A stretch of 64,000 nucleotides of DNA from Caryophanales bacterium (GTDB lineage Bacteria; Bacillota; Bacilli; CAJFEE01), in the NCBI GenBank assembly GCA_029256085.1, contig JAQSYP010000001.1:186001-250000 (forward strand), written 5' to 3'. This document shows, piece by piece, positions 1 to 64,000 of the stretch. The notes beneath the pieces were generated by a model that made no database searches, was not told where the DNA came from, and saw only the letters and a list, made by a program, of their open reading frames with translations. Positions within the stretch are counted from its first letter, which is position 1. Every line of letters begins with the position of its first letter. A program made the position numbers and the translations under genes.

Positions 1-11
1 TATCTCCCCTG

Positions 12-39
12 TTTTTGCTTTTTCAGAATATGTTATAAT
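12..39 (+). promoter_or_regulatory. Candidate sigma-A promoter for cvpA
   Basis: TATAAT at 34-39 is a perfect -10 hexamer. A weak TTTTTG at 12-17 lies 16 bases upstream. Transcription would begin near 46, which excludes the upstream in-frame ATG at 38 and supports the start at 74. Confidence 0.5.
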
Positions 40-73
40 GTATCTACGAATAATTGAAAGGTATGTGTATTAT

Positions 74-616
74 ATGGATATATGGCTAGTAGATACTATA
101 ATAACTATTCTTCTTTTAGCAGGTATCGTTGTTGGATATAAAAAAGGATTACTTCAACAACTTATTTCGTTATCTGGATTTATTATAGCATACATAATAG
201 CTGTTGTTTTCTATAATGAATTAGCACCCTATTTAAAAGGTGTAATCCCGTTTATCCAAGAAGATAAAAATATTATCTTCACTGTACTACCGATGGATTT
301 AATAGAAGGATATTATTATAAAGCTATTTCCTTTGCAATATTATTATTTGGAACGAAAATATCACTTCGACTAGTGTCAAATATATTAGATTTATTAACT
401 AGACTTCCTGCAATAAGACAAATAAATGGATCTGGTGGGGCAATTTTAGGTTTTATTGAATCATATTTAATTGTAATGATTTTAGTATCACTAATTGGCT
501 TTATTCCGTTTTCTAGTACAAAACCTGTAATAGAAGGCTCGAAAATTGCGAATGTAATGATTAAAACTAATCCTCTTCTTACAAATCAAGTTACTGATTT
601 AATAGAGTTAAAATAG
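74..616 (+). CDS. cvpA: CvpA family membrane protein (YshB-like)
   Basis: This 180-residue integral membrane protein belongs to the CvpA/colicin V production family. The family is widespread and its role is poorly defined; it has been linked to envelope function. Four hydrophobic segments are visible, at about residues 5-22, 30-48, 80-98 and 130-152. The N-terminal GYKKGLLQQL pattern after the first helix is typical of the family. I chose the ATG at 74 over one at 38 because a TATAAT box occupies 34-39 and a GAAAGG sequence precedes 74. It lies upstream of mutS2 as in B. subtilis, but polX, which separates the two there, is absent. A terminator follows directly. Confidence 0.85.
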   Translation: MDIWLVDTIITILLLAGIVVGYKKGLLQQLISLSGFIIAYIIAVVFYNELAPYLKGVIPFIQEDKNIIFTVLPMDLIEGYYYKAISFAILLFGTKISLRLVSNILDLLTRLPAIRQINGSGGAILGFIESYLIVMILVSLIGFIPFSSTKPVIEGSKIANVMIKTNPLLTNQVTDLIELK

Positions 617-641
617 CTTCCCGTTTTGGGAAGTTTTTCTT
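617..641 (+). terminator. Rho-independent terminator after cvpA
   Basis: CTTCCC and GGGAAG form a stem around a GTTTT loop, followed by a run of T. It starts directly after the cvpA stop codon and separates cvpA from mutS2. Confidence 0.75.
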
Positions 642-704
642 TTAATAGATACTTTGTTAAAATTGGACTGTATATATTAGTAAAATTAAAGGTTGGTAAC
701 AAAT

Positions 705-3062
705 ATGTTAAAGAAAACGATGGCAACACTTGAATATAAAAAAATAGTCGAGATGGTTGTAGGTAACGCTGCTACCTCACTTGGTAAAGAACAGTCAGAA
801 AGAATTGAACTTAAGTTTAATTTAGATGAAGTTCATTTGCTCCAACAAGAGACAGATGACGCTTTAACTTGTATTAGGCTAAAAGGTACTGCACCTTTTG
901 GTGGCATTTCTGATATAAGGGGAGCAGTAAAAAGAGCCCAAATAGGTGGTATCTTATCTGGGAGTGAATGTTTTTCAATTTCATCCCTTTTATACGGCGT
1001 AAGACAGTTACATAGATATTTTGAGGATATCCTTGAAGATGAAGAAAATTTAGATACTATAAGAGGTTACTATGAAAACTTAATTCTCTTAAGTCCGCTT
1101 GAGAAGAAAATAACCGCCACGATTGATGAAAGTGGTGACGTTTATGATGATGCGAGTCCCACTCTCAGAACTCTTAGAATCTCAATAAGAAACAATGAGA
1201 ATCGAGTTAGAGAGCAACTAGAAGGAATGCTAAGAAACTCTTCAACTCAAAAAATGCTATCTGATGTTCTAGTAACAATTCGAAATAATAGATATGTTAT
1301 ACCTGTAAAACAAGAGTATCGTGCATCTTTTGGAGGAATTGTTCACGATCAATCTTCATCTGGTGCGACACTATTTATTGAACCAGAACGTGTCGTAAAT
1401 TTAAACAATGAACTTTCTCAGTTGAGAATCAAAGAACAAATAGAGATTGAGAAAATTCTTAGAGAATTATCAGCTAATATCGCAGAATTTACTAGTGAAA
1501 TATTGAGTAATGTTAGTCTAGTTTCAAAAATAGATTTTGTATTTGCTAGAGCAAAATTTTCAAGACAAATAAAAGGTTCTAGACCGATTTTAAATGAAGA
1601 TGGTTATATTAATCTAAAAAAAGCAAGGCACCCATTGATTGAGTCTAAGGATGTTGTAGCAAATAATATAGTTCTAGGAAGAGATTACGACTTTATTATT
1701 ATTACTGGTCCGAATACCGGTGGTAAAACTGTAACATTAAAAACAGTTGGACTATGTGTGTTAATGGCTCAAAGTGGTCTGCAAATTCCTGCTAATGAAC
1801 AGTCAGAAGTTAGTATTTTTGAACACATTTTAGCAGATATTGGTGATGAGCAATCAATTGAGCAAAGTTTAAGTACTTTTAGCTCACATATGGTCAATAT
1901 CGTTCGAATATTTGAAATAGCTAATTTTAGAAGTTTAGTTTTATTCGATGAACTTGGTGCGGGAACTGACCCACAAGAAGGGGCGGCACTTGCTATCGCA
2001 ATAATTGAAGAGATGAAAGCAAGAGGGTCAAAGGGAATCGCAACTACACATTATGCCGAACTTAAGGCATATGCATTTGAAACTGAAGGTATTACAAATG
2101 CAAACGTTGAATTCGACGTTCAAACTTTAAGTCCTACTTATAAGCTTCGTATTGGTACACCAGGTAAATCTAATGCATTTGAAATTTCAAAAAGATTAGG
2201 ATTACCAGATAGGGTTTTAAATATAGCAAAGCAACAAGTTGGCGAAGACACTAGAAGCGTTGAGAACATGATTGTCTCTCTTCACGAGTCCCAAATAAAT
2301 GCTGAAAAGCTTGAAGAAAGAGCAAATATTTTAAAGCAAGAAGCAGAACAATTGAAGGGAAAATGGGAAGGGAAAATGTCCAAAATAGAAGAAGAAAGAG
2401 AAAAACTTCTTTTTGAGGCAGAGTTAAAAATTGAGTCAGAACTTAGAAGAGCAAGAGAGGAAGCAGATTCAATTATAACTAACCTAAGAAAGCTACAGAA
2501 ATCTTCAAGTGATTTAATTAAGGAGCATGAATTAATTGACGCTAGAAAAGGATTACAGGAAGCCTCACCAAATTTAACTAAAGGATTAAAGAAAACAATC
2601 ACTAAGAAAACAAATATAAAGCTAGAACCTGGAGACGAAGTCAAGATCCTCAGCCTTAACCAGAAAGGTAATCTTGTAGAAAAAGTTAGTGATAGAGAAT
2701 GGTATGTTCAAGTTGGAATACTTAAGGTGAAGATTAAAACAGATGATATTGAAAAACTGAAATCAGTTAATTCTAAACCCCAAAGATCTGTTACAACCGT
2801 TAAGGGTTCAGGACATCATGTATCTATCGAGTTAGATTTAAGAGGAGAACGCTACGAAGACGCAATGAATCGACTAGAAAAGTATATCGACAGTGCTTTA
2901 TTAGCTGGATATCCTAGAGTTTCAATTATACATGGACACGGTACAGGGGCACTAAGAAAAGGTGTTCAAGAGTTCCTGAAGAGACATAGACATGTAAAAG
3001 CAACTCGATTTGGTGAAGGTAATGAAGGCGGAGTAGGGGTAACGATAGCTGAGCTAAAGTAG
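705..3062 (+). CDS. mutS2: Endonuclease MutS2
   Basis: MutS2 is a MutS-family ATPase with a C-terminal Smr nuclease domain. It is implicated in branched-DNA processing and recombination control, and in Bacillus also in rescue of collided ribosomes. The 785 residues match the usual length. The Walker A motif GPNTGGKT lies at about 335-342, followed by STFSSHM near 390 and Walker B LVLFDELGAGTDP near 412. A charged coiled coil spans about 520-620. The Smr domain, at about 706-785, has the LDLRGER and HGHGTGAL motifs. ATG 705 was preferred over TTG 693 because it lies 12 bases after AAAGG and gives the family's usual N-terminal length. Confidence 0.96.
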   Translation: MLKKTMATLEYKKIVEMVVGNAATSLGKEQSERIELKFNLDEVHLLQQETDDALTCIRLKGTAPFGGISDIRGAVKRAQIGGILSGSECFSISSLLYGVRQLHRYFEDILEDEENLDTIRGYYENLILLSPLEKKITATIDESGDVYDDASPTLRTLRISIRNNENRVREQLEGMLRNSSTQKMLSDVLVTIRNNRYVIPVKQEYRASFGGIVHDQSSSGATLFIEPERVVNLNNELSQLRIKEQIEIEKILRELSANIAEFTSEILSNVSLVSKIDFVFARAKFSRQIKGSRPILNEDGYINLKKARHPLIESKDVVANNIVLGRDYDFIIITGPNTGGKTVTLKTVGLCVLMAQSGLQIPANEQSEVSIFEHILADIGDEQSIEQSLSTFSSHMVNIVRIFEIANFRSLVLFDELGAGTDPQEGAALAIAIIEEMKARGSKGIATTHYAELKAYAFETEGITNANVEFDVQTLSPTYKLRIGTPGKSNAFEISKRLGLPDRVLNIAKQQVGEDTRSVENMIVSLHESQINAEKLEERANILKQEAEQLKGKWEGKMSKIEEEREKLLFEAELKIESELRRAREEADSIITNLRKLQKSSSDLIKEHELIDARKGLQEASPNLTKGLKKTITKKTNIKLEPGDEVKILSLNQKGNLVEKVSDREWYVQVGILKVKIKTDDIEKLKSVNSKPQRSVTTVKGSGHHVSIELDLRGERYEDAMNRLEKYIDSALLAGYPRVSIIHGHGTGALRKGVQEFLKRHRHVKATRFGEGNEGGVGVTIAELK

Positions 3063-3120
3063 GTCTACTTACTATAAAACTAAATATATATATACAAAAT
3101 ATTCTTTGGGGGACATTACT

Positions 3121-3897
3121 ATGTATTGGGGAAATGATTTGAGGTCTAGTGACTTTAGAAAAGAAGGTAGAGAAGCACTCAAAGGCAATTGGGTTAAAGC
3201 AGTTATAGCATTTATAATATTAAATATTTTAACAAGTATATCTGATAATTTTGACCGTATTTATAAGACATTTAATACTAAGGACTTTATGAATCTGCTT
3301 GGAGCCTTAACAGGATTTTCTAATCAGAATAATGCAAATGAATCTGTAGATTTTAAATATTTTACTAATCAATTTAGCGACTTTCCAAATAATATTCAAT
3401 TTGTGGATTTACAGATTTTTTTATTATCAATTTTAGTTGGTGTTCTGTTAATTCCACTTACATTTGGAACAGCATATTTTTGTATTAAGCTAATCAGAAG
3501 AGAGACAGTAGAAGTTTCAGATGTGTTTTCTGTTTATCAAAGTTATAATTTATCATTGAAAGCTATTTTAAATACGATTACAGTAGGTATACTTGTTTTC
3601 TTGTGGTCTCTATTGCTAATAATTCCTGGTATTATTAAGGGAATTTCATATGCTCTTACCAAATATATTATTATAGATAACCATGATATTAAGAATCTAG
3701 AGGCAATACATTTAAGTAGTAAAATGATGGATGGATATAAATGGAAATATTTTAAATTACATGTAAGTTTTATTGGGTGGTATATTTTAGGTGCGCTAAC
3801 TTTTGGAATTGGATTCATCTGGATTACGCCATACATCGAGACATCTTTTGCAGCTTTTTATCAACATGTAAAAGAACAGTATGAAGTTCAAAACTAA
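3121..3897 (+). CDS. DUF975 family membrane protein (copy 1)
   Basis: This 258-residue polytopic membrane protein of the DUF975 family has no established function. The N-terminus carries the family pattern DFRKEGREALKGNW near residues 11-24. Hydrophobic stretches follow at about 25-40, 100-125, 150-185 and 215-240, including the conserved block LWSLLLIIPGIIKG. The start at 3121 follows a strong TTTGGGGGAC ribosome-binding site. It is clearly paralogous to the next gene, sharing the LLIIPGIIKG block and the KMMxGYKWKYF segment, so the pair looks like a tandem duplication. Neither gene belongs to the B. subtilis order at this locus. Confidence 0.8.
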   Translation: MYWGNDLRSSDFRKEGREALKGNWVKAVIAFIILNILTSISDNFDRIYKTFNTKDFMNLLGALTGFSNQNNANESVDFKYFTNQFSDFPNNIQFVDLQIFLLSILVGVLLIPLTFGTAYFCIKLIRRETVEVSDVFSVYQSYNLSLKAILNTITVGILVFLWSLLLIIPGIIKGISYALTKYIIIDNHDIKNLEAIHLSSKMMDGYKWKYFKLHVSFIGWYILGALTFGIGFIWITPYIETSFAAFYQHVKEQYEVQN

Positions 3898-3913
3898 AAT
3901 CCTAATACTAAGC

Positions 3914-3947
3914 AAGACTGTCGAGATAAAAAATTCGACAGTCTTTT
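3914..3947 (+). terminator. Rho-independent terminator after DUF975 copy 1
   Basis: AAGACTGTCGA (3914-3924) pairs with TCGACAGTCTT (3935-3945) and is followed by T residues. It separates the two DUF975 paralogues, so each probably has its own promoter. Confidence 0.8.
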
Positions 3948-4069
3948 ATAATTTCATTAACCTTTTTTTATGATAGATTAACGTCTGAAATTATATTGAC
4001 ATAGTAATATTCTCGCGATATCCTAGAGTGTCTAGTTTACTTACATATAGAACATCAGGGGGAGAGAAT

Positions 4070-4717
4070 ATGAAATTAGCTCAATTTAGATCTGAAGGAA
4101 GAGCAGCTATAAAAGGAAATTGGAATAAGGCAATTTTAATAAGTTTAATAGTATCATTTTTACCGGCAATAGGAGATTTAGTTTCATTAGCATATGATAT
4201 TGTTAACAATTTTGAATCGGAAATTAATATTACTTTAGAAATTGTAATATTACTATATTCAGTAATGTGTCTACCACTAATACTTGGAGAGATGTATTAT
4301 TTTATAAATTTAAGTCGAGGTAAATCTGGAAGTTTTAGCGATGTTTTCCGTTTTTATGCAGATATAAAGGTGTTCTTTAAAGCGATTTTTTCTTTAGTTT
4401 ATGTATTTTTATTAATCTTTTTATGGTCTTTACTTTTAATCATTCCTGGGATTATTAAAGGGTTATCATATTCTATGTCTCTTTATTTAATTATTGATTA
4501 CCCCGATTTGAAAATAAAAGATGCAATATCTTTAAGTAAGAAGATGATGAATGGATATAAATGGAAGTATTTCCTATTAAATCTAAGTTTCACAGGATGG
4601 ATTCTATTAGGAATTATCACACTATTTATTGGATTTATTTGGATAGTTCCATATATATCTGCTACAAATGCTGCATTTTATAATTATGTAAAAAACCAAT
4701 ACAAAGCAGAAGAATAG
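4070..4717 (+). CDS. DUF975 family membrane protein (copy 2)
   Basis: This 215-residue paralogue of the preceding gene is shorter mainly in the loop between the first two hydrophobic regions. It has the same N-terminal signature FRSEGRAAIKGNW, a central LWSLLLIIPGIIKG block, the KKMMNGYKWKYF motif and a closing hydrophobic segment. ATG 4070 follows a strong GGGGGAG site; the upstream in-frame ATG at 4028 has no such site. The function is unknown. The first copy of the dispersed palindrome lies about 50 bases downstream, and the next gene is convergent. Confidence 0.8.
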   Translation: MKLAQFRSEGRAAIKGNWNKAILISLIVSFLPAIGDLVSLAYDIVNNFESEINITLEIVILLYSVMCLPLILGEMYYFINLSRGKSGSFSDVFRFYADIKVFFKAIFSLVYVFLLIFLWSLLLIIPGIIKGLSYSMSLYLIIDYPDLKIKDAISLSKKMMNGYKWKYFLLNLSFTGWILLGIITLFIGFIWIVPYISATNAAFYNYVKNQYKAEE

Positions 4718-4769
4718 AATAATATAAAAGATAATAAGGTATAAATTTCGTTATTATTACACACTTTCA

Positions 4770-4887
4770 AAAACTGCTCGCTTTCCGCGGGCACGGCCTC
4801 AACTAATTTTTGCAAGTTTCACTTGCAAAAATTAGTTGAGGCTCGTGCTGTTCCCGCTGGGGAAATGTATACATTTCCAGCAGTTTT
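4770..4887. repeat. Dispersed palindromic element, copy 1
   Basis: This is a 118-base near-perfect palindrome in the gap between convergent genes. The outer arms are AAAACTGCT and AGCAGTTTT. A GC-rich block TTTCCGCGGGCACGGC comes next, then 20-base inner arms starting CTCAACTAAT around a TTC loop, which match exactly. The right half adds CGTGCTGTTCCCGCTGG and a small self-complementary GGAAATGTATACATTTCC at 4861-4878. Flanks ATTACACAC and GTGTGATAAT extend the symmetry. A short ACTTGG/CCAAGT hairpin at 4923-4939 follows. Four relatives occur elsewhere in the window. Confidence 0.93.
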
Positions 4888-4951
4888 CCATTGTGTGATA
4901 ATCTTCTATTTATAAATAGGACACTTGGAAAAGCCAAGTATAAGTATATTT

Positions 4952-6775
4952 TTATTTTTGAAAATGGTACGGGACTGTTGAAACAATTACGTTCTTTTTA
5001 TGGATTAAGTAAAATCTCAATAATATACTAGATTGGTTATGCAAAAAGTTATGCCAGTTCTTTTTAGTTACAAACTGAGGAATAAGAACTGTAACAGTAT
5101 GATTGTTCTCTTTTGCCTTATGCTCAATAGCATCGATCATTTTTAGAATTGGTTTAGTTATACTCCGGTATGAAGAATAAACAGTCTTTAATCTAACAGT
5201 TGGTCTAAATTTTTCCCATTTACGCTTCATTTCCAATTCACTTTCTTTATCAAATGCAACATAAAGTGCTATAACAAGATCCCCTATTGATTCAGCATAG
5301 TTTAACGATTGATCAACTACTTTTGTTATACCAGCTATTGGGACAATTACTACATTTCCTTCAATTTTAGGAGGTTCCACAGTTGGATCAATTCTTAACT
5401 GTTCTCCAACTGACTCATAATGTTTATTTATTCTATGGAAGAAATAAACTATTATAGGTAGAAACACAATAACTGACCAGACTTGAGCGAACTTAGTTAA
5501 GAAAAATATAGTTAAGACTATAAATGTAATTATTGCTCCAATTAGATTAGCAGTTAATTTTAACATCCAACCTTTTGGCTTTTCTCTTATCCACTTAATT
5601 ATCATACCGGTTTGTGACAAAGTGAATGGAATGAATACCCCGACAGCATATAATGGTATTAAATTTTCTGTGTGTCCTTCAAAAGCTATAATTAATATAA
5701 TAGAGCCTAACCCTAAAGTGATAATACCATTTGAATATCCTAATCTATCTCCACGCATTAAATACATTCTAGGCATAAATTTGTCTGCTGCAAGATTATA
5801 GGCTAAAAGAGGAAATGCAGAAAAGCCTGTATTAGCAGCTAATACTAAAATAAGGGCTGTAGTTGCTTGGATGAAATAATATATAAAGTTTCTCCCAAAG
5901 ATTGTTGAACCAAGTTGTGATACTACAGTTTCTTCTGCTCTAGGTGTAATGCCATACCAATACGCAAGAAATGTTACTCCTGAAAATAAAATAGCTAAAA
6001 TTGTTCCCATTATTACTAATGTTTTTGCGGCATTCTTGTCTGACGGTTCTTTAAAGTTAGGTATTGCATTTGATATAGCTTCAACCCCAGTTAGTGCGGA
6101 ACACCCAGATGAAAAAGCCCGCAATAAAATAAACAGCGTTATGCCTGGAACTACTGTACCTATAGGTGTAGGAGGTGTAATCTGAGTGGTCCCAGTAGCA
6201 ACATTATAAATCCCAGTGGCTATTAATATTACTAGTGCTAATACAAATAGATAAACAGGATAGGCAAGAACTGAAGCTGACTCAGTAACCCCACGTAAGT
6301 TTAAGATAGTAATAATAATGACTAAAATAATTGCAATAAAGACATTATGATTATGTAAAGTGGGTACTGCTGATGTGATTGCGTCCGTACCAGCTGAAAC
6401 ACTTACTGCAACTGTTAAAATGTAATCTACTAATAGCGAGCCCCCTGCAATTAAGCCAGCATTTACTCCGAGATTATTTTTGGAAACAACGTATGCACCA
6501 CCACCATGTGGATACGAATAAATAATTTGGCGATAAGAAAGTATTAAGGCTAATAAGAGAACTAATACGCCAATGGCTATAGGCAATGAATACCAAAATG
6601 CTACTAATCCTACTGTTGCTAGAACAATTAATATTTGCTCAGTACCATATGCAACCGATGAAAGAGCATCAGATGATAAAATTGCTAAAGCTTTTAATTT
6701 TCCAAGCTTCTGTTCACCTAGTTCAGTCGATTTTAAAGGTTTTCCTATTAAAAATCTCTTTAACGAAGAACTCAT
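4952..6775 (-). CDS. kimA: High-affinity potassium importer KimA (APC superfamily)
   Basis: This 607-residue protein matches, from memory, the length and wording of B. subtilis KimA (YdaO), a proton-coupled potassium importer of the KUP/APC type that is inhibited by c-di-AMP. The N-terminus KRFLIGKPLKSTELGEQKL and the segment LSSDALSSVAYGTEQIL are diagnostic. About twelve hydrophobic helices occupy residues 30-470. A soluble C-terminal domain of the universal-stress type follows and ends in TVPYHFQK. ATG 6775 follows GGTGGTG on the minus strand. Only 117 bases separate it from the divergent hydrolase start, and I see no c-di-AMP riboswitch there. This gene is not part of the usual locus. Confidence 0.92.
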   Translation of the reverse strand: MSSSLKRFLIGKPLKSTELGEQKLGKLKALAILSSDALSSVAYGTEQILIVLATVGLVAFWYSLPIAIGVLVLLLALILSYRQIIYSYPHGGGAYVVSKNNLGVNAGLIAGGSLLVDYILTVAVSVSAGTDAITSAVPTLHNHNVFIAIILVIIITILNLRGVTESASVLAYPVYLFVLALVILIATGIYNVATGTTQITPPTPIGTVVPGITLFILLRAFSSGCSALTGVEAISNAIPNFKEPSDKNAAKTLVIMGTILAILFSGVTFLAYWYGITPRAEETVVSQLGSTIFGRNFIYYFIQATTALILVLAANTGFSAFPLLAYNLAADKFMPRMYLMRGDRLGYSNGIITLGLGSIILIIAFEGHTENLIPLYAVGVFIPFTLSQTGMIIKWIREKPKGWMLKLTANLIGAIITFIVLTIFFLTKFAQVWSVIVFLPIIVYFFHRINKHYESVGEQLRIDPTVEPPKIEGNVVIVPIAGITKVVDQSLNYAESIGDLVIALYVAFDKESELEMKRKWEKFRPTVRLKTVYSSYRSITKPILKMIDAIEHKAKENNHTVTVLIPQFVTKKNWHNFLHNQSSILLRFYLIHKKNVIVSTVPYHFQK

Positions 6776-6892
6776 TTCTACACCACCATTATTATAATAG
6801 ACAGATTTTACCACTTATTATAAAAAATATAAATGGCTATATTTATAGCTTTTGCAAAAACTAATTATATTAACAAAAATATGGTGGTCAAA

Positions 6893-7786
6893 ATGCCAAA
6901 ACTAAAGTTCTTTGATTATAATGGAAAGAAAATATCATATATAGATTATGGTGTAAACGATGGCATTCCAGTTTTACTAATTCACTCAGCACCTGGTTCA
7001 CATAAATGGCTTTTGGAGAAAGATTTTATAGCGAAAAAACTAGGGTTAAGACTTATAGCTTTTGACCGGCCGGGATATGGTGACTCAGAGTATATTAAGT
7101 TAAACTCGTTCAAAGAATTGAATCCAATTGTAGTAAAACTATTAATTGAGTTAAATATTAGTAAGGTGAACTTAATAGGGTGTTCAACTGGCTGTGCATA
7201 TTCATTAGCCTTTGCTGAAGAGTATCCAAGTAAAGTTAAAAATGTGACTTTAGTTTCTTCAGTAATACCATTAAATATTAAGAGTCTATCTTCTGAAATG
7301 AGTAAGATAAATAAAATTCCTTTCTACTTAGTTCATAAATCACCACATCTAGCTTCTAAACTATTGGAAGTAACTCACAAATTAATTAAAAATAAGCCTT
7401 TTATATATAAAAAGCTACTTAGTAATATTCAGTTGTTAATGTCGCCTATAGATAAAGGTAAAATTAGAACTAAGTTTGCCAAAGAAAGTAATTTTCTACA
7501 TGCAGCGTATGGATTGCAAAAGGGTCCGAATCAATTAATAAATGAGATAAAAATGCTTTTAACTAATTGGGGTATAGACTTTAGTAAGATTGACTTACCA
7601 ATTACATTTTTTCATGGATTAGAAGATACTCTTATGCCGGTTTCTAATTGTAGGCAAATGTCTGAAAGTCTGAACTGTATTGAATTTAAAATAATTGAAA
7701 ATGCTGGCCACTTTTTACTAGATGATAAAGATATTTGGGAAAGTGTCCTCAAAACATTTGTAAAAAAAAAGCAAGCTTCAATGTAG
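6893..7786 (+). CDS. Alpha/beta hydrolase
   Basis: This 297-residue alpha/beta hydrolase has an unknown substrate. The oxyanion-region motif HSAPGS is near residue 50. The nucleophile elbow GCSTG puts the catalytic serine at 98, the acid is probably Asp245 in GLEDTLMP, and the histidine is His273 in NAGHF. A cap-like insertion at about 130-205 carries several Lys-rich helices. ATG 6893 was chosen because GGTGG lies just upstream; in-frame starts further upstream extend into the promoter of the divergent kimA. No signal peptide is visible, so it is probably cytosolic. It runs convergently with the SPFH gene and shares a terminator with it. Confidence 0.82.
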   Translation: MPKLKFFDYNGKKISYIDYGVNDGIPVLLIHSAPGSHKWLLEKDFIAKKLGLRLIAFDRPGYGDSEYIKLNSFKELNPIVVKLLIELNISKVNLIGCSTGCAYSLAFAEEYPSKVKNVTLVSSVIPLNIKSLSSEMSKINKIPFYLVHKSPHLASKLLEVTHKLIKNKPFIYKKLLSNIQLLMSPIDKGKIRTKFAKESNFLHAAYGLQKGPNQLINEIKMLLTNWGIDFSKIDLPITFFHGLEDTLMPVSNCRQMSESLNCIEFKIIENAGHFLLDDKDIWESVLKTFVKKKQASM

Positions 7787-7800
7787 AAGCTTGCCTTTTT
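7771..7800. terminator. Bidirectional terminator between hydrolase and SPFH genes
   Basis: GCAAGCTTC (7771-7779) pairs with GAAGCTTGC (7786-7794). A T run follows on the plus strand and an A run precedes it, so it can serve both convergent genes. The hydrolase stop codon lies inside the stem-loop. Confidence 0.85.
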
Positions 7801-7803
7801 AAG

Positions 7804-8706
7804 CTATTTAATATTTATAAACGGAACACTATCTCCACCAGTATAAGTTGGTAATTTACCATCCCATTTCTTTATTGCCTCAGATTGAATTTCAAGAGCT
7901 TTCTCTTGAACTTCCATTTGTTTTAATTGTACAAGCTCCTTAGTAACCTCTTGTTTCTTTAAACTTAGTGATTTTGCCTCAGCCTGTGCTTGCTCAATTT
8001 TTTGTTGAGCCTCAATTTGAATTCTTTCTAAATCTCTTTTAGCTTTTAATGCATCTTGCTCAGCTTTTTGCTTAGATTCAATTGCGCGATCAAATTCTTC
8101 AGAGAACTTAAATTGTGTAATATTTATTTCCATCAAATCTATATCATATTTTCTAAGCTTTTCTGTTAGTATTTCTTTTGTCTTACTTGAAACCTCAGCT
8201 CTTTTAGATATTAATTGCTCTGCAGAGTATAGAGCGGTTACAGCCTTTAAACTTTCGCTTACAGCAGGTTCAATGATTCTCTTTTCATAGCTTAGACCAA
8301 CTTCTTGGTACAAATCATTAACAGTATCTTTATTTAAAGAATAGTTTACGGCTATTTTAGTACTTACATTTTGAAGATCTCTCGATGCTGCCATTTGGTC
8401 ACTTTCAGTCTTTTGAATCCTTACCTCTACATTTACCACCTCTTGGATAAATGGAATTTTGAAGTTAAGTCCTTCACCTAAAACACGATTCTGTACAGCA
8501 CCTAGTTGAACTAAGACTCCTCTATGACCTGCCGGAACTAGTGCAATGAATCCCGATGCAGTTATTAATAAAGCAACGATAACTAACCCAATGATAAATC
8601 TTCTTCCAAACGATTTTGGAACTTTAAAGCCACCGTCATATTTGTTATACAGTGGGTCCTTACCATTGTTGATTATTGAGTTTACTTCATGATTGTTGTT
8701 TTCCAT
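7804..8706 (-). CDS. SPFH/prohibitin family membrane protein
   Basis: This 300-residue prohibitin-like protein has a cytosolic N-terminus, one hydrophobic anchor at about residues 36-58 and then an SPFH domain starting VPAGHRGVLVQLGAV. A long Glu/Lys/Gln-rich coiled coil occupies roughly 200-275. Such proteins form membrane scaffolds and in some bacteria associate with FtsH-type proteases; no partner gene is present here. It starts at ATG 8706 behind a strong GGAGGT on the minus strand. It is convergent with the hydrolase and divergent from lcfA. It is not part of the B. subtilis gene order at this site. Confidence 0.85.
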   Translation of the reverse strand: MENNNHEVNSIINNGKDPLYNKYDGGFKVPKSFGRRFIIGLVIVALLITASGFIALVPAGHRGVLVQLGAVQNRVLGEGLNFKIPFIQEVVNVEVRIQKTESDQMAASRDLQNVSTKIAVNYSLNKDTVNDLYQEVGLSYEKRIIEPAVSESLKAVTALYSAEQLISKRAEVSSKTKEILTEKLRKYDIDLMEINITQFKFSEEFDRAIESKQKAEQDALKAKRDLERIQIEAQQKIEQAQAEAKSLSLKKQEVTKELVQLKQMEVQEKALEIQSEAIKKWDGKLPTYTGGDSVPFINIK

Positions 8707-8870
8707 ACGTACCTCCAGAGTTTTGTTTCATATTTAATTATATAGAAAAATGACGATGCAATGTCGAAATAAATTAAAATAAATAATAAAAAATATTTTT
8801 GAAAAAATGTTCAAACAATTGTAACAACTTTAATAAAATATACTATCAACATAAGAATTGGGGCGATAGT

Positions 8871-10538
8871 ATGGAAACGAACAAAAGGTGGTTAGATTTA
8901 TATCCTGAAGAAATAAGTCCAACAATTGAATATGAGAACATTTCCTTAGGTGGTATGTTACAAAAAATATCGTCTTTATATCCGAATAACAATGCAATTA
9001 GCTTTTTTGGTAACAGAATAAATTATTTTGATCTATATAAGAAGACCCTTAGATTTAGCCAATATCTTTCGAGCATAGGTGTTAAAAAGGGTGATAAGGT
9101 GGCGATTATGCTTCCAAATTGTCCACAAGCTGTAATTGCATTTTTTAGCACTCTAATTTTAGGAGCAATTGTTGTAGAAATTAACCCTTTATATACAGAG
9201 AGAGAAATACAGTTTCACCTAGTCGATAGTGAAAGTAGCGTAATAATCGTTCTGGATTCGTTGGTAAAAAAGGTAGATGCGATTAAGGATTCGACTGGGG
9301 TTAAAAATGTAATTACAACAAGTATTGATGAATATTTTCCTATTTACTTAAAGGTTTTATATAAAATAAAAACGCTTAATAGTGAAAAGTATGGAAGAGA
9401 TGAGCATATTAAATTTCAATCTGCACTAAAATTAGGTAAGGCAATTGAACCAAATGTAGAGATTAATCCACTTAAAGACTTAGCGTTACTTCAATATACA
9501 GGTGGAACTACTGGAGTACCAAAGGGCGTAATGTTAACACATTATAACTTAATAGCAAACACTCGACAATGTAATGAATGGCTTTGCGAATGTAAAACTG
9601 GTGAAGAGAGAGTATTATGCATATTACCATTCTTTCACGTATTCGGTTTAACTACGGGAATGTTACTTTGTGTTAGTCAAGCCTACGAAATGATTCTATT
9701 ACCTAGATTTCAAATTAAAGAAGTTTTAAATACAATTACTAAATCAAAACCAACCCTGTTTCCTGGAACCCCAACAATGTATATTGCTTTATTAAATACA
9801 AAAGACTTACAAAAGTATAATTTAAATTCAATCAATGTATGTGTTAGCGGTTCAGCCCCGTTACCAGTTGAAGTACAAGAACAATTTGAAAAAGTTACTG
9901 GTGGGAAAATTATTGAAGGCTATGGATTAACAGAAGCATCTCCAGTTACACACGCTAATCTACCGTGGGGAATTAGAAAGAAAGGTAGTATAGGGTTACC
10001 TTGGCCAGACGTTGAAACAAAAATCATCTCATTAAATGATAATCAAGAGTGTAATGTTGGTGAGGTTGGTGAACTTTGGGTTAAGGGACCACAAGTAATG
10101 CAAGGTTATTGGAAAAATGAAGATGAAACTAACTCAGTTCTAACTAAAGGATGGTTAAATACAGGTGATTTAGCATATGAGGATGAAGAAGGTTTCTTTT
10201 ATATTGTAGGTCGTAAAAAAGATATGATTATTGCAAGTGGATTTAATGTATATCCAAGGGAAATAGAAGAAGTTCTATATGAACATCCACAAGTAAAAGA
10301 AGCAACGGTAATCGGGATTCCTGACCCTTATAGAGGTGAGACGGTTAAAGCATTTATTGTATTAAAAGAAACAGAAGAGTGTTCAGTCGATGAACTTGAT
10401 AATTATTGTAGAAGATATCTCGCATCATATAAAGTTCCGAAACAGTATGAATTTAGAAGTGAATTACCGAAAACAGCCGTTGGTAAAATACTGCGACGAA
10501 GTTTAGTTGACGAAGAGATAAATAAATTAAAGAAATAG
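8871..10538 (+). CDS. lcfA: Long-chain-fatty-acid--CoA ligase
   Basis: This 555-residue acyl-CoA synthetase activates fatty acids to acyl-CoA through an acyl-adenylate, the first step of beta-oxidation. The AMP-binding motif YTGGTTGVPKG lies near residue 208, EGYGLTEASP near 350, the hinge motif GWLNTGDLA and GRKKDMIIASGFNVYPREIE near 450, and the catalytic-lysine segment PKTAVGKILRR near the C-terminus. ATG 8871 follows TTGGGGCGA; more upstream in-frame starts would add an unusual Asn-rich extension. It lies 23 bases upstream of etfB. The fadR and fadB genes usually found between them in B. subtilis are missing. Confidence 0.95.
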   Translation: METNKRWLDLYPEEISPTIEYENISLGGMLQKISSLYPNNNAISFFGNRINYFDLYKKTLRFSQYLSSIGVKKGDKVAIMLPNCPQAVIAFFSTLILGAIVVEINPLYTEREIQFHLVDSESSVIIVLDSLVKKVDAIKDSTGVKNVITTSIDEYFPIYLKVLYKIKTLNSEKYGRDEHIKFQSALKLGKAIEPNVEINPLKDLALLQYTGGTTGVPKGVMLTHYNLIANTRQCNEWLCECKTGEERVLCILPFFHVFGLTTGMLLCVSQAYEMILLPRFQIKEVLNTITKSKPTLFPGTPTMYIALLNTKDLQKYNLNSINVCVSGSAPLPVEVQEQFEKVTGGKIIEGYGLTEASPVTHANLPWGIRKKGSIGLPWPDVETKIISLNDNQECNVGEVGELWVKGPQVMQGYWKNEDETNSVLTKGWLNTGDLAYEDEEGFFYIVGRKKDMIIASGFNVYPREIEEVLYEHPQVKEATVIGIPDPYRGETVKAFIVLKETEECSVDELDNYCRRYLASYKVPKQYEFRSELPKTAVGKILRRSLVDEEINKLKK

Positions 10539-10561
10539 TATTACCTAGGGGAGGTATTATT

Positions 10562-11332
10562 ATGGATATAATTGTATTACTCAAAAGAACAATCGATGCT
10601 GAAGAGAGAGTAGAGTTAGATAATAATAAAATATCAATGGATAATGTTGAATTTAATATTAATCCGTATGATGAATTTGCGCTAGAGGAAGCAATCAGAA
10701 TTAAAGAAAAGTTTGGTGGATCGGTAACGGTTGTAACAGCTAGCTCCGAGGGATTTGAGAAAGAAATAAGAACAGCCTTTGCTATGGGGGCAGATGATTG
10801 CCTTTTTATAGTGCTAAATAACAACACACCAGATAATGACCCTCATTATTTAGGAGCGATCTTAGCTGAAGGTATTAAGGGAAAGAATTTCGATCTAATA
10901 ATTTCAGGTCAAACATCAATCGACAATAATAATGCAACTACTCCAACTATCGTTGCACAACTTTTAAATATTCCTTGTATAACAAATGTAATTAAGATAG
11001 AAATCGAAGAAGAACACAAGTTTTTATGTCATAGAGATGTTGAAGGGGATATTGAGAAGCTTGAATCACAATCGCCTCTTTTAATTACAGCTCAGCAAGG
11101 ACTGTGTGAGCCTAGATATCCTACACTTTCCGGTATAATGAAGGCGAAAAAGAAGAAAATTGAAAAGGTTCTTGAGGATGAGCTAGCACAATCAGGTTTA
11201 GCAGCGAGTGTAAAAACTACAGGAATCTATTTACCACCAAGTAAGAATGGGGGCAAGACTGTTTCTGGGACCCCAGAAGAACAGGCTACTGAAATTTTCA
11301 GCTACATTAAGAATGATGCAAAACTAATGTAG
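10562..11332 (+). CDS. etfB: Electron transfer flavoprotein, beta subunit
   Basis: This 256-residue EtfB pairs with EtfA to carry electrons from acyl-CoA dehydrogenases to the respiratory chain. The N-terminus MDIIVLLKRTIDAEERV and the NPYDEFALEEAIRIKEK segment are typical. The signature around GQTSIDNNNATTP near residue 120 contributes to AMP binding. A strong GGGGAGG site precedes the ATG. The gene lies between lcfA and etfA with short gaps and is probably co-transcribed with both. Confidence 0.95.
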   Translation: MDIIVLLKRTIDAEERVELDNNKISMDNVEFNINPYDEFALEEAIRIKEKFGGSVTVVTASSEGFEKEIRTAFAMGADDCLFIVLNNNTPDNDPHYLGAILAEGIKGKNFDLIISGQTSIDNNNATTPTIVAQLLNIPCITNVIKIEIEEEHKFLCHRDVEGDIEKLESQSPLLITAQQGLCEPRYPTLSGIMKAKKKKIEKVLEDELAQSGLAASVKTTGIYLPPSKNGGKTVSGTPEEQATEIFSYIKNDAKLM

Positions 11333-11342
11333 GGGGGATTAT

Positions 11343-12287
11343 ATGAAAACCTTTATTGTTTTAGAAACAAGAAATAATAATCTTAAGGCTGTTTCGTTAG
11401 AACTAATATGTGCTGCTAAAAAATATAACGATAATAATATTTGCGCAATTTTAGTTAACGAGAGTGCAGATAATTTTATAGATGATATAAAAAAATATGG
11501 TGTAAATGAGTTAATTATAATAAACACGACAGAGCCGATGGTGACATCAACTAATTTAACTGAAGCTTTATTTTCGCTACATGAAAAATATCAACCTAAT
11601 GGATGGATTTTTTCTAACACAGTTACATTTAAAGATTGTGCAACTAGAATAGCAGCTAAGTATAAATTGGGATGTGTTACTGATGTAGTTGGGATAACCG
11701 ACGACGGATTACTTTTAAAGCCACTCTATTCCGGTAAGGCCATCGAAAAAAAACAAATATTGACCAATGGATTTGTATTTACAGTTAGACAGAGCTGTTT
11801 CGAGTTAGTACAACAACCATCTCGAGAAATGCAGATTGTTACTGAAGAATTGGGATTAATTATAACTAAAATAAAAGTAAAAGAAATTGCCACTAAAATA
11901 AAAGAAGGCGTTGACTTATCAGAAGCAAAGATAATTGTAGCAGGGGGTAGAGGAGTAAAAACCAAAGAAGGGTTTGAAGTTATTAAACAATTAGCTGATA
12001 AATTAGGCGGTGCTGTTGGTGCCTCAAGAGGAGCATGTGACGCTGATTATTGTGATTACAGCTTACAAATAGGGCAAACAGGAAAAATTGTCTCACCAGA
12101 TTTATATATTGCGTGTGGAATTTCTGGTGCAATTCAACATATAGCAGGGATGTCTAATTCAAAGCATATTATCGCAATTAATAAAGATCCTGATGCTCCT
12201 ATTTTTAATATAAGTGATTTATGTATTGTAGGGGATTTGTTTGAAGTAATACCAATACTAATTGAAGAACTTTCAAATAATAGTTAA
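11343..12287 (+). CDS. etfA: Electron transfer flavoprotein, alpha subunit
   Basis: This 314-residue EtfA carries the FAD-binding domain of the ETF dimer. The C-terminal half shows GGRGVKTKEGF near 200, then GASRGACDADY, GQTGKIVSPDLYIACG and NKDPDAPIF, all characteristic of the family. The start codon is 10 bases after the etfB stop and is preceded by GGGGGG. A short AT-rich hairpin at about 12287-12306 may terminate the operon, although its loop is tight. Confidence 0.95.
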   Translation: MKTFIVLETRNNNLKAVSLELICAAKKYNDNNICAILVNESADNFIDDIKKYGVNELIIINTTEPMVTSTNLTEALFSLHEKYQPNGWIFSNTVTFKDCATRIAAKYKLGCVTDVVGITDDGLLLKPLYSGKAIEKKQILTNGFVFTVRQSCFELVQQPSREMQIVTEELGLIITKIKVKEIATKIKEGVDLSEAKIIVAGGRGVKTKEGFEVIKQLADKLGGAVGASRGACDADYCDYSLQIGQTGKIVSPDLYIACGISGAIQHIAGMSNSKHIIAINKDPDAPIFNISDLCIVGDLFEVIPILIEELSNNS

Positions 12288-12438
12288 ATAATGAGCATTA
12301 TTTTTTATAATTATTTCTGTTTAGTGTAAACTATTTTTGATATTAGATTTAGTACTGGGTAAAATTGGTATTAAATGTTAGCAAATTAAATATTAAGATG
12401 ATATACTGGGTATAGTATATTGTTAGGAGGTAATTTAC

Positions 12439-12753
12439 ATGGCAATAGTTAGTGCAACAGATCAAACATTTACTTCAGAGATAAGCTCTGGATTAACTTT
12501 AGTGGACTTTTGGGCACCTTGGTGTGGACCTTGTCGCATGATTGCTCCTGTACTTGAAGAAATTGATTCAGAAATGGCAGATGTAGTTAAGATCGTAAAG
12601 GTTGATGTTGATCAAAATCAACAAACAGCTGCTGATTACGGAGTAATGAGTATTCCAACAATCATCTTAATGAAAGATGGTCAAAAGGTTGATCAAGTAA
12701 TTGGTTTTAAGCCTAAGGAAGAATTAGTAAAACTAATAAACGCACATAAATAA
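12439..12753 (+). CDS. trxA: Thioredoxin
   Basis: This 104-residue thioredoxin has the redox-active WCGPC at residues 28-32, the buried Asp in LVDFWAPW and the cis-proline in the MSIPTIILM segment. It reduces protein disulfides in the cytosol. The ATG follows a strong TAGGAGGT. It has the same place between etfA and uvrC as in B. subtilis. A possible promoter with TATACT at 12402-12407 lies upstream, and a terminator follows. Confidence 0.97.
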   Translation: MAIVSATDQTFTSEISSGLTLVDFWAPWCGPCRMIAPVLEEIDSEMADVVKIVKVDVDQNQQTAADYGVMSIPTIILMKDGQKVDQVIGFKPKEELVKLINAHK

Positions 12754-12759
12754 TCAATA

Positions 12760-12792
12760 AAACTAAGAACAATTTTGTTCTTAGTTTTTTAT
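12760..12792 (+). terminator. Rho-independent terminator after trxA
   Basis: AAACTAAGAAC pairs with GTTCTTAGTTT around AATTTT and is followed by a T-rich tail. Confidence 0.85.
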
Positions 12793-12898
12793 TTTTAGCG
12801 CTATACTTCAAAAAGAGGACGAGTAGGTCTATAATAACTCTATATTATAATGTGCAACTTGTGGACAAGACAAAAGCTAATAAAATGGTGGTGAGATT

Positions 12899-14695
12899 GT
12901 GGATGATTTCTTAAAACAAAAGCTGGCTGTAATTCCTGACCAACCAGGCGTTTATTTAATGAAAGATAAAAACGGTACAGTAATATATGTAGGTAAAGCC
13001 AAGGTTTTAAAAAATAGAGTCAGGTCATACTTCACCGGTGCTCTTGATGCAAAAACATTTAGGCTTGTTCAGGAAATAGTTGATTTTGAATATATTATTA
13101 CATCATCTAACTTGGAAGCTCTTTTATTAGAGATAAATCTCATCAAAAAGTACGATCCGAAATTTAACATAATGCTTAAAGATGATAAATCTTATCCTTA
13201 TTTAAAGATAACTGCTGATAGGCACCCAAAATTAATAATTACAAGGCAACTAAAAAAAGACAAGGGAAAATACTTTGGCCCTTATCCAAATGTTACTGCG
13301 GCGAATCAAACTAAAAAATTATTAGATAGAATTTACCCTTTAAGAAAATGTTCAATGATTCCAAATAAAGTATGTATTTACTACCATATTCACCAGTGTT
13401 TAGGTCCTTGTATAAATGAAATTCCTATAGAACAAAACAATGGAATCGTTGAGCAAATCACTAAATTTTTAAATGGTGGATATAAAGACGTTAAAGTAGA
13501 TTTAGAAAAGAAAATGTTTGGGGCTTCTGAAAATTTAGAGTTTGAACGTGCAATGGAGTACAGGGATCAAATAACATCAATTGAAACCATTATGGAAAAT
13601 CAAAAGATGATGTTTAATGACTTTATAGATAGAGATATCTTTGGGTATTCAGTCGATAGGGGATGGATGTGTATTCAAGTATTCTTCCTTAGACTAGGTA
13701 AAATTATTGAAAGAGATATATCTTTATTTCCTTTATATGATGATCCTTCGGAGGAGTTATCTAGTTTTATTGCTAGTTTTTATTTAGAAAAAAATTATCC
13801 TCAACCAAAGGAAATATTATTACCGCCTGAAGCAGATATTGAAACATTATCACACTTATTAAATACAAATACAATTGTACCAAAACTAGGTAAGAAAAAA
13901 GAGTTAGTTGCCCTTGCTTCCAAAAATGCGGAAAATGCAATAAAAGAAAAGTTTTTACTTATTGAGCGTAACGAAGAGAGAACTTATGGTGCATCGCAAA
14001 AATTAGGAGAAGCACTTGGATTAAATAATTTGTCTCGAGTAGAAGCGTTTGATAATTCAAATATACAAGGTACATCCCCGGTTTCAGCGTTAATAGTTTT
14101 TGTTGATGGAAAACCATCTAAAAAGGAATATAGAAAATATAAGATAACTTCCGTCGTTGGACCAAATGATTATGATTCGATGCGAGAGGTAATACGTAGA
14201 AGATATAGCAGAGTTATTAAAGATAATCTACCTAGACCAGACTTGATTATTGTTGATGGTGGCAAAGGTCATATAAATGCGGCTAGAGATGTATTAATCA
14301 ATGAGCTTGGAATTAATATTCCTGTTGCAGGACTTGCAAAAGACGATAAACACAAAACATCGCAATTGTTGTTTGGAGATCCAATCTATGCGGTCAATTT
14401 GATGCATAATAGTCAAGAATTCTATTTACTGCAACGAATACAAGACGAAGTTCATAGATTTGCAATATCTTTTCACAGGCAAGTTAGGTCGAAGTCTCTT
14501 TTTACTTCAATACTTGATGGAATACAAGGTGTGGGAGAATCTAGGAAAAAACAACTTCTTAAACACTTCGGATCGTTAAAGAAACTAAAGGAAGCAAGTC
14601 TAGATGAAATTATTTCTGCCAAAATACCAGTAAATGTTGCTCGGAACATATATAAGGTAATTAATGAAGAAAAAAAGAGTAGTGAAACCAATTAA
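12899..14695 (+). CDS. uvrC: UvrABC system protein C
   Basis: This 598-residue UvrC makes the dual incisions of nucleotide excision repair. An N-terminal GIY-YIG nuclease domain ([10 protein letters not shown] then [18 protein letters not shown], about residues 17-48) makes the 3' cut. A UVR motif for UvrB contact lies near 200-230. An RNase H-like domain follows (FDNSNIQGT and IVDGGKGH). A helix-hairpin-helix pair ends the protein ([16 protein letters not shown]). The start is GTG 12899 behind GGTGGTGAG. The length equals the B. subtilis protein as I recall it. Confidence 0.96.
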
Positions 14696-14715
14696 AAGGT
14701 TTCATTACTCCTTTT
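14677..14715. terminator. Bidirectional terminator between uvrC and yslB
   Basis: GAGTAGTGAAACC (14677-14689) pairs with GGTTTCATTACTC (14698-14710), with one wobble pair. A T-rich tail lies to the right and an A run to the left. The uvrC stop codon lies in the loop. Confidence 0.85.
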
Positions 14716-15157
14716 ATATTACATCTTTATAATCCCATTTAACTGTAAGTCTAACTGACTTCTCTCGCTTGTTTAAGTCAATAGTTGTTTCAGTAATGCA
14801 TTTTTTTTGAAGTTCAATAGATTGAGCTAGAAATCCAGCTTCTAAATAATATGAAATATTTCTATTATCATTGAACCTCTGTTCAATTAGAGGACTAGTT
14901 AATTTTAAATCTAGGTGGTCTTTCTTATCTTTTATAATCGCTAGTTTACCGAATCCAGAGTGCTGAAAAAAAGTGATGATTGAATCGAAATTTTCCAAGT
15001 TATATTTTCTAGCTAAGTTTTTCCCTGTCCAGTAAAGTATTTCATCAGTATCTTTACCAAGTAGACTCTGTATTACTTCTTCTCTTAGAAGTTCATATGA
15101 GAAACCTGTAGTTTTTACTTCATAAATTAATTCTTGATTATGATATGTTTCAGTCAC
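14714..15157 (-). CDS. yslB: DUF2507 family protein (YslB homologue)
   Basis: This 147-residue protein of the DUF2507 family resembles B. subtilis YslB, which lies beside sdhCAB there too. The pattern FSYELLREEVIQSLLGKD, then the segment YWTGKNLARKYNL near residues 41-53 and the closing LTVKWDYKD are the recognisable parts. The family resembles a heme-NO or V4R-like fold, and its role is unknown. It is convergent with uvrC and divergent from sdhC. No membrane segment is visible, so it is probably cytosolic. Confidence 0.75.
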   Translation of the reverse strand: MTETYHNQELIYEVKTTGFSYELLREEVIQSLLGKDTDEILYWTGKNLARKYNLENFDSIITFFQHSGFGKLAIIKDKKDHLDLKLTSPLIEQRFNDNRNISYYLEAGFLAQSIELQKKCITETTIDLNKREKSVRLTVKWDYKDVI

Positions 15158-15243
15158 TAAATAATACCCCTCTTTCTATCTACTAATAATAACAAAAAAA
15201 TAATTAAACACAAATAGTTTGAAAAGATGTAACATCCTTTTTC

Positions 15244-15272
15244 TTGACTGATATATAACACGGTAATAAAAT
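15244..15272 (+). promoter_or_regulatory. Candidate sigma-A promoter for sdhCAB
   Basis: TTGACT at 15244-15249 and TAAAAT at 15267-15272 are separated by 17 bases, which is close to consensus. The implied leader is about 85 bases before sdhC. Confidence 0.6.
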
Positions 15273-15363
15273 TGAACAAGATGCAAATTTAGAATATTTT
15301 CACAATTTGTATTATAAAGATAGAGAGACAAACTAAAAAGTTAGAGGAGAGAGGAAAAATTTT

Positions 15364-15993
15364 ATGGGGAGAGAGCTAGAATTTTATAATCGAAAACTGC
15401 ACTCGTTGTTGGGTATTATCCCAATAGGTTTATTTTTAACAGAACATTTGATTGTTAACTACATGGCTACTAGAGGTGCAACTTCATTTAATGCAGCAGC
15501 ACAGTTCCTAGAAAAACTACCAATTAGATATGCATTAGAAATTTTTATCATTGCATTACCTTTGCTCTATCATGCTTTTTATGGTATCTACATTGCTCTC
15601 ACCTCGAAGAACAATGTAAAAGAGTACGGGTATGCTAGAAACTGGTTATTCTATATTCAAAGAATTTCAGGATTCATTACCTTAGCGTTTATTTTAGTAC
15701 ATATGTGGCAAACAAGAATTGCCGCAATGTATGGGCAAGAAGTAGACTATACAATGATGGAAGCTATTTTAGTAGATCCAGTTTGGTTTGTATTTTATTT
15801 AGTAGGGTTGCTTGCGACTACATATCACTTTGCAAATGGGTTATGGTCATTTTGTATTAGTTGGGGAATTACAGTTACTCCAAAGTCTCAAAAGATCATG
15901 TCGTATGTAGCTGTATTAGTATTTGTATTATTATCTTATTTTGGAATACGTGCACTTTTTGCATTCGTTGATCCAAACCTAGCATATTTGTAA
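15364..15993 (+). CDS. sdhC: Succinate dehydrogenase cytochrome b558 subunit
   Basis: This 209-residue SdhC anchors succinate:menaquinone oxidoreductase in the membrane and binds the two hemes. Five hydrophobic helices are visible, with histidines in the expected places (KLHSLLGI, TEHLIVN, YHAFYG, LVHMWQ, TYHFANGLW). The ATG follows an AGAGGAGAGAGG site. It is the first gene of sdhCAB, 12 bases before sdhA. Confidence 0.95.
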   Translation: MGRELEFYNRKLHSLLGIIPIGLFLTEHLIVNYMATRGATSFNAAAQFLEKLPIRYALEIFIIALPLLYHAFYGIYIALTSKNNVKEYGYARNWLFYIQRISGFITLAFILVHMWQTRIAAMYGQEVDYTMMEAILVDPVWFVFYLVGLLATTYHFANGLWSFCISWGITVTPKSQKIMSYVAVLVFVLLSYFGIRALFAFVDPNLAYL

Positions 15994-16005
15994 GGAGAGA
16001 AAATC

Positions 16006-17766
16006 ATGGGGAAAAATAAACTTGTAGTTGTCGGAGGCGGATTAGCAGGATTAATGGCAACATTAAAAGCGGCTGAATCTGGTGTGCCTGTTGAATTATT
16101 TTCGTTAGTTCCCGTAAAACGTTCCCACTCTGTATGTGCTCAAGGTGGAATTAACGGTGCTGTAAATACTAAAGGTGAAGGCGATTCTCCATGGGAGCAT
16201 TTTGATGATACAGTTTATGGCGGAGATTTCTTAGCAAATCAACCACCAGTATTAAAAATGTGTGAAGCAGCTCCTGGAATTATTCATCTAATGGATCGTA
16301 TGGGAGTTATGTTTAACCGAACTCCTGAAGGATTAATAGATTTTAGACGCTTCGGAGGAACGCAACATCACAGAACGGCATTTTCTGGTGCGACTACTGG
16401 ACAACAACTTTTATATGCTTTAGATGAGCAAGTTAGACGTTATGAAGTAGAAGGTTTAGTTACTAAATACGAGGGTTGGGAATTCCTAAGTGTAATTTTA
16501 GACGAAGAGCAAACGAGCCGCGGAATCGTTGCACAAGATCTAACGACTATGGAGATCAAGGCGTTCCCATCAGATGCAGTAATAATTGCAACTGGTGGTA
16601 ATGGTATGGTGTTTGGAAAATCAACTAACTCTGTTATAAATACTGGTTTTGCAGCTGGTAAGGCTTATATGCAAGGTGCATATTATGCAAATGGAGAGTT
16701 TGTACAAATTCATCCTACTGCTATTCCAGGTGATGATAAATTACGATTAATGAGTGAATCAGCACGTGGAGAGGGTGGGCGTGTTTGGACTTATAAAGAT
16801 GGAAAACCGTGGTATTTCTTAGAAGAAAAATATCCTGCATATGGGAATCTAGTTCCAAGAGACATTGCTACACGTGAAATATTCGACGTTGTAGTCAACC
16901 AAAGATTAGGCGTCAATGGTGAAAATATGGTGTTCCTAGATGTTTCTCATATGGATAAAAAGCAACTAGATATAAAACTTGGTGGAATATTAGAAATCTA
17001 CGAGAAGTTTATGGGTGAAGACCCCCACAAATTACCTATGAAGATCTTCCCAGCAGTTCACTATTCAATGGGAGGACTATGGGTAGACTATAATCAAATG
17101 ACTAATATAAAAGGTTTATTTGCTGCAGGAGAAGCTGATTACTCTATGCATGGAGCAAATAGATTAGGAGCTAACTCATTACTATCAGCGATTTATGGTG
17201 GTATGGTAGCAGGACCTAGCGCGTTAAAATATATTAAAGGCTTAAATAAGACTATTGATTCGTTCCCAAGTACTTTCTTTGAATTAGCAGAGAAAGAAGA
17301 ACAAGGCAAATATGACGATCTATTAAAAATGGATGGCAAAGAAAATGCATTTGTTATTCATAAAGAACTTGGTGAGTGGATGACTGATAATGTAACAGTA
17401 GTTAGATACAATGACAAACTACTAAAAACAGATGAGAAATTACAAGAATTAATGGAAAGATTTAAGAATATTAATATTCAAGATACTTCTAAATGGAGTA
17501 ATCAGGCAGCACCTTTCACTCGTCAATTAGATGCAATGCTTCAGCTTGCAAGAGTAATAACTTTAGGTGCATATAAAAGAAATGAAAGCCGTGGTGCTCA
17601 TTACAAGCCTGATTTTCCTGAGAGAGATGATGAGAATTTCTTAAAGACAACATTGGCAAGATATGATGCCGTAAATAACCAACCATTGTTCACATATGAA
17701 AAGGTAGATACATCACTTATTCAACCTCGTAAACGTGATTATTCAAAGGCAAAGGGGGCTAATTAA
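16006..17766 (+). CDS. sdhA: Succinate dehydrogenase flavoprotein subunit
   Basis: This 586-residue SdhA oxidises succinate to fumarate. The FAD dinucleotide motif VVVGGGLAGL lies at about residues 7-16. His41 in RSHSVCAQGG is the expected covalent FAD attachment site. Substrate-site motifs QHHRTAFSGATTGQQ, HPTAIPG and ARGEGGRVW follow, and the HGANRLGANSLL segment closes the FAD domain. It is the middle gene of the operon, with the sdhB start immediately after the stop codon. Confidence 0.97.
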   Translation: MGKNKLVVVGGGLAGLMATLKAAESGVPVELFSLVPVKRSHSVCAQGGINGAVNTKGEGDSPWEHFDDTVYGGDFLANQPPVLKMCEAAPGIIHLMDRMGVMFNRTPEGLIDFRRFGGTQHHRTAFSGATTGQQLLYALDEQVRRYEVEGLVTKYEGWEFLSVILDEEQTSRGIVAQDLTTMEIKAFPSDAVIIATGGNGMVFGKSTNSVINTGFAAGKAYMQGAYYANGEFVQIHPTAIPGDDKLRLMSESARGEGGRVWTYKDGKPWYFLEEKYPAYGNLVPRDIATREIFDVVVNQRLGVNGENMVFLDVSHMDKKQLDIKLGGILEIYEKFMGEDPHKLPMKIFPAVHYSMGGLWVDYNQMTNIKGLFAAGEADYSMHGANRLGANSLLSAIYGGMVAGPSALKYIKGLNKTIDSFPSTFFELAEKEEQGKYDDLLKMDGKENAFVIHKELGEWMTDNVTVVRYNDKLLKTDEKLQELMERFKNINIQDTSKWSNQAAPFTRQLDAMLQLARVITLGAYKRNESRGAHYKPDFPERDDENFLKTTLARYDAVNNQPLFTYEKVDTSLIQPRKRDYSKAKGAN

Positions 17767-18528
17767 ATGACTGCAAAAACTATTCATATAATAATTAAGC
17801 GTCAGGATAGCCCTGATAGTAAGATTTATGAGCAAGAATTTAGAATTCCGTATCGACCTAATATGAACGTTATTTCTGCTTTGATGGAAATTAGGAGAAA
17901 TCCAGTTGATATTAACGGAAAAACAATTTCACCCATATCATGGGAAATGAACTGTTTAGAAGAAGTTTGTGGTGCTTGTTCGATGATCATTAATGGAAAA
18001 CCAAGACAATCATGCTCAACATTAATTGATAATCTTGATCAACCTATTAAATTAGCACCGTTAAAGACATTTCCGATTGTCAGAGATTTATTAATAAATA
18101 GAAATAAAATGTTTGAGTCACTTAAGAAGGTTAAAGCATGGATTCCGATTGATGGATCACATGATTTAGGTGCCGGCCCTAAGATGCCAGAAGCTAAACG
18201 ACAATGGGCTTATGAATTGTCAAAGTGTATGACATGCGGTGTTTGTCTAGAATCTTGTCCTAATGTTAATGAAAAATCAGATTTTATTGGACCAGCTCCA
18301 CTTTCTCAAGTAAGACTATTCAATGCACATCCAACAGGAGCTTTAAATGCAGCTGAAAGACTTCGAACAATCATGGGCGAAGGTGGTCTTGCTAATTGTG
18401 GCAATTCTCAAAACTGCGTGGAGGCATGTCCTAAAGGGATACCATTAACTACATCTATAGCTGCATTAAACAGAGCAACAACTGTCCAAATGTTTAAAGA
18501 CTTCTTTGGTAGTGATAATAATTACTAA
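17767..18528 (+). CDS. sdhB: Succinate dehydrogenase iron-sulfur subunit
   Basis: This 253-residue SdhB passes electrons from the flavin to the menaquinone site. The [2Fe-2S] cysteines lie in CLEEVCGACSM and the following SCST. The [4Fe-4S] and [3Fe-4S] ligands are in CMTCGVCLESCPN and CGNSQNCVEACPKG. The ATG directly abuts the sdhA stop codon, with an AAAGGGGG ribosome-binding site inside the end of sdhA. A terminator follows. Confidence 0.97.
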   Translation: MTAKTIHIIIKRQDSPDSKIYEQEFRIPYRPNMNVISALMEIRRNPVDINGKTISPISWEMNCLEEVCGACSMIINGKPRQSCSTLIDNLDQPIKLAPLKTFPIVRDLLINRNKMFESLKKVKAWIPIDGSHDLGAGPKMPEAKRQWAYELSKCMTCGVCLESCPNVNEKSDFIGPAPLSQVRLFNAHPTGALNAAERLRTIMGEGGLANCGNSQNCVEACPKGIPLTTSIAALNRATTVQMFKDFFGSDNNY

Positions 18529-18541
18529 TAATTTAACAAGC

Positions 18542-18575
18542 TGCCTCTATAATAGAATATAGAGGCATTTTTTTT
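18542..18575 (+). terminator. Rho-independent terminator after sdhCAB
   Basis: TGCCTCTAT pairs with ATAGAGGCA around an 8-base loop and is followed by eight T residues. Confidence 0.9.
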
Positions 18576-18678
18576 ATTTTGAATTATCACGAAGATGCAT
18601 GTTGAAACATAAAATAATTTGACTAAGTAATTACCCATAATTGGAGTGCTCAGGCTTACACAAGGAGGGTCATCGCCA

Positions 18679-18903
18679 TTGAAAGACAAGGAGTTTCAAC
18701 CTAAGCCACTCTTAACAAAAAGGGAAAGAGAAGTTTTTGAGTTACTCGTTCAAGACAAAACGACAAGAGAAATTGCAGGCGATTTATTTATAAGTGAGAA
18801 AACTGTTCGAAACCATATTTCAAATGCTATGCAAAAATTGGGAGTAAAAGGGCGGTCCCAAGCAGTTGTCGAATTGATTAGAATGGGTGAACTAGAACTA
18901 TAA
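18679..18903 (+). CDS. gerE: Spore coat transcription regulator GerE
   Basis: This 74-residue LuxR-type helix-turn-helix protein acts late in the mother cell, activating or repressing coat genes together with sigma-K. The sequence LLTKREREVFELL, then TTREIAGDLFISEKTVRNHI is almost identical to what I recall of B. subtilis GerE. The start is TTG 18679, 8 bases after AAGGAGGGT; it gives exactly the 74-residue length of the B. subtilis protein. Longer in-frame starts would include the ribosome-binding site. The gene is monocistronic. Confidence 0.96.
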   Translation: MKDKEFQPKPLLTKREREVFELLVQDKTTREIAGDLFISEKTVRNHISNAMQKLGVKGRSQAVVELIRMGELEL

Positions 18904-18917
18904 TTTTTCTATTTTTG

Positions 18918-18942
18918 TGCTCTCGACTTCGAGAGCTTTTTT
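18918..18942 (+). terminator. Rho-independent terminator after gerE
   Basis: GCTCTCGA pairs with TCGAGAGC around CT, followed by six T residues. Confidence 0.85.
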
Positions 18943-19029
18943 ATATTAATTTAAATTTTCTATTATTATTTTCCAAAAATTAGGAAACAATATATCAGTA
19001 TATTCAATCTTAGTAAAGGGGTAATAACA

Positions 19030-20682
19030 ATGGAAAATTTAATGTTTTGTTATCAATGTGAACAAACTGTAGGTGGAAAAGGTTGCACAAAAATGGGTGT
19101 GTGTGGTAAAACTCCAGAAATTTCTAATCTTCAAGATTTACTAATATATCAGATTAAAGGAATTTCGTGTTATGCAAAGCCTCTTATAGATAATGAAGAA
19201 ATTATCGACAAGACGATAGTTGAGTTTGTGGAAAACGCATTATTCACAACGTTAACAAATGTTAACTTTGATGCTGAAGTACATGTAAGAATGTTAATAG
19301 AATCACAAGAAATTAAAGAATCTATGAGAAACAAGGCCCCTGAAGGTAATTATCCTGAAATGGCTACATATAATTTGAGTCAAACAAAAGAAGAAATGTT
19401 AAGAGATGCTGAAAAAGCTGGTATTATGTACGATCAAACTATGAATGAAGATATTCGTTCTTTAAGATCTACTATACTTTATGGGTTAAAGGGTATAAGT
19501 GCGTATGGCCATCAAGCAAGGTGGTTAGGGTACTATAATGACCATATTGATCAGTTTTATTTTAGAGCATTAGAAGCAATTTCTAATGATGACTTAACGT
19601 TAGAAGAATTAATTCAAATGACAATGCGTGCAGGTGAAGTAAGTGTAGAAGTAATGAAGCAACTTGATGAAGCAAATACTACAGAATATAAAAATCCTTC
19701 TGCTCAAAAAGTTAATGTAAAAGTTAAAAAAGGGCCATTTATAATTATTTCAGGTCATGATTTAAAAGATTTGCAAATGTTGTTAGAGCAAACTGATGGA
19801 AAAGGTATTAATATTTATACTCACGGCGAAATGTTACCAGCGCATGGGTATCCAGAGTTCAAAAAATATAAGCATCTTGCTGGGAATTTCGGTGGTGCTT
19901 GGCAAGATCAACAAAAGGAATTCGATGGTATTCCTGGATGTATTTTAATGACAACGAATTGTCTAATGAAGCCAAGAGAATCGTATAAGGACCGAATATT
20001 CACTACAAGTGTCGTTGGTTGGGATGGACTTCAGTATATTCCGGTTAAGGAAGATGGAACTAAAGACTTCTCTAAGATAATTAATAAGGCACTTGAACTT
20101 GGTGGATTTAAAGAAAATCAAAAGGAACAAGAGATTTTAGTAGGTTTTGGTCATCATGAAACGCTGTCTCATGCGGAAGTTATTGTTAATGCGGTTAAAG
20201 ATGGGAAAATAAAACACTTCTTCTTAATCGGAGGCTGTGATGGTGCTAGACCAGGTAGAAATTATTTTACTGAATTCGCTGAGAAAGTGCCTGAGGATTG
20301 TGTTATTCTTACATTAGCTTGTGGAAAATATAGATTTAATAAATTAGAATTTGGAACAGTAGCAGGATTGCCTAGATTATTAGATGTTGGTCAATGTAAT
20401 GATGCGTATTCAGCAGTACGTATTGCTTTAGCTTTATCAGATGCTTTTGATACTGATGTAAATTCTCTACCGTTAACAATTGTTTTATCATGGTATGAGC
20501 AAAAAGCGGTAGCAGACTTATTAGCACTTCTTTCATTAGGATTTAAGAATATGTATCTAGGTCCAAGTTTACCTGCATTTATCTCACCAAATGTTCTGCA
20601 GTTTTTAGTGGATTCTTTTGGACTTAAACCAATTAGCACACCTGATGCAGATTTAAAATCTTCTCTAAGAGCTGTAATTTAA
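19030..20682 (+). CDS. hcp: Hybrid-cluster protein (hydroxylamine reductase-type)
   Basis: This 550-residue Hcp binds one cubane iron-sulfur cluster and the unusual hybrid Fe-S-O cluster. Members reduce hydroxylamine or nitric oxide and are linked to nitrosative stress and anaerobiosis. Cysteines 7, 10, 19 and 25 in the N-terminal segment form the first cluster site. Hybrid-cluster ligands appear as TTNCLMKP, GGCDGARPG, TLACGKYRF and DVGQCNDAYS. The ATG follows AAAGGGG. It is a single gene inserted between gerE and murI, with no reductase partner (hcr) next to it. Confidence 0.95.
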   Translation: MENLMFCYQCEQTVGGKGCTKMGVCGKTPEISNLQDLLIYQIKGISCYAKPLIDNEEIIDKTIVEFVENALFTTLTNVNFDAEVHVRMLIESQEIKESMRNKAPEGNYPEMATYNLSQTKEEMLRDAEKAGIMYDQTMNEDIRSLRSTILYGLKGISAYGHQARWLGYYNDHIDQFYFRALEAISNDDLTLEELIQMTMRAGEVSVEVMKQLDEANTTEYKNPSAQKVNVKVKKGPFIIISGHDLKDLQMLLEQTDGKGINIYTHGEMLPAHGYPEFKKYKHLAGNFGGAWQDQQKEFDGIPGCILMTTNCLMKPRESYKDRIFTTSVVGWDGLQYIPVKEDGTKDFSKIINKALELGGFKENQKEQEILVGFGHHETLSHAEVIVNAVKDGKIKHFFLIGGCDGARPGRNYFTEFAEKVPEDCVILTLACGKYRFNKLEFGTVAGLPRLLDVGQCNDAYSAVRIALALSDAFDTDVNSLPLTIVLSWYEQKAVADLLALLSLGFKNMYLGPSLPAFISPNVLQFLVDSFGLKPISTPDADLKSSLRAVI

Positions 20683-20702
20683 ATAAAAATAATGTAAATT
20701 AG

Positions 20703-20733
20703 AATGCACATAGGACACTCTATGTGCATTTTC
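20703..20733 (+). terminator. Terminator-like hairpin after hcp
   Basis: AATGCACATA pairs with TATGTGCATT and is followed by a short TTTT tail. Confidence 0.65.
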
Positions 20734-20776
20734 CGTTTCAGAAACATATGTTAAACAATTTGGATTAAATATTGCG

Positions 20777-20836
20777 AAAAGTTAGTGATATATAGTTAAA
20801 AGTTAGTGATATATAGTTAAAAGTTAATGATATTTA
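20777..20836. repeat. 21-base tandem repeat, nearly three units
   Basis: The unit AAAAGTTAGTGATATATAGTT is repeated with starts of GTTAGTGAT at 20781 and 20802 and a variant GTTAATGAT at 20823, a strict 21-base period. It lies in the 289-base gap between hcp and murI. Confidence 0.85.
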
Positions 20837-20971
20837 AGGGCTTGGCAATCGTGGAGTTTTCTTTATGGAGGTATTTTAACAGTATTAGGAATAATTATTA
20901 AATAATGGTTGTAAATTTAGAAAGCTGGTGTTAATTTATTATAAGAAATAAGCACGAGAAGAGGCGATTTT

Positions 20972-21772
20972 TTGTATAGACCTATAGGGGTTATTGATTC
21001 TGGAGTTGGTGGTCTAACAGTAGCCAAGGAAATTATGAGACAGTTACCTAAAGAAGAGATAATATATTTAGGCGACACTGCAAGATGTCCATATGGCCCG
21101 CGGCCTTGGGAAGAAATTAGAGATTTTACATGGGAAATAACAAACTATTTACTAAAATATAATATAAAATTGCTTGTGATAGCATGTAATACTGCTACTT
21201 CAGTTGTATTAGATGAAATGCAAGAAAAACTAAACATTCCTGTAGTAGGTGTCATATTTCCAGGTGCCAGAGCAGCGATCAAAAATACAAATAATGATAG
21301 AATTGGTGTAATTGGAACAATAGGTACTATTAACTCTAAAGCGTATGAAAGAGCACTTAAAAGTATTAATAGCGATGTTTTTGTACATGGAGTTGCCTGT
21401 CCAGAATATGTCCCGATTATCGAAAGTGGAAACTACCACGGTGAAATAGCATATGAAATAATTGAAAATGCCCTTATTCCACTAAAAGGAAGAGATATTG
21501 ATACTTTAATTTTAGGGTGCACACACTATCCAATAATTTCAAAGCATATCAAAAAGGTTATGGGTAGTAGTGTGAAATTAATAAGTTCAGGAGAAGAGAC
21601 GGCTAGAGAAGTAAGTGTTATTCTTCAGCATAGTAAACTATTAAATGATGGTAAGGGTAAAAGAGAGCATAAATTTTTAACTACAGGTGCTAGTGAAGTT
21701 TTCGAAAAAATAGCAAGGGAAATGTTTGGACACAATCTAAGTAGCATTGAGAATATAAGATTAAATGACTGA
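20972..21772 (+). CDS. murI: Glutamate racemase
   Basis: This 266-residue racemase converts L-glutamate to the D-glutamate needed for peptidoglycan. [14 protein letters not shown] supplies the first catalytic aspartate and serine, and VIACNTATS and LGCTHYP carry the two catalytic cysteines. The start is TTG 20972 after AGAGGCGAT; the conserved domain begins only five codons later. It corresponds to racE of B. subtilis, just upstream of gerM, with the same order here. Confidence 0.95.
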
Positions 21773-21885
21773 AATGCATTTTTATAATGCATTTTATTTT
21801 TTTCTCTTTAATAGTCTATTACTTGTTCTATTTTTTAATAGAGCTCGTATATATTATAGTACAAACTATAATGGGAGGGAAAAGT

Positions 21886-22923
21886 ATGCCATTTTCAAAT
21901 CGAAAGAAACTTGTTGTAACAATTTTAGCTACAAGCATTGTAGCTTCAGGTTGTGGCTTTAATTTTCCAAAAGATGCTAATGAAATTAATCCACCAAAAA
22001 AAATTGAGGTCGTAAGTAAAACAGAAACAAAGAAATCCATTAAACAAGGCTATGTTCTGAGAGAGATATATTTAATAGATAGTAATGGTTTTGTTGTACC
22101 TCAAACTGTACAAGTTAAAGCTGATAACTCTGCGATAAAGCAGGCATTAGATCTACTAGTTCAGGGAGGACCAGTAACCGAATTATTACCTGATGGATTC
22201 AGAGGAGTATTGCCAGCAGATACTGTTATAAAAAGTGTTAACTTAAAAGATGACGGAACTTTAGTAATTGATTTCTCACCAGAATTTAAAAATTATAATA
22301 AATCAGATGAAATGCTAGTAATGCAGTCAATTGGTTGGACTGCAACACAGTTTAACAATGTTAAAAATGTAAAACTACGAATTAACGGAATTGATCAAAA
22401 TGTTATGCCTGTCGCTAAAACACCAATTGGTGAAGGGTTAAATAGAGATTTGGGAATTAATTTAGTAAAAAGTGATGTTGTTGATATCATGAATTCTAAA
22501 CCAATTACAGTATATTATTTGTCACAAGTTGGAAAGCTTAATTATTACGTTCCTGTTACGAAGAGAATTCCAATGGAAAAAACAGATATGTATGCAGCGG
22601 TAGTAGAGGAGTTAGTAAAAGGTCCGAGTTATAGTTCGAACTTATTGAGTGATTTTAACTCTGATGTAGAACTATTAGAAACACCAAAGGCTCAAAATGG
22701 ACAATTAACACTTAACTTCAATGAAAATATCTTTACAAATGCAGATAAGAAAGAGATCTCGAAGTTCGCCCTTAACTCATTAGTATTATCACTTACTGAG
22801 CAACCAGGTGTAGAGAAAGTATCAATTCAAGTTAATGGTAAGGGGAATTTATTAGATGAAGATGGCAAGTCTTTAACCAAGCCAGTAATAAGACCAAGTC
22901 ATATAAATACAGGCAAATACTAA
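21886..22923 (+). CDS. gerM: Spore germination lipoprotein GerM
   Basis: This 345-residue lipoprotein has a short basic N-terminus, a hydrophobic stretch and a lipobox ending VASGC at about residues 20-24. Two GerMN domains follow, near 75-190 and 225-340, with the repeated pattern of the form LVQGGPVTELLPDGF and LVKGPSYSSNLL. In B. subtilis GerM is needed for normal cortex formation and germination and links the outer forespore membrane to the SpoIIIA-SpoIIQ complex. ATG 21886 follows TGGGAGGGA. It lies 113 bases downstream of murI. Confidence 0.93.
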   Translation: MPFSNRKKLVVTILATSIVASGCGFNFPKDANEINPPKKIEVVSKTETKKSIKQGYVLREIYLIDSNGFVVPQTVQVKADNSAIKQALDLLVQGGPVTELLPDGFRGVLPADTVIKSVNLKDDGTLVIDFSPEFKNYNKSDEMLVMQSIGWTATQFNNVKNVKLRINGIDQNVMPVAKTPIGEGLNRDLGINLVKSDVVDIMNSKPITVYYLSQVGKLNYYVPVTKRIPMEKTDMYAAVVEELVKGPSYSSNLLSDFNSDVELLETPKAQNGQLTLNFNENIFTNADKKEISKFALNSLVLSLTEQPGVEKVSIQVNGKGNLLDEDGKSLTKPVIRPSHINTGKY

Positions 22924-22952
22924 ACCGAGTTTATCTCGGTTTATTTTTTTTT
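22922..22952 (+). terminator. Rho-independent terminator after gerM
   Basis: AACCGAG pairs with CTCGGTT, followed by a long T run. The stop codon lies at the foot of the stem. Confidence 0.85.
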
Positions 22953-23136
22953 GATTAAAAAAGTTACATTTCGGATTAAAAAAATTTATTTCGGATCAAA
23001 AAATTATTCAATCTAAAAAAATTGAGTCATAGACGAACCTTGCAAAAATTAATTGGGGTGATATTTGTGTTTTAAGTGCAATTTATATATTATTTTTATT
23101 ATGACTAATTATTTAGCAAAATTCAGGAGGCTTCTT

Positions 23137-23880
23137 ATGAGACACGATGGAAGAGATAATGCAGAGTTAAGATCGATTAATATACAAACTGATTATTTAA
23201 TTAACCCAGAAGGATCGGTTCTTATATCAGTTGGGAATACAAAAATAATTTGTAATGCAACTGTAGAAGAAAAAGTACCACCATTCATGAGGGGTGAGGG
23301 TAGGGGATGGGTTACAGCAGAATATTCTATGCTTCCTCGTGCAACTGAACAGAGGACTCAAAGGGAATCATCAAAAGGAAAAGTTTCAGGTAGAACAATG
23401 GAAATTCAAAGATTGATCGGGAGAGCTCTAAGGTCAATTGTTGATTTAGAAGCCCTAGGTGAGAGAACTATTTGGATTGATTGTGATGTTATACAAGCAG
23501 ATGGAGGAACTAGAACTGCGTCGATTTCTGGAGCTTTTGTTGCGATGGCAATAGCAATACATAAGATATATTCCGAACATAAATTACAAAAATTCCCAAT
23601 TAAAGATTTTCTTGCGGCAACATCAGTTGGTATCCTTGAAAATGGTGATGCCGTACTAGATTTAAACTATGTTGAGGATTCTGCTTGTGCTGTTGACATG
23701 AACGTAGTCATGACTGGACAAGAAAGATTTGTCGAACTCCAAGGAACAGGTGAGGAAGCAACATTCTCCCATGATGAACTTCAACAAATCCTCGATCTTG
23801 CAAAAAAGGGAATTAATGAAATTATTCAGAAACAAATAGAGGCACTTGGAGAAATTTCAAACCTAATAAGCAATAAATAG
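23137..23880 (+). CDS. rph: Ribonuclease PH
   Basis: This 247-residue phosphorolytic 3' exoribonuclease trims tRNA 3' ends. [12 protein letters not shown], the phosphate-site [25 protein letters not shown] and [17 protein letters not shown] are canonical. ATG 23137 sits behind a strong CAGGAGGC; upstream in-frame codons read as low-complexity leader. It forms a tight group with the ITPase and phosphoesterase genes (9- and 5-base gaps), as in B. subtilis rph-ysnA-ysnB. Confidence 0.96.
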
Positions 23881-23889
23881 GAGTCTAAA

Positions 23890-24480
23890 ATGGAAATATT
23901 AATTGCCACAAAGAATATTGGGAAAATAAAAGAATTCAAAGGGATGTTTGAAAGTATTGGACATAATGTAAAATCACTGATTGACTTTCCAGATATTACA
24001 GAAATTGAAGAGACTGGAACTACATTTGAAGAAAATGCGATTATAAAAGCTAGAAAATTATCTAGGTTAACAGGTAAAATTGTTATTTCAGATGACTCCG
24101 GACTTGAGGTAGATGCACTTAATGGTGAACCTGGAGTATATTCAGCTAGGTACGCGGGAAACAACAAAAATGACGAAGATAATATTAATCTAGTTTTGGA
24201 AAAGTTAAAAGGCGTACCTACTGAAAAGAGGACGGCAAGATTTATATGTGTAATTGCTGTAGTATTCCCAACTGGTAGCACGGAGACATTCAAAGGAATA
24301 TGTGAAGGAATTATTACTGAAGAAAAAAAAGGTAATGAAGGATTTGGTTATGACCCGATAATGTACATTCCAAAACTTAATAGAACTATGGCAGAACTAA
24401 CAAAAGATGAAAAAAATCAGATCAGTCATAGAGGTAATGCATTACGTAAAATGTTAGATAAAATGATAATATTCAGGTAA
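23890..24480 (+). CDS. rdgB: XTP/dITP diphosphatase (RdgB/HAM1 family)
   Basis: This 196-residue pyrophosphatase removes non-canonical purine nucleotides such as dITP and XTP from the pool. The N-terminal IATKNIGKIKEF, the GTTFEENAIIKAR motif, VISDDSGLEVDALNGEPGVYSAR, and the C-terminal GFGYDPIMY and ISHRGNALRKM are family hallmarks. It is the YsnA equivalent. It starts 9 bases after rph with a GGAG site. Confidence 0.94.
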   Translation: MEILIATKNIGKIKEFKGMFESIGHNVKSLIDFPDITEIEETGTTFEENAIIKARKLSRLTGKIVISDDSGLEVDALNGEPGVYSARYAGNNKNDEDNINLVLEKLKGVPTEKRTARFICVIAVVFPTGSTETFKGICEGIITEEKKGNEGFGYDPIMYIPKLNRTMAELTKDEKNQISHRGNALRKMLDKMIIFR

Positions 24481-24485
24481 AATAC

Positions 24486-24989
24486 ATGAAAATACTTATA
24501 ATTAGTGATACTCACGGCGAAAAAGGTGTTATTAAAGAGTTAAATAAAAAATATAATAATACAGTTGCTTATAGTATTCACTGTGGTGACAGTGAGTTAA
24601 AATATGATGATCCAGTTATAAACAATTACTATATAGTAAAAGGGAACTGTGACTTCTTTGGTAAATTTGAAGAAGACTTACATATTAAAATTAAAGATTT
24701 AAGTATCTTTATAACACATGGGCACCGATATAATGTTAAGTCTCATTTATATATGCTAGAAGAAAAAGCCCAATCAATAGGTGCTAATATTGTATGTTTT
24801 GGGCACTCGCATTTGTTAGGTGTTGAGAAAATCAATGGAATATTGTATATTAATCCTGGAAGCTTGATTTTACCAAGAGGTAGAAAAGAAGGGACATACG
24901 TTATACTTGAAGAAAATAATAATGAATTAAATGTGCAAGTTTATAATGAAACTCACGAGCTTATTAAAACATTGAATTATGAAAAATAA
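24486..24989 (+). CDS. ysnB: YfcE/YsnB-type metallophosphoesterase
   Basis: This 167-residue calcineurin-like phosphoesterase has the full set of metal ligands: SDTHGE near residue 7, HCGDSE, GNCD, THGHRY and GHSHLLG. The physiological substrate is unknown. It is the last gene of the rph group, only 5 bases after the ITPase gene. A strong promoter for the tRNA genes follows immediately. Confidence 0.9.
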   Translation: MKILIISDTHGEKGVIKELNKKYNNTVAYSIHCGDSELKYDDPVINNYYIVKGNCDFFGKFEEDLHIKIKDLSIFITHGHRYNVKSHLYMLEEKAQSIGANIVCFGHSHLLGVEKINGILYINPGSLILPRGRKEGTYVILEENNNELNVQVYNETHELIKTLNYEK

Positions 24990-24997
24990 TTAAAGTG

Positions 24998-25026
24998 TTG
25001 ACATTTGGGATTAGAAGTTATACAAT
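24998..25026 (+). promoter_or_regulatory. Strong sigma-A promoter for the tRNA pair
   Basis: A perfect TTGACA at 24998-25003 is separated by 17 bases from TACAAT at 25021-25026. It lies just upstream of two tRNA genes. Confidence 0.8.
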
Positions 25027-25059
25027 TAACTTCGTCGTCACTTTCCAAGTGATACACAC

Positions 25060-25133
25060 GCGGGTGTAGTTTAATGGTAAAATGAGAGCCTTCCAAGCTC
25101 TGGTCGTGGGTTCGATTCCCATCACCCGCTCCA
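25060..25133 (+). tRNA. tRNA-Gly (anticodon TCC)
   Basis: The acceptor stem GCGGGTG pairs with CACCCGC. The anticodon stem AGAGC/GCTCT encloses CTTCCAA, giving anticodon TCC at 25092-25094. GTTCGATTC forms the T loop. The discriminator is T and the CCA end is encoded (25131-25133). Confidence 0.97.
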
Positions 25134-25139
25134 TAAAAT

Positions 25140-25213
<74 letters not shown>

Positions 25214-25220
25214 TAGACTA

Positions 25221-25247
25221 AAGACTAGCGATGTGCTAGTCTTTTTT
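25221..25247 (+). terminator. Rho-independent terminator after the tRNA pair
   Basis: AAGACTAGC pairs with GCTAGTCTT around GATGT, followed by a T run. Confidence 0.88.
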
Positions 25248-25279
25248 CGTATATACTATAATTTATAGGATGAGTGCTA

Positions 25280-26233
25280 ATGGATAAAAAAGTAACAACA
25301 CTACCATTTATCAAATCAAAATTTCATGATTTAATAGAAGACTTATTCAAGAAAGAACAATATGATCAAGCCCTTATAAAAATAAATGAATATGAACAGT
25401 TGTTTGACCTTACCATTCAACATGAACTGCTACGGTCAATTTGTTTGTTTGAATATGGTAAAGAACCATTATCGAAAGAACTCCTCATTGCTTTTTTTAG
25501 TAAAAATCCTAAAATTAACGATAACCATCTTAGTTTTTTCAAGCAAACTGTAATTTTCTATGAAGGGTTAGAACAGTGGACCAAATGGTTTGAAAATAAT
25601 TTTCCTAAATATAGTGTGATTACATCAAAAATCAATAAAAATCCTATAGAACACATTAATATCAACAACGAGGTAGATATAAAATTATCAACACCAAACG
25701 TTTTGTTACAGAAAGAATGGAATCACGTATTTATAGAAAACAATAACACAACCTTACAAATAGAGTGGCTATATACTTCTATTGAGAAACCGATATTGCC
25801 TATTAAAAATGAAGTTCAAGAATTCCTAATGAGTGACAATAAGAATCCCTTTATAAAAACATTAATTTTAGAATGGATAGGTAAACAAGATGTAAATTAC
25901 ACTATAAAAATATGTAAGTTTGGCAGTGAATTGGACTGGAACTTGAATGATTATCCATCTCCATTTGAAACTAATTACTTTTTAGATATAGTTCGCAAAT
26001 TGCAGTACAATTACGAGAAGAATCCTTCTTATTTAGAATTATCTATTGATATACTTAAAAAATATATTTTAGTGTTTTATCCTTTCGAAAACATAAATAT
26101 CGAAAAACTTATTGAAGCAATTAATGTTTATATAATAGAAACATTTGGGAATAACGAAGAATGTAATTATGAAATTAATGAGATTAAGAATAAATTGATT
26201 CTTGCTCAACAGATTTTCCTTCAATTTAGTTAG
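25280..26233 (+). CDS. TPR-like protein upstream of tig (YsoA-like)
   Basis: This 317-residue cytosolic protein begins with a helical repeat-like segment (DLFKKEQYDQALIKINEYEQ, near residues 19-38). The rest is rich in Asn, Ile, Glu and Lys and predicted mostly helical. B. subtilis has a TPR protein, YsoA, directly upstream of tig, and position plus N-terminal helices suggest this is its counterpart; I cannot show a full alignment. ATG 25280 follows TAGGATGAG. The function is unknown. Confidence 0.6.
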   Translation: MDKKVTTLPFIKSKFHDLIEDLFKKEQYDQALIKINEYEQLFDLTIQHELLRSICLFEYGKEPLSKELLIAFFSKNPKINDNHLSFFKQTVIFYEGLEQWTKWFENNFPKYSVITSKINKNPIEHININNEVDIKLSTPNVLLQKEWNHVFIENNNTTLQIEWLYTSIEKPILPIKNEVQEFLMSDNKNPFIKTLILEWIGKQDVNYTIKICKFGSELDWNLNDYPSPFETNYFLDIVRKLQYNYEKNPSYLELSIDILKKYILVFYPFENINIEKLIEAINVYIIETFGNNEECNYEINEIKNKLILAQQIFLQFS

Positions 26234-26251
26234 GATAACGAGTCCTAAATA

Positions 26252-26279
26252 TTGAAAGGGAAAAATTGTGTGTTATAAT
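26252..26279 (+). promoter_or_regulatory. Candidate sigma-A promoter for tig
   Basis: TTGAAA at 26252-26257, a 16-base spacer and TATAAT at 26274-26279 preceded by TGT (an extended -10). The leader to tig would be about 100 bases and contains a small GCGTACATACGC palindrome. Confidence 0.65.
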
Positions 26280-26384
26280 GTAATAGTTGAAATTTCAAAG
26301 CGTACATACGCAGTAAATTAATGAACTGTGTTCACATGAATACATTCTTAGTCAAACATACAAATTTTTGGAGGGATTTTATTA

Positions 26385-27665
26385 ATGTCTGCTAAATGGG
26401 AAAAACTAGAAGGCAATGTTGGAGTATTAACAATCGAAGTTGATGCTGCAGAAGTTAATGCTGGACTTGATGAAGCATTTAAAAAAGTTGTAAAGAAAGT
26501 AAATGTACCTGGTTTTCGTAAAGGTAAATTACCTCGTCCGATTTTTGAAAAACAATTCGGAGTTGAGGCACTATACCAAGATGCATTAGATATCATTTTA
26601 CCAGTTGCGTACTCAAATGCTGTCGAAGAAGCTGGAATTACTCCAGTAGATCGTCCTGAGATAGATATCGAACAAATGGAAAAGGGTAAGAATCTAATTT
26701 TTACAGCTAAAGTTGTTGTTAAGCCTGAAGTAAAGCTTGGTGAATATAAAGGACTTGAGGCAACTATTTTAGATACAACAGTTTCTGACGAAGATGTTGC
26801 AGCTGAAATTACAAAACTTCAACAACGTGGTGCAGAGCTAGTAATTAAAGAAGAAGGAACTGTGGAAAACGGTGATACTACTGTTATCGACTTTGAAGGG
26901 TTTGTTGATGGTGTAGCTTTTGAAGGTGGAAAAGGTTCTAACTACCCACTTGAAATTGGTTCAGGTTCTTTCATTCCAGGATTTGAAGAGCAACTGATTG
27001 GTCTAAAAGCTGGAGAAAGTAAAGATGTTGAAGTTTCTTTCCCAGAAGAATATCATGCTCCTGACCTTGCAGGAAAGCCTGCAACATTTAAGGTTACAAT
27101 TCATGAAATTAAAAATAAAGAATTACCTGAATTAAATGATGAGTTTGTTAAAGACTTAAACCAAGATGGCGTTGAAACATTAGAGCAATTACGTACAAGT
27201 GTACGTGAAAAGCTAGAAGGATCAAAAAAGCATGAAGCAGAACATGCATTACACGACTCATTAGTAGATCAAGCAACTGCAAACGCTGAAATTGATGTTC
27301 CTGAAGCTATGATTGAAACAGAAATCGAAAGAATGGTTAAAGAATTCGACCAACGTCTTTCTGCTCAAGGTATGAATCTTGAATTGTATTATCAGTATAC
27401 AGGTTCTACTGAAGAAACTTTACAAACATCTATGAGACCAGAAGCTGAATCTAGAGTAAGAGTAAATCTTGTTTTAGAAGCTATTGCTGATGCTGAGAAT
27501 CTTGAAGCAACTGAGACAGATGTTGAAGCTGAATTAACAAAAATTGCAGAACAATACGGTATGGACGTTAACCAAATCAAAACAATGCTTCCAAACCTAG
27601 ATGCACTTAAAGAAGATTTAAAACTTCGTAAAGCTGTAGAATTCTTAGTAGCTAATAAAAAATAA
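26385..27665 (+). CDS. tig: Trigger factor
   Basis: This 426-residue ribosome-associated chaperone and peptidyl-prolyl isomerase binds nascent chains at the exit tunnel. The ribosome-binding signature [12 protein letters not shown] lies at about residues 43-54. An FKBP-type domain follows ([42 protein letters not shown]; about 160-245), then the long helical C-terminal arms. The ATG follows TTGGAGGGA. It lies upstream of clpX, as in most bacteria. A long hairpin without a T run follows (27675-27705). Confidence 0.96.
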
Positions 27666-27674
27666 ATCAACATA

Positions 27675-27705
27675 AAGGCAAGGCGCGATTTTTGTGCCTT
27701 GCCTT
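27675..27705 (+). terminator. Hairpin after tig without a T tail
   Basis: AAGGCAAGGC pairs exactly with GCCTTGCCTT around an 11-base loop. The following bases AGATTATAAG are not T-rich, so it may be an RNA-stabilising or weak terminator structure. Confidence 0.55.
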
Positions 27706-27920
27706 AGATTATAAGAAAAAATTATATACATTAATATTTAAACTATTTTTTACATAATGTCATGTAATTGTACGATAATACAAATAAATGAATATAATGA
27801 AGTTCAATAATTATGAAATTGACATGAAATATGATAAAATCCTTTACATAGTAAGTCTAAGTTTTAAATATCATGTACTATACATAGTTATACGCGAATG
27901 AACAATATAGGGGTGAATGT

Positions 27921-29186
27921 ATGTTTAAGTTCCAGGATGAAAAAGGACAGTTGAAATGTTCGTTTTGCGGAAAATCACAAGAACAAGTGAGGAAATTAGT
28001 CGCAGGACCAGGCGTTTACATATGTGATGAATGTATTGAACTTTGCACAGAAATAGTTCAAGAGGAACTCGGTCCTGATGAAGAACTTGATCTTAAAGAC
28101 GTACCAAAACCAGCAGAAATTAAAGATATCCTTGATGAGTATGTAATCGGACAAAATCAAGCTAAGAAGAATCTATCAGTTGCAGTTTATAACCATTACA
28201 AACGAATTAACACTAACAGTAAGATTGATGATGTTGAGTTATCTAAATCAAATATCTGTTTAATTGGTCCAACTGGTAGTGGTAAGACATTGCTAGCGCA
28301 AACCTTGGCTAGAATTTTAAATGTTCCATTTGCAATTGCCGATGCAACTTCATTAACTGAAGCTGGATACGTAGGTGAAGACGTAGAGAATATACTTCTA
28401 AAGCTAATTCAAGCAGCTGATTATGATGTTGAAAAAGCTGAAAAGGGTATAATCTATATCGATGAAATTGATAAGATTGCAAGAAAATCAGAGAATCCAT
28501 CGATAACTCGAGATGTAAGCGGTGAAGGAGTACAGCAGGCCCTTCTAAAAATTTTAGAAGGAACTGTAGCGAGTGTACCACCACAAGGTGGTAGAAAGCA
28601 TCCACATCAAGAGTTTATTCAGATTGACACTACAAACATTTTATTTATTTGTGGTGGGGCATTTGATGGCATCGAACAAGTAATAAAACGTAGGCTAGGT
28701 AAAAAAGTAATCGGATTTGGTTCTGAAGGACAAAAGAAAAATGTCGATGATACTAATTTACTTTCAAAAGTTTTACCTGAAGACTTGTTAAAATACGGTC
28801 TAATACCAGAATTTATTGGACGTTTGCCAGTAATGGCGACTCTAGAACTGCTTGATGAAGCAGCATTAGTAGAAATTTTAACAAAGCCTAAAAACGCTTT
28901 GGTAAAACAATTCGAGAAGTTAGTTTCTATAGATGATGTTAAACTAGAATTTGAAGAAGACGCACTTAAAGAGATCGCAAAAGAGGCTATCCAAAGAAAA
29001 ACAGGTGCTCGTGGTCTTCGTTCAATAATAGAAGGTGTAATGTTAGACTTAATGTTTGAGTTGCCTTCTAGAGACGATGTCGATAAATGTGTTATAACAG
29101 CTGAAACAATTGTTAACAAATCATTCCCAAAGATGTATACAAAAGATGGGGAAACTGTAGAACACCAGAGCAAGACATCAGCATAA
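27921..29186 (+). CDS. clpX: ATP-dependent Clp protease ATP-binding subunit ClpX
   Basis: This 421-residue AAA+ unfoldase feeds substrates to ClpP. The N-terminal C4 zinc domain reads CSFCGKS, then CDECIELC (about residues 14-42). Walker A GPTGSGKT is near 115, Walker [11 protein letters not shown] near 178 and the sensor/arginine region [12 protein letters not shown] near 295. The IGF-type loop for ClpP contact is KKVIGFGSE near 264. The ATG follows ATAGGGGTG. The 255-base gap before it is AT-rich; I see no clear operator there. Confidence 0.97.
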
Positions 29187-29204
29187 CTTAATAAAATTAT
29201 TATC

Positions 29205-29232
29205 AAGACAGCCCAATAAGGCTGTCTTTTTA
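29205..29232 (+). terminator. Rho-independent terminator after clpX
   Basis: AAGACAGCC pairs with GGCTGTCTT around CAATAA, then a T run. Confidence 0.85.
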
Positions 29233-29233
29233 C

Positions 29234-29263
29234 GTTTAAATACGCCTTCTCGCGTCAATAATG
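29234..29263 (+). promoter_or_regulatory. Candidate sigma-F promoter for lonB
   Basis: GTTTA at 29234-29238 fits the sigma-F -35 consensus GYWTA. After exactly 15 bases, GTCAATAATG at 29254-29263 matches the -10 consensus GGNRANANTR at every defined position but one. It ends 30 bases before the lonB start. B. subtilis lonB is known to be transcribed in the forespore by sigma-F. Confidence 0.6.
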
Positions 29264-29293
29264 GTTTAGAGTACAACTGAGGAAGGTGGATAT

Positions 29294-30964
29294 ATGCAAG
29301 TTTCAAACTTAGTAATAATGTTACAACTTTTATTTAGTTTTATCGTTGCCCTATATTTCTGGAATATGATGAAGGGACAAAGAACAAACAAGAACTATTT
29401 CGAGATGGAGGCCAAAAGAGAACTTTCCAAGCTGAAAAAACTTCGTGAGGTTAGCTTGACAGTTCCCTTAACAGAAAAAACTAGGCCGACAAAATTTGAG
29501 GATATAATAGGTCAAGAGGACGGAATTAAAGCTTTAAAAGCCGCACTTTGTGGTCCAAACCCACAACATGTAATAATTTATGGGCCGCCTGGAATAGGAA
29601 AAACCGCAGCTTCTAGATTAGTGTTAGACTATGCAAAAAAAGTTACAGGATCACCATTTTCAGAAACTGCAAAATTTGTTGAAATAGATGCGACGACAGC
29701 AAGGTTTGATGAACGTGGGATTGCGGACCCTTTAATAGGTTCAGTTCATGATCCTATTTATCAGGGAGCAGGGGCTTATGGAAATGCAGGAATTCCTCAG
29801 CCGAAAAGAGGTGCGGTTACTAATGCACATGGTGGTATACTCTTTATTGACGAAATTGGGGAACTTCATCCAATCCAAACAAACAAGTTGCTGAAAGTGT
29901 TAGAGGATAGAAAAGTAATTTTGGAAAGTGCATACTATTCAGAAGATAATGGCTCAATTCCACAACATATTCATGATATTTTTAAAAATGGGTTGCCAGC
30001 TGATTTCAGGTTAGTTGGTGCCACTACAAGACAACCACATGAAATTTCACCCGCAATAAGATCAAGGTGTGTTGAAATATTTTTCAAAGATTTAGAACTA
30101 GATGAACTGAAAAGTATTGCAAAAGGCGCTGTAGAAAGAATGAATATCCATGCAGGAGATTCTGTTTTGGAGTATATTTCTTCTTACTCACATAATGGTA
30201 GAGATGTAATTAATCTTGTGCAATTAGCATCTGGGGCTGTTTTAGAAGAAAATAGAAATGAGATTCTTATTTCTGATGTTGAATGGGTTATACATAATGG
30301 GCAGTTATCACCAAGAATTAATAAAAAAATTCATGAAAAGCCTAGAGTCGGAATAGTAAATGGATTAGGAATTTTTGGTCCAAATTCAGGTTCTCTCTTA
30401 GAAATTGAGATAATCGCAACTAAGACTAATGAAAAGGGTACAATAACAGTAAACGGAATTATTGAAGAAGAAACAATTGGCTCCCAAGCAAAGTCGGTTC
30501 GGAGAAAAAGTATGGCAAGGGGATCAGTTGAGAATGTTCTAACGTATTTAAAAACGAGTGGTGCAATTGACGGCGACTATAATATACATGTGAATTTTCC
30601 AGGTGGTGTACCTATTGATGGCCCATCAGCAGGTATTGCAATGGCAGTTGGGGTGTTTTCTGCGGTTCATAAAGTTGAAGTTCCAAATGAAATTGCCTTT
30701 ACTGGTGAAGTTGGTATTTACGGGAATATTAAACCTATTGGCGGTGTAGTGACCAAAGCAAATGCAGCAATTAAAGCAGGTGTTAAAACATTAATAATTC
30801 CTAGTGATAACTATACTAGTATGTTAGAAAGATACCCCGATTTAAATATTATTAGAGTCGATAATATGACTGAAGTACTTGAGATTACATTCAGACTAAA
30901 AGAAAACTCAAGACTAAATCTAATAAGTGAAAATGATAATATTATTAATTCTAATATTGGTTAA
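29294..30964 (+). CDS. lonB: Forespore ATP-dependent protease LonB
   Basis: This 556-residue LonB-type protease has an N-terminal membrane helix (about residues 7-24) instead of the LonA substrate domain. The AAA+ module shows GPPGIGKT near 97 and ILFIDEIGELHP near 180. The C-terminal S16 domain has the catalytic serine in DGPSAGIAMAVG and the lysine in the GVVTKANAAIKAG segment. LonB acts during sporulation. The ATG follows GAAGGTGGA. It lies between clpX and lonA, as in B. subtilis, with its own candidate sigma-F promoter and its own terminator. Confidence 0.95.
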   Translation: MQVSNLVIMLQLLFSFIVALYFWNMMKGQRTNKNYFEMEAKRELSKLKKLREVSLTVPLTEKTRPTKFEDIIGQEDGIKALKAALCGPNPQHVIIYGPPGIGKTAASRLVLDYAKKVTGSPFSETAKFVEIDATTARFDERGIADPLIGSVHDPIYQGAGAYGNAGIPQPKRGAVTNAHGGILFIDEIGELHPIQTNKLLKVLEDRKVILESAYYSEDNGSIPQHIHDIFKNGLPADFRLVGATTRQPHEISPAIRSRCVEIFFKDLELDELKSIAKGAVERMNIHAGDSVLEYISSYSHNGRDVINLVQLASGAVLEENRNEILISDVEWVIHNGQLSPRINKKIHEKPRVGIVNGLGIFGPNSGSLLEIEIIATKTNEKGTITVNGIIEEETIGSQAKSVRRKSMARGSVENVLTYLKTSGAIDGDYNIHVNFPGGVPIDGPSAGIAMAVGVFSAVHKVEVPNEIAFTGEVGIYGNIKPIGGVVTKANAAIKAGVKTLIIPSDNYTSMLERYPDLNIIRVDNMTEVLEITFRLKENSRLNLISENDNIINSNIG

Positions 30965-30971
30965 TACTACT

Positions 30972-31004
30972 AATGCTTGTTTCATCTGAAACGAGCATTT
31001 TTAA
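30972..31004 (+). terminator. Rho-independent terminator after lonB
   Basis: AATGCTTGTTTC pairs with GAAACGAGCATT (one wobble) around ATCT, followed by T residues. Confidence 0.8.
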
Positions 31005-31021
31005 ATTTATAAGCTCAGATT

Positions 31022-31050
31022 TTGCCAGAAAATAAAATAAATGATAAAAT
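31022..31050 (+). promoter_or_regulatory. Candidate sigma-A promoter for lonA
   Basis: TTGCCA at 31022-31027, a 17-base spacer and TAAAAT at 31045-31050, preceded by TGA (extended -10). It ends 32 bases before the lonA start. Confidence 0.65.
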
Positions 31051-31082
31051 TTTATGATTGAAGTATTAAGGGGGTACACACA

Positions 31083-33401
31083 ATGCTGCAAACAAATGTA
31101 ATATCTATCCCTGCTGTTCCACTTAGAGGAATGATTATCTTTCCATCTACAGTTGTACATATCGATGTAGGCAGAGAACAAACAATTAACTCAGTCAAGC
31201 AGAGCATGGACCATGATCAATATATATTTGCTATAATGCAAAAAGATCCGGACATTTCGAATCCTTCAATAGATGAATTATATAAAGTTGGTACTTTGTG
31301 TAAGATAAAACACTTCGTTAAATTAAGTGGTGGAACACAACGATTATTAATCGAGGGTGTTGAACGTGCAAAAATAATAGAAATGGTCGAAGAGGATGGT
31401 TTCTATAAGGCGACTGTCGAGACTATTGAAGAAGATAAAAATTTTGATGATCAGGCGACCATCCTGTATAAAATGTTAGTAGAAGCTATAGAAGACTATT
31501 TGGAGCATTCTAAAAAGATCATAAAAGAAATATTTAAAACTGTTTTGGAATTAGATGATCCGTATAAATTGTTAAATATGGCAGCGTTTAGTCTTCCAAT
31601 TCCTATGGAACAAAAGCAAGAACTGTTAAACACTTTTAGTTTAACTAGTCAATTTGAAATGTTACTAGAGATTATACATAATGAGAAAGAATTATTAGAA
31701 ATTGAAAAAAGCATACATGAAAAAGTACGTAAAAAAATTGATAAAACGCAAAAGGAATACTTCTTAAGAGAACAACTAAAAGTTATTCAATCTGAATTAT
31801 CCGAGAAAAATGGTTCATCGCCAGAAATTGCAAGGTTAAAAGAACGAATCGAAAAAAGTGACATGACCGAAAAGATAAGAGAGGTCGCTTTAAATGAACT
31901 TACAAGAATTTCTATGATGCAAGAGTCATCTGCAGAATTCAATGTAGGTAGATCATATTTAGAGTGGCTAATTACGTTACCTTGGCAGACAAAATCAAAA
32001 GAAACTTTAGATGTAAATAAAGCTGAAAAAGTATTAAATAATGATCATTATGGTTTAGAGCTCGTGAAAGAACGCATTCTTGAATATATTGCCGTATTAC
32101 AACTTACCAAAACATTAAAAGGACCAATTTTATGCTTAGTTGGACCACCAGGAGTTGGTAAGACATCACTTGCTAGATCAATAAGTAAAGCTTTAAATAG
32201 AAATTATGTAAGGGTTGCGCTTGGTGGTGTACGGGATGAATCAGAGATTAGAGGACATAGACGTACGTATTTAGGTGCTTTACCAGGGCGTATTATATCA
32301 AGCATGAAAAAAGCCGGGACTGTTAATCCACTATTTTTATTAGATGAAATTGATAAAATGACTAATGATTTTAGAGGAGATCCGTTTTCAGCAATGCTAG
32401 AGGTTCTAGATCCTGAACAAAATAAACATTTTAGTGATCACTATATTGAAGAATCGTACGATCTTTCAAATGTAATGTTTGTCGCTACTGCAAATTCACT
32501 AAGTTCTATACCAGGACCTTTATTAGATAGAATGGAAATAATTGAGCTTAGTGGTTATACAGAGCAAGAAAAATTACAAATTGCTAAGAAATATTTGTTG
32601 CCGAAACAAATTTCAGAACACGGCCTTCCTAAAGGAAGTTTAATAATTAAGGATGATGCTATCCTAGCAATTATTAGACACTATACTCGTGAAGCAGGTG
32701 TTAGAACGTTAGAAAGAACTATTGCTAAAGTTTGTCGTAAATCAGCTAAGACGATAGTATCAGGAGAGAAGAAGCGAGTTACCATCACTGACAAGAATAT
32801 AACTGAATTACTTGGATCTTTTAAGTTTGAATATAGAGAGAAGAACAGAGTAAGTGAAATTGGCGTCGCAACTGGGCTAGCATATACGCAATTTGGCGGG
32901 GACATTTTGTCAATTGAAGTAAATGCAGTTCAAGGTAAAGGCAAATTAACTTTAACAGGTAAGCTTGGGGATGTTATGAAGGAATCAGCACAAGCTGCTT
33001 TAAGTTATGTAAGATCCAAAACGGAAGTATTAAAACTGGATAAAGATTTTCATGAAAAGTTCGATTTACACATTCATGTTCCTGAAGGTGCTGTACCAAA
33101 GGATGGACCATCTGCTGGAATTACGATGGCAACTGCAATCATATCCGCTCTTTCAAACATACCGGTTCGAAAGGAAGTTGGTATGACAGGAGAAATCACG
33201 TTAAGAGGTAGAGTGCTACCGATTGGTGGTCTTAGAGAAAAAATTATGAGTGCACATAGATCAGGGCTTACAACAATAATTTTTCCTAAGACTAATGAAA
33301 AGGACTTAGAGAAAATTCCAGAAAATATATTAAAAGAACTAAAATTACACGCTGTTGAACATATGGATGAAGTATTGGGAATAGCATTAGAGGATGAATA
33401 A
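31083..33401 (+). CDS. lonA: ATP-dependent protease LonA
   Basis: This 772-residue cytosolic Lon protease degrades misfolded and regulatory proteins. An N-terminal LON substrate domain ([20 protein letters not shown]) is followed by a coiled helical linker, an AAA+ module ([13 protein letters not shown] near 354, FLLDEIDKM) and an S16 protease domain with [12 protein letters not shown] (serine near 676) and the following lysine segment [14 protein letters not shown]. The ATG follows AAGGGGGT. It ends 3 bases before the ysxC start, so the two are translationally close. Confidence 0.96.
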
Positions 33402-33404
33402 AAA

Positions 33405-33986
33405 ATGAAAGTAACATCAGCCGAGTTTATTATAAGTGCTGTTAGAAAAGAACAATATCCGACCGAGGGCTTACCAGAAATAGCTCTTGCAGGTAGATCA
33501 AATGTAGGGAAATCATCATTTATTAACACATTAATAAATAGAAAAAATTTAGCAAGAACTTCTTCAAAACCTGGTAAAACACAACAATTAAATTATTATT
33601 TAATTAATAAGGAATTCTACTTTGTGGATGTTCCTGGCTATGGTTATGCAAAAGTATCTAAGACAGAACGAGCAGCTTGGGGAAAAATGCTTGAAGCTTA
33701 TTTAACTGAACATGAAGCAATTAAAGCTGTTTTCTTAATTGTAGATTTAAGGCATCCTCCGACTGCAGATGACTGTCAAATGTATGAATTTTTAAGGTAT
33801 TACAATATACCGATAGTTGTCATTGCTACTAAGGCTGATAAGATTCCTAAAGGAAAATGGCAAAAACACGTTAAAGTTACAAAAGAAACATTACAGCTAG
33901 AAAAATACCATCCAGTTATAGTTTTTTCTGCAGAATTAAAAGTTGGTATTGATGAGGCCTTTGAGGAAATTTCGAAGCTTGTATAA
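33405..33986 (+). CDS. ysxC: Ribosome biogenesis GTPase YsxC/EngB
   Basis: This 193-residue essential GTPase is needed for 50S subunit assembly. G1 is GRSNVGKSS near residue 30, the switch region has [10 protein letters not shown]3 is [11 protein letters not shown] near 72, G4 is TKADK near 142, and SAE near 171 is G5. It starts 3 bases after the lonA stop, so it is translated from the same message, as in B. subtilis and many other bacteria. Confidence 0.95.
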
Positions 33987-34000
33987 ATAACAGACAATCA

Positions 34001-34038
34001 AAAAAGAGATAAGTCCATATAAGGATTTATCTCTTTTT
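34001..34038. terminator. Bidirectional terminator between ysxC and the membrane protein gene
   Basis: AAAAAGAGATAAGTCC pairs with GGATTTATCTCTTTTT (one wobble) around ATATAA. It has U-rich tails on both strands and separates convergent genes. Confidence 0.9.
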
Positions 34039-34509
34039 AATAATGATAAACAATCCAATTATTAAAGCAACTACGGGCCAGTATTTAAAGTAAATAATAA
34101 CATTTTGATCAATACTAAGTGATATAAATGTATTTTGTTTATAAAATAGTAAAATAAGTGAAAATACAGTTAATACAATTGGAGATAATATGGAAATCCG
34201 TTGCTTATAGTTCTGAAATATGTAGGCACTTCCGATTAAAAACATAAACTTTGGTCCACTGATAACCCAACTACTATCAAAGTGCCTGAGAATGAAAATT
34301 AAAGAAATTCCAATTAAAATTAAACTAGGAAAGTATAAATATGTGTCCTTTCCTAAAATTGCTTGTGTTAGAAATGATATACCTAGTACAAACAAGATAC
34401 CTCTCCAATCAGAAAAAGGTGAGATTAATGTTAATTGAATTAAAGGTGATAAAAATAGTATGCCAAATCCAATTAATAAAGTTCCTAGAAAATACTTTTG
34501 TCTTAACAT
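34027..34509 (-). CDS. Small polytopic membrane protein (YsxD position)
   Basis: This 160-residue hydrophobic protein is composed almost wholly of short membrane helices, with about six segments. A helix-breaking DWRGI segment follows the first two helices, and it ends in IIIKKR. It starts at ATG 34509 behind a strong AAGGAGGA. It lies between ysxC and hemA, where B. subtilis carries the uncharacterised ysxD, so it may be the counterpart. I cannot confirm that by alignment. The arrangement resembles LiaI/LiaF N-terminal helices. The function is unknown. Confidence 0.6.
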   Translation of the reverse strand: MLRQKYFLGTLLIGFGILFLSPLIQLTLISPFSDWRGILFVLGISFLTQAILGKDTYLYFPSLILIGISLIFILRHFDSSWVISGPKFMFLIGSAYIFQNYKQRISILSPIVLTVFSLILLFYKQNTFISLSIDQNVIIYFKYWPVVALIIGLFIIIKKR

Positions 34510-34655
34510 AGAATCCTCCTTGTTATATAATTATATTATAAATTTAGGCAAATTTTAACAGAGTTTTTGGGGAAAATATAACATAAAACACTATTAAATT
34601 CACATTAGTTCATAGTCTTTTCACATATTATAAAACAACTATTATACAGGCATGA

Positions 34656-34661
34656 TATAAT
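34656..34661 (+). promoter_or_regulatory. Extended -10 of the hemA promoter
   Basis: TATAAT at 34656-34661 is preceded by TGA, which fits an extended -10 element. The -35 region is poor. It lies 33 bases before the hemA start. I found no clean PerR box, although AT-rich partial repeats (ATTATAAAA, ATTATAC) are nearby. Confidence 0.5.
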
Positions 34662-34694
34662 GTTAATGATAAAAATGTACGCGGGGGGACAAAT

Positions 34695-36062
34695 ATGTTC
34701 ATACTAATGATAGGACTAGATTATAAAACAGCCCCAGTTGAGATTCGTGAGAAGCTTACTTTTAGTCCTACAGAGCTGCCTAAGGCAATGGTTCAGCTAA
34801 GTGAAAAGAAAAGTATTCTAGAAAATATAATTATATCTACTTGCAATAGAACTGAAATATATGCTGTTGTTGATCAATTGCACACGGGCCGTTTCTATAT
34901 TAAATCTTTTCTATCAGAGTGGTTTGACTTAGACAAAGAACAATTTGTTCCTTATTTAAATATCTTGTCTGGTGAAGAGGCTGCAGAGCATTTATTCAAA
35001 GTCTCTACTGGATTAGACTCGATGATTTTGGGAGAAACGCAAATTTTAGGACAAATTCGTACCGGGTTTTTAACAGGTCAACAAGAAGGTACAATTGGTA
35101 CTGTTTTTAATATGCTTTTTAAACAATCAATTACTTTCGCTAAAAGAGCGCATTCTGAAACACAAATAAACGAAAATGCCGTATCTATTAGTTATGCAGC
35201 TGTTGAATTGTCGAAAAAGATATTTGGAAACCTTTCCAAATGCCATGTTATGATTTTTGGTGCTGGTAAAATGGGAGATCTTGCATTGCAAAATCTTAGA
35301 GGCCATGGTGTTGAGAAGATTACGGTTGTAAATAGAACGTTTGAAAAGGCGGTTGCTGTTGCAGAAAAATTTGCAGGCACAGCAAGACCGATTGAAGAAT
35401 TAGAGAAGGCTATGATTGAAGCTGATATAATTATTAGCTCTACTGGAGCTAAAGATTTTGTTATAACTAAGCCAATGATGGCTAGAGTCGAGAGAGTAAG
35501 ACACGGGAAACCATTATTTATGATTGATATCGCAGTACCACGCGATATAGCACCTGAGGTTTCCGAACTACAAGATATTTTCTTATATGATATAGATGAT
35601 TTAGCGGGTATTGTTGAAGCAAACCTTGAAGAAAGAAAAAAGGAAGCAGTTAAAATAGAGAAGATGATTGTAAATGAATTAGCCGTGTTCTTTGAGTGGC
35701 TAAATATGCTAGGTGTTGTTCCAATTATTTCCGTTCTACGTGATAAGGCTCTTAAAGTTCAAACCGAGACTATGGTTAGCATTGAGAGAAAGATGCCTAA
35801 CCTTACTGACAGGGAGAAGAAATTATTAAATAAGCATACTAAGAGTATTATTAATCAAATTCTTCGTGATCCGATTCTGACAGTAAAAGAGTTAGCTGGA
35901 AGCGATAATAGTGCGGAAACAATTGAACTATTTATGAAGATTTTCAATATAAAAGAAGATGTTGAAATTGAAAAATCTAAAAAACCTAGTCTAGTCGTAG
36001 CTAATGAAGAACAAGTTGAAGATCACATTTCTTTTAAAGCTGTTGAAGTAACTGCAAAGTAA
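34695..36062 (+). CDS. hemA: Glutamyl-tRNA reductase
   Basis: This 455-residue enzyme reduces glutamyl-tRNA to glutamate-1-semialdehyde, the first committed step of C5 heme synthesis. The catalytic Cys50 lies in [12 protein letters not shown]. The substrate region [17 protein letters not shown] and the NADPH-binding segment [14 protein letters not shown] follow, and the C-terminus dimerises. It starts after GGGGGG and opens the hemAXCDBL operon, which has the same order as in B. subtilis. Confidence 0.96.
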
Positions 36063-36075
36063 ATGAGGGATTGAG

Positions 36076-36906
36076 ATGCTTGTTGTATCAAAAGTATTTA
36101 CAGAATTAATTTCTTTAATTTTTGCAGTGAGCCTACTTTTGTTTTTTATTGATTACCTTCAAAGAAATAGGAAGGCAAAATTAATTGCCTTCCATTTACT
36201 TTTAGGAGTGTGGTCATTACAGACAGTACAGTTTGTATATAAGCTTGTTGATATAGGGCATTTTCCTATCCTCACGATTAGAGAGGGACTGTTTTTTTAT
36301 GTATGGGTATTGTTAACGATATCTTTAATTGTAAGTAAAAAAGTTGAGAATGACTTTTTAGTATTTTTTGTAAATACTATCGCGTTTTCAATTCACACTC
36401 TTTATACCTTTGCACCAGAACAATACGCATCTAAAACATTAGCAAAGCAATTGATATCCGAGCTATTAATTGGACACATTTCAATAGCTTTTATATCATA
36501 TGCCTGCTATACAGTCGGGTTTATATACTCTATTATGTACCTTGCACAACACAGCCTAATAAAAAAGAAAAAGTGGGGGCACCGTTTAATACGCTTTGGC
36601 AATTTGAATAAGCTCGATTCAACTGCATTTAATATTAATGTTTGTGCGACAGCCATATATTTGATAGCATTAATATTAGGTATGGTATGGGCTTTAATAA
36701 CCGATGCGAAAGCGTTATGGATTGATCCTAAATTTATCGGATCGTTTGGAGTATTTTTTATTTATTGTTTATATTTATATTTATCAGTAGCTAATTATTT
36801 AAATGGGAAAAATAAAATACATTGGAATATAATTTGCTTTATGACTTTAATAGTCAACTATTTCCTGTTTGGAAGATTTTCGTCATTCCATTTTATGTTC
36901 ATGTAA
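36076..36906 (+). CDS. hemX: HemX, CcsA-type membrane protein
   Basis: This 276-residue membrane protein has about eight hydrophobic helices and the cytochrome c assembly (CcsA/HemX) pattern, ending in the region HWNIICFMTLIVNYF. In B. subtilis HemX lowers the amount of HemA protein. It starts 14 bases after hemA and ends 12 bases before hemC, so it belongs to the heme operon. Confidence 0.9.
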   Translation: MLVVSKVFTELISLIFAVSLLLFFIDYLQRNRKAKLIAFHLLLGVWSLQTVQFVYKLVDIGHFPILTIREGLFFYVWVLLTISLIVSKKVENDFLVFFVNTIAFSIHTLYTFAPEQYASKTLAKQLISELLIGHISIAFISYACYTVGFIYSIMYLAQHSLIKKKKWGHRLIRFGNLNKLDSTAFNINVCATAIYLIALILGMVWALITDAKALWIDPKFIGSFGVFFIYCLYLYLSVANYLNGKNKIHWNIICFMTLIVNYFLFGRFSSFHFMFM

Positions 36907-36918
36907 TAGGAGGAACTT

Positions 36919-37848
36919 ATGAGAAAAATTATTGTTGGTTCTAGAAGAAGTAAACTTGCATTGACTCAAACAAATTGGGTAATAAGACAATTAAAAGAAT
37001 TAGGACTTCCTTTTGAATTTGAAGTTAAAGAAATAGTAACTAAGGGTGATGTTATACTTGATGTTACTTTATCAAAGGTTGGCGGAAAAGGACTATTTGT
37101 TAAAGAAATAGAGCAAGCTATGTTAGATAAAGAAATTGATATGGCTGTTCATAGTATGAAGGACATGCCTGCTGTTTTACCAGAAGGACTTATGATAGGT
37201 TGTACACCACCACGCGTGGATGCAAGAGATGTTTTAATTTCAAAAGATAATAAAACATTAGCTGAATTACCAGAAGGTGCTGTTCTAGGAACTAGTAGCT
37301 TAAGAAGAAGTTCACAGCTATTAGCAGTAAGACCAGACCTTGAAGTTAAATGGATTAGAGGAAATGTTGATACTAGAATCTCAAAGTTAGAGTCTGGAGA
37401 GTATGATGCAATAATTCTTGCAGCAGCAGGATTAGAAAGACTAGGTTTAGCTGAGAATATGACAATGGAAAGAATATCTACAGATATTTGTGTTCCTGCA
37501 GTTGGACAAGGTGTATTATCAATTGAATGTCGTGAGGATGACCAAGAATTAAGAGATGCTTTAATGTTATTTAATGACGAGTATACTTTTAAAACTGTAT
37601 CTGCTGAACGTGTATTCTTAGATGAAATGAACGGTGGCTGTCAAGTGCCGATTGCTGGATATGCCGTTATAAATGATAATGAAGAAATTGAATTAACTGC
37701 ACTTGTAGGATCTATGGATGGAAAAACTATATTAAAGGAAGTTGTAACTTCAAAAGATCCTGTTGAGGTTGGTAAGAAAGCAGCTGAGCTACTTGGTGCA
37801 AGAGGTGCTCATCAACTTATTGATGCTGCTAAAGAGGTGTCAAATTAG
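36919..37848 (+). CDS. hemC: Porphobilinogen deaminase (hydroxymethylbilane synthase)
   Basis: This 309-residue enzyme polymerises four porphobilinogens into hydroxymethylbilane. The N-terminus [16 protein letters not shown], the [13 protein letters not shown] loop, the [16 protein letters not shown] and RGNVDTR segments are canonical. The dipyrromethane cofactor cysteine is Cys241 in [13 protein letters not shown] strong TAGGAGG site precedes the ATG. The hemD ATG follows 2 bases after the stop. Confidence 0.96.
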
Positions 37849-37849
37849 T

Positions 37850-38641
37850 ATGACTAAGTCTTCCGCAAGGGAAACTAAAAAGATATTAGTTACTCGTTCG
37901 CTTCATCAAGCGAACGAGTTTTGTATGAAAATAAAAGAATGTAACTTTGAACCAGTTATCTTACCACTTATCAAAGTTACTCCAGTTTTAGATACAACTG
38001 AAGTAGAGAAAACGCTTAAAAATATTAACAAATATTCATGGATAATATTTACAAGTAAAAATGGTGTGAACTCATTCTTTGATTTTTTATCAAGATTCAA
38101 CTATAAGTTAGGTAATCCTAAGTTTGCTTGTGTTGGAGATAAAACAGAACAAGAGCTTAATAAGTATGGTTTTAGTTCTACATTTATTCCTACAAAATTT
38201 CATGCTGAAGCTTTTGTAGCTGAGGTTTTTAATTACATAACTATGTCTGACTATGTCTTAGTAGTCAAAGGGTCAATTGCTAGGAAAGTAATACCTGAAG
38301 CTTTAAAGGAAAATAAAATAAACTTCGATGAAGTCATTGTTTACGATACTGTTACAGACAATTCTAAAAAACATGACCTTTTAAACTTATTAGAAAATAA
38401 AGAAATAGATATCATAACGTTTACTAGTCCATCGGCAATTGAATCATTTAAAGAGTTAACCGTTGGATTAAATACTGATGAATTGCTTAAGAATGTTAAA
38501 ATAGCAGTCATTGGACCGAGTTCTAAGAAATCAGCAATTGAAAATGGCTATAATCCAGAGATTATGCCTAGTAAATATACACTTGATGGAATGCTAAATG
38601 AAATTGAAAATGAATTTTTAAGGAGTGTTAAAAATGACTAA
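37850..38641 (+). CDS. hemD: Uroporphyrinogen-III synthase
   Basis: This 263-residue enzyme closes the linear tetrapyrrole with inversion of ring D. Sequence conservation in this family is always low, but the [15 protein letters not shown] segment, the VGDKTEQEL turn and the late [15 protein letters not shown] motif are recognisable. ATG 37850 is preceded by GAGGTG; longer in-frame starts lie inside hemC. Its last 8 bases overlap the hemB start. Confidence 0.88.
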
Positions 38642-39611
38642 TATTTCTTTTCAAAGACACCGTCGCCTTAGAGAAACAACTGCTATGAGATCAATAGTAC
38701 GTGAAACTCATTTGCAAAAAGAAGATTTAATTTACCCGCTTTTTATCCTAGAAGGTGAAAACAAGAAAAATCCTGTAGCATCTATGCCTGGAGTTTTTCA
38801 AATTACATTAGACCTTCTAAACCAAGAAATAGAAGAAATTGTTTCATTAGGCATTAAATCTATTATTTTATTCGGTGTTCCTGAAGATAAAGACGAGGTT
38901 GGATCAGGTGCGTATTGTGATGAAGGTATTGTCCAAAAAGCAACGAGACAAATAAAGAGTCTGTATCCAGAGTTAATCGTAATTGCTGATACTTGTCTTT
39001 GTGAATTTACAAACCACGGTCACTGTGGAATTGTTGAAGATGGAAGAATTTTAAATGATCCTACTTTAGAATTATTAGCTGCTACTGCTGTGAGTCAAGC
39101 GAGAGCTGGTGCAGATATTATTGCTCCATCGAACATGATGGATGGTTTTGTAATTGCTATTAGAATGGCATTAGATGAAAATGGCTTTGGGCATATACCA
39201 ATTATGTCATATGCAGTTAAATATGCTTCAGCCTACTATGGTCCTTTCCGAGACGCAGCAAACAGTACACCAAAGTTTGGTGACAGAAAATCATATCAAA
39301 TGGATCCTGCAAATAGAACAGAAGCAATGAGAGAAGCTGAATCAGATATTCTTGAAGGTGCTGATTTCCTTATTGTAAAACCAGCTTTGTCTTATTTAGA
39401 TATTATTAGAGATGTAAAGAATAATTTTAATGCACCAGTTGTCGCTTACAATGTAAGTGGTGAATATTCAATGATTAAGGCAGCAGCTCAAAATGGATGG
39501 ATTGATGAAAAGTCTGTAGTTTTAGAAACTTTAACAAGCATGAAGCGTGCTGGTGTTGATCTAATTATTACATATCATGCAAAAGATGTTGCAGGATGGC
39601 TTAACAAATAA
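38634..39611 (+). CDS. hemB: Delta-aminolevulinic acid dehydratase (porphobilinogen synthase)
   Basis: This 325-residue enzyme condenses two aminolevulinates to porphobilinogen. Zinc-type cysteines lie in [13 protein letters not shown]. The two active-site lysines are in [12 protein letters not shown] and [15 protein letters not shown] 38634 follows AAGGAG, which is inside the end of hemD; the two genes overlap by 8 bases. It is the fifth gene of the heme operon. Confidence 0.96.
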
Positions 39612-39638
39612 TCGGTAATTACAAAGGGGTAAAATTAT

Positions 39639-40922
39639 ATGAGAACTTTTAATAAATCAGTCGTTGCATTTGAGGAAGCACAAAATTTTATGCCTGGTGG
39701 AGTAAATAGCCCTGTTCGTGCTTTTAAATCTGTTAAGATGAATCCGATTTTCATGGAAAGTGGAAAAGGTTCAAAAATTTATGATATCGACGGAAATGAA
39801 TATATCGATTACGTATTATCTTGGGGACCGATGATATTAGGTCACACAAACGATGCCGTATTAGAAGCAATTAAATCAACTGCTGAAAAAGGTACAAGCT
39901 TTGGTACACCATCGTTAATAGAAACTGAAGTTGCTAAGCTTATTATGGAAAGATTCCCTTCTATTGAAATGGTTCGTATGGTTAGTTCAGGAACAGAAGC
40001 TACTATGAGTGCCCTACGTGTTGCACGTGGTTTCACAGGCAAAAACAAAATTTTGAAATTTGAAGGCTGTTACCATGGCCATGGTGATTCACTTCTAATA
40101 AAAGCTGGTTCAGGTGTTGCTACCTTAGGATTACCAGATAGTCCTGGTGTTCCAGAAGGAGTAGCTAAAAATACTATTACGGTTCCATATAATGATTTGG
40201 AAAGCGTTAAAGAAGCATTTAGACAATTCGGGGACGATATTGCTGCGATAATTTTAGAGCCGATTGCTGGAAATATGGGATTAGTTATCCCTAAACAAGA
40301 GTTCCTTCAAGGATTACGTGAAATTACAGAACAACACGGATCATTATTAATTTTTGATGAGGTAATGACTGGATTCAGAGTACATTATCATAGTGCACAA
40401 GGTTACTTTGGAATTAAGCCTGACCTAACATGTCTTGGTAAAGTTATGGGTGGCGGACTTCCAGTAGGTGCTTATGGTGGTAGAAAAGATATTATGTCGC
40501 AAATTGCTCCATCTGGTCCAATTTATCAAGCGGGTACTTTATCTGGTAACCCATTAGCTATGTCAGCTGGTCTTGCAACTATTTCACAACTTACTGAAGA
40601 ATCATATGAGCAATTCAATAAGTTAGGTAATATGTTAACAGAAGGATTAAGTGCTGCTGCTAACAAGTACGGAATTAAGCATCAAACATATTCTATTGGT
40701 TCAATGGTTGGATTCTTCTTTACAGATGAAGAAATAGTGAACTATGAGTCTGCAAAAACTTGTGACTTGGATCAATTTGCAAAATATTTCCAAATTATGG
40801 CAAACGAAGGTGTATATTTACCACCATCTCAATTTGAGGCAATGTTCTTATCTACTTCACATACTGAAGAAGATATCCAAAAAACTATTGCTGCTGCAGA
40901 AATTGCATTTTCACAACTTTAA
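39639..40922 (+). CDS. hemL: Glutamate-1-semialdehyde 2,1-aminomutase
   Basis: This 427-residue PLP enzyme makes 5-aminolevulinate from glutamate semialdehyde. [11 protein letters not shown] opens the protein, [16 protein letters not shown] is the cofactor-phosphate region, and Lys268 in [17 protein letters not shown] binds PLP. It closes the heme operon and is followed by a strong terminator and then the second copy of the dispersed palindrome. Confidence 0.96.
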
Positions 40923-40950
40923 TATTTTGATAATAAAATAAACCTTACAC

Positions 40951-40990
40951 AAAACGCAAAATCAGTGAAAGCTGATTTTGCGTTTTTTTT
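40951..40990 (+). terminator. Rho-independent terminator of the heme operon
   Basis: AAAACGCAAAATCAG pairs with CTGATTTTGCGTTTT around a short loop, and a run of T follows. Confidence 0.92.
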
Positions 40991-41032
40991 AAAAGATAAG
41001 AAAGTATAAAATTCTAAATAATTACACTCGCA

Positions 41033-41154
41033 GAAACTGCTCGCTTTCCGCGGGCACGGCCTCAACTAATTTTTGCAAGTTTAAAAACTTGCAAAAACGG
41101 ATTTTCGTCTCGTGCTTTTCCCGCTGGGGAAATGTATACATTTCCTGCAGTTTC
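41033..41154. repeat. Dispersed palindromic element, copy 2
   Basis: This 122-base copy has outer arms GAAACTGC and GCAGTTTC. It shares the TTTCCGCGGGCACGGCCTC core, the CCCGCTGGGG block and the GGAAATGTATACATTTCC palindrome with copy 1. Its right inner arm differs: after ACTTGCAAAAA it reads CGGATTTTCG instead of TTAGTTGAG, so the inner stem is shortened. Flanking ATTACAC and GTGTAAT extend the symmetry. A hairpin AACTTGG/CCAGGTT with a T-rich tail follows at 41192-41218. Confidence 0.92.
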
Positions 41155-41295
41155 CTGCTTCGTGTAATAGAATGAAATTTCCTTTTAAAAGAACTTGGCA
41201 AAGCCAGGTTTATTTTTTTGTTCTAACAAAAATGTTCCTAACATAAACTCTACTGTAAATATAATGCCGTTTTAGTGTTAAGGAGGGAATTAAAT

Positions 41296-42318
41296 TTGGA
41301 ACAAAATTACCAGCGGACCGTTGATTTTTCGTTAGAGGAAACAGTTTGGTTTAAAAAAGGTCAAGAAGTTAAGAGTATTAGAACTTTATCTTTGGAGCCT
41401 GATGTTCATATAGAAGAACAGAATAATTATATTTCTTTAAGTGGCTATTTACAGCTTTCTGGTGAATATGAGCCAGCTATAAATGAGGTAGCATTTGAGG
41501 ATACACTTAGAGAGATATCACCACTTAGAACTATTGAGGATATAACACCTAATGAGAACGGTGTTTGGTCTCTATATCATCGATTTCCTGTAGATATCAC
41601 GATACCTAAGAGCAAAGTCCGAACTTTAGAAGACATTACGATTAAAATAAACATGTTCGACTACGATCTGCCTACACTCGACCGAATCGAAATTAAAGCA
41701 GATGTATCTATTTGTGGAATATGCCAAGAGGCAGAAACTCCTCAACCTAACGAAGCAGTAGCTGTGCAAGCATACGAGGATTTGAATCAAGAGGATGACT
41801 TTGATGTATATAAAGTTCGAGATCCTCAAATATACGCAGCACTAGATGTTGATAATTTCTCACCTGTGGAAGTAAGAGAATTTGCAGATTTAGATTCTAA
41901 TCAGTTTAATAATCAGGTTGAAACACCAAAACCTGTAGAAATGCGTGAATATCCATATTTTGATCAATTTGAACAGCCACAACCTGCAAATGCTAACCAA
42001 TTTGTAGAATATACAGAGGTTCCAGTAGCAAACTTAATGCCTAACTACAAAGAAAATCAAGCCGAAGTAGATGTCGAGGATAATGTTACAACGAAAAGTC
42101 GTGCTGAGGATGCTCTATACTTAACTAAGTTTCTATGTGATAAAGAGAATGCACAAAGCAGGGTTAAGCTTTATTTTGTTCAATATGGTGATTCTGTAGT
42201 ATCAATTGCATCTAGATTTAATGTGCCCGTACAACAAATTAATAGAGTTAATAATATTGATGATGATAATTTATCAGAAGGTCAATTATTATATATTCCA
42301 TTACAAAAGCAAAAATAA
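41296..42318 (+). CDS. spoVID: Spore coat assembly protein SpoVID
   Basis: This 340-residue protein guides encasement of the spore by the coat. The N-terminal domain (FSLEETVWFKKGQEV, ISLSGYLQLSGEYEP, FPVDITIPKSKV, about residues 8-145) matches SpoVID. An acidic, Pro/Gln/Glu-rich middle follows, and a C-terminal LysM domain (VQYGDSVVSIASRFNVPVQQ, ending LLYIPLQK) binds the spore surface. TTG 41296 follows AAGGAGGGA. It is much shorter than the roughly 575 residues of B. subtilis SpoVID; the difference is in the disordered middle. CATAAACT at 41242-41249 resembles a sigma-E -10, without a good -35. Confidence 0.9.
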   Translation: MEQNYQRTVDFSLEETVWFKKGQEVKSIRTLSLEPDVHIEEQNNYISLSGYLQLSGEYEPAINEVAFEDTLREISPLRTIEDITPNENGVWSLYHRFPVDITIPKSKVRTLEDITIKINMFDYDLPTLDRIEIKADVSICGICQEAETPQPNEAVAVQAYEDLNQEDDFDVYKVRDPQIYAALDVDNFSPVEVREFADLDSNQFNNQVETPKPVEMREYPYFDQFEQPQPANANQFVEYTEVPVANLMPNYKENQAEVDVEDNVTTKSRAEDALYLTKFLCDKENAQSRVKLYFVQYGDSVVSIASRFNVPVQQINRVNNIDDDNLSEGQLLYIPLQKQK

Positions 42319-42323
42319 TATAC

Positions 42324-42358
42324 ACAAGTGAGATGGGAAACCTTCTCACTTGTTTTTA
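42324..42358 (+). terminator. Rho-independent terminator after spoVID
   Basis: ACAAGTGAGA pairs with TCTCACTTGT around a 10-base loop, followed by TTTTT. Confidence 0.85.
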
Positions 42359-42414
42359 AGATAAAAAGAATGTACTAGCTATATTAAAACTTTTGTTTTA
42401 AGCGAGGTGCTGTT

Positions 42415-43443
42415 ATGGAAGATCTTGAAGTAGTAAAAAAAGTCCTTTCACTTTACCATATTCAAGCTCGGTATATTGAAAAAATAGGTAAAGTATATAA
42501 AGTTTTCACTCCATACGGTAATTACGCTTTAAAAAAATATAATCAAAATTCACGAAATCCAAATGATTTAATTCAAACTGTATCCCACTTATATGTAAAG
42601 GGTTTTCAGAGTATCGCACCAATTTTTAGAGCTTTTAGAGGAGAATTTTTAGTTGACGATGAGTCAGGGACCTACTATTTGATGCCTTGGTATGAAGAAG
42701 GACATAACATAGATGCTCCTAATAGATATGAACAAATGTTTAGACAACTCGCACAACTACATAATAAGACTGTTGAAAACAAATCTGTAAATGAAACTGA
42801 AGTAGATAGCTATCTTGCTCCTTTTAGAAAAAACCTAGAAGTAATCGATGAAACACTTAGTGAATTTCTAAACCACTGTGAATCTAAAATATATATGTCA
42901 CCATCCCAACTACAATTTTGTTCAATTTATAACAAAACTAAGCAAGCAGTTGATTTTTCAAATGACAGAATTGATAAATGGGAAAGTTGGATGAAGGATG
43001 CAGAGGAGAGTAGAGTTGTTTTAAATCATGGAGACCTATCTTTAAAGCACTATGTTGTAGATAGAGTTGGTCATGGTTACTTTATAAACTTTGAAAAGTC
43101 TACAATTGCATCGCCAGTAAATGATTTAGTTTATGTAACAAGACAGGTTGTTAATGATTTACCAATTTATAATGATACAAAGTGGACGTGGTTAAATAAC
43201 TATTTTAGTAATTTTAAATGGTCTAAAGGTGAGAGACACTTATATTTAGCGAACATTTCAACTCCTTTTCTACTATATAATTACACTCAAGATTTAAGAT
43301 CTCGTAGTAATACAGAACTTGAAAGTATTAAGACCCTTCAAAACATATATTGGCAAATGGTAAATAGTGAGTATATCGTATCAAAAATATTAGAAATTGA
43401 GCGAAATGAAGAAATGGAAGAGCTAGAAAGTTCCGAGAACTAA
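42415..43443 (+). CDS. ysxE: Spore coat protein YsxE (CotS-type kinase fold)
   Basis: This 342-residue protein belongs to the CotS/YsxE group of kinase-fold spore coat proteins. The catalytic-loop-like motif VLNHGDLSLKHYVV near residue 203 and the following YFINFEKSTIASPVNDL segment resemble aminoglycoside-phosphotransferase folds. The usual DFD-type metal site is replaced by NFEK, so catalysis is doubtful. The ATG follows GCGAGGTG. It lies downstream of spoVID, as in B. subtilis. Confidence 0.88.
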   Translation: MEDLEVVKKVLSLYHIQARYIEKIGKVYKVFTPYGNYALKKYNQNSRNPNDLIQTVSHLYVKGFQSIAPIFRAFRGEFLVDDESGTYYLMPWYEEGHNIDAPNRYEQMFRQLAQLHNKTVENKSVNETEVDSYLAPFRKNLEVIDETLSEFLNHCESKIYMSPSQLQFCSIYNKTKQAVDFSNDRIDKWESWMKDAEESRVVLNHGDLSLKHYVVDRVGHGYFINFEKSTIASPVNDLVYVTRQVVNDLPIYNDTKWTWLNNYFSNFKWSKGERHLYLANISTPFLLYNYTQDLRSRSNTELESIKTLQNIYWQMVNSEYIVSKILEIERNEEMEELESSEN

Positions 43444-43458
43444 TCTAGCTCTTTATTT
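43420..43458 (+). terminator. Terminator-like hairpin at the end of ysxE
   Basis: GAGCTAGA pairs with TCTAGCTC, spanning the ysxE stop codon, and is followed by TTTATTTT. Confidence 0.6.
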
Positions 43459-43498
43459 TCTGGGAAATATTTGTCGAAAAATGGTAGGCAGAAATATA

Positions 43499-43693
43499 CT
43501 AATACCAAGAGTAATATATACCTGCATAAAGCAATATTAGTATGAATAGAAGTGCTGCGTCTAATATAGATGGAAGTAAAAAAGTTCTAATGCCTTGGAA
43601 TATCATTAAAGGCATAATAAATGTAGAAATATGGGGCTTCCATTTTCTTAATGAATATTTTAACTGATGTTCATAATACTTATAATTTTTCAT
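43499..43693 (-). CDS. Small hypothetical membrane protein
   Basis: This 64-residue protein starts KNYKYYEHQLKYSLRKWKPH and has two hydrophobic helices at about residues 25-41 and 44-62. ATG 43693 follows AGGTGGTG on the minus strand. The good ribosome-binding site and basic-then-hydrophobic layout suggest a real gene. I do not recognise the family. It is convergent with ysxE and divergent from the valS leader. Confidence 0.6.
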   Translation of the reverse strand: MKNYKYYEHQLKYSLRKWKPHISTFIMPLMIFQGIRTFLLPSILDAALLFILILLYAGIYYSWY

Positions 43694-43859
43694 AAAGCAC
43701 ACCACCTAACTTTTATCAGTATATTTTATGAAGGTCACGAAATTTAGTGATAAATGTCTATACGATTTTAATTTTTATTTATATAATGTTGAATAATGAA
43801 TAAAATTTCTGTAAACTGTAAACTGTAAATAAAAATAAAAACTGAGCACTGTTCAGTAG

Positions 43860-44113
43860 AATGTTAAAAAGGCATAGATTGGGAAGAGTATACCCCTCTT
43901 TAAATTAAGAGAGAGAAACTAGTTGCTGAAAAGTTTCTTATTTAAATGGTTAGAAGGTAGCCCATGAGCCGTTTTTCTGAAAAGAAATCTTAGTAGGAAG
44001 AGCCGTATGCAAACGTTACTTGCTTTAGAGATGTAGCTTATGTTTATTTAGGCTATAAAAAAGGTGGCACCGCGAATACAACCCTTCGTCCTTTTAGGAT
44101 TAAGGGTTTTTTT
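43860..44113 (+). promoter_or_regulatory. T-box riboswitch controlling valS
   Basis: Stem I carries the specifier loop with AGTA on the 5' side near 43888 and GAAG followed by GTA at 43957-43959 on the 3' side; GTA is a valine codon. AGAGAGAGAAA near 43910 is the AG-bulge region. The T-box sequence AGGTGGCACCGCG is at 44062-44074, and the terminator at 44080-44113 overlaps the antiterminator. Uncharged tRNA-Val is expected to permit readthrough. TATAAT at 43782-43787 may be the -10. Confidence 0.93.
44080..44113 (+). terminator. Regulated terminator of the valS T-box
   Basis: AACCCTTCGTCC pairs imperfectly with GGATTAAGGGTT around TTTTA, followed by T residues. It competes with the T-box antiterminator. 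Confidence 0.9.
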
Positions 44114-44195
44114 ATATATAAAGAATGAATTTGTAAGTTGAAACATTGATTTAACTTTGGTTTGAGCGTATTCCGACTTATATCTAAAAGTAAGC

Positions 44196-44305
44196 ATATG
44201 CGCTCGAAATGCATGCATTTCGCCAGCGGGAACAGCACGAGCCGAAAATCCATTTTTGCTTGCAAAAATTAGTTGAGGCCGTGCCCGCGGAAAGCGAGCG
44301 CATAT
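44196..44305. repeat. Dispersed palindromic element, copy 3 (reverse orientation)
   Basis: This 110-base copy is inverted relative to the others. Its outer arms ATATGCGCTCG and CGAGCGCATAT match each other perfectly but differ from the other copies. The small palindrome is GAAATGCATGCATTTC. The core reads GGCCGTGCCCGCGGAAAGC on this strand. On the reverse strand its right inner arm carries ATGGATTTTCG, like copy 2. It lies in the 337-base stretch between the T-box terminator and valS. A TTGGCTTTTGCCAA hairpin follows at about 44332-44345. Confidence 0.92.
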
Positions 44306-44450
44306 AAGAAAGTCTAAGCTCATTCATGAACTTGGCTTTTGCCAACTTAAATTTATATGCTAGTAAGAAGGTAATACCATTTGTCGCTAATCAACTACCG
44401 CAAGCCATCGACTTAAATGATAGTTTTACATATTAAAGGAGGTAATTTTT

Positions 44451-47093
44451 ATGACAGAAAAGATGAGTTTACCACCAAAATATGATCCGAAATCAGTAGA
44501 ATTGGATCGCTATAAATTTTGGTTAGAAGGGAAATTTTTTGAAGCAAAAGCTGATAAAACAAAAGAACCGTATACCATAGTAATTCCACCCCCAAATGTA
44601 ACTGGAAGGTTACATTTAGGGCACGCTTGGGATACTACACTACAAGACATCCTAACTCGACTTAAAAGAATGCAAGGCTATGACGTACTTTGGTTACCTG
44701 GAATGGACCATGCGGGTATTGCTACACAAGCAAAAGTTGAAGAAAAGTTAAGATCTGAGGGGAAAACTCGATATGATTTAGGAAGGGAAAAGTTCCTAGA
44801 GCAAGCGTGGGAGTGGAAAGAAGAATACGCTAGTCATATAAGAGAACAATGGTCAAAATTAGGGCTTGGTTTAGATTATTCTCGAGAAAGATTTACTTTA
44901 GATGATGGTCTTTCTAATGCAGTTAAGGAAGTATTTGTAAAATTGTATGAAAAAGGTTTAATTTATCGTGGAGAATACATTATAAACTGGGATCCAGCAA
45001 CGAAAACAGCATTATCAGATATTGAAGTTATATATCAGGATGTTCAAGGAGCTTTTTATCATCTGAATTATCCTTTATCAGATGGTTCAGGTTACATTCA
45101 AGTTGCAACAACTAGACCAGAAACAATGCTAGGTGATACTGCAGTTGCGGTTCATCCAGAAGATGAAAGATACAAGAGCTTAATTGGTAAGACAATTACG
45201 TTACCACTAGTTGGAAGAGAAATACCTATCGTTGCTGACGACTATGTTGATATGGATTTTGGATCAGGAGCAGTAAAGATAACACCTGCACACGATCCTA
45301 ATGATTTCGAACTAGGCAATAGACATAATTTAGAACGTATCCTAGTTATGAATGAAGATGGGTCCATGAATAAAAATGCTGGTAAGTATTGTTGTTTAGA
45401 TAGATTTGATTGCCGTAAGCAAATTGTAAAGGATCTTCAAGAGTTAGGTGTTCTAGTGAAGATTGAAGAACATACACATTCTGTTGGACATAGTGAGCGT
45501 AGTGGTGCCGTTGTTGAACCATACTTATCAACTCAGTGGTTTGTTAAGATGCAACCATTAGCAGAAGAAGCAATTAACCATCAAAATAATGACGACAAAG
45601 TTAACTTTGTTCCAGATAGATTTGAAAAAACGTATCTACGTTGGATGGAAAATATAAGAGACTGGTGTATTTCTCGCCAATTATGGTGGGGTCATAGAAT
45701 ACCAGCGTGGTATCATAAGGAAACTGGTGAGATCTTTGTTGGTGTTGAAGCTCCAAATGATATAGAAAATTGGAACCAAGATAATGATGTTTTAGATACA
45801 TGGTTTAGTTCAGCACTATGGCCATTTTCTACAATGGGTTGGCCAAATACAGAAAGTGAGGATTATAAGCGTTATTTTCCAACTAATGTACTTGTAACTG
45901 GATACGATATTATTTTCTTCTGGGTATCAAGAATGATATTCCAATCCTTAGAGTTTACGGGTAAAAAACCATTTAGTGATGTATTAATTCATGGATTAGT
46001 TCGTGATGCACAAGGTCGAAAAATGAGCAAGTCATTAGGTAACGGTGTAGATCCAATGGATGTTATTGATCAATATGGTGCCGATGCATTACGATATTTC
46101 TTATCAACTGGAAGTTCTCCAGGTCAGGACTTACGTTTTAGCATTGAAAAGGTTGAAGCGACATGGAACTTTGCAAATAAGATTTGGAATGCTTCTAGAT
46201 TTGCATTAATGAACATGGAAGACTTTACAATAGATATGGTTGACTTAAGTGGTCCTAAAACTCTTGCAGATAAGTGGATTCTAACGAGACTTAATGAAAC
46301 AATAGCAAATGTAACTAGACTAGCAGACAAGTATGAGTTTGGTGAAGTTGGCCGTGAACTATATAATTTTATCTGGGATGATCTTTGCGATTGGTATATT
46401 GAGATGGCTAAACTGCCATTATACAGTGATGATGAGAATGCGAAAAATACTACTAGATCAGTACTTGCGTATGTATTAGATAAAACAATGAAAATGCTAC
46501 ATCCATTTATGCCTTTCATAACTGAAGAGATATGGCAAGCACTTCCACACAACGGGGAATCAATAACTATCTCTGAATGGCCTAATGTTGAAGATAGTTT
46601 AATCGATACTAATGCATCTAATGAGTTTAAGTTATTAGTTGATATAATTCGTTCAGTAAGAAATATCAGAGCAGAAGTAAATACGCCGATGAGTAAGAAA
46701 ATCAAATTAGCTATTAAAGCAAAAGATGAAAATATAAAAGAAATTTTAAATAGAAATAGCGGATATTTAGAGAAATTCTGTAATCCTAGTGAGTTAATTA
46801 TTGACACTAAATTTGAGATCACAGAGAAATCTATGACATCTGTTGTTACAGGAGCAGAACTAATTTTACCGTTATTAGGATTAATTAATATCGACGAAGA
46901 AATTGCAAGGCTAGAGAAAGAATTAGCTAAGTTAAATTCAGAAGTTGATAGAGTACAAAAGAAGCTAGCTAATCAAGGGTTTGTTGCAAAAGCTCCAGCA
47001 TCTGTAATAGAAGAAGAGCTAGCAAAGGAAGCAGACTATATAGAAAAGCGCAATACTGTATTACAACGTTTAGAAGAACTTAAACAACAATAA
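44451..47093 (+). CDS. valS: Valyl-tRNA synthetase
   Basis: This 880-residue class I synthetase charges tRNA-Val. The HIGH motif appears as [16 protein letters not shown] near residue 45, the editing domain covers about 190-350 ([19 protein letters not shown]), and KMSKS lies in [14 protein letters not shown] near 525. The C-terminal arm is a coiled coil from about residue 810. ATG 44451 follows AAAGGAGGTAA. Expression is under the T-box upstream, and a 337-base spacer with a palindromic repeat separates riboswitch and gene. Confidence 0.97.
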
Positions 47094-47095
47094 TT

Positions 47096-47150
47096 CAAAA
47101 AACTTGGTAAACTTGTATCCATTTGAATACAATGTCTACCAAGTTTTTTT
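47096..47150 (+). terminator. Rho-independent terminator after valS
   Basis: AAACTTGGTA pairs with TACCAAGTTT. An inner helix CTTGTATCC/GAATACAATG is enclosed, and TTTTTTT follows. Confidence 0.8.
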
Positions 47151-47293
47151 ATGAATTTTATCAGCCGATTTGTCAAAAAATCTTGAAGGACTGAGGAAAA
47201 GAGCACTTGCGCTATAAATAATATGGATATTATTCTTTTATTTAAGGTATTATTAATAAGAAAAATGTAGGAATTTGACAGTGGGGTTTTTAA

Positions 47294-48601
47294 ATGATTA
47301 ATACTTACAATGATGCAGTTAGTTGGATTCATGGTAGGCTTAAGTTTGGCATTAAACCTGGGCTAAAGAGAATGGATTGGATGCTAGAGAAACTTGGTAA
47401 TCCACATAGAAATATAAACGCAATCCATATTGCAGGAACAAATGGAAAAGGATCTACGCTAACTTTCCTTAGAAATATCTTAGAAGAAGCTGGATACAGT
47501 GTTGGGACATTCACTTCTCCATATATAGAAATATTTAATGAAAGAATAAGTGTTAATGGAATACCAATAAACGATAATGATATTTTGGATCTAGTAAATA
47601 TAATAAAACCTTTGGCAGACGAACTGGATTCATTAGAATTAGGTTCTCCGACGGAATTCGAGATTATTACAGCAATGTCATTTTTATACTTCGGGTCAAT
47701 TAATAAACAAGATTTTGTTATTTATGAAGTAGGACTTGGGGGTCGTCTTGATTCGACTAACGTAGTCGAGCCAATTTTAACTGCAATTACAAACATAGGT
47801 TATGATCATATCAATATACTTGGAAAAACCCTAGAAGAAATTGCTTATGAAAAGGCAGGCATTATAAAAGAGAACGTACCTCTAATTTCCACTGTTAAAC
47901 AGGAAATATGTAGAGATGTGATTACAAAGATTGCAAACAATAAAAATAGTGATGTTAGTTTTGTAAATGATAGTATCGAAACTAATAGCTGTGAAGAAAG
48001 TGGAGAATCCTTTTCTATAAAAGATAATAATGGGAATAAGGAACATTATTCTATAAAAATGGATGGTAAACATCAAATAATCAATGCTTCACTAGCAATA
48101 TATTGTGCAAGAGAATTAACAAAAAGAAAAGTTGCTAAAATTCATATTACAGATATTGAGAAAGGATTACTAAAAGCATTTTGGATAGGGAGATTTGAAA
48201 AATTAAGTAATAATCCTTTAATAATTATTGATGGGGCACATAATATAGATGGAATAAATACTTTTGTAGATACAATCCATAACAAATACACAGTACAAAA
48301 GAAAAAAATAATGTTCGCTGCAGTTAACGATAAGGATTATAGTTTAATGATTGATAAACTAAGTGACGTTGCAGATGAACTATCAGTTACTACATTTGAT
48401 TTTTATCGTGCTGCTAGAGCAGAAGATTTATATAATTCAGCAAAAAATAAAGATAATTTATTAATAAATAACCAATGGAAAGTCTGGATAAAAAATGCAT
48501 TTAAAGAAAGCGATGACAGTACAGTTTATTTAATTACAGGATCACTATACTTTATTTCTGATGTTAGAAAATGGATATTAATGGAACTATATAATAAATA
48601 A
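47294..48601 (+). CDS. folC: Folylpolyglutamate synthase
   Basis: This 435-residue Mur-ligase-type enzyme adds glutamate to folates. The ATP-binding GTNGKGST lies near residue 50, the SPYIEIFNERISVNG segment near 76, YEVGLGGRLDSTN near 147 and DGAHNIDGI near 314. The family can also act as dihydrofolate synthase. The ATG follows a weak GTGGGG. It sits between valS and the trio of unfamiliar genes; comC, which follows folC in B. subtilis, is absent. Confidence 0.94.
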   Translation: MINTYNDAVSWIHGRLKFGIKPGLKRMDWMLEKLGNPHRNINAIHIAGTNGKGSTLTFLRNILEEAGYSVGTFTSPYIEIFNERISVNGIPINDNDILDLVNIIKPLADELDSLELGSPTEFEIITAMSFLYFGSINKQDFVIYEVGLGGRLDSTNVVEPILTAITNIGYDHINILGKTLEEIAYEKAGIIKENVPLISTVKQEICRDVITKIANNKNSDVSFVNDSIETNSCEESGESFSIKDNNGNKEHYSIKMDGKHQIINASLAIYCARELTKRKVAKIHITDIEKGLLKAFWIGRFEKLSNNPLIIIDGAHNIDGINTFVDTIHNKYTVQKKKIMFAAVNDKDYSLMIDKLSDVADELSVTTFDFYRAARAEDLYNSAKNKDNLLINNQWKVWIKNAFKESDDSTVYLITGSLYFISDVRKWILMELYNK

Positions 48602-48746
48602 TTAATTATTATTATATTTATTTACTTGATTTTCTTTAAAAATCTCTGTGTTTATTATAAAATAACATATAGTCGATACTTGTCATTTTTTGACTATTAG
48701 TAAAACTAAAAAAAGACAAGTATTTCTGGCAGAGAGAGGTGAAATC

Positions 48747-50186
48747 TTGAATCAATTTACAGTTTCGCTCATAGTACTAATATTACTTTTGCCAATAATG
48801 TACATATTGCCACTAGGTTTTAGTAAAAAGGGCAAGAAAATAATAATCCTAGTTTCTGCATTGCTAGCAATAATTGGTCTATTAGCAAGTAATATTCTAA
48901 CGCTAACAACTGCAATTGTTGTGTTGTTAATAACAAGTATTATCTTTACTGTGTTATTAGAGAAGAATTATGGGGAATCATTGTTGGTAAATGATTTTTC
49001 TAATGCTGTAACTGAAAATAATCTAATAGGACAAGTTTTGCCTAATGATGCAGTGATTCAGAATAACAATATGAATAATGATATTTTAGCTTTTGAACAG
49101 CTAGATGAGAACCTAGAAATGGTCCATAAAATTGAAACAAAAGTATTAGATAAAAATTTACTTAACGAAACTATTGAGAACAATAGTGATACTTTTAAAT
49201 CTAATAATATATCAAGATTCGAAAAATTAATTGCAAATAATAAAGATGACCAAATATCGAAAACAGAAGATATTATAGATGATAATGATATTGATCAACA
49301 TAAAGAACTAGAGTCGTTAAATAAAAATGTAGAAGAAATACAGAGCGATATAGTTCAAGAAGAAGTAAATGAAGATTATCAAGATGAAATACAGCAAGTA
49401 GAAGTAATAGATGAGGAAATATTTCTGGAACAAATTCAAGATAAAGAAGTTGAAAAAAATGAACAACTTCAAGTTGATATGGTAAGTTATCCGGACCAAA
49501 CTCAAGATGAAGTAATTGAAGAAGATCAACAAATTCAAGTTGAAGTGATAAATGAGGAAAGTTATCCTGAACAAATTCAAGATGAAGAAATTGAAGAAGA
49601 TCAACAGATTCAAGTTGGAGTGATAAATGAGGAAAGCTATCCAGAACAAACTCAAGATGAAGAAATTGAAGAAGATCAACAGATTCAAGTTGATGTGATG
49701 AATGAGGAAAGTCATCCTGAACAAACTCAAGATGAAGCAGTAGAAGAAGACAATATGTTTGAGAACGAACTAGTGGATGAAAACATCGAAGAAATTAATC
49801 TAGAATTAGTTCACGAAGAAATAGTAGAAGAAACAAATAACGAAAGTGAAATCCAACTTGAAATTAAACGTAGTTTTAACTATCAAATTGTAGATACACT
49901 AACTAATCAACTTGAATTAGAGGTAGCTCTAATTCATCCTAATGAATTTAAGCAGAGTATCAATAAATTACTGTTAAGTGCAGTAGATACAAGGCAAAGG
50001 TTTACATTACATTATATTCTTGCAAAGAACTTGCTAGTCTTCAAGAAAACTGATGAACTTATAGAACTTATACAAGAACTTAAAGAAGAGTACAGTAATT
50101 ATCCAATGCTACTATTAAATTTAGATTTATTTACGTTAACTGAAAATAATCTTTTAGATAAGGTGGAGAAGTATGAAAAAGAGTAA
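48747..50186 (+). CDS. Unfamiliar membrane protein with acidic tandem repeats
   Basis: This 479-residue protein is not recognised. Residues 1-75 contain about three hydrophobic helices (FTVSLIVLILLLPIMYILPL, IIILVSALLAIIGLLA, LTTAIVVLLITSIIFTVLLE). A long, very acidic, low-complexity region follows, with 25-residue repeats around EEDQQIQVxVINEESYPEQ at about residues 250-335. The C-terminal 100 residues look helical and TPR-like. TTG 48747 follows AGAGAGGTG; the ATG at 48690 would add 19 polar residues with no ribosome-binding site. Its end overlaps the PRC-barrel gene by 14 bases. Confidence 0.75.
   Translation: MNQFTVSLIVLILLLPIMYILPLGFSKKGKKIIILVSALLAIIGLLASNILTLTTAIVVLLITSIIFTVLLEKNYGESLLVNDFSNAVTENNLIGQVLPNDAVIQNNNMNNDILAFEQLDENLEMVHKIETKVLDKNLLNETIENNSDTFKSNNISRFEKLIANNKDDQISKTEDIIDDNDIDQHKELESLNKNVEEIQSDIVQEEVNEDYQDEIQQVEVIDEEIFLEQIQDKEVEKNEQLQVDMVSYPDQTQDEVIEEDQQIQVEVINEESYPEQIQDEEIEEDQQIQVGVINEESYPEQTQDEEIEEDQQIQVDVMNEESHPEQTQDEAVEEDNMFENELVDENIEEINLELVHEEIVEETNNESEIQLEIKRSFNYQIVDTLTNQLELEVALIHPNEFKQSINKLLLSAVDTRQRFTLHYILAKNLLVFKKTDELIELIQELKEEYSNYPMLLLNLDLFTLTENNLLDKVEKYEKE
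49503..49740 (+). repeat. 75-base in-frame tandem repeat
   Basis: Units beginning CAAGATGAAG recur at 49503, 49578, 49653 and 49728, a strict 75-base period. They encode 25-residue repeats in the acidic membrane protein. The first and last units are more diverged, and an older, weaker repeat precedes them. Confidence 0.85.
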
Positions 50187-50943
50187 TGAAATTATAGGTT
50201 TACCTATTATTGGAATTTTAGACGGTCAAGAAATAGGTAAGGTAAGATCTCTAGTAATCAACCCAGATAAACAATCTGTAGATTTTTTAACTATTGAGCA
50301 TGAAGATTGGCAAACTAGTGTTAAAGCTATTCCATTCAAAAAAGTTGTAGGGATTGGGGAATATGCATTAACAGTAGAAAGTGAAAGTGTAATAATAGAT
50401 TTAAATGAAATTCCAATTGCAAACCAATTAGTTAACAAAAAGATTAGAATTATTAATTCAAAAGTGATGACTAGAAAAGGTCAATTACTTGGTGATATTA
50501 AAGAGTATTTTATCGATGAAGAATCAGGAAATATTCTTGGTGTATATATGAACATGAACGGTAAAGAGCTAACGCTCAAATCTGAGAATGTAATCACTTT
50601 TGGAAAAGACATCGTAATTGTAAATGAGGAAGCATCTGTTAGTTTTTTAAGTAACCCTTTAGAACTAGTTGAAGCTGAAGAAACAGTAGCTAAGACGACT
50701 GTTAGCCCAAAGGTTGAGGAAGTTATTTTCCCTAATAATGTATTGGAAAATGATGAAATTAAAGCATTAAAAGATAAGCAAGTTGAGCTACTAGTAGGTA
50801 AAACACTAAGCAAAGATATTTATACAACGAATGGACAAGTTCTTTTTCCTGAAGGAACAGTTTTAACTGAGGAAGACATATTTAGAGCTCAAGAAATTGG
50901 ATCTAATTTAATCATCGAAATTTCGATGAATGTTGAAGCTTAG
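50173..50943 (+). CDS. PRC-barrel domain protein
   Basis: This 256-residue protein has two PRC-barrel-like modules. One lies at about 6-75 (LPIIGILDGQEIGKVRSLVI) and one at about 85-150 (NKKIRIINSKVMTRKGQLLG, then SGNILGVYM). A C-terminal block (GKTLSKDIYTTNGQVLFPEG, near 205-245) resembles the small domain found in YrrD-like proteins. Such barrels often act as ligand- or protein-binding modules; no enzyme activity is expected. It starts inside the end of the preceding gene, after AAGGTGGAG, and ends 29 bases before the VanW-like gene, so it is probably the middle gene of an operon. Confidence 0.75.
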   Translation: MKKSNEIIGLPIIGILDGQEIGKVRSLVINPDKQSVDFLTIEHEDWQTSVKAIPFKKVVGIGEYALTVESESVIIDLNEIPIANQLVNKKIRIINSKVMTRKGQLLGDIKEYFIDEESGNILGVYMNMNGKELTLKSENVITFGKDIVIVNEEASVSFLSNPLELVEAEETVAKTTVSPKVEEVIFPNNVLENDEIKALKDKQVELLVGKTLSKDIYTTNGQVLFPEGTVLTEEDIFRAQEIGSNLIIEISMNVEA

Positions 50944-50972
50944 AAAAATGAAGTAGACCCGAGGTGGTAGAA

Positions 50973-52151
50973 ATGAAAAAGATCAAATTATTTGCAACTT
51001 TATTAATTTGCGCCTTTTTCTTGATGCTAGTGTCTCGTTCTGCTTCTTCTTTTTATCTAAATTTTCAAGAAGGTAATAAAAAATTACCTACTCAAACCTA
51101 TGTCGCTAATATAAATGTTAGTAGTTTATCTAAGCGAGAAGCTGTAGAAAAGGTGGAAGATGAAATTAAAAAGTGGAATCGTTCAGGACTAGCTTTCAAA
51201 TATAATAGCAAGAAAATAAAACCAAGCGGTAATTTAATTGAATTTGAAATTAAAAAAACAGTATATAGTATAAAAAAATCTGGACAATACCCTTTAAAAA
51301 CGAGAATAGAAACTGAAAAAATTGTTAACCAAATCGAACAGGCTACAAATATTAAACTATCAGATAATAAGCAACGGACCGAGGTAATTGAAGAATGTTA
51401 TCGTGTTGCATCGCTTCTAATAGATAAGCCAATTAATCTTAACACCTTCTTAAAAGTTCTTAATGGAACAAATAATATACTATTAAGTAAAACTAGTATA
51501 CATATAAAGAAAAATGAATTAAAACCATTAAACAAAGTTATAGTTATAAATCCTAATGAAACTTTTTCCTTTCTAAATGAATTTAATGAACCAGACTTAA
51601 GTAATGAAGAGCTTCAGTTATTAGCGCGACAAATCTACAAGCTCACAATTAGTTCACCTCTATCTATAGTAGAACGAAATATTAACGATAGACTTGGTGG
51701 TATGGAGTATTTAGGATTTGATGTTAAAATTATAAAGGGAAAAGACGACTTAAAGTTTGAAAATAAGACAAATGATATATTTACCTTAGAGGTTATTACT
51801 AATAAAGGTGAAATATCTGCACAATTATACTCTTCTAATAATAACTATAATTATTCTTATGTTCTAAGAAATAAGAAGAAAATAACTAGACAGAAAATTA
51901 TAGAAAGTGATCCGAAGTTAGAGCAAGGTAAGTATGAAGTTAAATCAGAAGGTTATGATGGGCATTATGTTGAGGTTTATAGAGAAATTAAGAGTAAAGA
52001 CGGAAAAATAACAAAGACTGAATTAATTTCAAAGGATTTTTATGCACCAAAAAACAATTATGTGAAACATGGAATAAAGAAACTAAAGTCACAAGCCGAA
52101 GATCTTCCTCCAAATGTAAGTATTTGGGGAGATACAGATAATAGTAAGTAA
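50973..52151 (+). CDS. Degenerate VanW/G5-like exported protein
   Basis: This 392-residue protein has an N-terminal membrane anchor or signal (about 6-24), a peptidoglycan-binding-4-like region, a VanW-like domain at about 190-290 (VINPNETFSFLNEFNEPD, SIVERNINDR, DDLKFENKTNDIFTLEVI) and a G5-type C-terminus (GKYEVKSEGYDGHYVEVYRE, then ELISKDFYAPKNNYV). The Gly-rich cysteine motif usual in VanW domains is replaced by SNEELQLLARQIYKL. ATG 50973 follows GAGGTGG. It is probably outside the membrane and wall-associated. The substrate is unknown. Confidence 0.72.
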   Translation: MKKIKLFATLLICAFFLMLVSRSASSFYLNFQEGNKKLPTQTYVANINVSSLSKREAVEKVEDEIKKWNRSGLAFKYNSKKIKPSGNLIEFEIKKTVYSIKKSGQYPLKTRIETEKIVNQIEQATNIKLSDNKQRTEVIEECYRVASLLIDKPINLNTFLKVLNGTNNILLSKTSIHIKKNELKPLNKVIVINPNETFSFLNEFNEPDLSNEELQLLARQIYKLTISSPLSIVERNINDRLGGMEYLGFDVKIIKGKDDLKFENKTNDIFTLEVITNKGEISAQLYSSNNNYNYSYVLRNKKKITRQKIIESDPKLEQGKYEVKSEGYDGHYVEVYREIKSKDGKITKTELISKDFYAPKNNYVKHGIKKLKSQAEDLPPNVSIWGDTDNSK

Positions 52152-52153
52152 GG

Positions 52154-52180
52154 AAAAACTCTGTAACTGGAGTTTTTTTT
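52154..52180 (+). terminator. Rho-independent terminator after the VanW-like gene
   Basis: AAAAACTC pairs with GAGTTTTT around TGTAACTG, followed by T residues. It closes the three-gene group. Confidence 0.75.
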
Positions 52181-52349
52181 CTTTGTTTTTACATAGTATT
52201 AGTTAGGTGTATAAAGTTAATAATGTCGAATAAATGGGAAATTATTAATATATTATTTTAATTCTCTCGACAGACTTCCTTATTTTTCTTTGGACAAGTG
52301 TGCTACGATGGGCATAACACTAAATTACTACTTTGAGGTGATACGAATA

Positions 52350-53303
52350 ATGGATAATAATAAGATAATCGTAAAAATTAACGGCAAAGTTAAAGAAGTG
52401 CCTCAAGCCAAGGTAAGTAGAGTTATGACATCAGAGGATAAAGAGGAACTAAAAATGGCAGTACCTTGGTTTCTACCAACAAATATTCCGAGAAAAGTTT
52501 CTCAAGTAAATATAAACAAAGTAATTTCAATAGAAGACTTTAAAACTGCAAAAAATAAAGTGAAAAAAGAATATAAAACTATCGTAAAGAAAATTTTAGT
52601 TTCTATAGCTCTCTCATTATTTTTTGGAACAATGTTAGGGTTTTCTGTTCTATATTTGTTAACTAAATCATCACCCAGCAATGAAACAGTTGTACTGACG
52701 GAAGAAAAGACTACAATGACGAACGAAAATCTAGTCCCGATCAAGTTAGCTTCCTCTGATGTTAAAGTCATCCAGGCTGGTGTATTTTCATCAAAGAAAA
52801 CTTCTCAGAATTATATTCAGCAGTTTGAAAATAAGGTACCTTATGGAACATTTATTTCAGATCATAAATTTTATCTGATTGTCGGGTTAATCGATAGTAA
52901 AAGTCAGATTGCGAGTCAAATTGGTCAAGATTACAACAAACTTGGCCTACCAACATATTTGAAAAATATTACAATACCAGAATTGAATTTTAAAGACTCT
53001 AAATATAATCAAAAGGCTTACAATAATCAAAGGTTAACATTTTTAGAGACAATTAGTATTTTTACAAATGATTTAGAAAGCGGGACTTTATCGAAAGAGA
53101 AATATGAACAAGCTACAAAATCATTCAATTTAAATAAGCCAAAAACTGAATCGGATTCATATAATAAGTTTGTATCAGAATTAAATGAATTCTATTCTAG
53201 TGTAATTAAAAGTGATAAAGTAAATAATCAAACGAGCGAGGAGCAATTGCTTAATGCATTTGTATACTACTACGAATGGTGTAATAGTATGATAAAAAAG
53301 TAA
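52350..53303 (+). CDS. spoIIB: Stage II sporulation protein B (SPOR domain)
   Basis: This 317-residue protein has a cytosolic N-terminus (KIIVKINGKVKEVPQAKVSR), one membrane helix at about 87-108 and an extracellular SPOR domain at about 131-210 (VIQAGVFSSKKTSQNYIQQF, FYLIVGLIDSKSQ, LGLPTYLKN). A helical tail follows. In B. subtilis SpoIIB localises to the polar septum and helps peptidoglycan remodelling during engulfment. ATG 52350 follows TGAGGTGA. Position before maf and domain order fit spoIIB, although the sequence is not highly conserved. Confidence 0.85.
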   Translation: MDNNKIIVKINGKVKEVPQAKVSRVMTSEDKEELKMAVPWFLPTNIPRKVSQVNINKVISIEDFKTAKNKVKKEYKTIVKKILVSIALSLFFGTMLGFSVLYLLTKSSPSNETVVLTEEKTTMTNENLVPIKLASSDVKVIQAGVFSSKKTSQNYIQQFENKVPYGTFISDHKFYLIVGLIDSKSQIASQIGQDYNKLGLPTYLKNITIPELNFKDSKYNQKAYNNQRLTFLETISIFTNDLESGTLSKEKYEQATKSFNLNKPKTESDSYNKFVSELNEFYSSVIKSDKVNNQTSEEQLLNAFVYYYEWCNSMIKK

Positions 53304-53319
53304 TTAAAATAAATTAAAC

Positions 53320-53350
53320 TGAGTAAGGGTATTTCCCTTACTTTTTATTT
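53320..53350 (+). terminator. Rho-independent terminator after spoIIB
   Basis: AGTAAGGG pairs with CCCTTACT around TATTT, followed by a T-rich tail. Confidence 0.82.
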
Positions 53351-53470
53351 TTATATAGGTTTATATTGTGAAATCATAATTTTTAGGAAGAGTATCATAT
53401 AAAATTTGATTTTTTACTTTTTGCATTTTATTTTTTAATAGGACATTATATAAATGAGGTGATTTTAATA

Positions 53471-54043
53471 ATGAAAATTATATTAGCGTCAAATTCTCCA
53501 AGGAGAAAAATGTTATTAGAACAATTTAATATTGATTTCGAAATAATAACCGAAGAAATTGATGAGGATAATTATAAATCAGTAGATCCAATTAATATTG
53601 CAAAAGAACTTTCTGCTCAAAAGGCTAAGGTAATTAACTCAAGGCATGAAGGAAGAACAATATTAGCTGCAGATACTATTGTTGTTTATGAAGACAATAT
53701 ATTAGGTAAACCCAAAAATATAGAACATGCTAGAGATATGATGAGAATGCTAAGTGGAAACGTACACCAAGTAATTACAGGGTGTACTATAATCAGCAAG
53801 AATGGTACAGAATCATTTGCAGAGATAACAAAAGTCAAATTTTATGACTTACTTGAGAGCGAAATAGAGGAGTATCTTGCCTTCAACGATTATAGTGACA
53901 AAGCTGGAGGATATGGGATTCAAGGTGCAGGTGGAATGTTGGTAGAATGGATAAATGGAGACTATTATAATGTAGTTGGTCTACCTGTTTCTAAAGTAAT
54001 TAGAAAGATTAAGCAAATACAAGAGGGGAAGCAAAATGGTTGA
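53471..54043 (+). CDS. maf: Maf-type nucleoside triphosphate pyrophosphatase
   Basis: This 190-residue Maf protein hydrolyses dTTP, UTP and modified pyrimidine nucleotides; overexpression in B. subtilis blocks septation. MKIILASNSPRRKMLLEQ carries the SxRR motif, AADTIVVYEDNILGKP the catalytic aspartate, and DKAGGYGIQGAGGMLVEWI the substrate loop. ATG 53471 follows TGAGGTGA. Its last 8 bases overlap radC. Confidence 0.95.
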   Translation: MKIILASNSPRRKMLLEQFNIDFEIITEEIDEDNYKSVDPINIAKELSAQKAKVINSRHEGRTILAADTIVVYEDNILGKPKNIEHARDMMRMLSGNVHQVITGCTIISKNGTESFAEITKVKFYDLLESEIEEYLAFNDYSDKAGGYGIQGAGGMLVEWINGDYYNVVGLPVSKVIRKIKQIQEGKQNG

Positions 54044-54725
54044 AGATGGTGTGACGATTAAAGAATTACCAATGAATGAGAGACCTAGAGAGAAAGTGCT
54101 GAGTTATGGTTTTAGCTCTCTTTCAAATGCGGAGTTAATAGCTATTTTGTTAAGGACGGGAACAAGAAAAGAATCATCAATACAAATTGCAAATAAATTA
54201 CTAATTCAACTAAATGGTCTTAAGAATATATTAAACTCAACTTTAGAAGAAATAACTAGTATTAAAGGAATCGGACCTACTAAAGCTGTCCAGTTACTAA
54301 CGGCGATTGAGCTTGGAAAAAGAATTAACCAATCAACAAAAGATGAAAAGTATACAATAAGATCTCCACAAGATTGTGCGGAGTATTTAAAATACGAAAT
54401 GTCAACATTATGTCAGGAACACTTTGTTTGTTTATATCTTAACACTAAAAATCAAATTATTTATAAACAAACAGTTTTCATTGGTAGTCTAAACGCCTCA
54501 ATAGTTCATCCTAGAGAAGTATTTAACACAGCTATAAAAAAGTCAGCTGCCTCCGTTATCTGCGCACATAACCATCCAAGTGGTGATCCTACCCCAAGTA
54601 AAGAAGATATTGATGTTACTAAAAGATTAGTTGAATGTGGAAAGATAATTGGGATTGAATTGCTTGATCATATCATTATTGGTGATGATAAATATATAAG
54701 CTTGAAAGAAAAAGGTTATCTGTAA
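54036..54725 (+). CDS. radC: RadC-family protein (UPF0758)
   Basis: This 229-residue protein has an N-terminal helix-hairpin-helix region (ITSIKGIGPTKAVQLLTAIE) and a C-terminal JAMM/MPN metalloprotease-like domain with HNHPSGDPTPSKED near residues 174-187. Despite its name, a role in DNA repair is not established. It overlaps maf by 8 bases, as in B. subtilis, and precedes mreB by 149 bases. Confidence 0.94.
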   Translation: MVEDGVTIKELPMNERPREKVLSYGFSSLSNAELIAILLRTGTRKESSIQIANKLLIQLNGLKNILNSTLEEITSIKGIGPTKAVQLLTAIELGKRINQSTKDEKYTIRSPQDCAEYLKYEMSTLCQEHFVCLYLNTKNQIIYKQTVFIGSLNASIVHPREVFNTAIKKSAASVICAHNHPSGDPTPSKEDIDVTKRLVECGKIIGIELLDHIIIGDDKYISLKEKGYL

Positions 54726-54874
54726 CACTATTTTTTTATTTACTAATCCTATATAATATTACTTATGAAATTTTTTATTAATGACTGATATTGTCGATAT
54801 TTTTCATAATAATTAAGTCTAAGATAGATAAACTACATTATATATATGAGAGTGATTTGAAGGGAAGTTATATT

Positions 54875-55906
54875 ATGTTTGGATTTAGTAATCTTTTCAG
54901 TGGATTTACACGTGATTTAGGTATAGATTTAGGTACAGCCAATACCCTAGTATATGCTAAAGGTAAAGGAGTATTAGTTAGAGAACCTTCTGTTGTTGCT
55001 ATGCAAACAGATTCAAAAAAGATTGTCGCAGTAGGAAACGAAGCGAAAAGTATGATTGGTAGAACTCCTGGTAATGTCGTGGCGATTAGGCCAATGAAAG
55101 ATGGGGTTATAGCAGATTATGAAACTACGGCATCGATGATGTCATACTACATAAAACGTGCAAATAAAAGGAAAAGCTTTTTTTCACGTAAGCCCTATAT
55201 AATGGTTTGTGTACCTTCTGGAATAACTGCTGTTGAAAAACGTGCAGTTATAGATGCAACTCGTCAAGCTGGAGCAAGAGATGCTTTTACAATTGAGGAA
55301 CCTTTTGCAGCTGCAATTGGAGCAAATTTACCTGTATGGGAACCAACGGGAAGTATGGTTGTAGATATAGGTGGAGGAACAACTGAAGTCGCTGTTATTT
55401 CTCTAGGTGGGATCGTAACTAGTAAATCAATTAGGGTTGCTGGTGATGAAATGGATGAATCTATTATTCAATACATAAAAAGACATTATAACTTATTAAT
55501 AGGTGAAAGAACTGCTGAAACGTTAAAGATTGAAATAGGTTCTGCAGGTTCTATAGCAGGTATTGAACCAATGGAGATCAGAGGTAGAGATTTAATTACT
55601 GGTTTACCAAAAACAATACTGATAAAGCCTGAAGAAGTAGCAGAGGCTTTATCTGATACTGTTACTGCAATAATTGAATCTGTAAAAGCAACATTAGAAA
55701 AGACCCCACCAGAACTAGCATCTGATATAATGGATAGAGGTATCGTTCTAACCGGTGGAGGGGCGCTATTAAGGAATCTTGATAAAGTTCTTAGTGATGA
55801 AACTGATATACCAGTTTATGTATCTGAAAATCCATTGGATTGTGTTGCAGTAGGTACAGGGAAATCATTGGATCATATAGAGAAATACAAACAGTTTAGT
55901 AAGTAG
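54875..55906 (+). CDS. mreB: Rod shape-determining protein MreB
   Basis: This 343-residue bacterial actin organises the elongation machinery. The nucleotide-binding motifs [17 protein letters not shown] near residue 12, [18 protein letters not shown] near 160 and [14 protein letters not shown] near 290 are intact. An amphipathic N-terminus [11 protein letters not shown] supports membrane binding. ATG 54875 follows GAAGGGAAG; earlier in-frame starts encode a low-complexity leader. It heads mreBCD. Confidence 0.97.
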
Positions 55907-55925
55907 AACGTAAGAAGGTGCAAAA

Positions 55926-56804
55926 ATGTCGAATTTTTTTACTAATAAACGACTAATCCTTCTGTTAACATCAATTATACTTTTTGTTGGGCTAATTGGT
56001 TATTCACTTAATAAGAGAACAAAAGCATCTGTCCCAGAAAAATTTATTAAGGATACAGTAGGGCTAGTTCAATCAATTGTTCATAAGCCTGTTTATGGTG
56101 TAAAGAATTTTTTTCTGTCTTTAAATGATTTAAGAACTGCATATGAAGAAAATAAATATTTAAAGGCAAAAATCGAAAACTATGCTGAACTATCAGTTAA
56201 AATTAATGAATTGCAAAATGAAAATGAAGAGCTTAGAGCAATACTTAAAAAAACAGATGACTTAAAAGATGTTAGCATCGTACAAGCGTCTATAATTGCA
56301 AGAAGTCCTGATCAATGGCATGATGTTATATTCATAAATAAAGGCAAACAGCATGGAATAAAAGAAAATATGGCTGTTATAACACCCAAAGGGCTAATAG
56401 GTAAGATAAAAATTGTTTCAGAATTTACTTCATCAGTACAGTTACTTACGTCTCCAGAGAGAACTAATAGAATTTCTGCAACAATAAGTGGTAAGAAGGC
56501 TTATCATGGTTTAATTGAAGGCTATGATGAAGGTAAAAAGGCTCTTTTATTAAAGAAAATACCAACTGAATATAAGGTAGTAAAAAAGCAAAAGGTTATT
56601 ACATCAGGTCTAGGAGGAGTTTTTCCTGAGGGTTTAATTATCGGAGAGGTAATTGAAGCAAAACCAGATGATTATGGCTTGACTCAAACAGTACTCGTAA
56701 AACCATTAGCTGATTTCTATGATATTGATAACATAATGATTATTGAGCGTACAATGCCATCTCCATCAAAGGATATTCTATCTAGTGATGGAGGACTTGA
56801 GTAA
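55926..56804 (+). CDS. mreC: Rod shape-determining protein MreC
   Basis: This 292-residue bitopic protein has a membrane helix at about 8-24, a coiled coil at about 65-110 (NELQNENEELRAILKKTDDL) and two beta-barrel modules outside the membrane (ARSPDQWHDVIFINKGKQHG, PKGLIGKIKIVSEFTSSVQ). It links MreB to the wall synthesis enzymes. The stop codon shares one base with the mreD start. Confidence 0.95.
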   Translation: MSNFFTNKRLILLLTSIILFVGLIGYSLNKRTKASVPEKFIKDTVGLVQSIVHKPVYGVKNFFLSLNDLRTAYEENKYLKAKIENYAELSVKINELQNENEELRAILKKTDDLKDVSIVQASIIARSPDQWHDVIFINKGKQHGIKENMAVITPKGLIGKIKIVSEFTSSVQLLTSPERTNRISATISGKKAYHGLIEGYDEGKKALLLKKIPTEYKVVKKQKVITSGLGGVFPEGLIIGEVIEAKPDDYGLTQTVLVKPLADFYDIDNIMIIERTMPSPSKDILSSDGGLE

Positions 56805-57325
56805 TGCGCAAGATAATCTTACCTTTATTTCTAAGTATAATCTTTATTTCAGAATCTATATTTGTCGAATTATTTGCAGATGATAATGTCGCAAATAAAA
56901 TAATATATGCTCCACATTTCTTATTAATTTCTTTATGTCTTTCGGCACTTTTTATAAATAGAAATTTATCTTTGATTTATGCTTTTGTTTTCGGTTTTAT
57001 TTATGATATCTTTTATACTGATATTTTGGGAATATACGCATTTCTATTTACATTGATAGTATATCTATTCTCTTTATTGATGAAAGCATTAAATAGTCAT
57101 TTAATAGTCGTAACAATAGTTGCATTAACTGGTATAATAATACTTGAAGTTCTTGTATACGGAATATTAATTGTCTTTAAAGATACATCGATGACATTCA
57201 CTATCTTTATTACATACCGATTACTTCCTACAATTCTATTAAATTTTTGTTTTATGTTTTTTCTTGGATATCTAATTAAAAAATTATATGTTTATATAAG
57301 AAATCTTAATTATACTGATATATAG
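56804..57325 (+). CDS. mreD: Rod shape-determining protein MreD
   Basis: This 173-residue protein is composed of about five membrane helices with few polar loops. The GFIYDIFYTDILGIYAFLF segment near residues 64-83 is typical of MreD. It overlaps mreC by one base (TAATG), which indicates translational coupling. minC follows after 25 bases. Confidence 0.92.
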   Translation: MRKIILPLFLSIIFISESIFVELFADDNVANKIIYAPHFLLISLCLSALFINRNLSLIYAFVFGFIYDIFYTDILGIYAFLFTLIVYLFSLLMKALNSHLIVVTIVALTGIIILEVLVYGILIVFKDTSMTFTIFITYRLLPTILLNFCFMFFLGYLIKKLYVYIRNLNYTDI

Positions 57326-57350
57326 ATAGGGTCAGAGGTGAATATCATAA

Positions 57351-58031
57351 ATGAACTCGGAGCAGCAGAATGTTTTAATCAAGGGTAAAAGAGAAGGTTT
57401 ATTTATATATTTTAATGAGGATTGCTCGTACTCAGATATAATAAATGAATTAACAGAAAAGTTATCAACAAATGTTTTCTCTAATGGCCAAAGTAGGACT
57501 CCAGTATTCATTGAAACTGGACATAGATATCTAAAGGAATATCAAGAGAAAGAAATAAAGGAAATTATAAATCAGACAAAGAATTTATATATTAACTCAT
57601 TCCAAAGTCTAGTTATTACTAAGGAAAATGCTTTGAAAATGAAGCAACGTAGTGAGATAGTAAGGGAAATGAGAATTGTAAGATCTGGACAAGTTATTGA
57701 GTCACAAGGTGACCTTCTTTTAATTGGTGATGTAAATCCCGGAGGTAAATTAGTTGCTAATGGTAATATTTTCGTTTTAGGTAACTTAAGGGGAATAGCA
57801 CATGCGGGTGCTGCTGGTGATAGGGAGGCAGTTGTGGTTGCAACGAATATGGACCCAATGCAGATTTATATTAGCGATCTATTTAGCCGTGCACCTGAAA
57901 AGGATTCCGAATCTGATGGTTTCAATTTTGACTTTGCATATGTAAATAACGAAAATAAAATAGTTTTAGATTCTATAAATAATCTAGCAAAGATTAGATC
58001 TAATTTGGCTAAAATTGAAAGGGGAATATAA
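57351..58031 (+). CDS. minC: Septum site-determining protein MinC
   Basis: This 226-residue inhibitor of FtsZ assembly has an N-terminal domain (VLIKGKREGLFIYF) and a C-terminal beta-helix beginning RSGQVIESQGDLLLIGDVNP, with GNIFVLGNLRGIAHAGA. The C-terminal part binds MinD. The ATG follows AGAGGTG. The gene lies 2 bases before minD. Confidence 0.95.
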   Translation: MNSEQQNVLIKGKREGLFIYFNEDCSYSDIINELTEKLSTNVFSNGQSRTPVFIETGHRYLKEYQEKEIKEIINQTKNLYINSFQSLVITKENALKMKQRSEIVREMRIVRSGQVIESQGDLLLIGDVNPGGKLVANGNIFVLGNLRGIAHAGAAGDREAVVVATNMDPMQIYISDLFSRAPEKDSESDGFNFDFAYVNNENKIVLDSINNLAKIRSNLAKIERGI

Positions 58032-58033
58032 CC

Positions 58034-58831
58034 GTGGGTGATGCAATCGTAATAACTTCTGGAAAAGGTGGAGTAGGAAAAACAACTACTACAGCTAATA
58101 TTGGAACATCTCTTGCATTACTAGGAAAGAAGGTTGTTCTAGTAGATACAGATATTGGCCTTAGAAACCTTGATGTAGTATTAGGTCTTGATAATAGAGT
58201 TATTTTTGATTTAGTAGATGTTTGTCACGGTAGATGTAAAGTTAATCAAGCGCTGATTAAAGACAAAAGATTTGAAGGCTTATCGTTATTACCTGCAGCA
58301 CAACTAGCAGATAAATCAGCAGTTAATACTGCTCAAATGAAAGAATTAATAGAAGAACTTAAAAAGGATCATGATTTTGTATTAATTGATTGTCCAGCTG
58401 GTATTGAACAAGGATTTAAAAATGCAGTTGTTGGGGCTAATAAGGCTATAGTAGTAACTACACCAGATCCTTCTGCTGTACGTGATGCTGATAGAGTAAT
58501 AGGTTTACTTGAGCAAGAGGGCCATATTGATCCACCCCGACTAATTATTAATAGAATTAGAACACAGATGTTAAGTAAAGGTGAAACCCTAGAAATAGAT
58601 GAAATTACAAATATATTATCGATAGAGTTACTTGGTATTGTTGCTGACGATGACGAAGTAATTAAAGCAGCAAAAGATAGAGAACCAATAGCATTAAACC
58701 CTAAGAATAGAGTTTCAATTGCATACCGAAATATTGCCAGAAGATTATTAGGTGAATCAATTCCGTTACAGAATCTCACTGAGGATGTTGGAGTATTTGC
58801 TAAGGTTAAAAAATTTTTTGGCATAAGATAA
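58034..58831 (+). CDS. minD: Septum site-determining protein MinD
   Basis: This 265-residue ParA/MinD ATPase recruits MinC to the membrane. The deviant Walker A GKGGVGKTTT lies at residues 10-19, switch I in VLVDTDIGLRNLDVVLG, and DFVLIDCPAGIEQGF is the Walker B region. The C-terminal amphipathic helix FAKVKKFFGIR is the membrane-targeting sequence. The start is GTG 58034 after AAAGGGGA. A terminator and copy 4 of the palindrome follow. Confidence 0.97.
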   Translation: MGDAIVITSGKGGVGKTTTTANIGTSLALLGKKVVLVDTDIGLRNLDVVLGLDNRVIFDLVDVCHGRCKVNQALIKDKRFEGLSLLPAAQLADKSAVNTAQMKELIEELKKDHDFVLIDCPAGIEQGFKNAVVGANKAIVVTTPDPSAVRDADRVIGLLEQEGHIDPPRLIINRIRTQMLSKGETLEIDEITNILSIELLGIVADDDEVIKAAKDREPIALNPKNRVSIAYRNIARRLLGESIPLQNLTEDVGVFAKVKKFFGIR

Positions 58832-58874
58832 GAAACTTACTTAATAAATTGAAGTTAATAATACTTTACGCCTG

Positions 58875-58903
58875 ACACTCTATTAAATTAGAGTGTTTTT
58901 ATT
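58875..58903 (+). terminator. Rho-independent terminator after minD
   Basis: ACACTCTA pairs with TAGAGTGT around TTAAAT, followed by T residues. Confidence 0.82.
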
Positions 58904-58941
58904 TAAAAAAAGTATAAGTTTAGATTATTATTACCACACTC

Positions 58942-59060
58942 AAAAACTGCTCGCTTTCCGCGGGCACGGCCTCAACTAATTTTTGCAAGTTTCACTTACA
59001 AAAATTAGTTGAGGCCGTGCTGTTCCCGCTGGGGAAATGTATACATTTCCAGCAGTTTTT
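58942..59060. repeat. Dispersed palindromic element, copy 4
   Basis: This 119-base copy is very close to copy 1. It has outer arms AAAAACTGCT and AGCAGTTTTT, core TTTCCGCGGGCACGGCCTC with an unbulged partner GAGGCCGTGC, and the same GGAAATGTATACATTTCC unit. One mismatch lies beside the inner loop (ACTTACAAAAA). It fills much of the 358-base gap between minD and spoIVFA; the rest holds the minD terminator and the spoIVFA promoter. Confidence 0.93.
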
Positions 59061-59128
59061 TTATCGTATTGACAATCTGATATTTATTTAAAGATTTAGC
59101 AATGCCTTGTTTTATTTTGGACAACTTC

Positions 59129-59156
59129 TCATATTTCACAATTCCATGAATACAAT
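59129..59156 (+). promoter_or_regulatory. Candidate sigma-E promoter for spoIVFAB
   Basis: TCATATT at 59129-59135 fits the sigma-E -35 pattern KMATATT. After 13 bases, AATACAAT at 59149-59156 matches the -10 CATACAMT except for its first base. It ends 33 bases before spoIVFA. The B. subtilis spoIVF operon is known to be sigma-E dependent. Confidence 0.6.
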
Positions 59157-59189
59157 GTAGCAAAAGAAAAATAAAAAGGATGTTGTTTA

Positions 59190-59930
59190 ATGGATAACCG
59201 AAAGGATATATTGAGAAGGATTGAAAAACGAAAAAAAGAGCGAATGGAAGAAGTTAAATCTAGAAAAAAGAAATTACCAAAGGCAGATGATATATATTCT
59301 AGGACTTTTCCAATTAAAAGAGAAAACAGGGGAAGCTGGAATTATGAGACATTATTATTTAGACTATTAGTTACTTCTGTTATATTTCTAATTGTAACTA
59401 TTGCATATCGAACACCTAATCAAAATGCCTTTACATCTGTAATTAGAAATACTACTAATTACATTATGACAGAAGAATTCAATTTTGCTTATGCGAAGAA
59501 AAAAGTTGAAAGTATATTTGGTGATCCTGGAATCGCGATACTACCACTTACAGATACAGAGGATAAAAGAACAGTAAACAATAACGCTGCTTCTGGTAAA
59601 GTAGTTGAGACTTTTGGTGTAAACGGTAAGGGAGTAATAATTGAAACTATCGCATCTTTCCAAGTTAGAACATTAAAAAAAGGTGTAGTTCTATTTGCAG
59701 GGACTAAGGAAGGATTAGGAAATACTGTAATAATACAAAGTGAGGATGGAACTGAATATTGGTATGGAAAACTTGAGGATATTGATGTATCACAGTATGA
59801 TTCTATAGATGAAGGTGGCTTAGTAGGTAAGGCATCTACAAATGATAGTAGTCATGTTGGGAATTATTATTTTGCAGTAAAAAAAGGAAAGGGATTCATT
59901 GATCCTACTCAAGTGATAAAATTTGAATAA
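59190..59930 (+). CDS. spoIVFA: Stage IV sporulation protein FA
   Basis: This 246-residue protein keeps the SpoIVFB protease inactive and localised in the outer forespore membrane until SpoIVB cleaves it. A very basic cytosolic N-terminus (RRIEKRKKERMEEVKSRKKK) precedes one helix at about 55-72. The C-terminal half is a LytM/M23-like beta domain (GTKEGLGNTVIIQSEDGTEYW) without visible metal-ligand histidines. The ATG follows AAAAGGA. It overlaps spoIVFB by 8 bases. Confidence 0.9.
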   Translation: MDNRKDILRRIEKRKKERMEEVKSRKKKLPKADDIYSRTFPIKRENRGSWNYETLLFRLLVTSVIFLIVTIAYRTPNQNAFTSVIRNTTNYIMTEEFNFAYAKKKVESIFGDPGIAILPLTDTEDKRTVNNNAASGKVVETFGVNGKGVIIETIASFQVRTLKKGVVLFAGTKEGLGNTVIIQSEDGTEYWYGKLEDIDVSQYDSIDEGGLVGKASTNDSSHVGNYYFAVKKGKGFIDPTQVIKFE

Positions 59931-60783
59931 ATCCATTCTTTTTAAAATTAAGATACATCCATTATTTTGGCTTCTGGCAGCAATTAGTATTATTACAGCA
60001 CAGTTCAAGGTATTAAGTATAACATTTATAATAATTTTCATTCATGAACTTGGACATGTTATTGCTATGGAATATTTTTCATGGCGTGTAACAAAAATAG
60101 ATATTCTACCATTTGGTGGAGTAGCAGTTACAGAGGAGTTTGACAATAAGCCATTAAGAGAAGAATTAATTGTAACGCTTGCGGGCCCACTAATGAATTT
60201 ACTGTTTGCTGTTTTGCTCTTTATTTTAGGGTTTATCAACGGTTTTAATATAGAGAATATTAAGATTTTTCAACACATAAATTTAACACTTCTTTGTGTT
60301 AATTTGTTACCAATTCACCCACTTGATGGTGGGAGAATTATATCATTAATTTATCAGGCTTTTTTTCCTTACTACAAGACTTTCAAATTAATAACAATCT
60401 CATCTTTAACAGTTTTATTGTTACTTTCAATATATTTAATAATTGATGATCTCTCTAACGCAGGCAATCTAATAGTTTTATGCTATTTAATGTTCATACT
60501 AATTTTTAATTGGAAGAATAGAGCCTACATATTCATAAGGTATTTAACTAATCGTCATAATAGTTTTGAGGTAAATTTTAAGGAAGTTTCAATAATTAAT
60601 ACTAAATTTAATAATACGATACTTAATGTGTTAAAAAAGTTCTATAAATATAAAAAGCATTTAATTAGTGTTAATTATGATGGAAAACAGTATATAATAG
60701 ATGAGAATGAGTTATTACATAATTACTTATTTGAAGATAATCCAATAAAGGATATTTCTGAACTTAAAACATTTAACAAGTGA
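59923..60783 (+). CDS. spoIVFB: Stage IV sporulation intramembrane protease FB
   Basis: This 286-residue site-2-type metalloprotease cleaves pro-sigma-K. The zinc motif HELGH is at 41-45 and the aspartate is Asp135 in HPLDGGR. Both are shifted by two from the B. subtilis positions I recall (43-47 and 137). About six membrane helices are followed by a CBS-like cytosolic domain that senses ATP. The start is TTG 59923, which overlaps spoIVFA. The ribosome-binding site is weak, suggesting coupling to spoIVFA translation. Confidence 0.94.
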   Translation: MNKSILFKIKIHPLFWLLAAISIITAQFKVLSITFIIIFIHELGHVIAMEYFSWRVTKIDILPFGGVAVTEEFDNKPLREELIVTLAGPLMNLLFAVLLFILGFINGFNIENIKIFQHINLTLLCVNLLPIHPLDGGRIISLIYQAFFPYYKTFKLITISSLTVLLLLSIYLIIDDLSNAGNLIVLCYLMFILIFNWKNRAYIFIRYLTNRHNSFEVNFKEVSIINTKFNNTILNVLKKFYKYKKHLISVNYDGKQYIIDENELLHNYLFEDNPIKDISELKTFNK

Positions 60784-60804
60784 GCATGAGCTCACTTGTT
60801 TTAA
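60775..60804 (+). terminator. Rho-independent terminator after spoIVFB
   Basis: AACAAGTGAG pairs with CTCACTTGTT around CATGAG and is followed by TT then AT-rich sequence. The spoIVFB stop codon lies within the stem. Confidence 0.75.
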
Positions 60805-60812
60805 TTAATATA

Positions 60813-60839
60813 TGAAAACCACCGGTTAGGTTGGTGGTA
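60813..60839. repeat. Hairpin repeat, left copy
   Basis: AAAACCACCGGTTAG followed by TTGGTGGTATA folds as ACCACC/GGTGGT. A closely related sequence occurs at 61197-61224 in the same orientation, bracketing copy 5 of the palindrome. Confidence 0.75.
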
Positions 60840-60891
60840 TATAAGTATAGAAATTAAATATTAATATTTACTTATGTTGATTTGCGCTTTC

Positions 60892-61060
60892 GGTGCTCAC
60901 TTTCCGCGGGCACGGCCTCAACTAATTTTTGCAAGTTTCACTTGCAAAAATTAGTTGAGGCTCGTGCTGTTCCCGCTGGAGTTGAGCACCTTCGCTTTGC
61001 TCGACTGCGGTGTCTCACTTAATGCATTTTGCCCTAGGGGAAATATGGCATTTCAAGCGA
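60892..61060. repeat. Dispersed palindromic element, copy 5 (expanded)
   Basis: The core TTTCCGCGGGCACGGCCTC and the 20-base inner arms are identical to copy 1. The outer arms are different, GGTGCTCA (60892-60899) and TGAGCACC (60983-60990). About 55 further bases follow before a GGGGAAATATGGCATTTC relative of the small palindrome at about 61036-61053. It lies in the 472-base gap between spoIVFB and rng, which otherwise holds hairpin repeats and AT-rich sequence. Confidence 0.88.
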
Positions 61061-61196
61061 TAACACTCCATTCAACAAAAATATAAAAACTTTTCAGCAC
61101 ATTTATACTTCATTTTAAGACAAATAAAAAACAATAGTCGAATAGTTTTCCTCAAAATAAGTGTTAATTTTTAAACCAATCTCTTATAGGGCTGAG

Positions 61197-61224
61197 AAAA
61201 CCACTGGTTAGAAAGGTGGTTATA
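61197..61224. repeat. Hairpin repeat, right copy
   Basis: AAAACCACTGGTTAG then AAAGGTGGTTATA folds as AACCAC/GTGGTT with a mismatch. It matches the 60813-60839 repeat over most of its length. Confidence 0.7.
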
Positions 61225-61255
61225 AATTTAATCGAAGTTTTAGTGAAAGGTGTAT

Positions 61256-62425
61256 ATGATGGAATCTACAATAATAATTCAAAAAAATGATAGTACAGTA
61301 ATGCTAGCGAAGTTAGATGAAGGTAGACTAAGTCAACTCGAAATTAGTTGTGAAGAAGAACTAACATTAGGGTCTGTGTTCGTGGGTACGGTTAGTAAAT
61401 ATGTCCCAAATCTAAATGGGTACTTTATAAATATAGGTAAGAGCACGCAAGGTTATTTATCAATAAAAAATATTCCCAAAGTATTAGGTAGTATTCACGA
61501 AGGAAAAAAAGTACTCGTTCAAATTATAAAAGAGTCACATCATTCTAAACCACCAAAATTAACATGTGATATTGAAATAAAATATAATTCTATTGTTTAT
61601 ATGCCGTATTCCGATAATAATTATTTTTCAAAAAAGTTAAGTAAAAAAAGAAAGATTGAATTAGAGAAGTATATTTCATATTTAGACAATAAAGGCTTCA
61701 TATTCAGAACTGAATGTGAAAAACTTAAAAATAATGAAATTAATTATTTTATAGATGTATGTATAGCGCTATTTAATAACTGGGTAAGTGAAATGAATAA
61801 TTATAAACATCCAAAATTATTAAATAAAAGAAACATTATAATAGAATCTTTGGAATTAAATGCACCAGAAGAAATTTCTAAGATAATTGTTAATGATTAT
61901 GAAATTGCTCGTCAACTTATGGATACAAGCTACAGAGAACTTATTAGGATCGAGAGTGGCAATGAGACATTATTCGAGAAATATTTCATTGAGCAGGAAC
62001 TACAAAAACTTCTTAACCGAGAAGTTAAACTACGTAGTGGTGGATCAATATTTATAGATGAAACTGAGACATTAACTGTTATAGACGTTAATTCTGGATC
62101 GTATATAAGTAATAATGCGGGTGAAAAGGGGTTATTAGATGTCAATGTTGAAGCTGCATACGAAATTGCACACCAGTTAACCCTTAGAAATATAGGTGGA
62201 ATCGTAATCATAGATTTTATTAATCTAGATAATGCTAGTAATAAAGAAAAATTACTTAGTGTAGTTGAAACAGCATTTAGTAATGATAAAAATAAGGTAA
62301 ATATTCAAGGCTTTACTAAACTTAATCTACTTGAGCTAACACGTGAAAGATCAGGTAAAAGTTTAAGTCAGAAAAAAACTGAAATTTGTTACAAATGTAA
62401 TGGGGCAGGAAGGGTACAAAAATAA
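61256..62425 (+). CDS. rng: Ribonuclease E/G family protein
   Basis: This 389-residue endoribonuclease has an S1 domain at about 33-105 (GSVFVGTVSKYVPNLNGYFI), catalytic Asp277 (VIDVNSG) and Asp320 (IIDFINLDN), and a zinc-link CYKCNGAG with Cys378 and Cys381. The 43-residue spacing of the aspartates equals that of E. coli RNase E (303 and 346). The protein ends just after the zinc-link, so it is a minimal form. ATG 61256 follows GTGAAAGG; ATG 61259 is equally possible. B. subtilis lacks this gene, as I recall, but related bacilli have it here, before rplU. Confidence 0.88.
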   Translation: MMESTIIIQKNDSTVMLAKLDEGRLSQLEISCEEELTLGSVFVGTVSKYVPNLNGYFINIGKSTQGYLSIKNIPKVLGSIHEGKKVLVQIIKESHHSKPPKLTCDIEIKYNSIVYMPYSDNNYFSKKLSKKRKIELEKYISYLDNKGFIFRTECEKLKNNEINYFIDVCIALFNNWVSEMNNYKHPKLLNKRNIIIESLELNAPEEISKIIVNDYEIARQLMDTSYRELIRIESGNETLFEKYFIEQELQKLLNREVKLRSGGSIFIDETETLTVIDVNSGSYISNNAGEKGLLDVNVEAAYEIAHQLTLRNIGGIVIIDFINLDNASNKEKLLSVVETAFSNDKNKVNIQGFTKLNLLELTRERSGKSLSQKKTEICYKCNGAGRVQK

Positions 62426-62442
62426 GCAAGACTAAGTTTTAA

Positions 62443-62471
62443 TTGACTGTAGAGTTATATTATGGTAAGAT
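62443..62471 (+). promoter_or_regulatory. Sigma-A promoter for rplU-prp-rpmA
   Basis: TTGACT at 62443-62448, a 17-base spacer and TAAGAT at 62466-62471 preceded by TGG (extended -10). Transcription would start near 62478, at the beginning of the L21 leader. Confidence 0.72.
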
Positions 62472-62477
62472 TTTTCT

Positions 62478-62578
62478 GTTGTTTGTAGCACCCGCTACTA
62501 CAACCGCTCATTTAAGGTTTTAAACGTGGATAACACGTACCTTCATATGGCGAGTCTTAGGAAAATAGAGGAGGTGCA
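62478..62578 (+). ncRNA. L21 ribosomal protein leader
   Basis: The region contains a TTGTAG/CTACAA hairpin around CACCCG, then AACCGCTC, ACGTGGATAACACGT and a GGCGAGTCTTAGG block, directly before rplU. This fits the L21 leader family found upstream of rplU in Firmicutes, which is proposed to bind a ribosomal protein for autoregulation. The assignment is from position and motif order. Confidence 0.75.
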
Positions 62579-62581
62579 AGT

Positions 62582-62890
62582 ATGTACGCTGTTATTGAAA
62601 CTGGTGGAAAGCAAATCAAAGTTGAACAAGGACAAGTTATCTTCGTTGAAAAGTTAGACGTAAACGAAGGCGACACTGTTACATTTGACAAAGTATTATT
62701 AGTTGGTGGAGAAGATGTTAAAGTTGGAAGCCCAACTGTTGCTGGTGCAACTGTAACTGCTAAGGTTGAAAAGCAAGGCCGTGCTAAGAAAATTATCGTT
62801 TTCAAGTACAAGGCTAAGAAAAACAACCGTAAAAAGCAAGGTCATCGTCAACCATACACTAAGTTAGTTATTGAAACTATTAACGCTTAA
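62582..62890 (+). CDS. rplU: 50S ribosomal protein L21
   Basis: This 102-residue L21 has the standard N-terminus [18 protein letters not shown] and the basic C-terminal [17 protein letters not shown] that contacts 23S rRNA. The ATG follows GAGGAGGTG. It is the first gene of the rplU-prp-rpmA operon; codon choice is visibly biased compared with neighbours (for example frequent CGT and AAC), as expected for a highly expressed gene. Confidence 0.97.
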
Positions 62891-62892
62891 TT

Positions 62893-63231
62893 ATGATTAA
62901 TGTTCAGATTAAACGGAATAGTCAAAACAACATTATTTCTTTTACTGTAGATGGACATGCAAATTATAAACAAAAAGGCGAAGATATTATCTGTGCTGGA
63001 GTTTCTACAGTAACGTTTGGGACTGTTAATGCATTGTATTCATTAGTAACTAAAGAAATAATTGTTGAGAAATCTAATGATGGTGGATTTCTTTCATGTG
63101 AGTTACCTGAAAATCTTACTGAGCAACAGCTCCATGATTCTCAAGTACTGCTTGAAGGAATGAAAATTATGATTAGTCAATTCGAATTATCGTACGGAAA
63201 TAAATATATTTTACTAAATGATCGTGTATAG
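62893..63231 (+). CDS. prp: Ribosomal-processing cysteine protease Prp (YsxB)
   Basis: This 112-residue protease removes the N-terminal extension of ribosomal protein L27. The catalytic His22 lies in VDGHANY and Cys34 in DIICAGVSTVT, the expected spacing. It starts 2 bases after rplU and ends 12 bases before rpmA, its substrate gene. Presence of both is characteristic of Firmicutes. Confidence 0.94.
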   Translation: MINVQIKRNSQNNIISFTVDGHANYKQKGEDIICAGVSTVTFGTVNALYSLVTKEIIVEKSNDGGFLSCELPENLTEQQLHDSQVLLEGMKIMISQFELSYGNKYILLNDRV

Positions 63232-63243
63232 GAGGTGGATTTA

Positions 63244-63537
63244 ATGTTCTTACAATTAGATATTCAGTTTTTCGCTTCTAAAAAGGGAGTAGGTTCAACT
63301 AGAAACGGTCGTGACTCTATCGCTAAGCGTTTAGGTGCTAAGCGTGCTGATGGACAATTCGTAACTGGTGGTTCTATCCTTTACCGTCAACGTGGAACTA
63401 AGATTTATCCAGGTGAAAACGTTGGTCGTGGTGGAGACGATACACTTTACGCTAAAGTTGATGGTGTAGTTCGTTTCGAGCGTTACGGAAGAGATAACAA
63501 AAAGGTAAGCGTATACCCTGTAGTTCAGGAAGCGTAA
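63244..63537 (+). CDS. rpmA: 50S ribosomal protein L27, with Prp-cleaved extension
   Basis: This 97-residue L27 precursor has the N-terminal extension [10 protein letters not shown] followed by [15 protein letters not shown]. Prp is known to cut directly after the double phenylalanine in Firmicutes, exposing the tail that reaches the peptidyl transferase centre. [12 protein letters not shown] closes the protein. ATG 63244 follows AGGAGGTGG; GTG 63235 overlaps that site and is unlikely. Confidence 0.96.
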
Positions 63538-63549
63538 TATATACTTTTG

Positions 63550-63581
63550 AAGCTCTAGTCATAAATAAGACTAGAGCTTTT
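63550..63581 (+). terminator. Rho-independent terminator after rpmA
   Basis: AAGCTCTAGTC pairs with GACTAGAGCTT around ATAAATAA, followed by T residues. Confidence 0.87.
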
Positions 63582-63660
63582 ATTGTTTATGGCATATAAT
63601 TAGACATGCTGTTATATAATAATAATTTTTAATACCATAAACAATTCTTGAGGTATGTAT

Positions 63661-64000
63661 ATGTTCAAAGACATTATGTTAAACACGTTGGTTATATTAA
63701 CACCAGTCTTACTTTTTCAAGTGTTTTTTCCGTCTACACAATATGTTAAAGGTACTAAACAACGAGTTTTTTGGGGAATTATTTGTAGTGCCATGATAAT
63801 TATTTGTATGAATTTCCCGCTTTTTAGCAATGACATTATGTGGGATCTTAGATATGTGCCATTAATTTTTTCGTTTTTCTATGGTGGGTTTTTAAGTGGT
63901 ATTTTGACTTATATACCTTTTATAATTTACAGAGCAACTTTTGATTTAGATATTCCTTTTATTATAGCCTCTGTAACTATGACGACTATTTTTCTAGTAT
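63661..64000 (+). CDS. Five-helix (5TMR LytS-type) membrane sensor, partial
   Basis: This open reading frame starts at ATG 63661 after TTGAGGT and continues past the window end, so only 113 residues are seen. Several hydrophobic helices are visible. The pattern MNFPLFSNDIMWDLRYVPL then FYGGFLSGIL, near residues 52-82, is typical of the 5TM-5TMR_LYT sensor domain. Downstream output could be a histidine kinase or a cyclic-di-GMP enzyme; it cannot be told here. In B. subtilis spo0B and obg follow rpmA. Confidence 0.65.
   Translation, partial: MFKDIMLNTLVILTPVLLFQVFFPSTQYVKGTKQRVFWGIICSAMIIICMNFPLFSNDIMWDLRYVPLIFSFFYGGFLSGILTYIPFIIYRATFDLDIPFIIASVTMTTIFLV

Follow-up and report, generated by a model that had tools for sequence, protein, structure and literature searches.

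The window, a 64,000-nucleotide stretch of the genome of a Caryophanales bacterium, contains three intact plus-strand genes tightly packed at 48747-52151 between folC and spoIIB, an interval that we take to be the comC position of B. subtilis. An earlier note on this DNA had recorded such a group of genes there, with a 14-base overlap between ORF1 and ORF2 and a 29-base gap between ORF2 and ORF3; the frames are intact, and both spacings are exactly as it described. The genes and the elements associated with them are as follows.

48747..50186, + strand: ORF1; TTG start, 479 aa, with a hydrophobic N-terminus, an acidic repeat-rich tail and a C-terminal helical domain
49395..49750, + strand: acidic tandem repeat of ORF1 with a unit of 75 bp, about 4.5 copies of which span 49427-49750 (Tandem Repeats Finder)
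49869..50132, + strand: C-terminal helical (TPR-like) domain of ORF1, approximate limits (alignment)
50173..50943, + strand: ORF2; 256 aa, PRC barrels and a C-terminal extension
50764..50928, + strand: C-terminal domain of ORF2, resembling the N-terminus of HD-GYP proteins (weak NF053512 match, residues 198-241)
50973..52151, + strand: ORF3; ATG start, 392 aa, predicted membrane-anchored exported VanW-like/G5 protein
51624..51830, + strand: C-terminal half of a VanW domain in ORF3 (PF04294, 9e-7, residues 218-286)
51873..52079, + strand: G5 domain in ORF3 (PF07501, 2.8e-9, residues 301-369; fold match)
about 52154..52178, + strand: weak, short, A/T-rich terminator-like hairpin with T8, 3' of ORF3 (read by eye)

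A Shine-Dalgarno-like run lies close upstream of each gene, and an in-frame GTG at 50964 lies ahead of the ATG start of ORF3. The GC content and third-position GC of the trio are those of folC and the other neighbours, giving no sign of recent import. The group had been said to be closed by a terminator; the hairpin can be seen by eye, but the scanner did not list it, its G-C pairs being too few. The start of spoIIB lies 198 bases downstream of the trio, past this hairpin, and the part of the window that runs from folC to radC contains no pil gene.

A promoter-consensus scan returned 36 promoter-like sites against 37.9 in shuffles, which is no excess; comparison by eye of the stretches upstream of the trio and of the remote type IV pilus (T4P) operon described below revealed no trustworthy common promoter elements, and Rfam found no riboswitch close to the trio. 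Between folC and ORF1 (window 48676-48723), A and T runs lengthen a perfect inverted repeat of 9 bp, ATACTTGTC/GACAAGTAT; its folding z-score is only -1.7, and it could be a folC terminator or a leader hairpin. An ordinary T-box leader was placed by Rfam at 43866-44096, upstream of valS. The middle part of the spoIIB-position protein (52350-53303) looks SPOR-like by eye; Pfam found no SPOR domain in this protein even at E 10, contrary to its earlier description as a SPOR-domain protein.

Architecture of the three proteins

ORF1 answers to its earlier description as a repeat-bearing acidic membrane protein: behind a hydrophobic N-terminus, with multiple hydrophobic segments by hydropathy, comes a tail carrying the 75-bp acidic repeat, with a pI near 4 and a D+E content of 27%. 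A Pfam search of ORF1 returned zero matches. Because the first loop is basic in the nearer ORF1 homologues, the predicted topology suggests that the acidic tail is cytoplasmic. In one branch of the ORF1 family the C-terminal end is recognisably a TPR, matching designed TPR proteins at E 3e-13 and better; the link between the C-terminal ends of this branch and of the branch to which the window protein belongs is weak (hhalign E 9e-4, probability only 23%), and the helical C-terminal domain of the window branch may be related to the TPR of its sister branch.

ORF2 matches PRC (PF05239) at 1.9e-10, in two stretches. It has the PRC barrel in common with the YlmC/YmxH sporulation PRC proteins (TIGR02888), but adds a second PRC stretch and a C-terminal extension, and with 17.5 bits against a cut-off of 44.2 it is by score not a YlmC/YmxH member. 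The short domain at the C-terminal end of the PRC protein also forms the N-terminus of an HD-GYP-type protein encoded near the ORF1-PRC pair in two genomes (G381, L117:11563-12627; G363, L118:7509-8573), and this common domain is possibly a second-messenger link. No signal or membrane segment is apparent in ORF2; since its gene, moreover, always lies directly downstream of ORF1, we take the protein to be an adaptor. Its structure model, with a pLDDT of 51, was too poor for a fold search.

ORF3 combines a predicted N-terminal membrane helix with a G5 domain and part of a VanW domain, its match to PF04294 reaching 28.9 bits against a cut-off of 27 over the C-terminal half of the profile only. 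A structure model (pLDDT 73) gave confident matches to G5 domains only (4fzq, 1.8e-6); this supported G5 fold, together with the predicted helix, makes contact of ORF3 with the wall plausible. The protein had been called a degenerate VanW, and the N-terminal half of the domain is indeed unrecognisable, but this is normal for VanW in many T4P operons of the group: in Metabacillus kandeliae, and in the T4P operon of the window genome itself, the T4P-linked VanW proteins likewise match PF04294 over its C-terminal half. ORF3 sits on a long branch (2.04). The remaining domain assignments of the earlier note were recovered, and its parts list of a membrane scaffold, a soluble adaptor barrel and a wall-facing protein is sound.

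Homologues of the trio are associated with type IV pili

Scanning named genomes with the PRC protein alone as query gave matches in M. kandeliae (57% identity), five Jeotgalibacillus genomes (45-46%) and one Selenomonadaceae MAG (36%). The M. kandeliae protein is encoded inside a T4P operon, in the order folC, two more genes, three minor pilins on the opposite strand, ORF1, PRC, VanW, pilB, pilT, pilC, pilin, pilD, pilM, pilN and pilO, followed by a gene that from its position we read as spoIIB. All five Jeotgalibacillus genomes have the same ORF1-PRC-VanW-pilB-pilT-pilC order, the VanW of J. salarius looking frameshifted, and a T4P operon with trio homologues occupies the folC-spoIIB site in several Bacilli. 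That the ORF1-PRC-VanW order recurs in Metabacillus, in Jeotgalibacillus and in many further members of the class indicates that the arrangement is not due to chance. In the Selenomonadaceae MAG (L052:8868-11056), a 363-aa ORF1-like gene directly precedes the PRC homologue and the surroundings hold no pilus gene, which extends the ORF1-PRC pair outside Bacilli.

We then turn to a class-wide sample of 399 genomes, in which the PRC profile cleanly splits long members (E < 1e-48) from short PRC proteins (E > 1e-17). The full-length family is present in 27 of the 399, each time (27/27) with an ORF1-like gene, encoding membrane segments and an acidic tail, directly upstream; a VanW gene follows PRC in 18 of the 27, two of these being shortened (226 and 225 aa). 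The genes thus travel together, which is what the co-occurrence check proposed in the earlier note asked about. The trio is continuous with pilB, pilT and pilC in 14 of the 27 PRC-family genomes, and a strong pilT_fam match occurs in 25 of them, compared with 196 of the 372 others (221/399 over the curated cut-off); the Fisher p of 2.6e-5 for this association is uncorrected for kinship and serves as a guide only. Most T4P genomes of the class are without the PRC family.

Two carriers, G363 and G381, have ORF1-PRC and no pilT_fam match. The nearest relative compared, G001, which is the one genome of the same family in the comparison, encodes only a PRC-like protein of 515 aa in its folC-spoIIB interval (L064:7161-8708), with no ORF1, VanW or T4P operon there and a single weak pilT_fam match. 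These three genomes are the chief evidence against a role confined to pili.

A separate feature of these T4P loci is a large protein of ~950-1500 aa that recurs beside the minor pilins (L107, L108, L110-L114, L048:1144-4707 and similar); it is exported in L048, judging by its N-terminus, and might be a pilus-associated adhesin.

The remote pilus operon and the probable history of a split

The window genome has T2SSE ATPases at four places and prepilin peptidases at three, and com- and tad-like loci are also present. A complete T4P operon lies 306 kb from the trio (G000:C4, about 539,180-551,580; L073), in the order three minor pilins (- strand), a 315-aa ORF1 paralogue, a second VanW, pilB, pilT, pilC, pilin, pilD, pilM, pilN and pilO. 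It holds the only ORF1 and VanW paralogues of the genome; PRC is absent from it, the PRC gene being single copy. Queried with the N-terminal 84 residues of ORF1, the genome gave this operon as the sole other significant place (E 3e-8). The flanking genes are read as ylbJ and ylbK homologues. Beside the end of the operon, a convergent gene (L073:18840-19901) encodes an NrfA-type cytochrome-like protein with multiple CxxCH haem motifs. The PilB of the window genome carries an MshEN-like N-terminal motif, of a type known from related operons to bind c-di-GMP (PMC9765702).

In trees, PilB, PilT, PilC and the window PRC all group with their counterparts in M. kandeliae and G289, with modest support at the nearest fork, and PilB is 75% identical to that of M. 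kandeliae. This agreement between the PilBTC and PRC trees makes duplication or splitting of a single ancestral operon the most likely history, in which ORF1-PRC-VanW would have stayed at folC while the pilus genes moved with the other ORF1 and VanW. The PilBTC tree does not support acquisition of the relocated pilus operon from a foreign source, and the idea that the trio is the relic of a lost pilus is ruled out by the full pilus operon elsewhere in the genome.

Other genomes show the unit partitioned in other ways. G050 and G091 have the reverse arrangement, with a pilus operon containing ORF1 and VanW upstream of spoIIB-like and maf genes and an ORF1-PRC-shortened VanW unit elsewhere; in G020 the trio lies between folC and maf, with more distant pilus genes on another contig; and in family f36 a pilus operon lacking VanW adjoins folC, with ORF1-PRC elsewhere. 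The unit is therefore separable.

Candidate role of the trio

Gram-positive pil operons have the form pilBTC-pilin-pilD-pilMNO (Imam et al. 2011, PMC3244431; P. thiaminolyticus, PMC9765702), and the passages searched in these accounts mention neither a PRC nor a VanW gene in the operon. In several Bacilli such operons begin with homologues of the trio; the window genome has one elsewhere, whereas the trio itself stands alone, without adjoining pilus genes. We consider it probable that the trio is the accessory head of a T4P operon, separated from its pilus genes, and we infer that it would act as an accessory hub. ORF1 would be the membrane hub, its acidic tail and C-terminal helical domain recruiting cytoplasmic clients; the PRC protein would be its soluble adaptor, possibly responsive to a second messenger through the HD-GYP-associated C-terminal domain; and the VanW/G5 protein would touch the wall on the outside. 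Together, hub, adaptor and wall protein could position or gate the PilB/PilC/PilM pilus machine in a cell without an outer membrane or secretin. The literature searched contained no description of the trio module, and in the open-access literature, which is weak evidence of absence, we found no paper linking a VanW or PRC-barrel protein with T4P.

The layout of ORF1 recalls that of FimV/HubP, which comprises a membrane anchor, an acidic stretch (with imperfect repeats in HubP) and a C-terminal TPR, and which in P. aeruginosa, as FimV, places and tunes T4P (PMC12918733). ORF1 likewise has a membrane anchor, an acidic repeat-bearing tail that is predicted to be cytoplasmic, a C-terminal helical/TPR-like domain and a T4P link, but it has multiple hydrophobic segments instead of one, and a PRC adaptor gene alongside. 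Pfam found no LysM match in ORF1, very little of which lies outside the membrane, and TIGR03504 (FimV_Cterm) did not match the window protein, the best homologue (L054) scoring 12.8 bits against a cut-off of 30.65; ORF1 is therefore not a FimV/HubP member, though by analogy it may work like such a hub. We regard it as possible, and put it forward tentatively, that in monoderms ORF1-PRC takes the functional place of the FimV/HubP polar hub, as a membrane scaffold and adaptor encoded by two genes across Bacillota, in which VanW/G5 would supply wall binding in trans in place of a built-in LysM. No polar hub for monoderm T4P was found in the literature searched.

Other readings weigh the same observations differently. 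It is rather doubtful that ORF1-PRC, with or without VanW, is a general organiser of the membrane or envelope that only sometimes sits in a T4P operon and here serves a non-pilus client, for example in division or polar organisation: the pair is a constant unit (27/27), it stands alone in f22 (no pilT), f36 and the Selenomonadaceae MAG, and G001 combines a PRC-like gene with only one weak pilT_fam match, but 25 of the 27 carriers also possess pilT, half of them with the genes directly in the operon, and the trio paralogues of the window genome sit in a pilus operon. Intact frames with good ribosome sites, a single-copy PRC that is still 57% identical to that of M. kandeliae and the persistence of stand-alone ORF1-PRC units in several lineages make it unlikely that the trio is a decaying relic, left functionless at its old site after the pilus operon moved, even though ORF3 has diverged fast (branch 2.04), ORF1 and VanW have paralogues in the working operon and the comparable stand-alone unit of G050/G091 contains a shortened VanW.

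The earlier note had favoured an envelope or engulfment module working with SpoIIB in sporulation, which we now consider very unlikely. Such a role would fit the adjacency to spoIIB and the sporulation annotation of the YlmC/YmxH PRC proteins, although ORF2 falls far under the cut-off of that family. The recurring neighbours, however, are type IV pilus genes and not sporulation genes, and they lie between the trio and spoIIB in T4P-bearing relatives; spoIIB itself begins only beyond the 198 bases that include the terminator-like hairpin, and the PRC unit is found away from folC-spoIIB in G050/G091, f22 and f36. spoIIB lies at the edge of a site that houses the T4P operon in many Bacilli.

To our knowledge, how monoderm T4P pass through a thick wall without a secretin is poorly understood. 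As the head of a pilus operon, the trio of hub, adaptor and wall protein offers concrete candidate genes for the questions of a polar hub and of wall passage; the monoderm hub reading, if true, would tie placement of the pilus, or of another machine where the pilus is absent, to second-messenger signalling. The accessory-head reading also allows a simple view of the B. subtilis comC site, in which the folC-spoIIB interval houses the pilus operon of many Bacilli: B. subtilis would retain there only the peptidase gene comC, a pilD homologue, and the window genome only the operon head.
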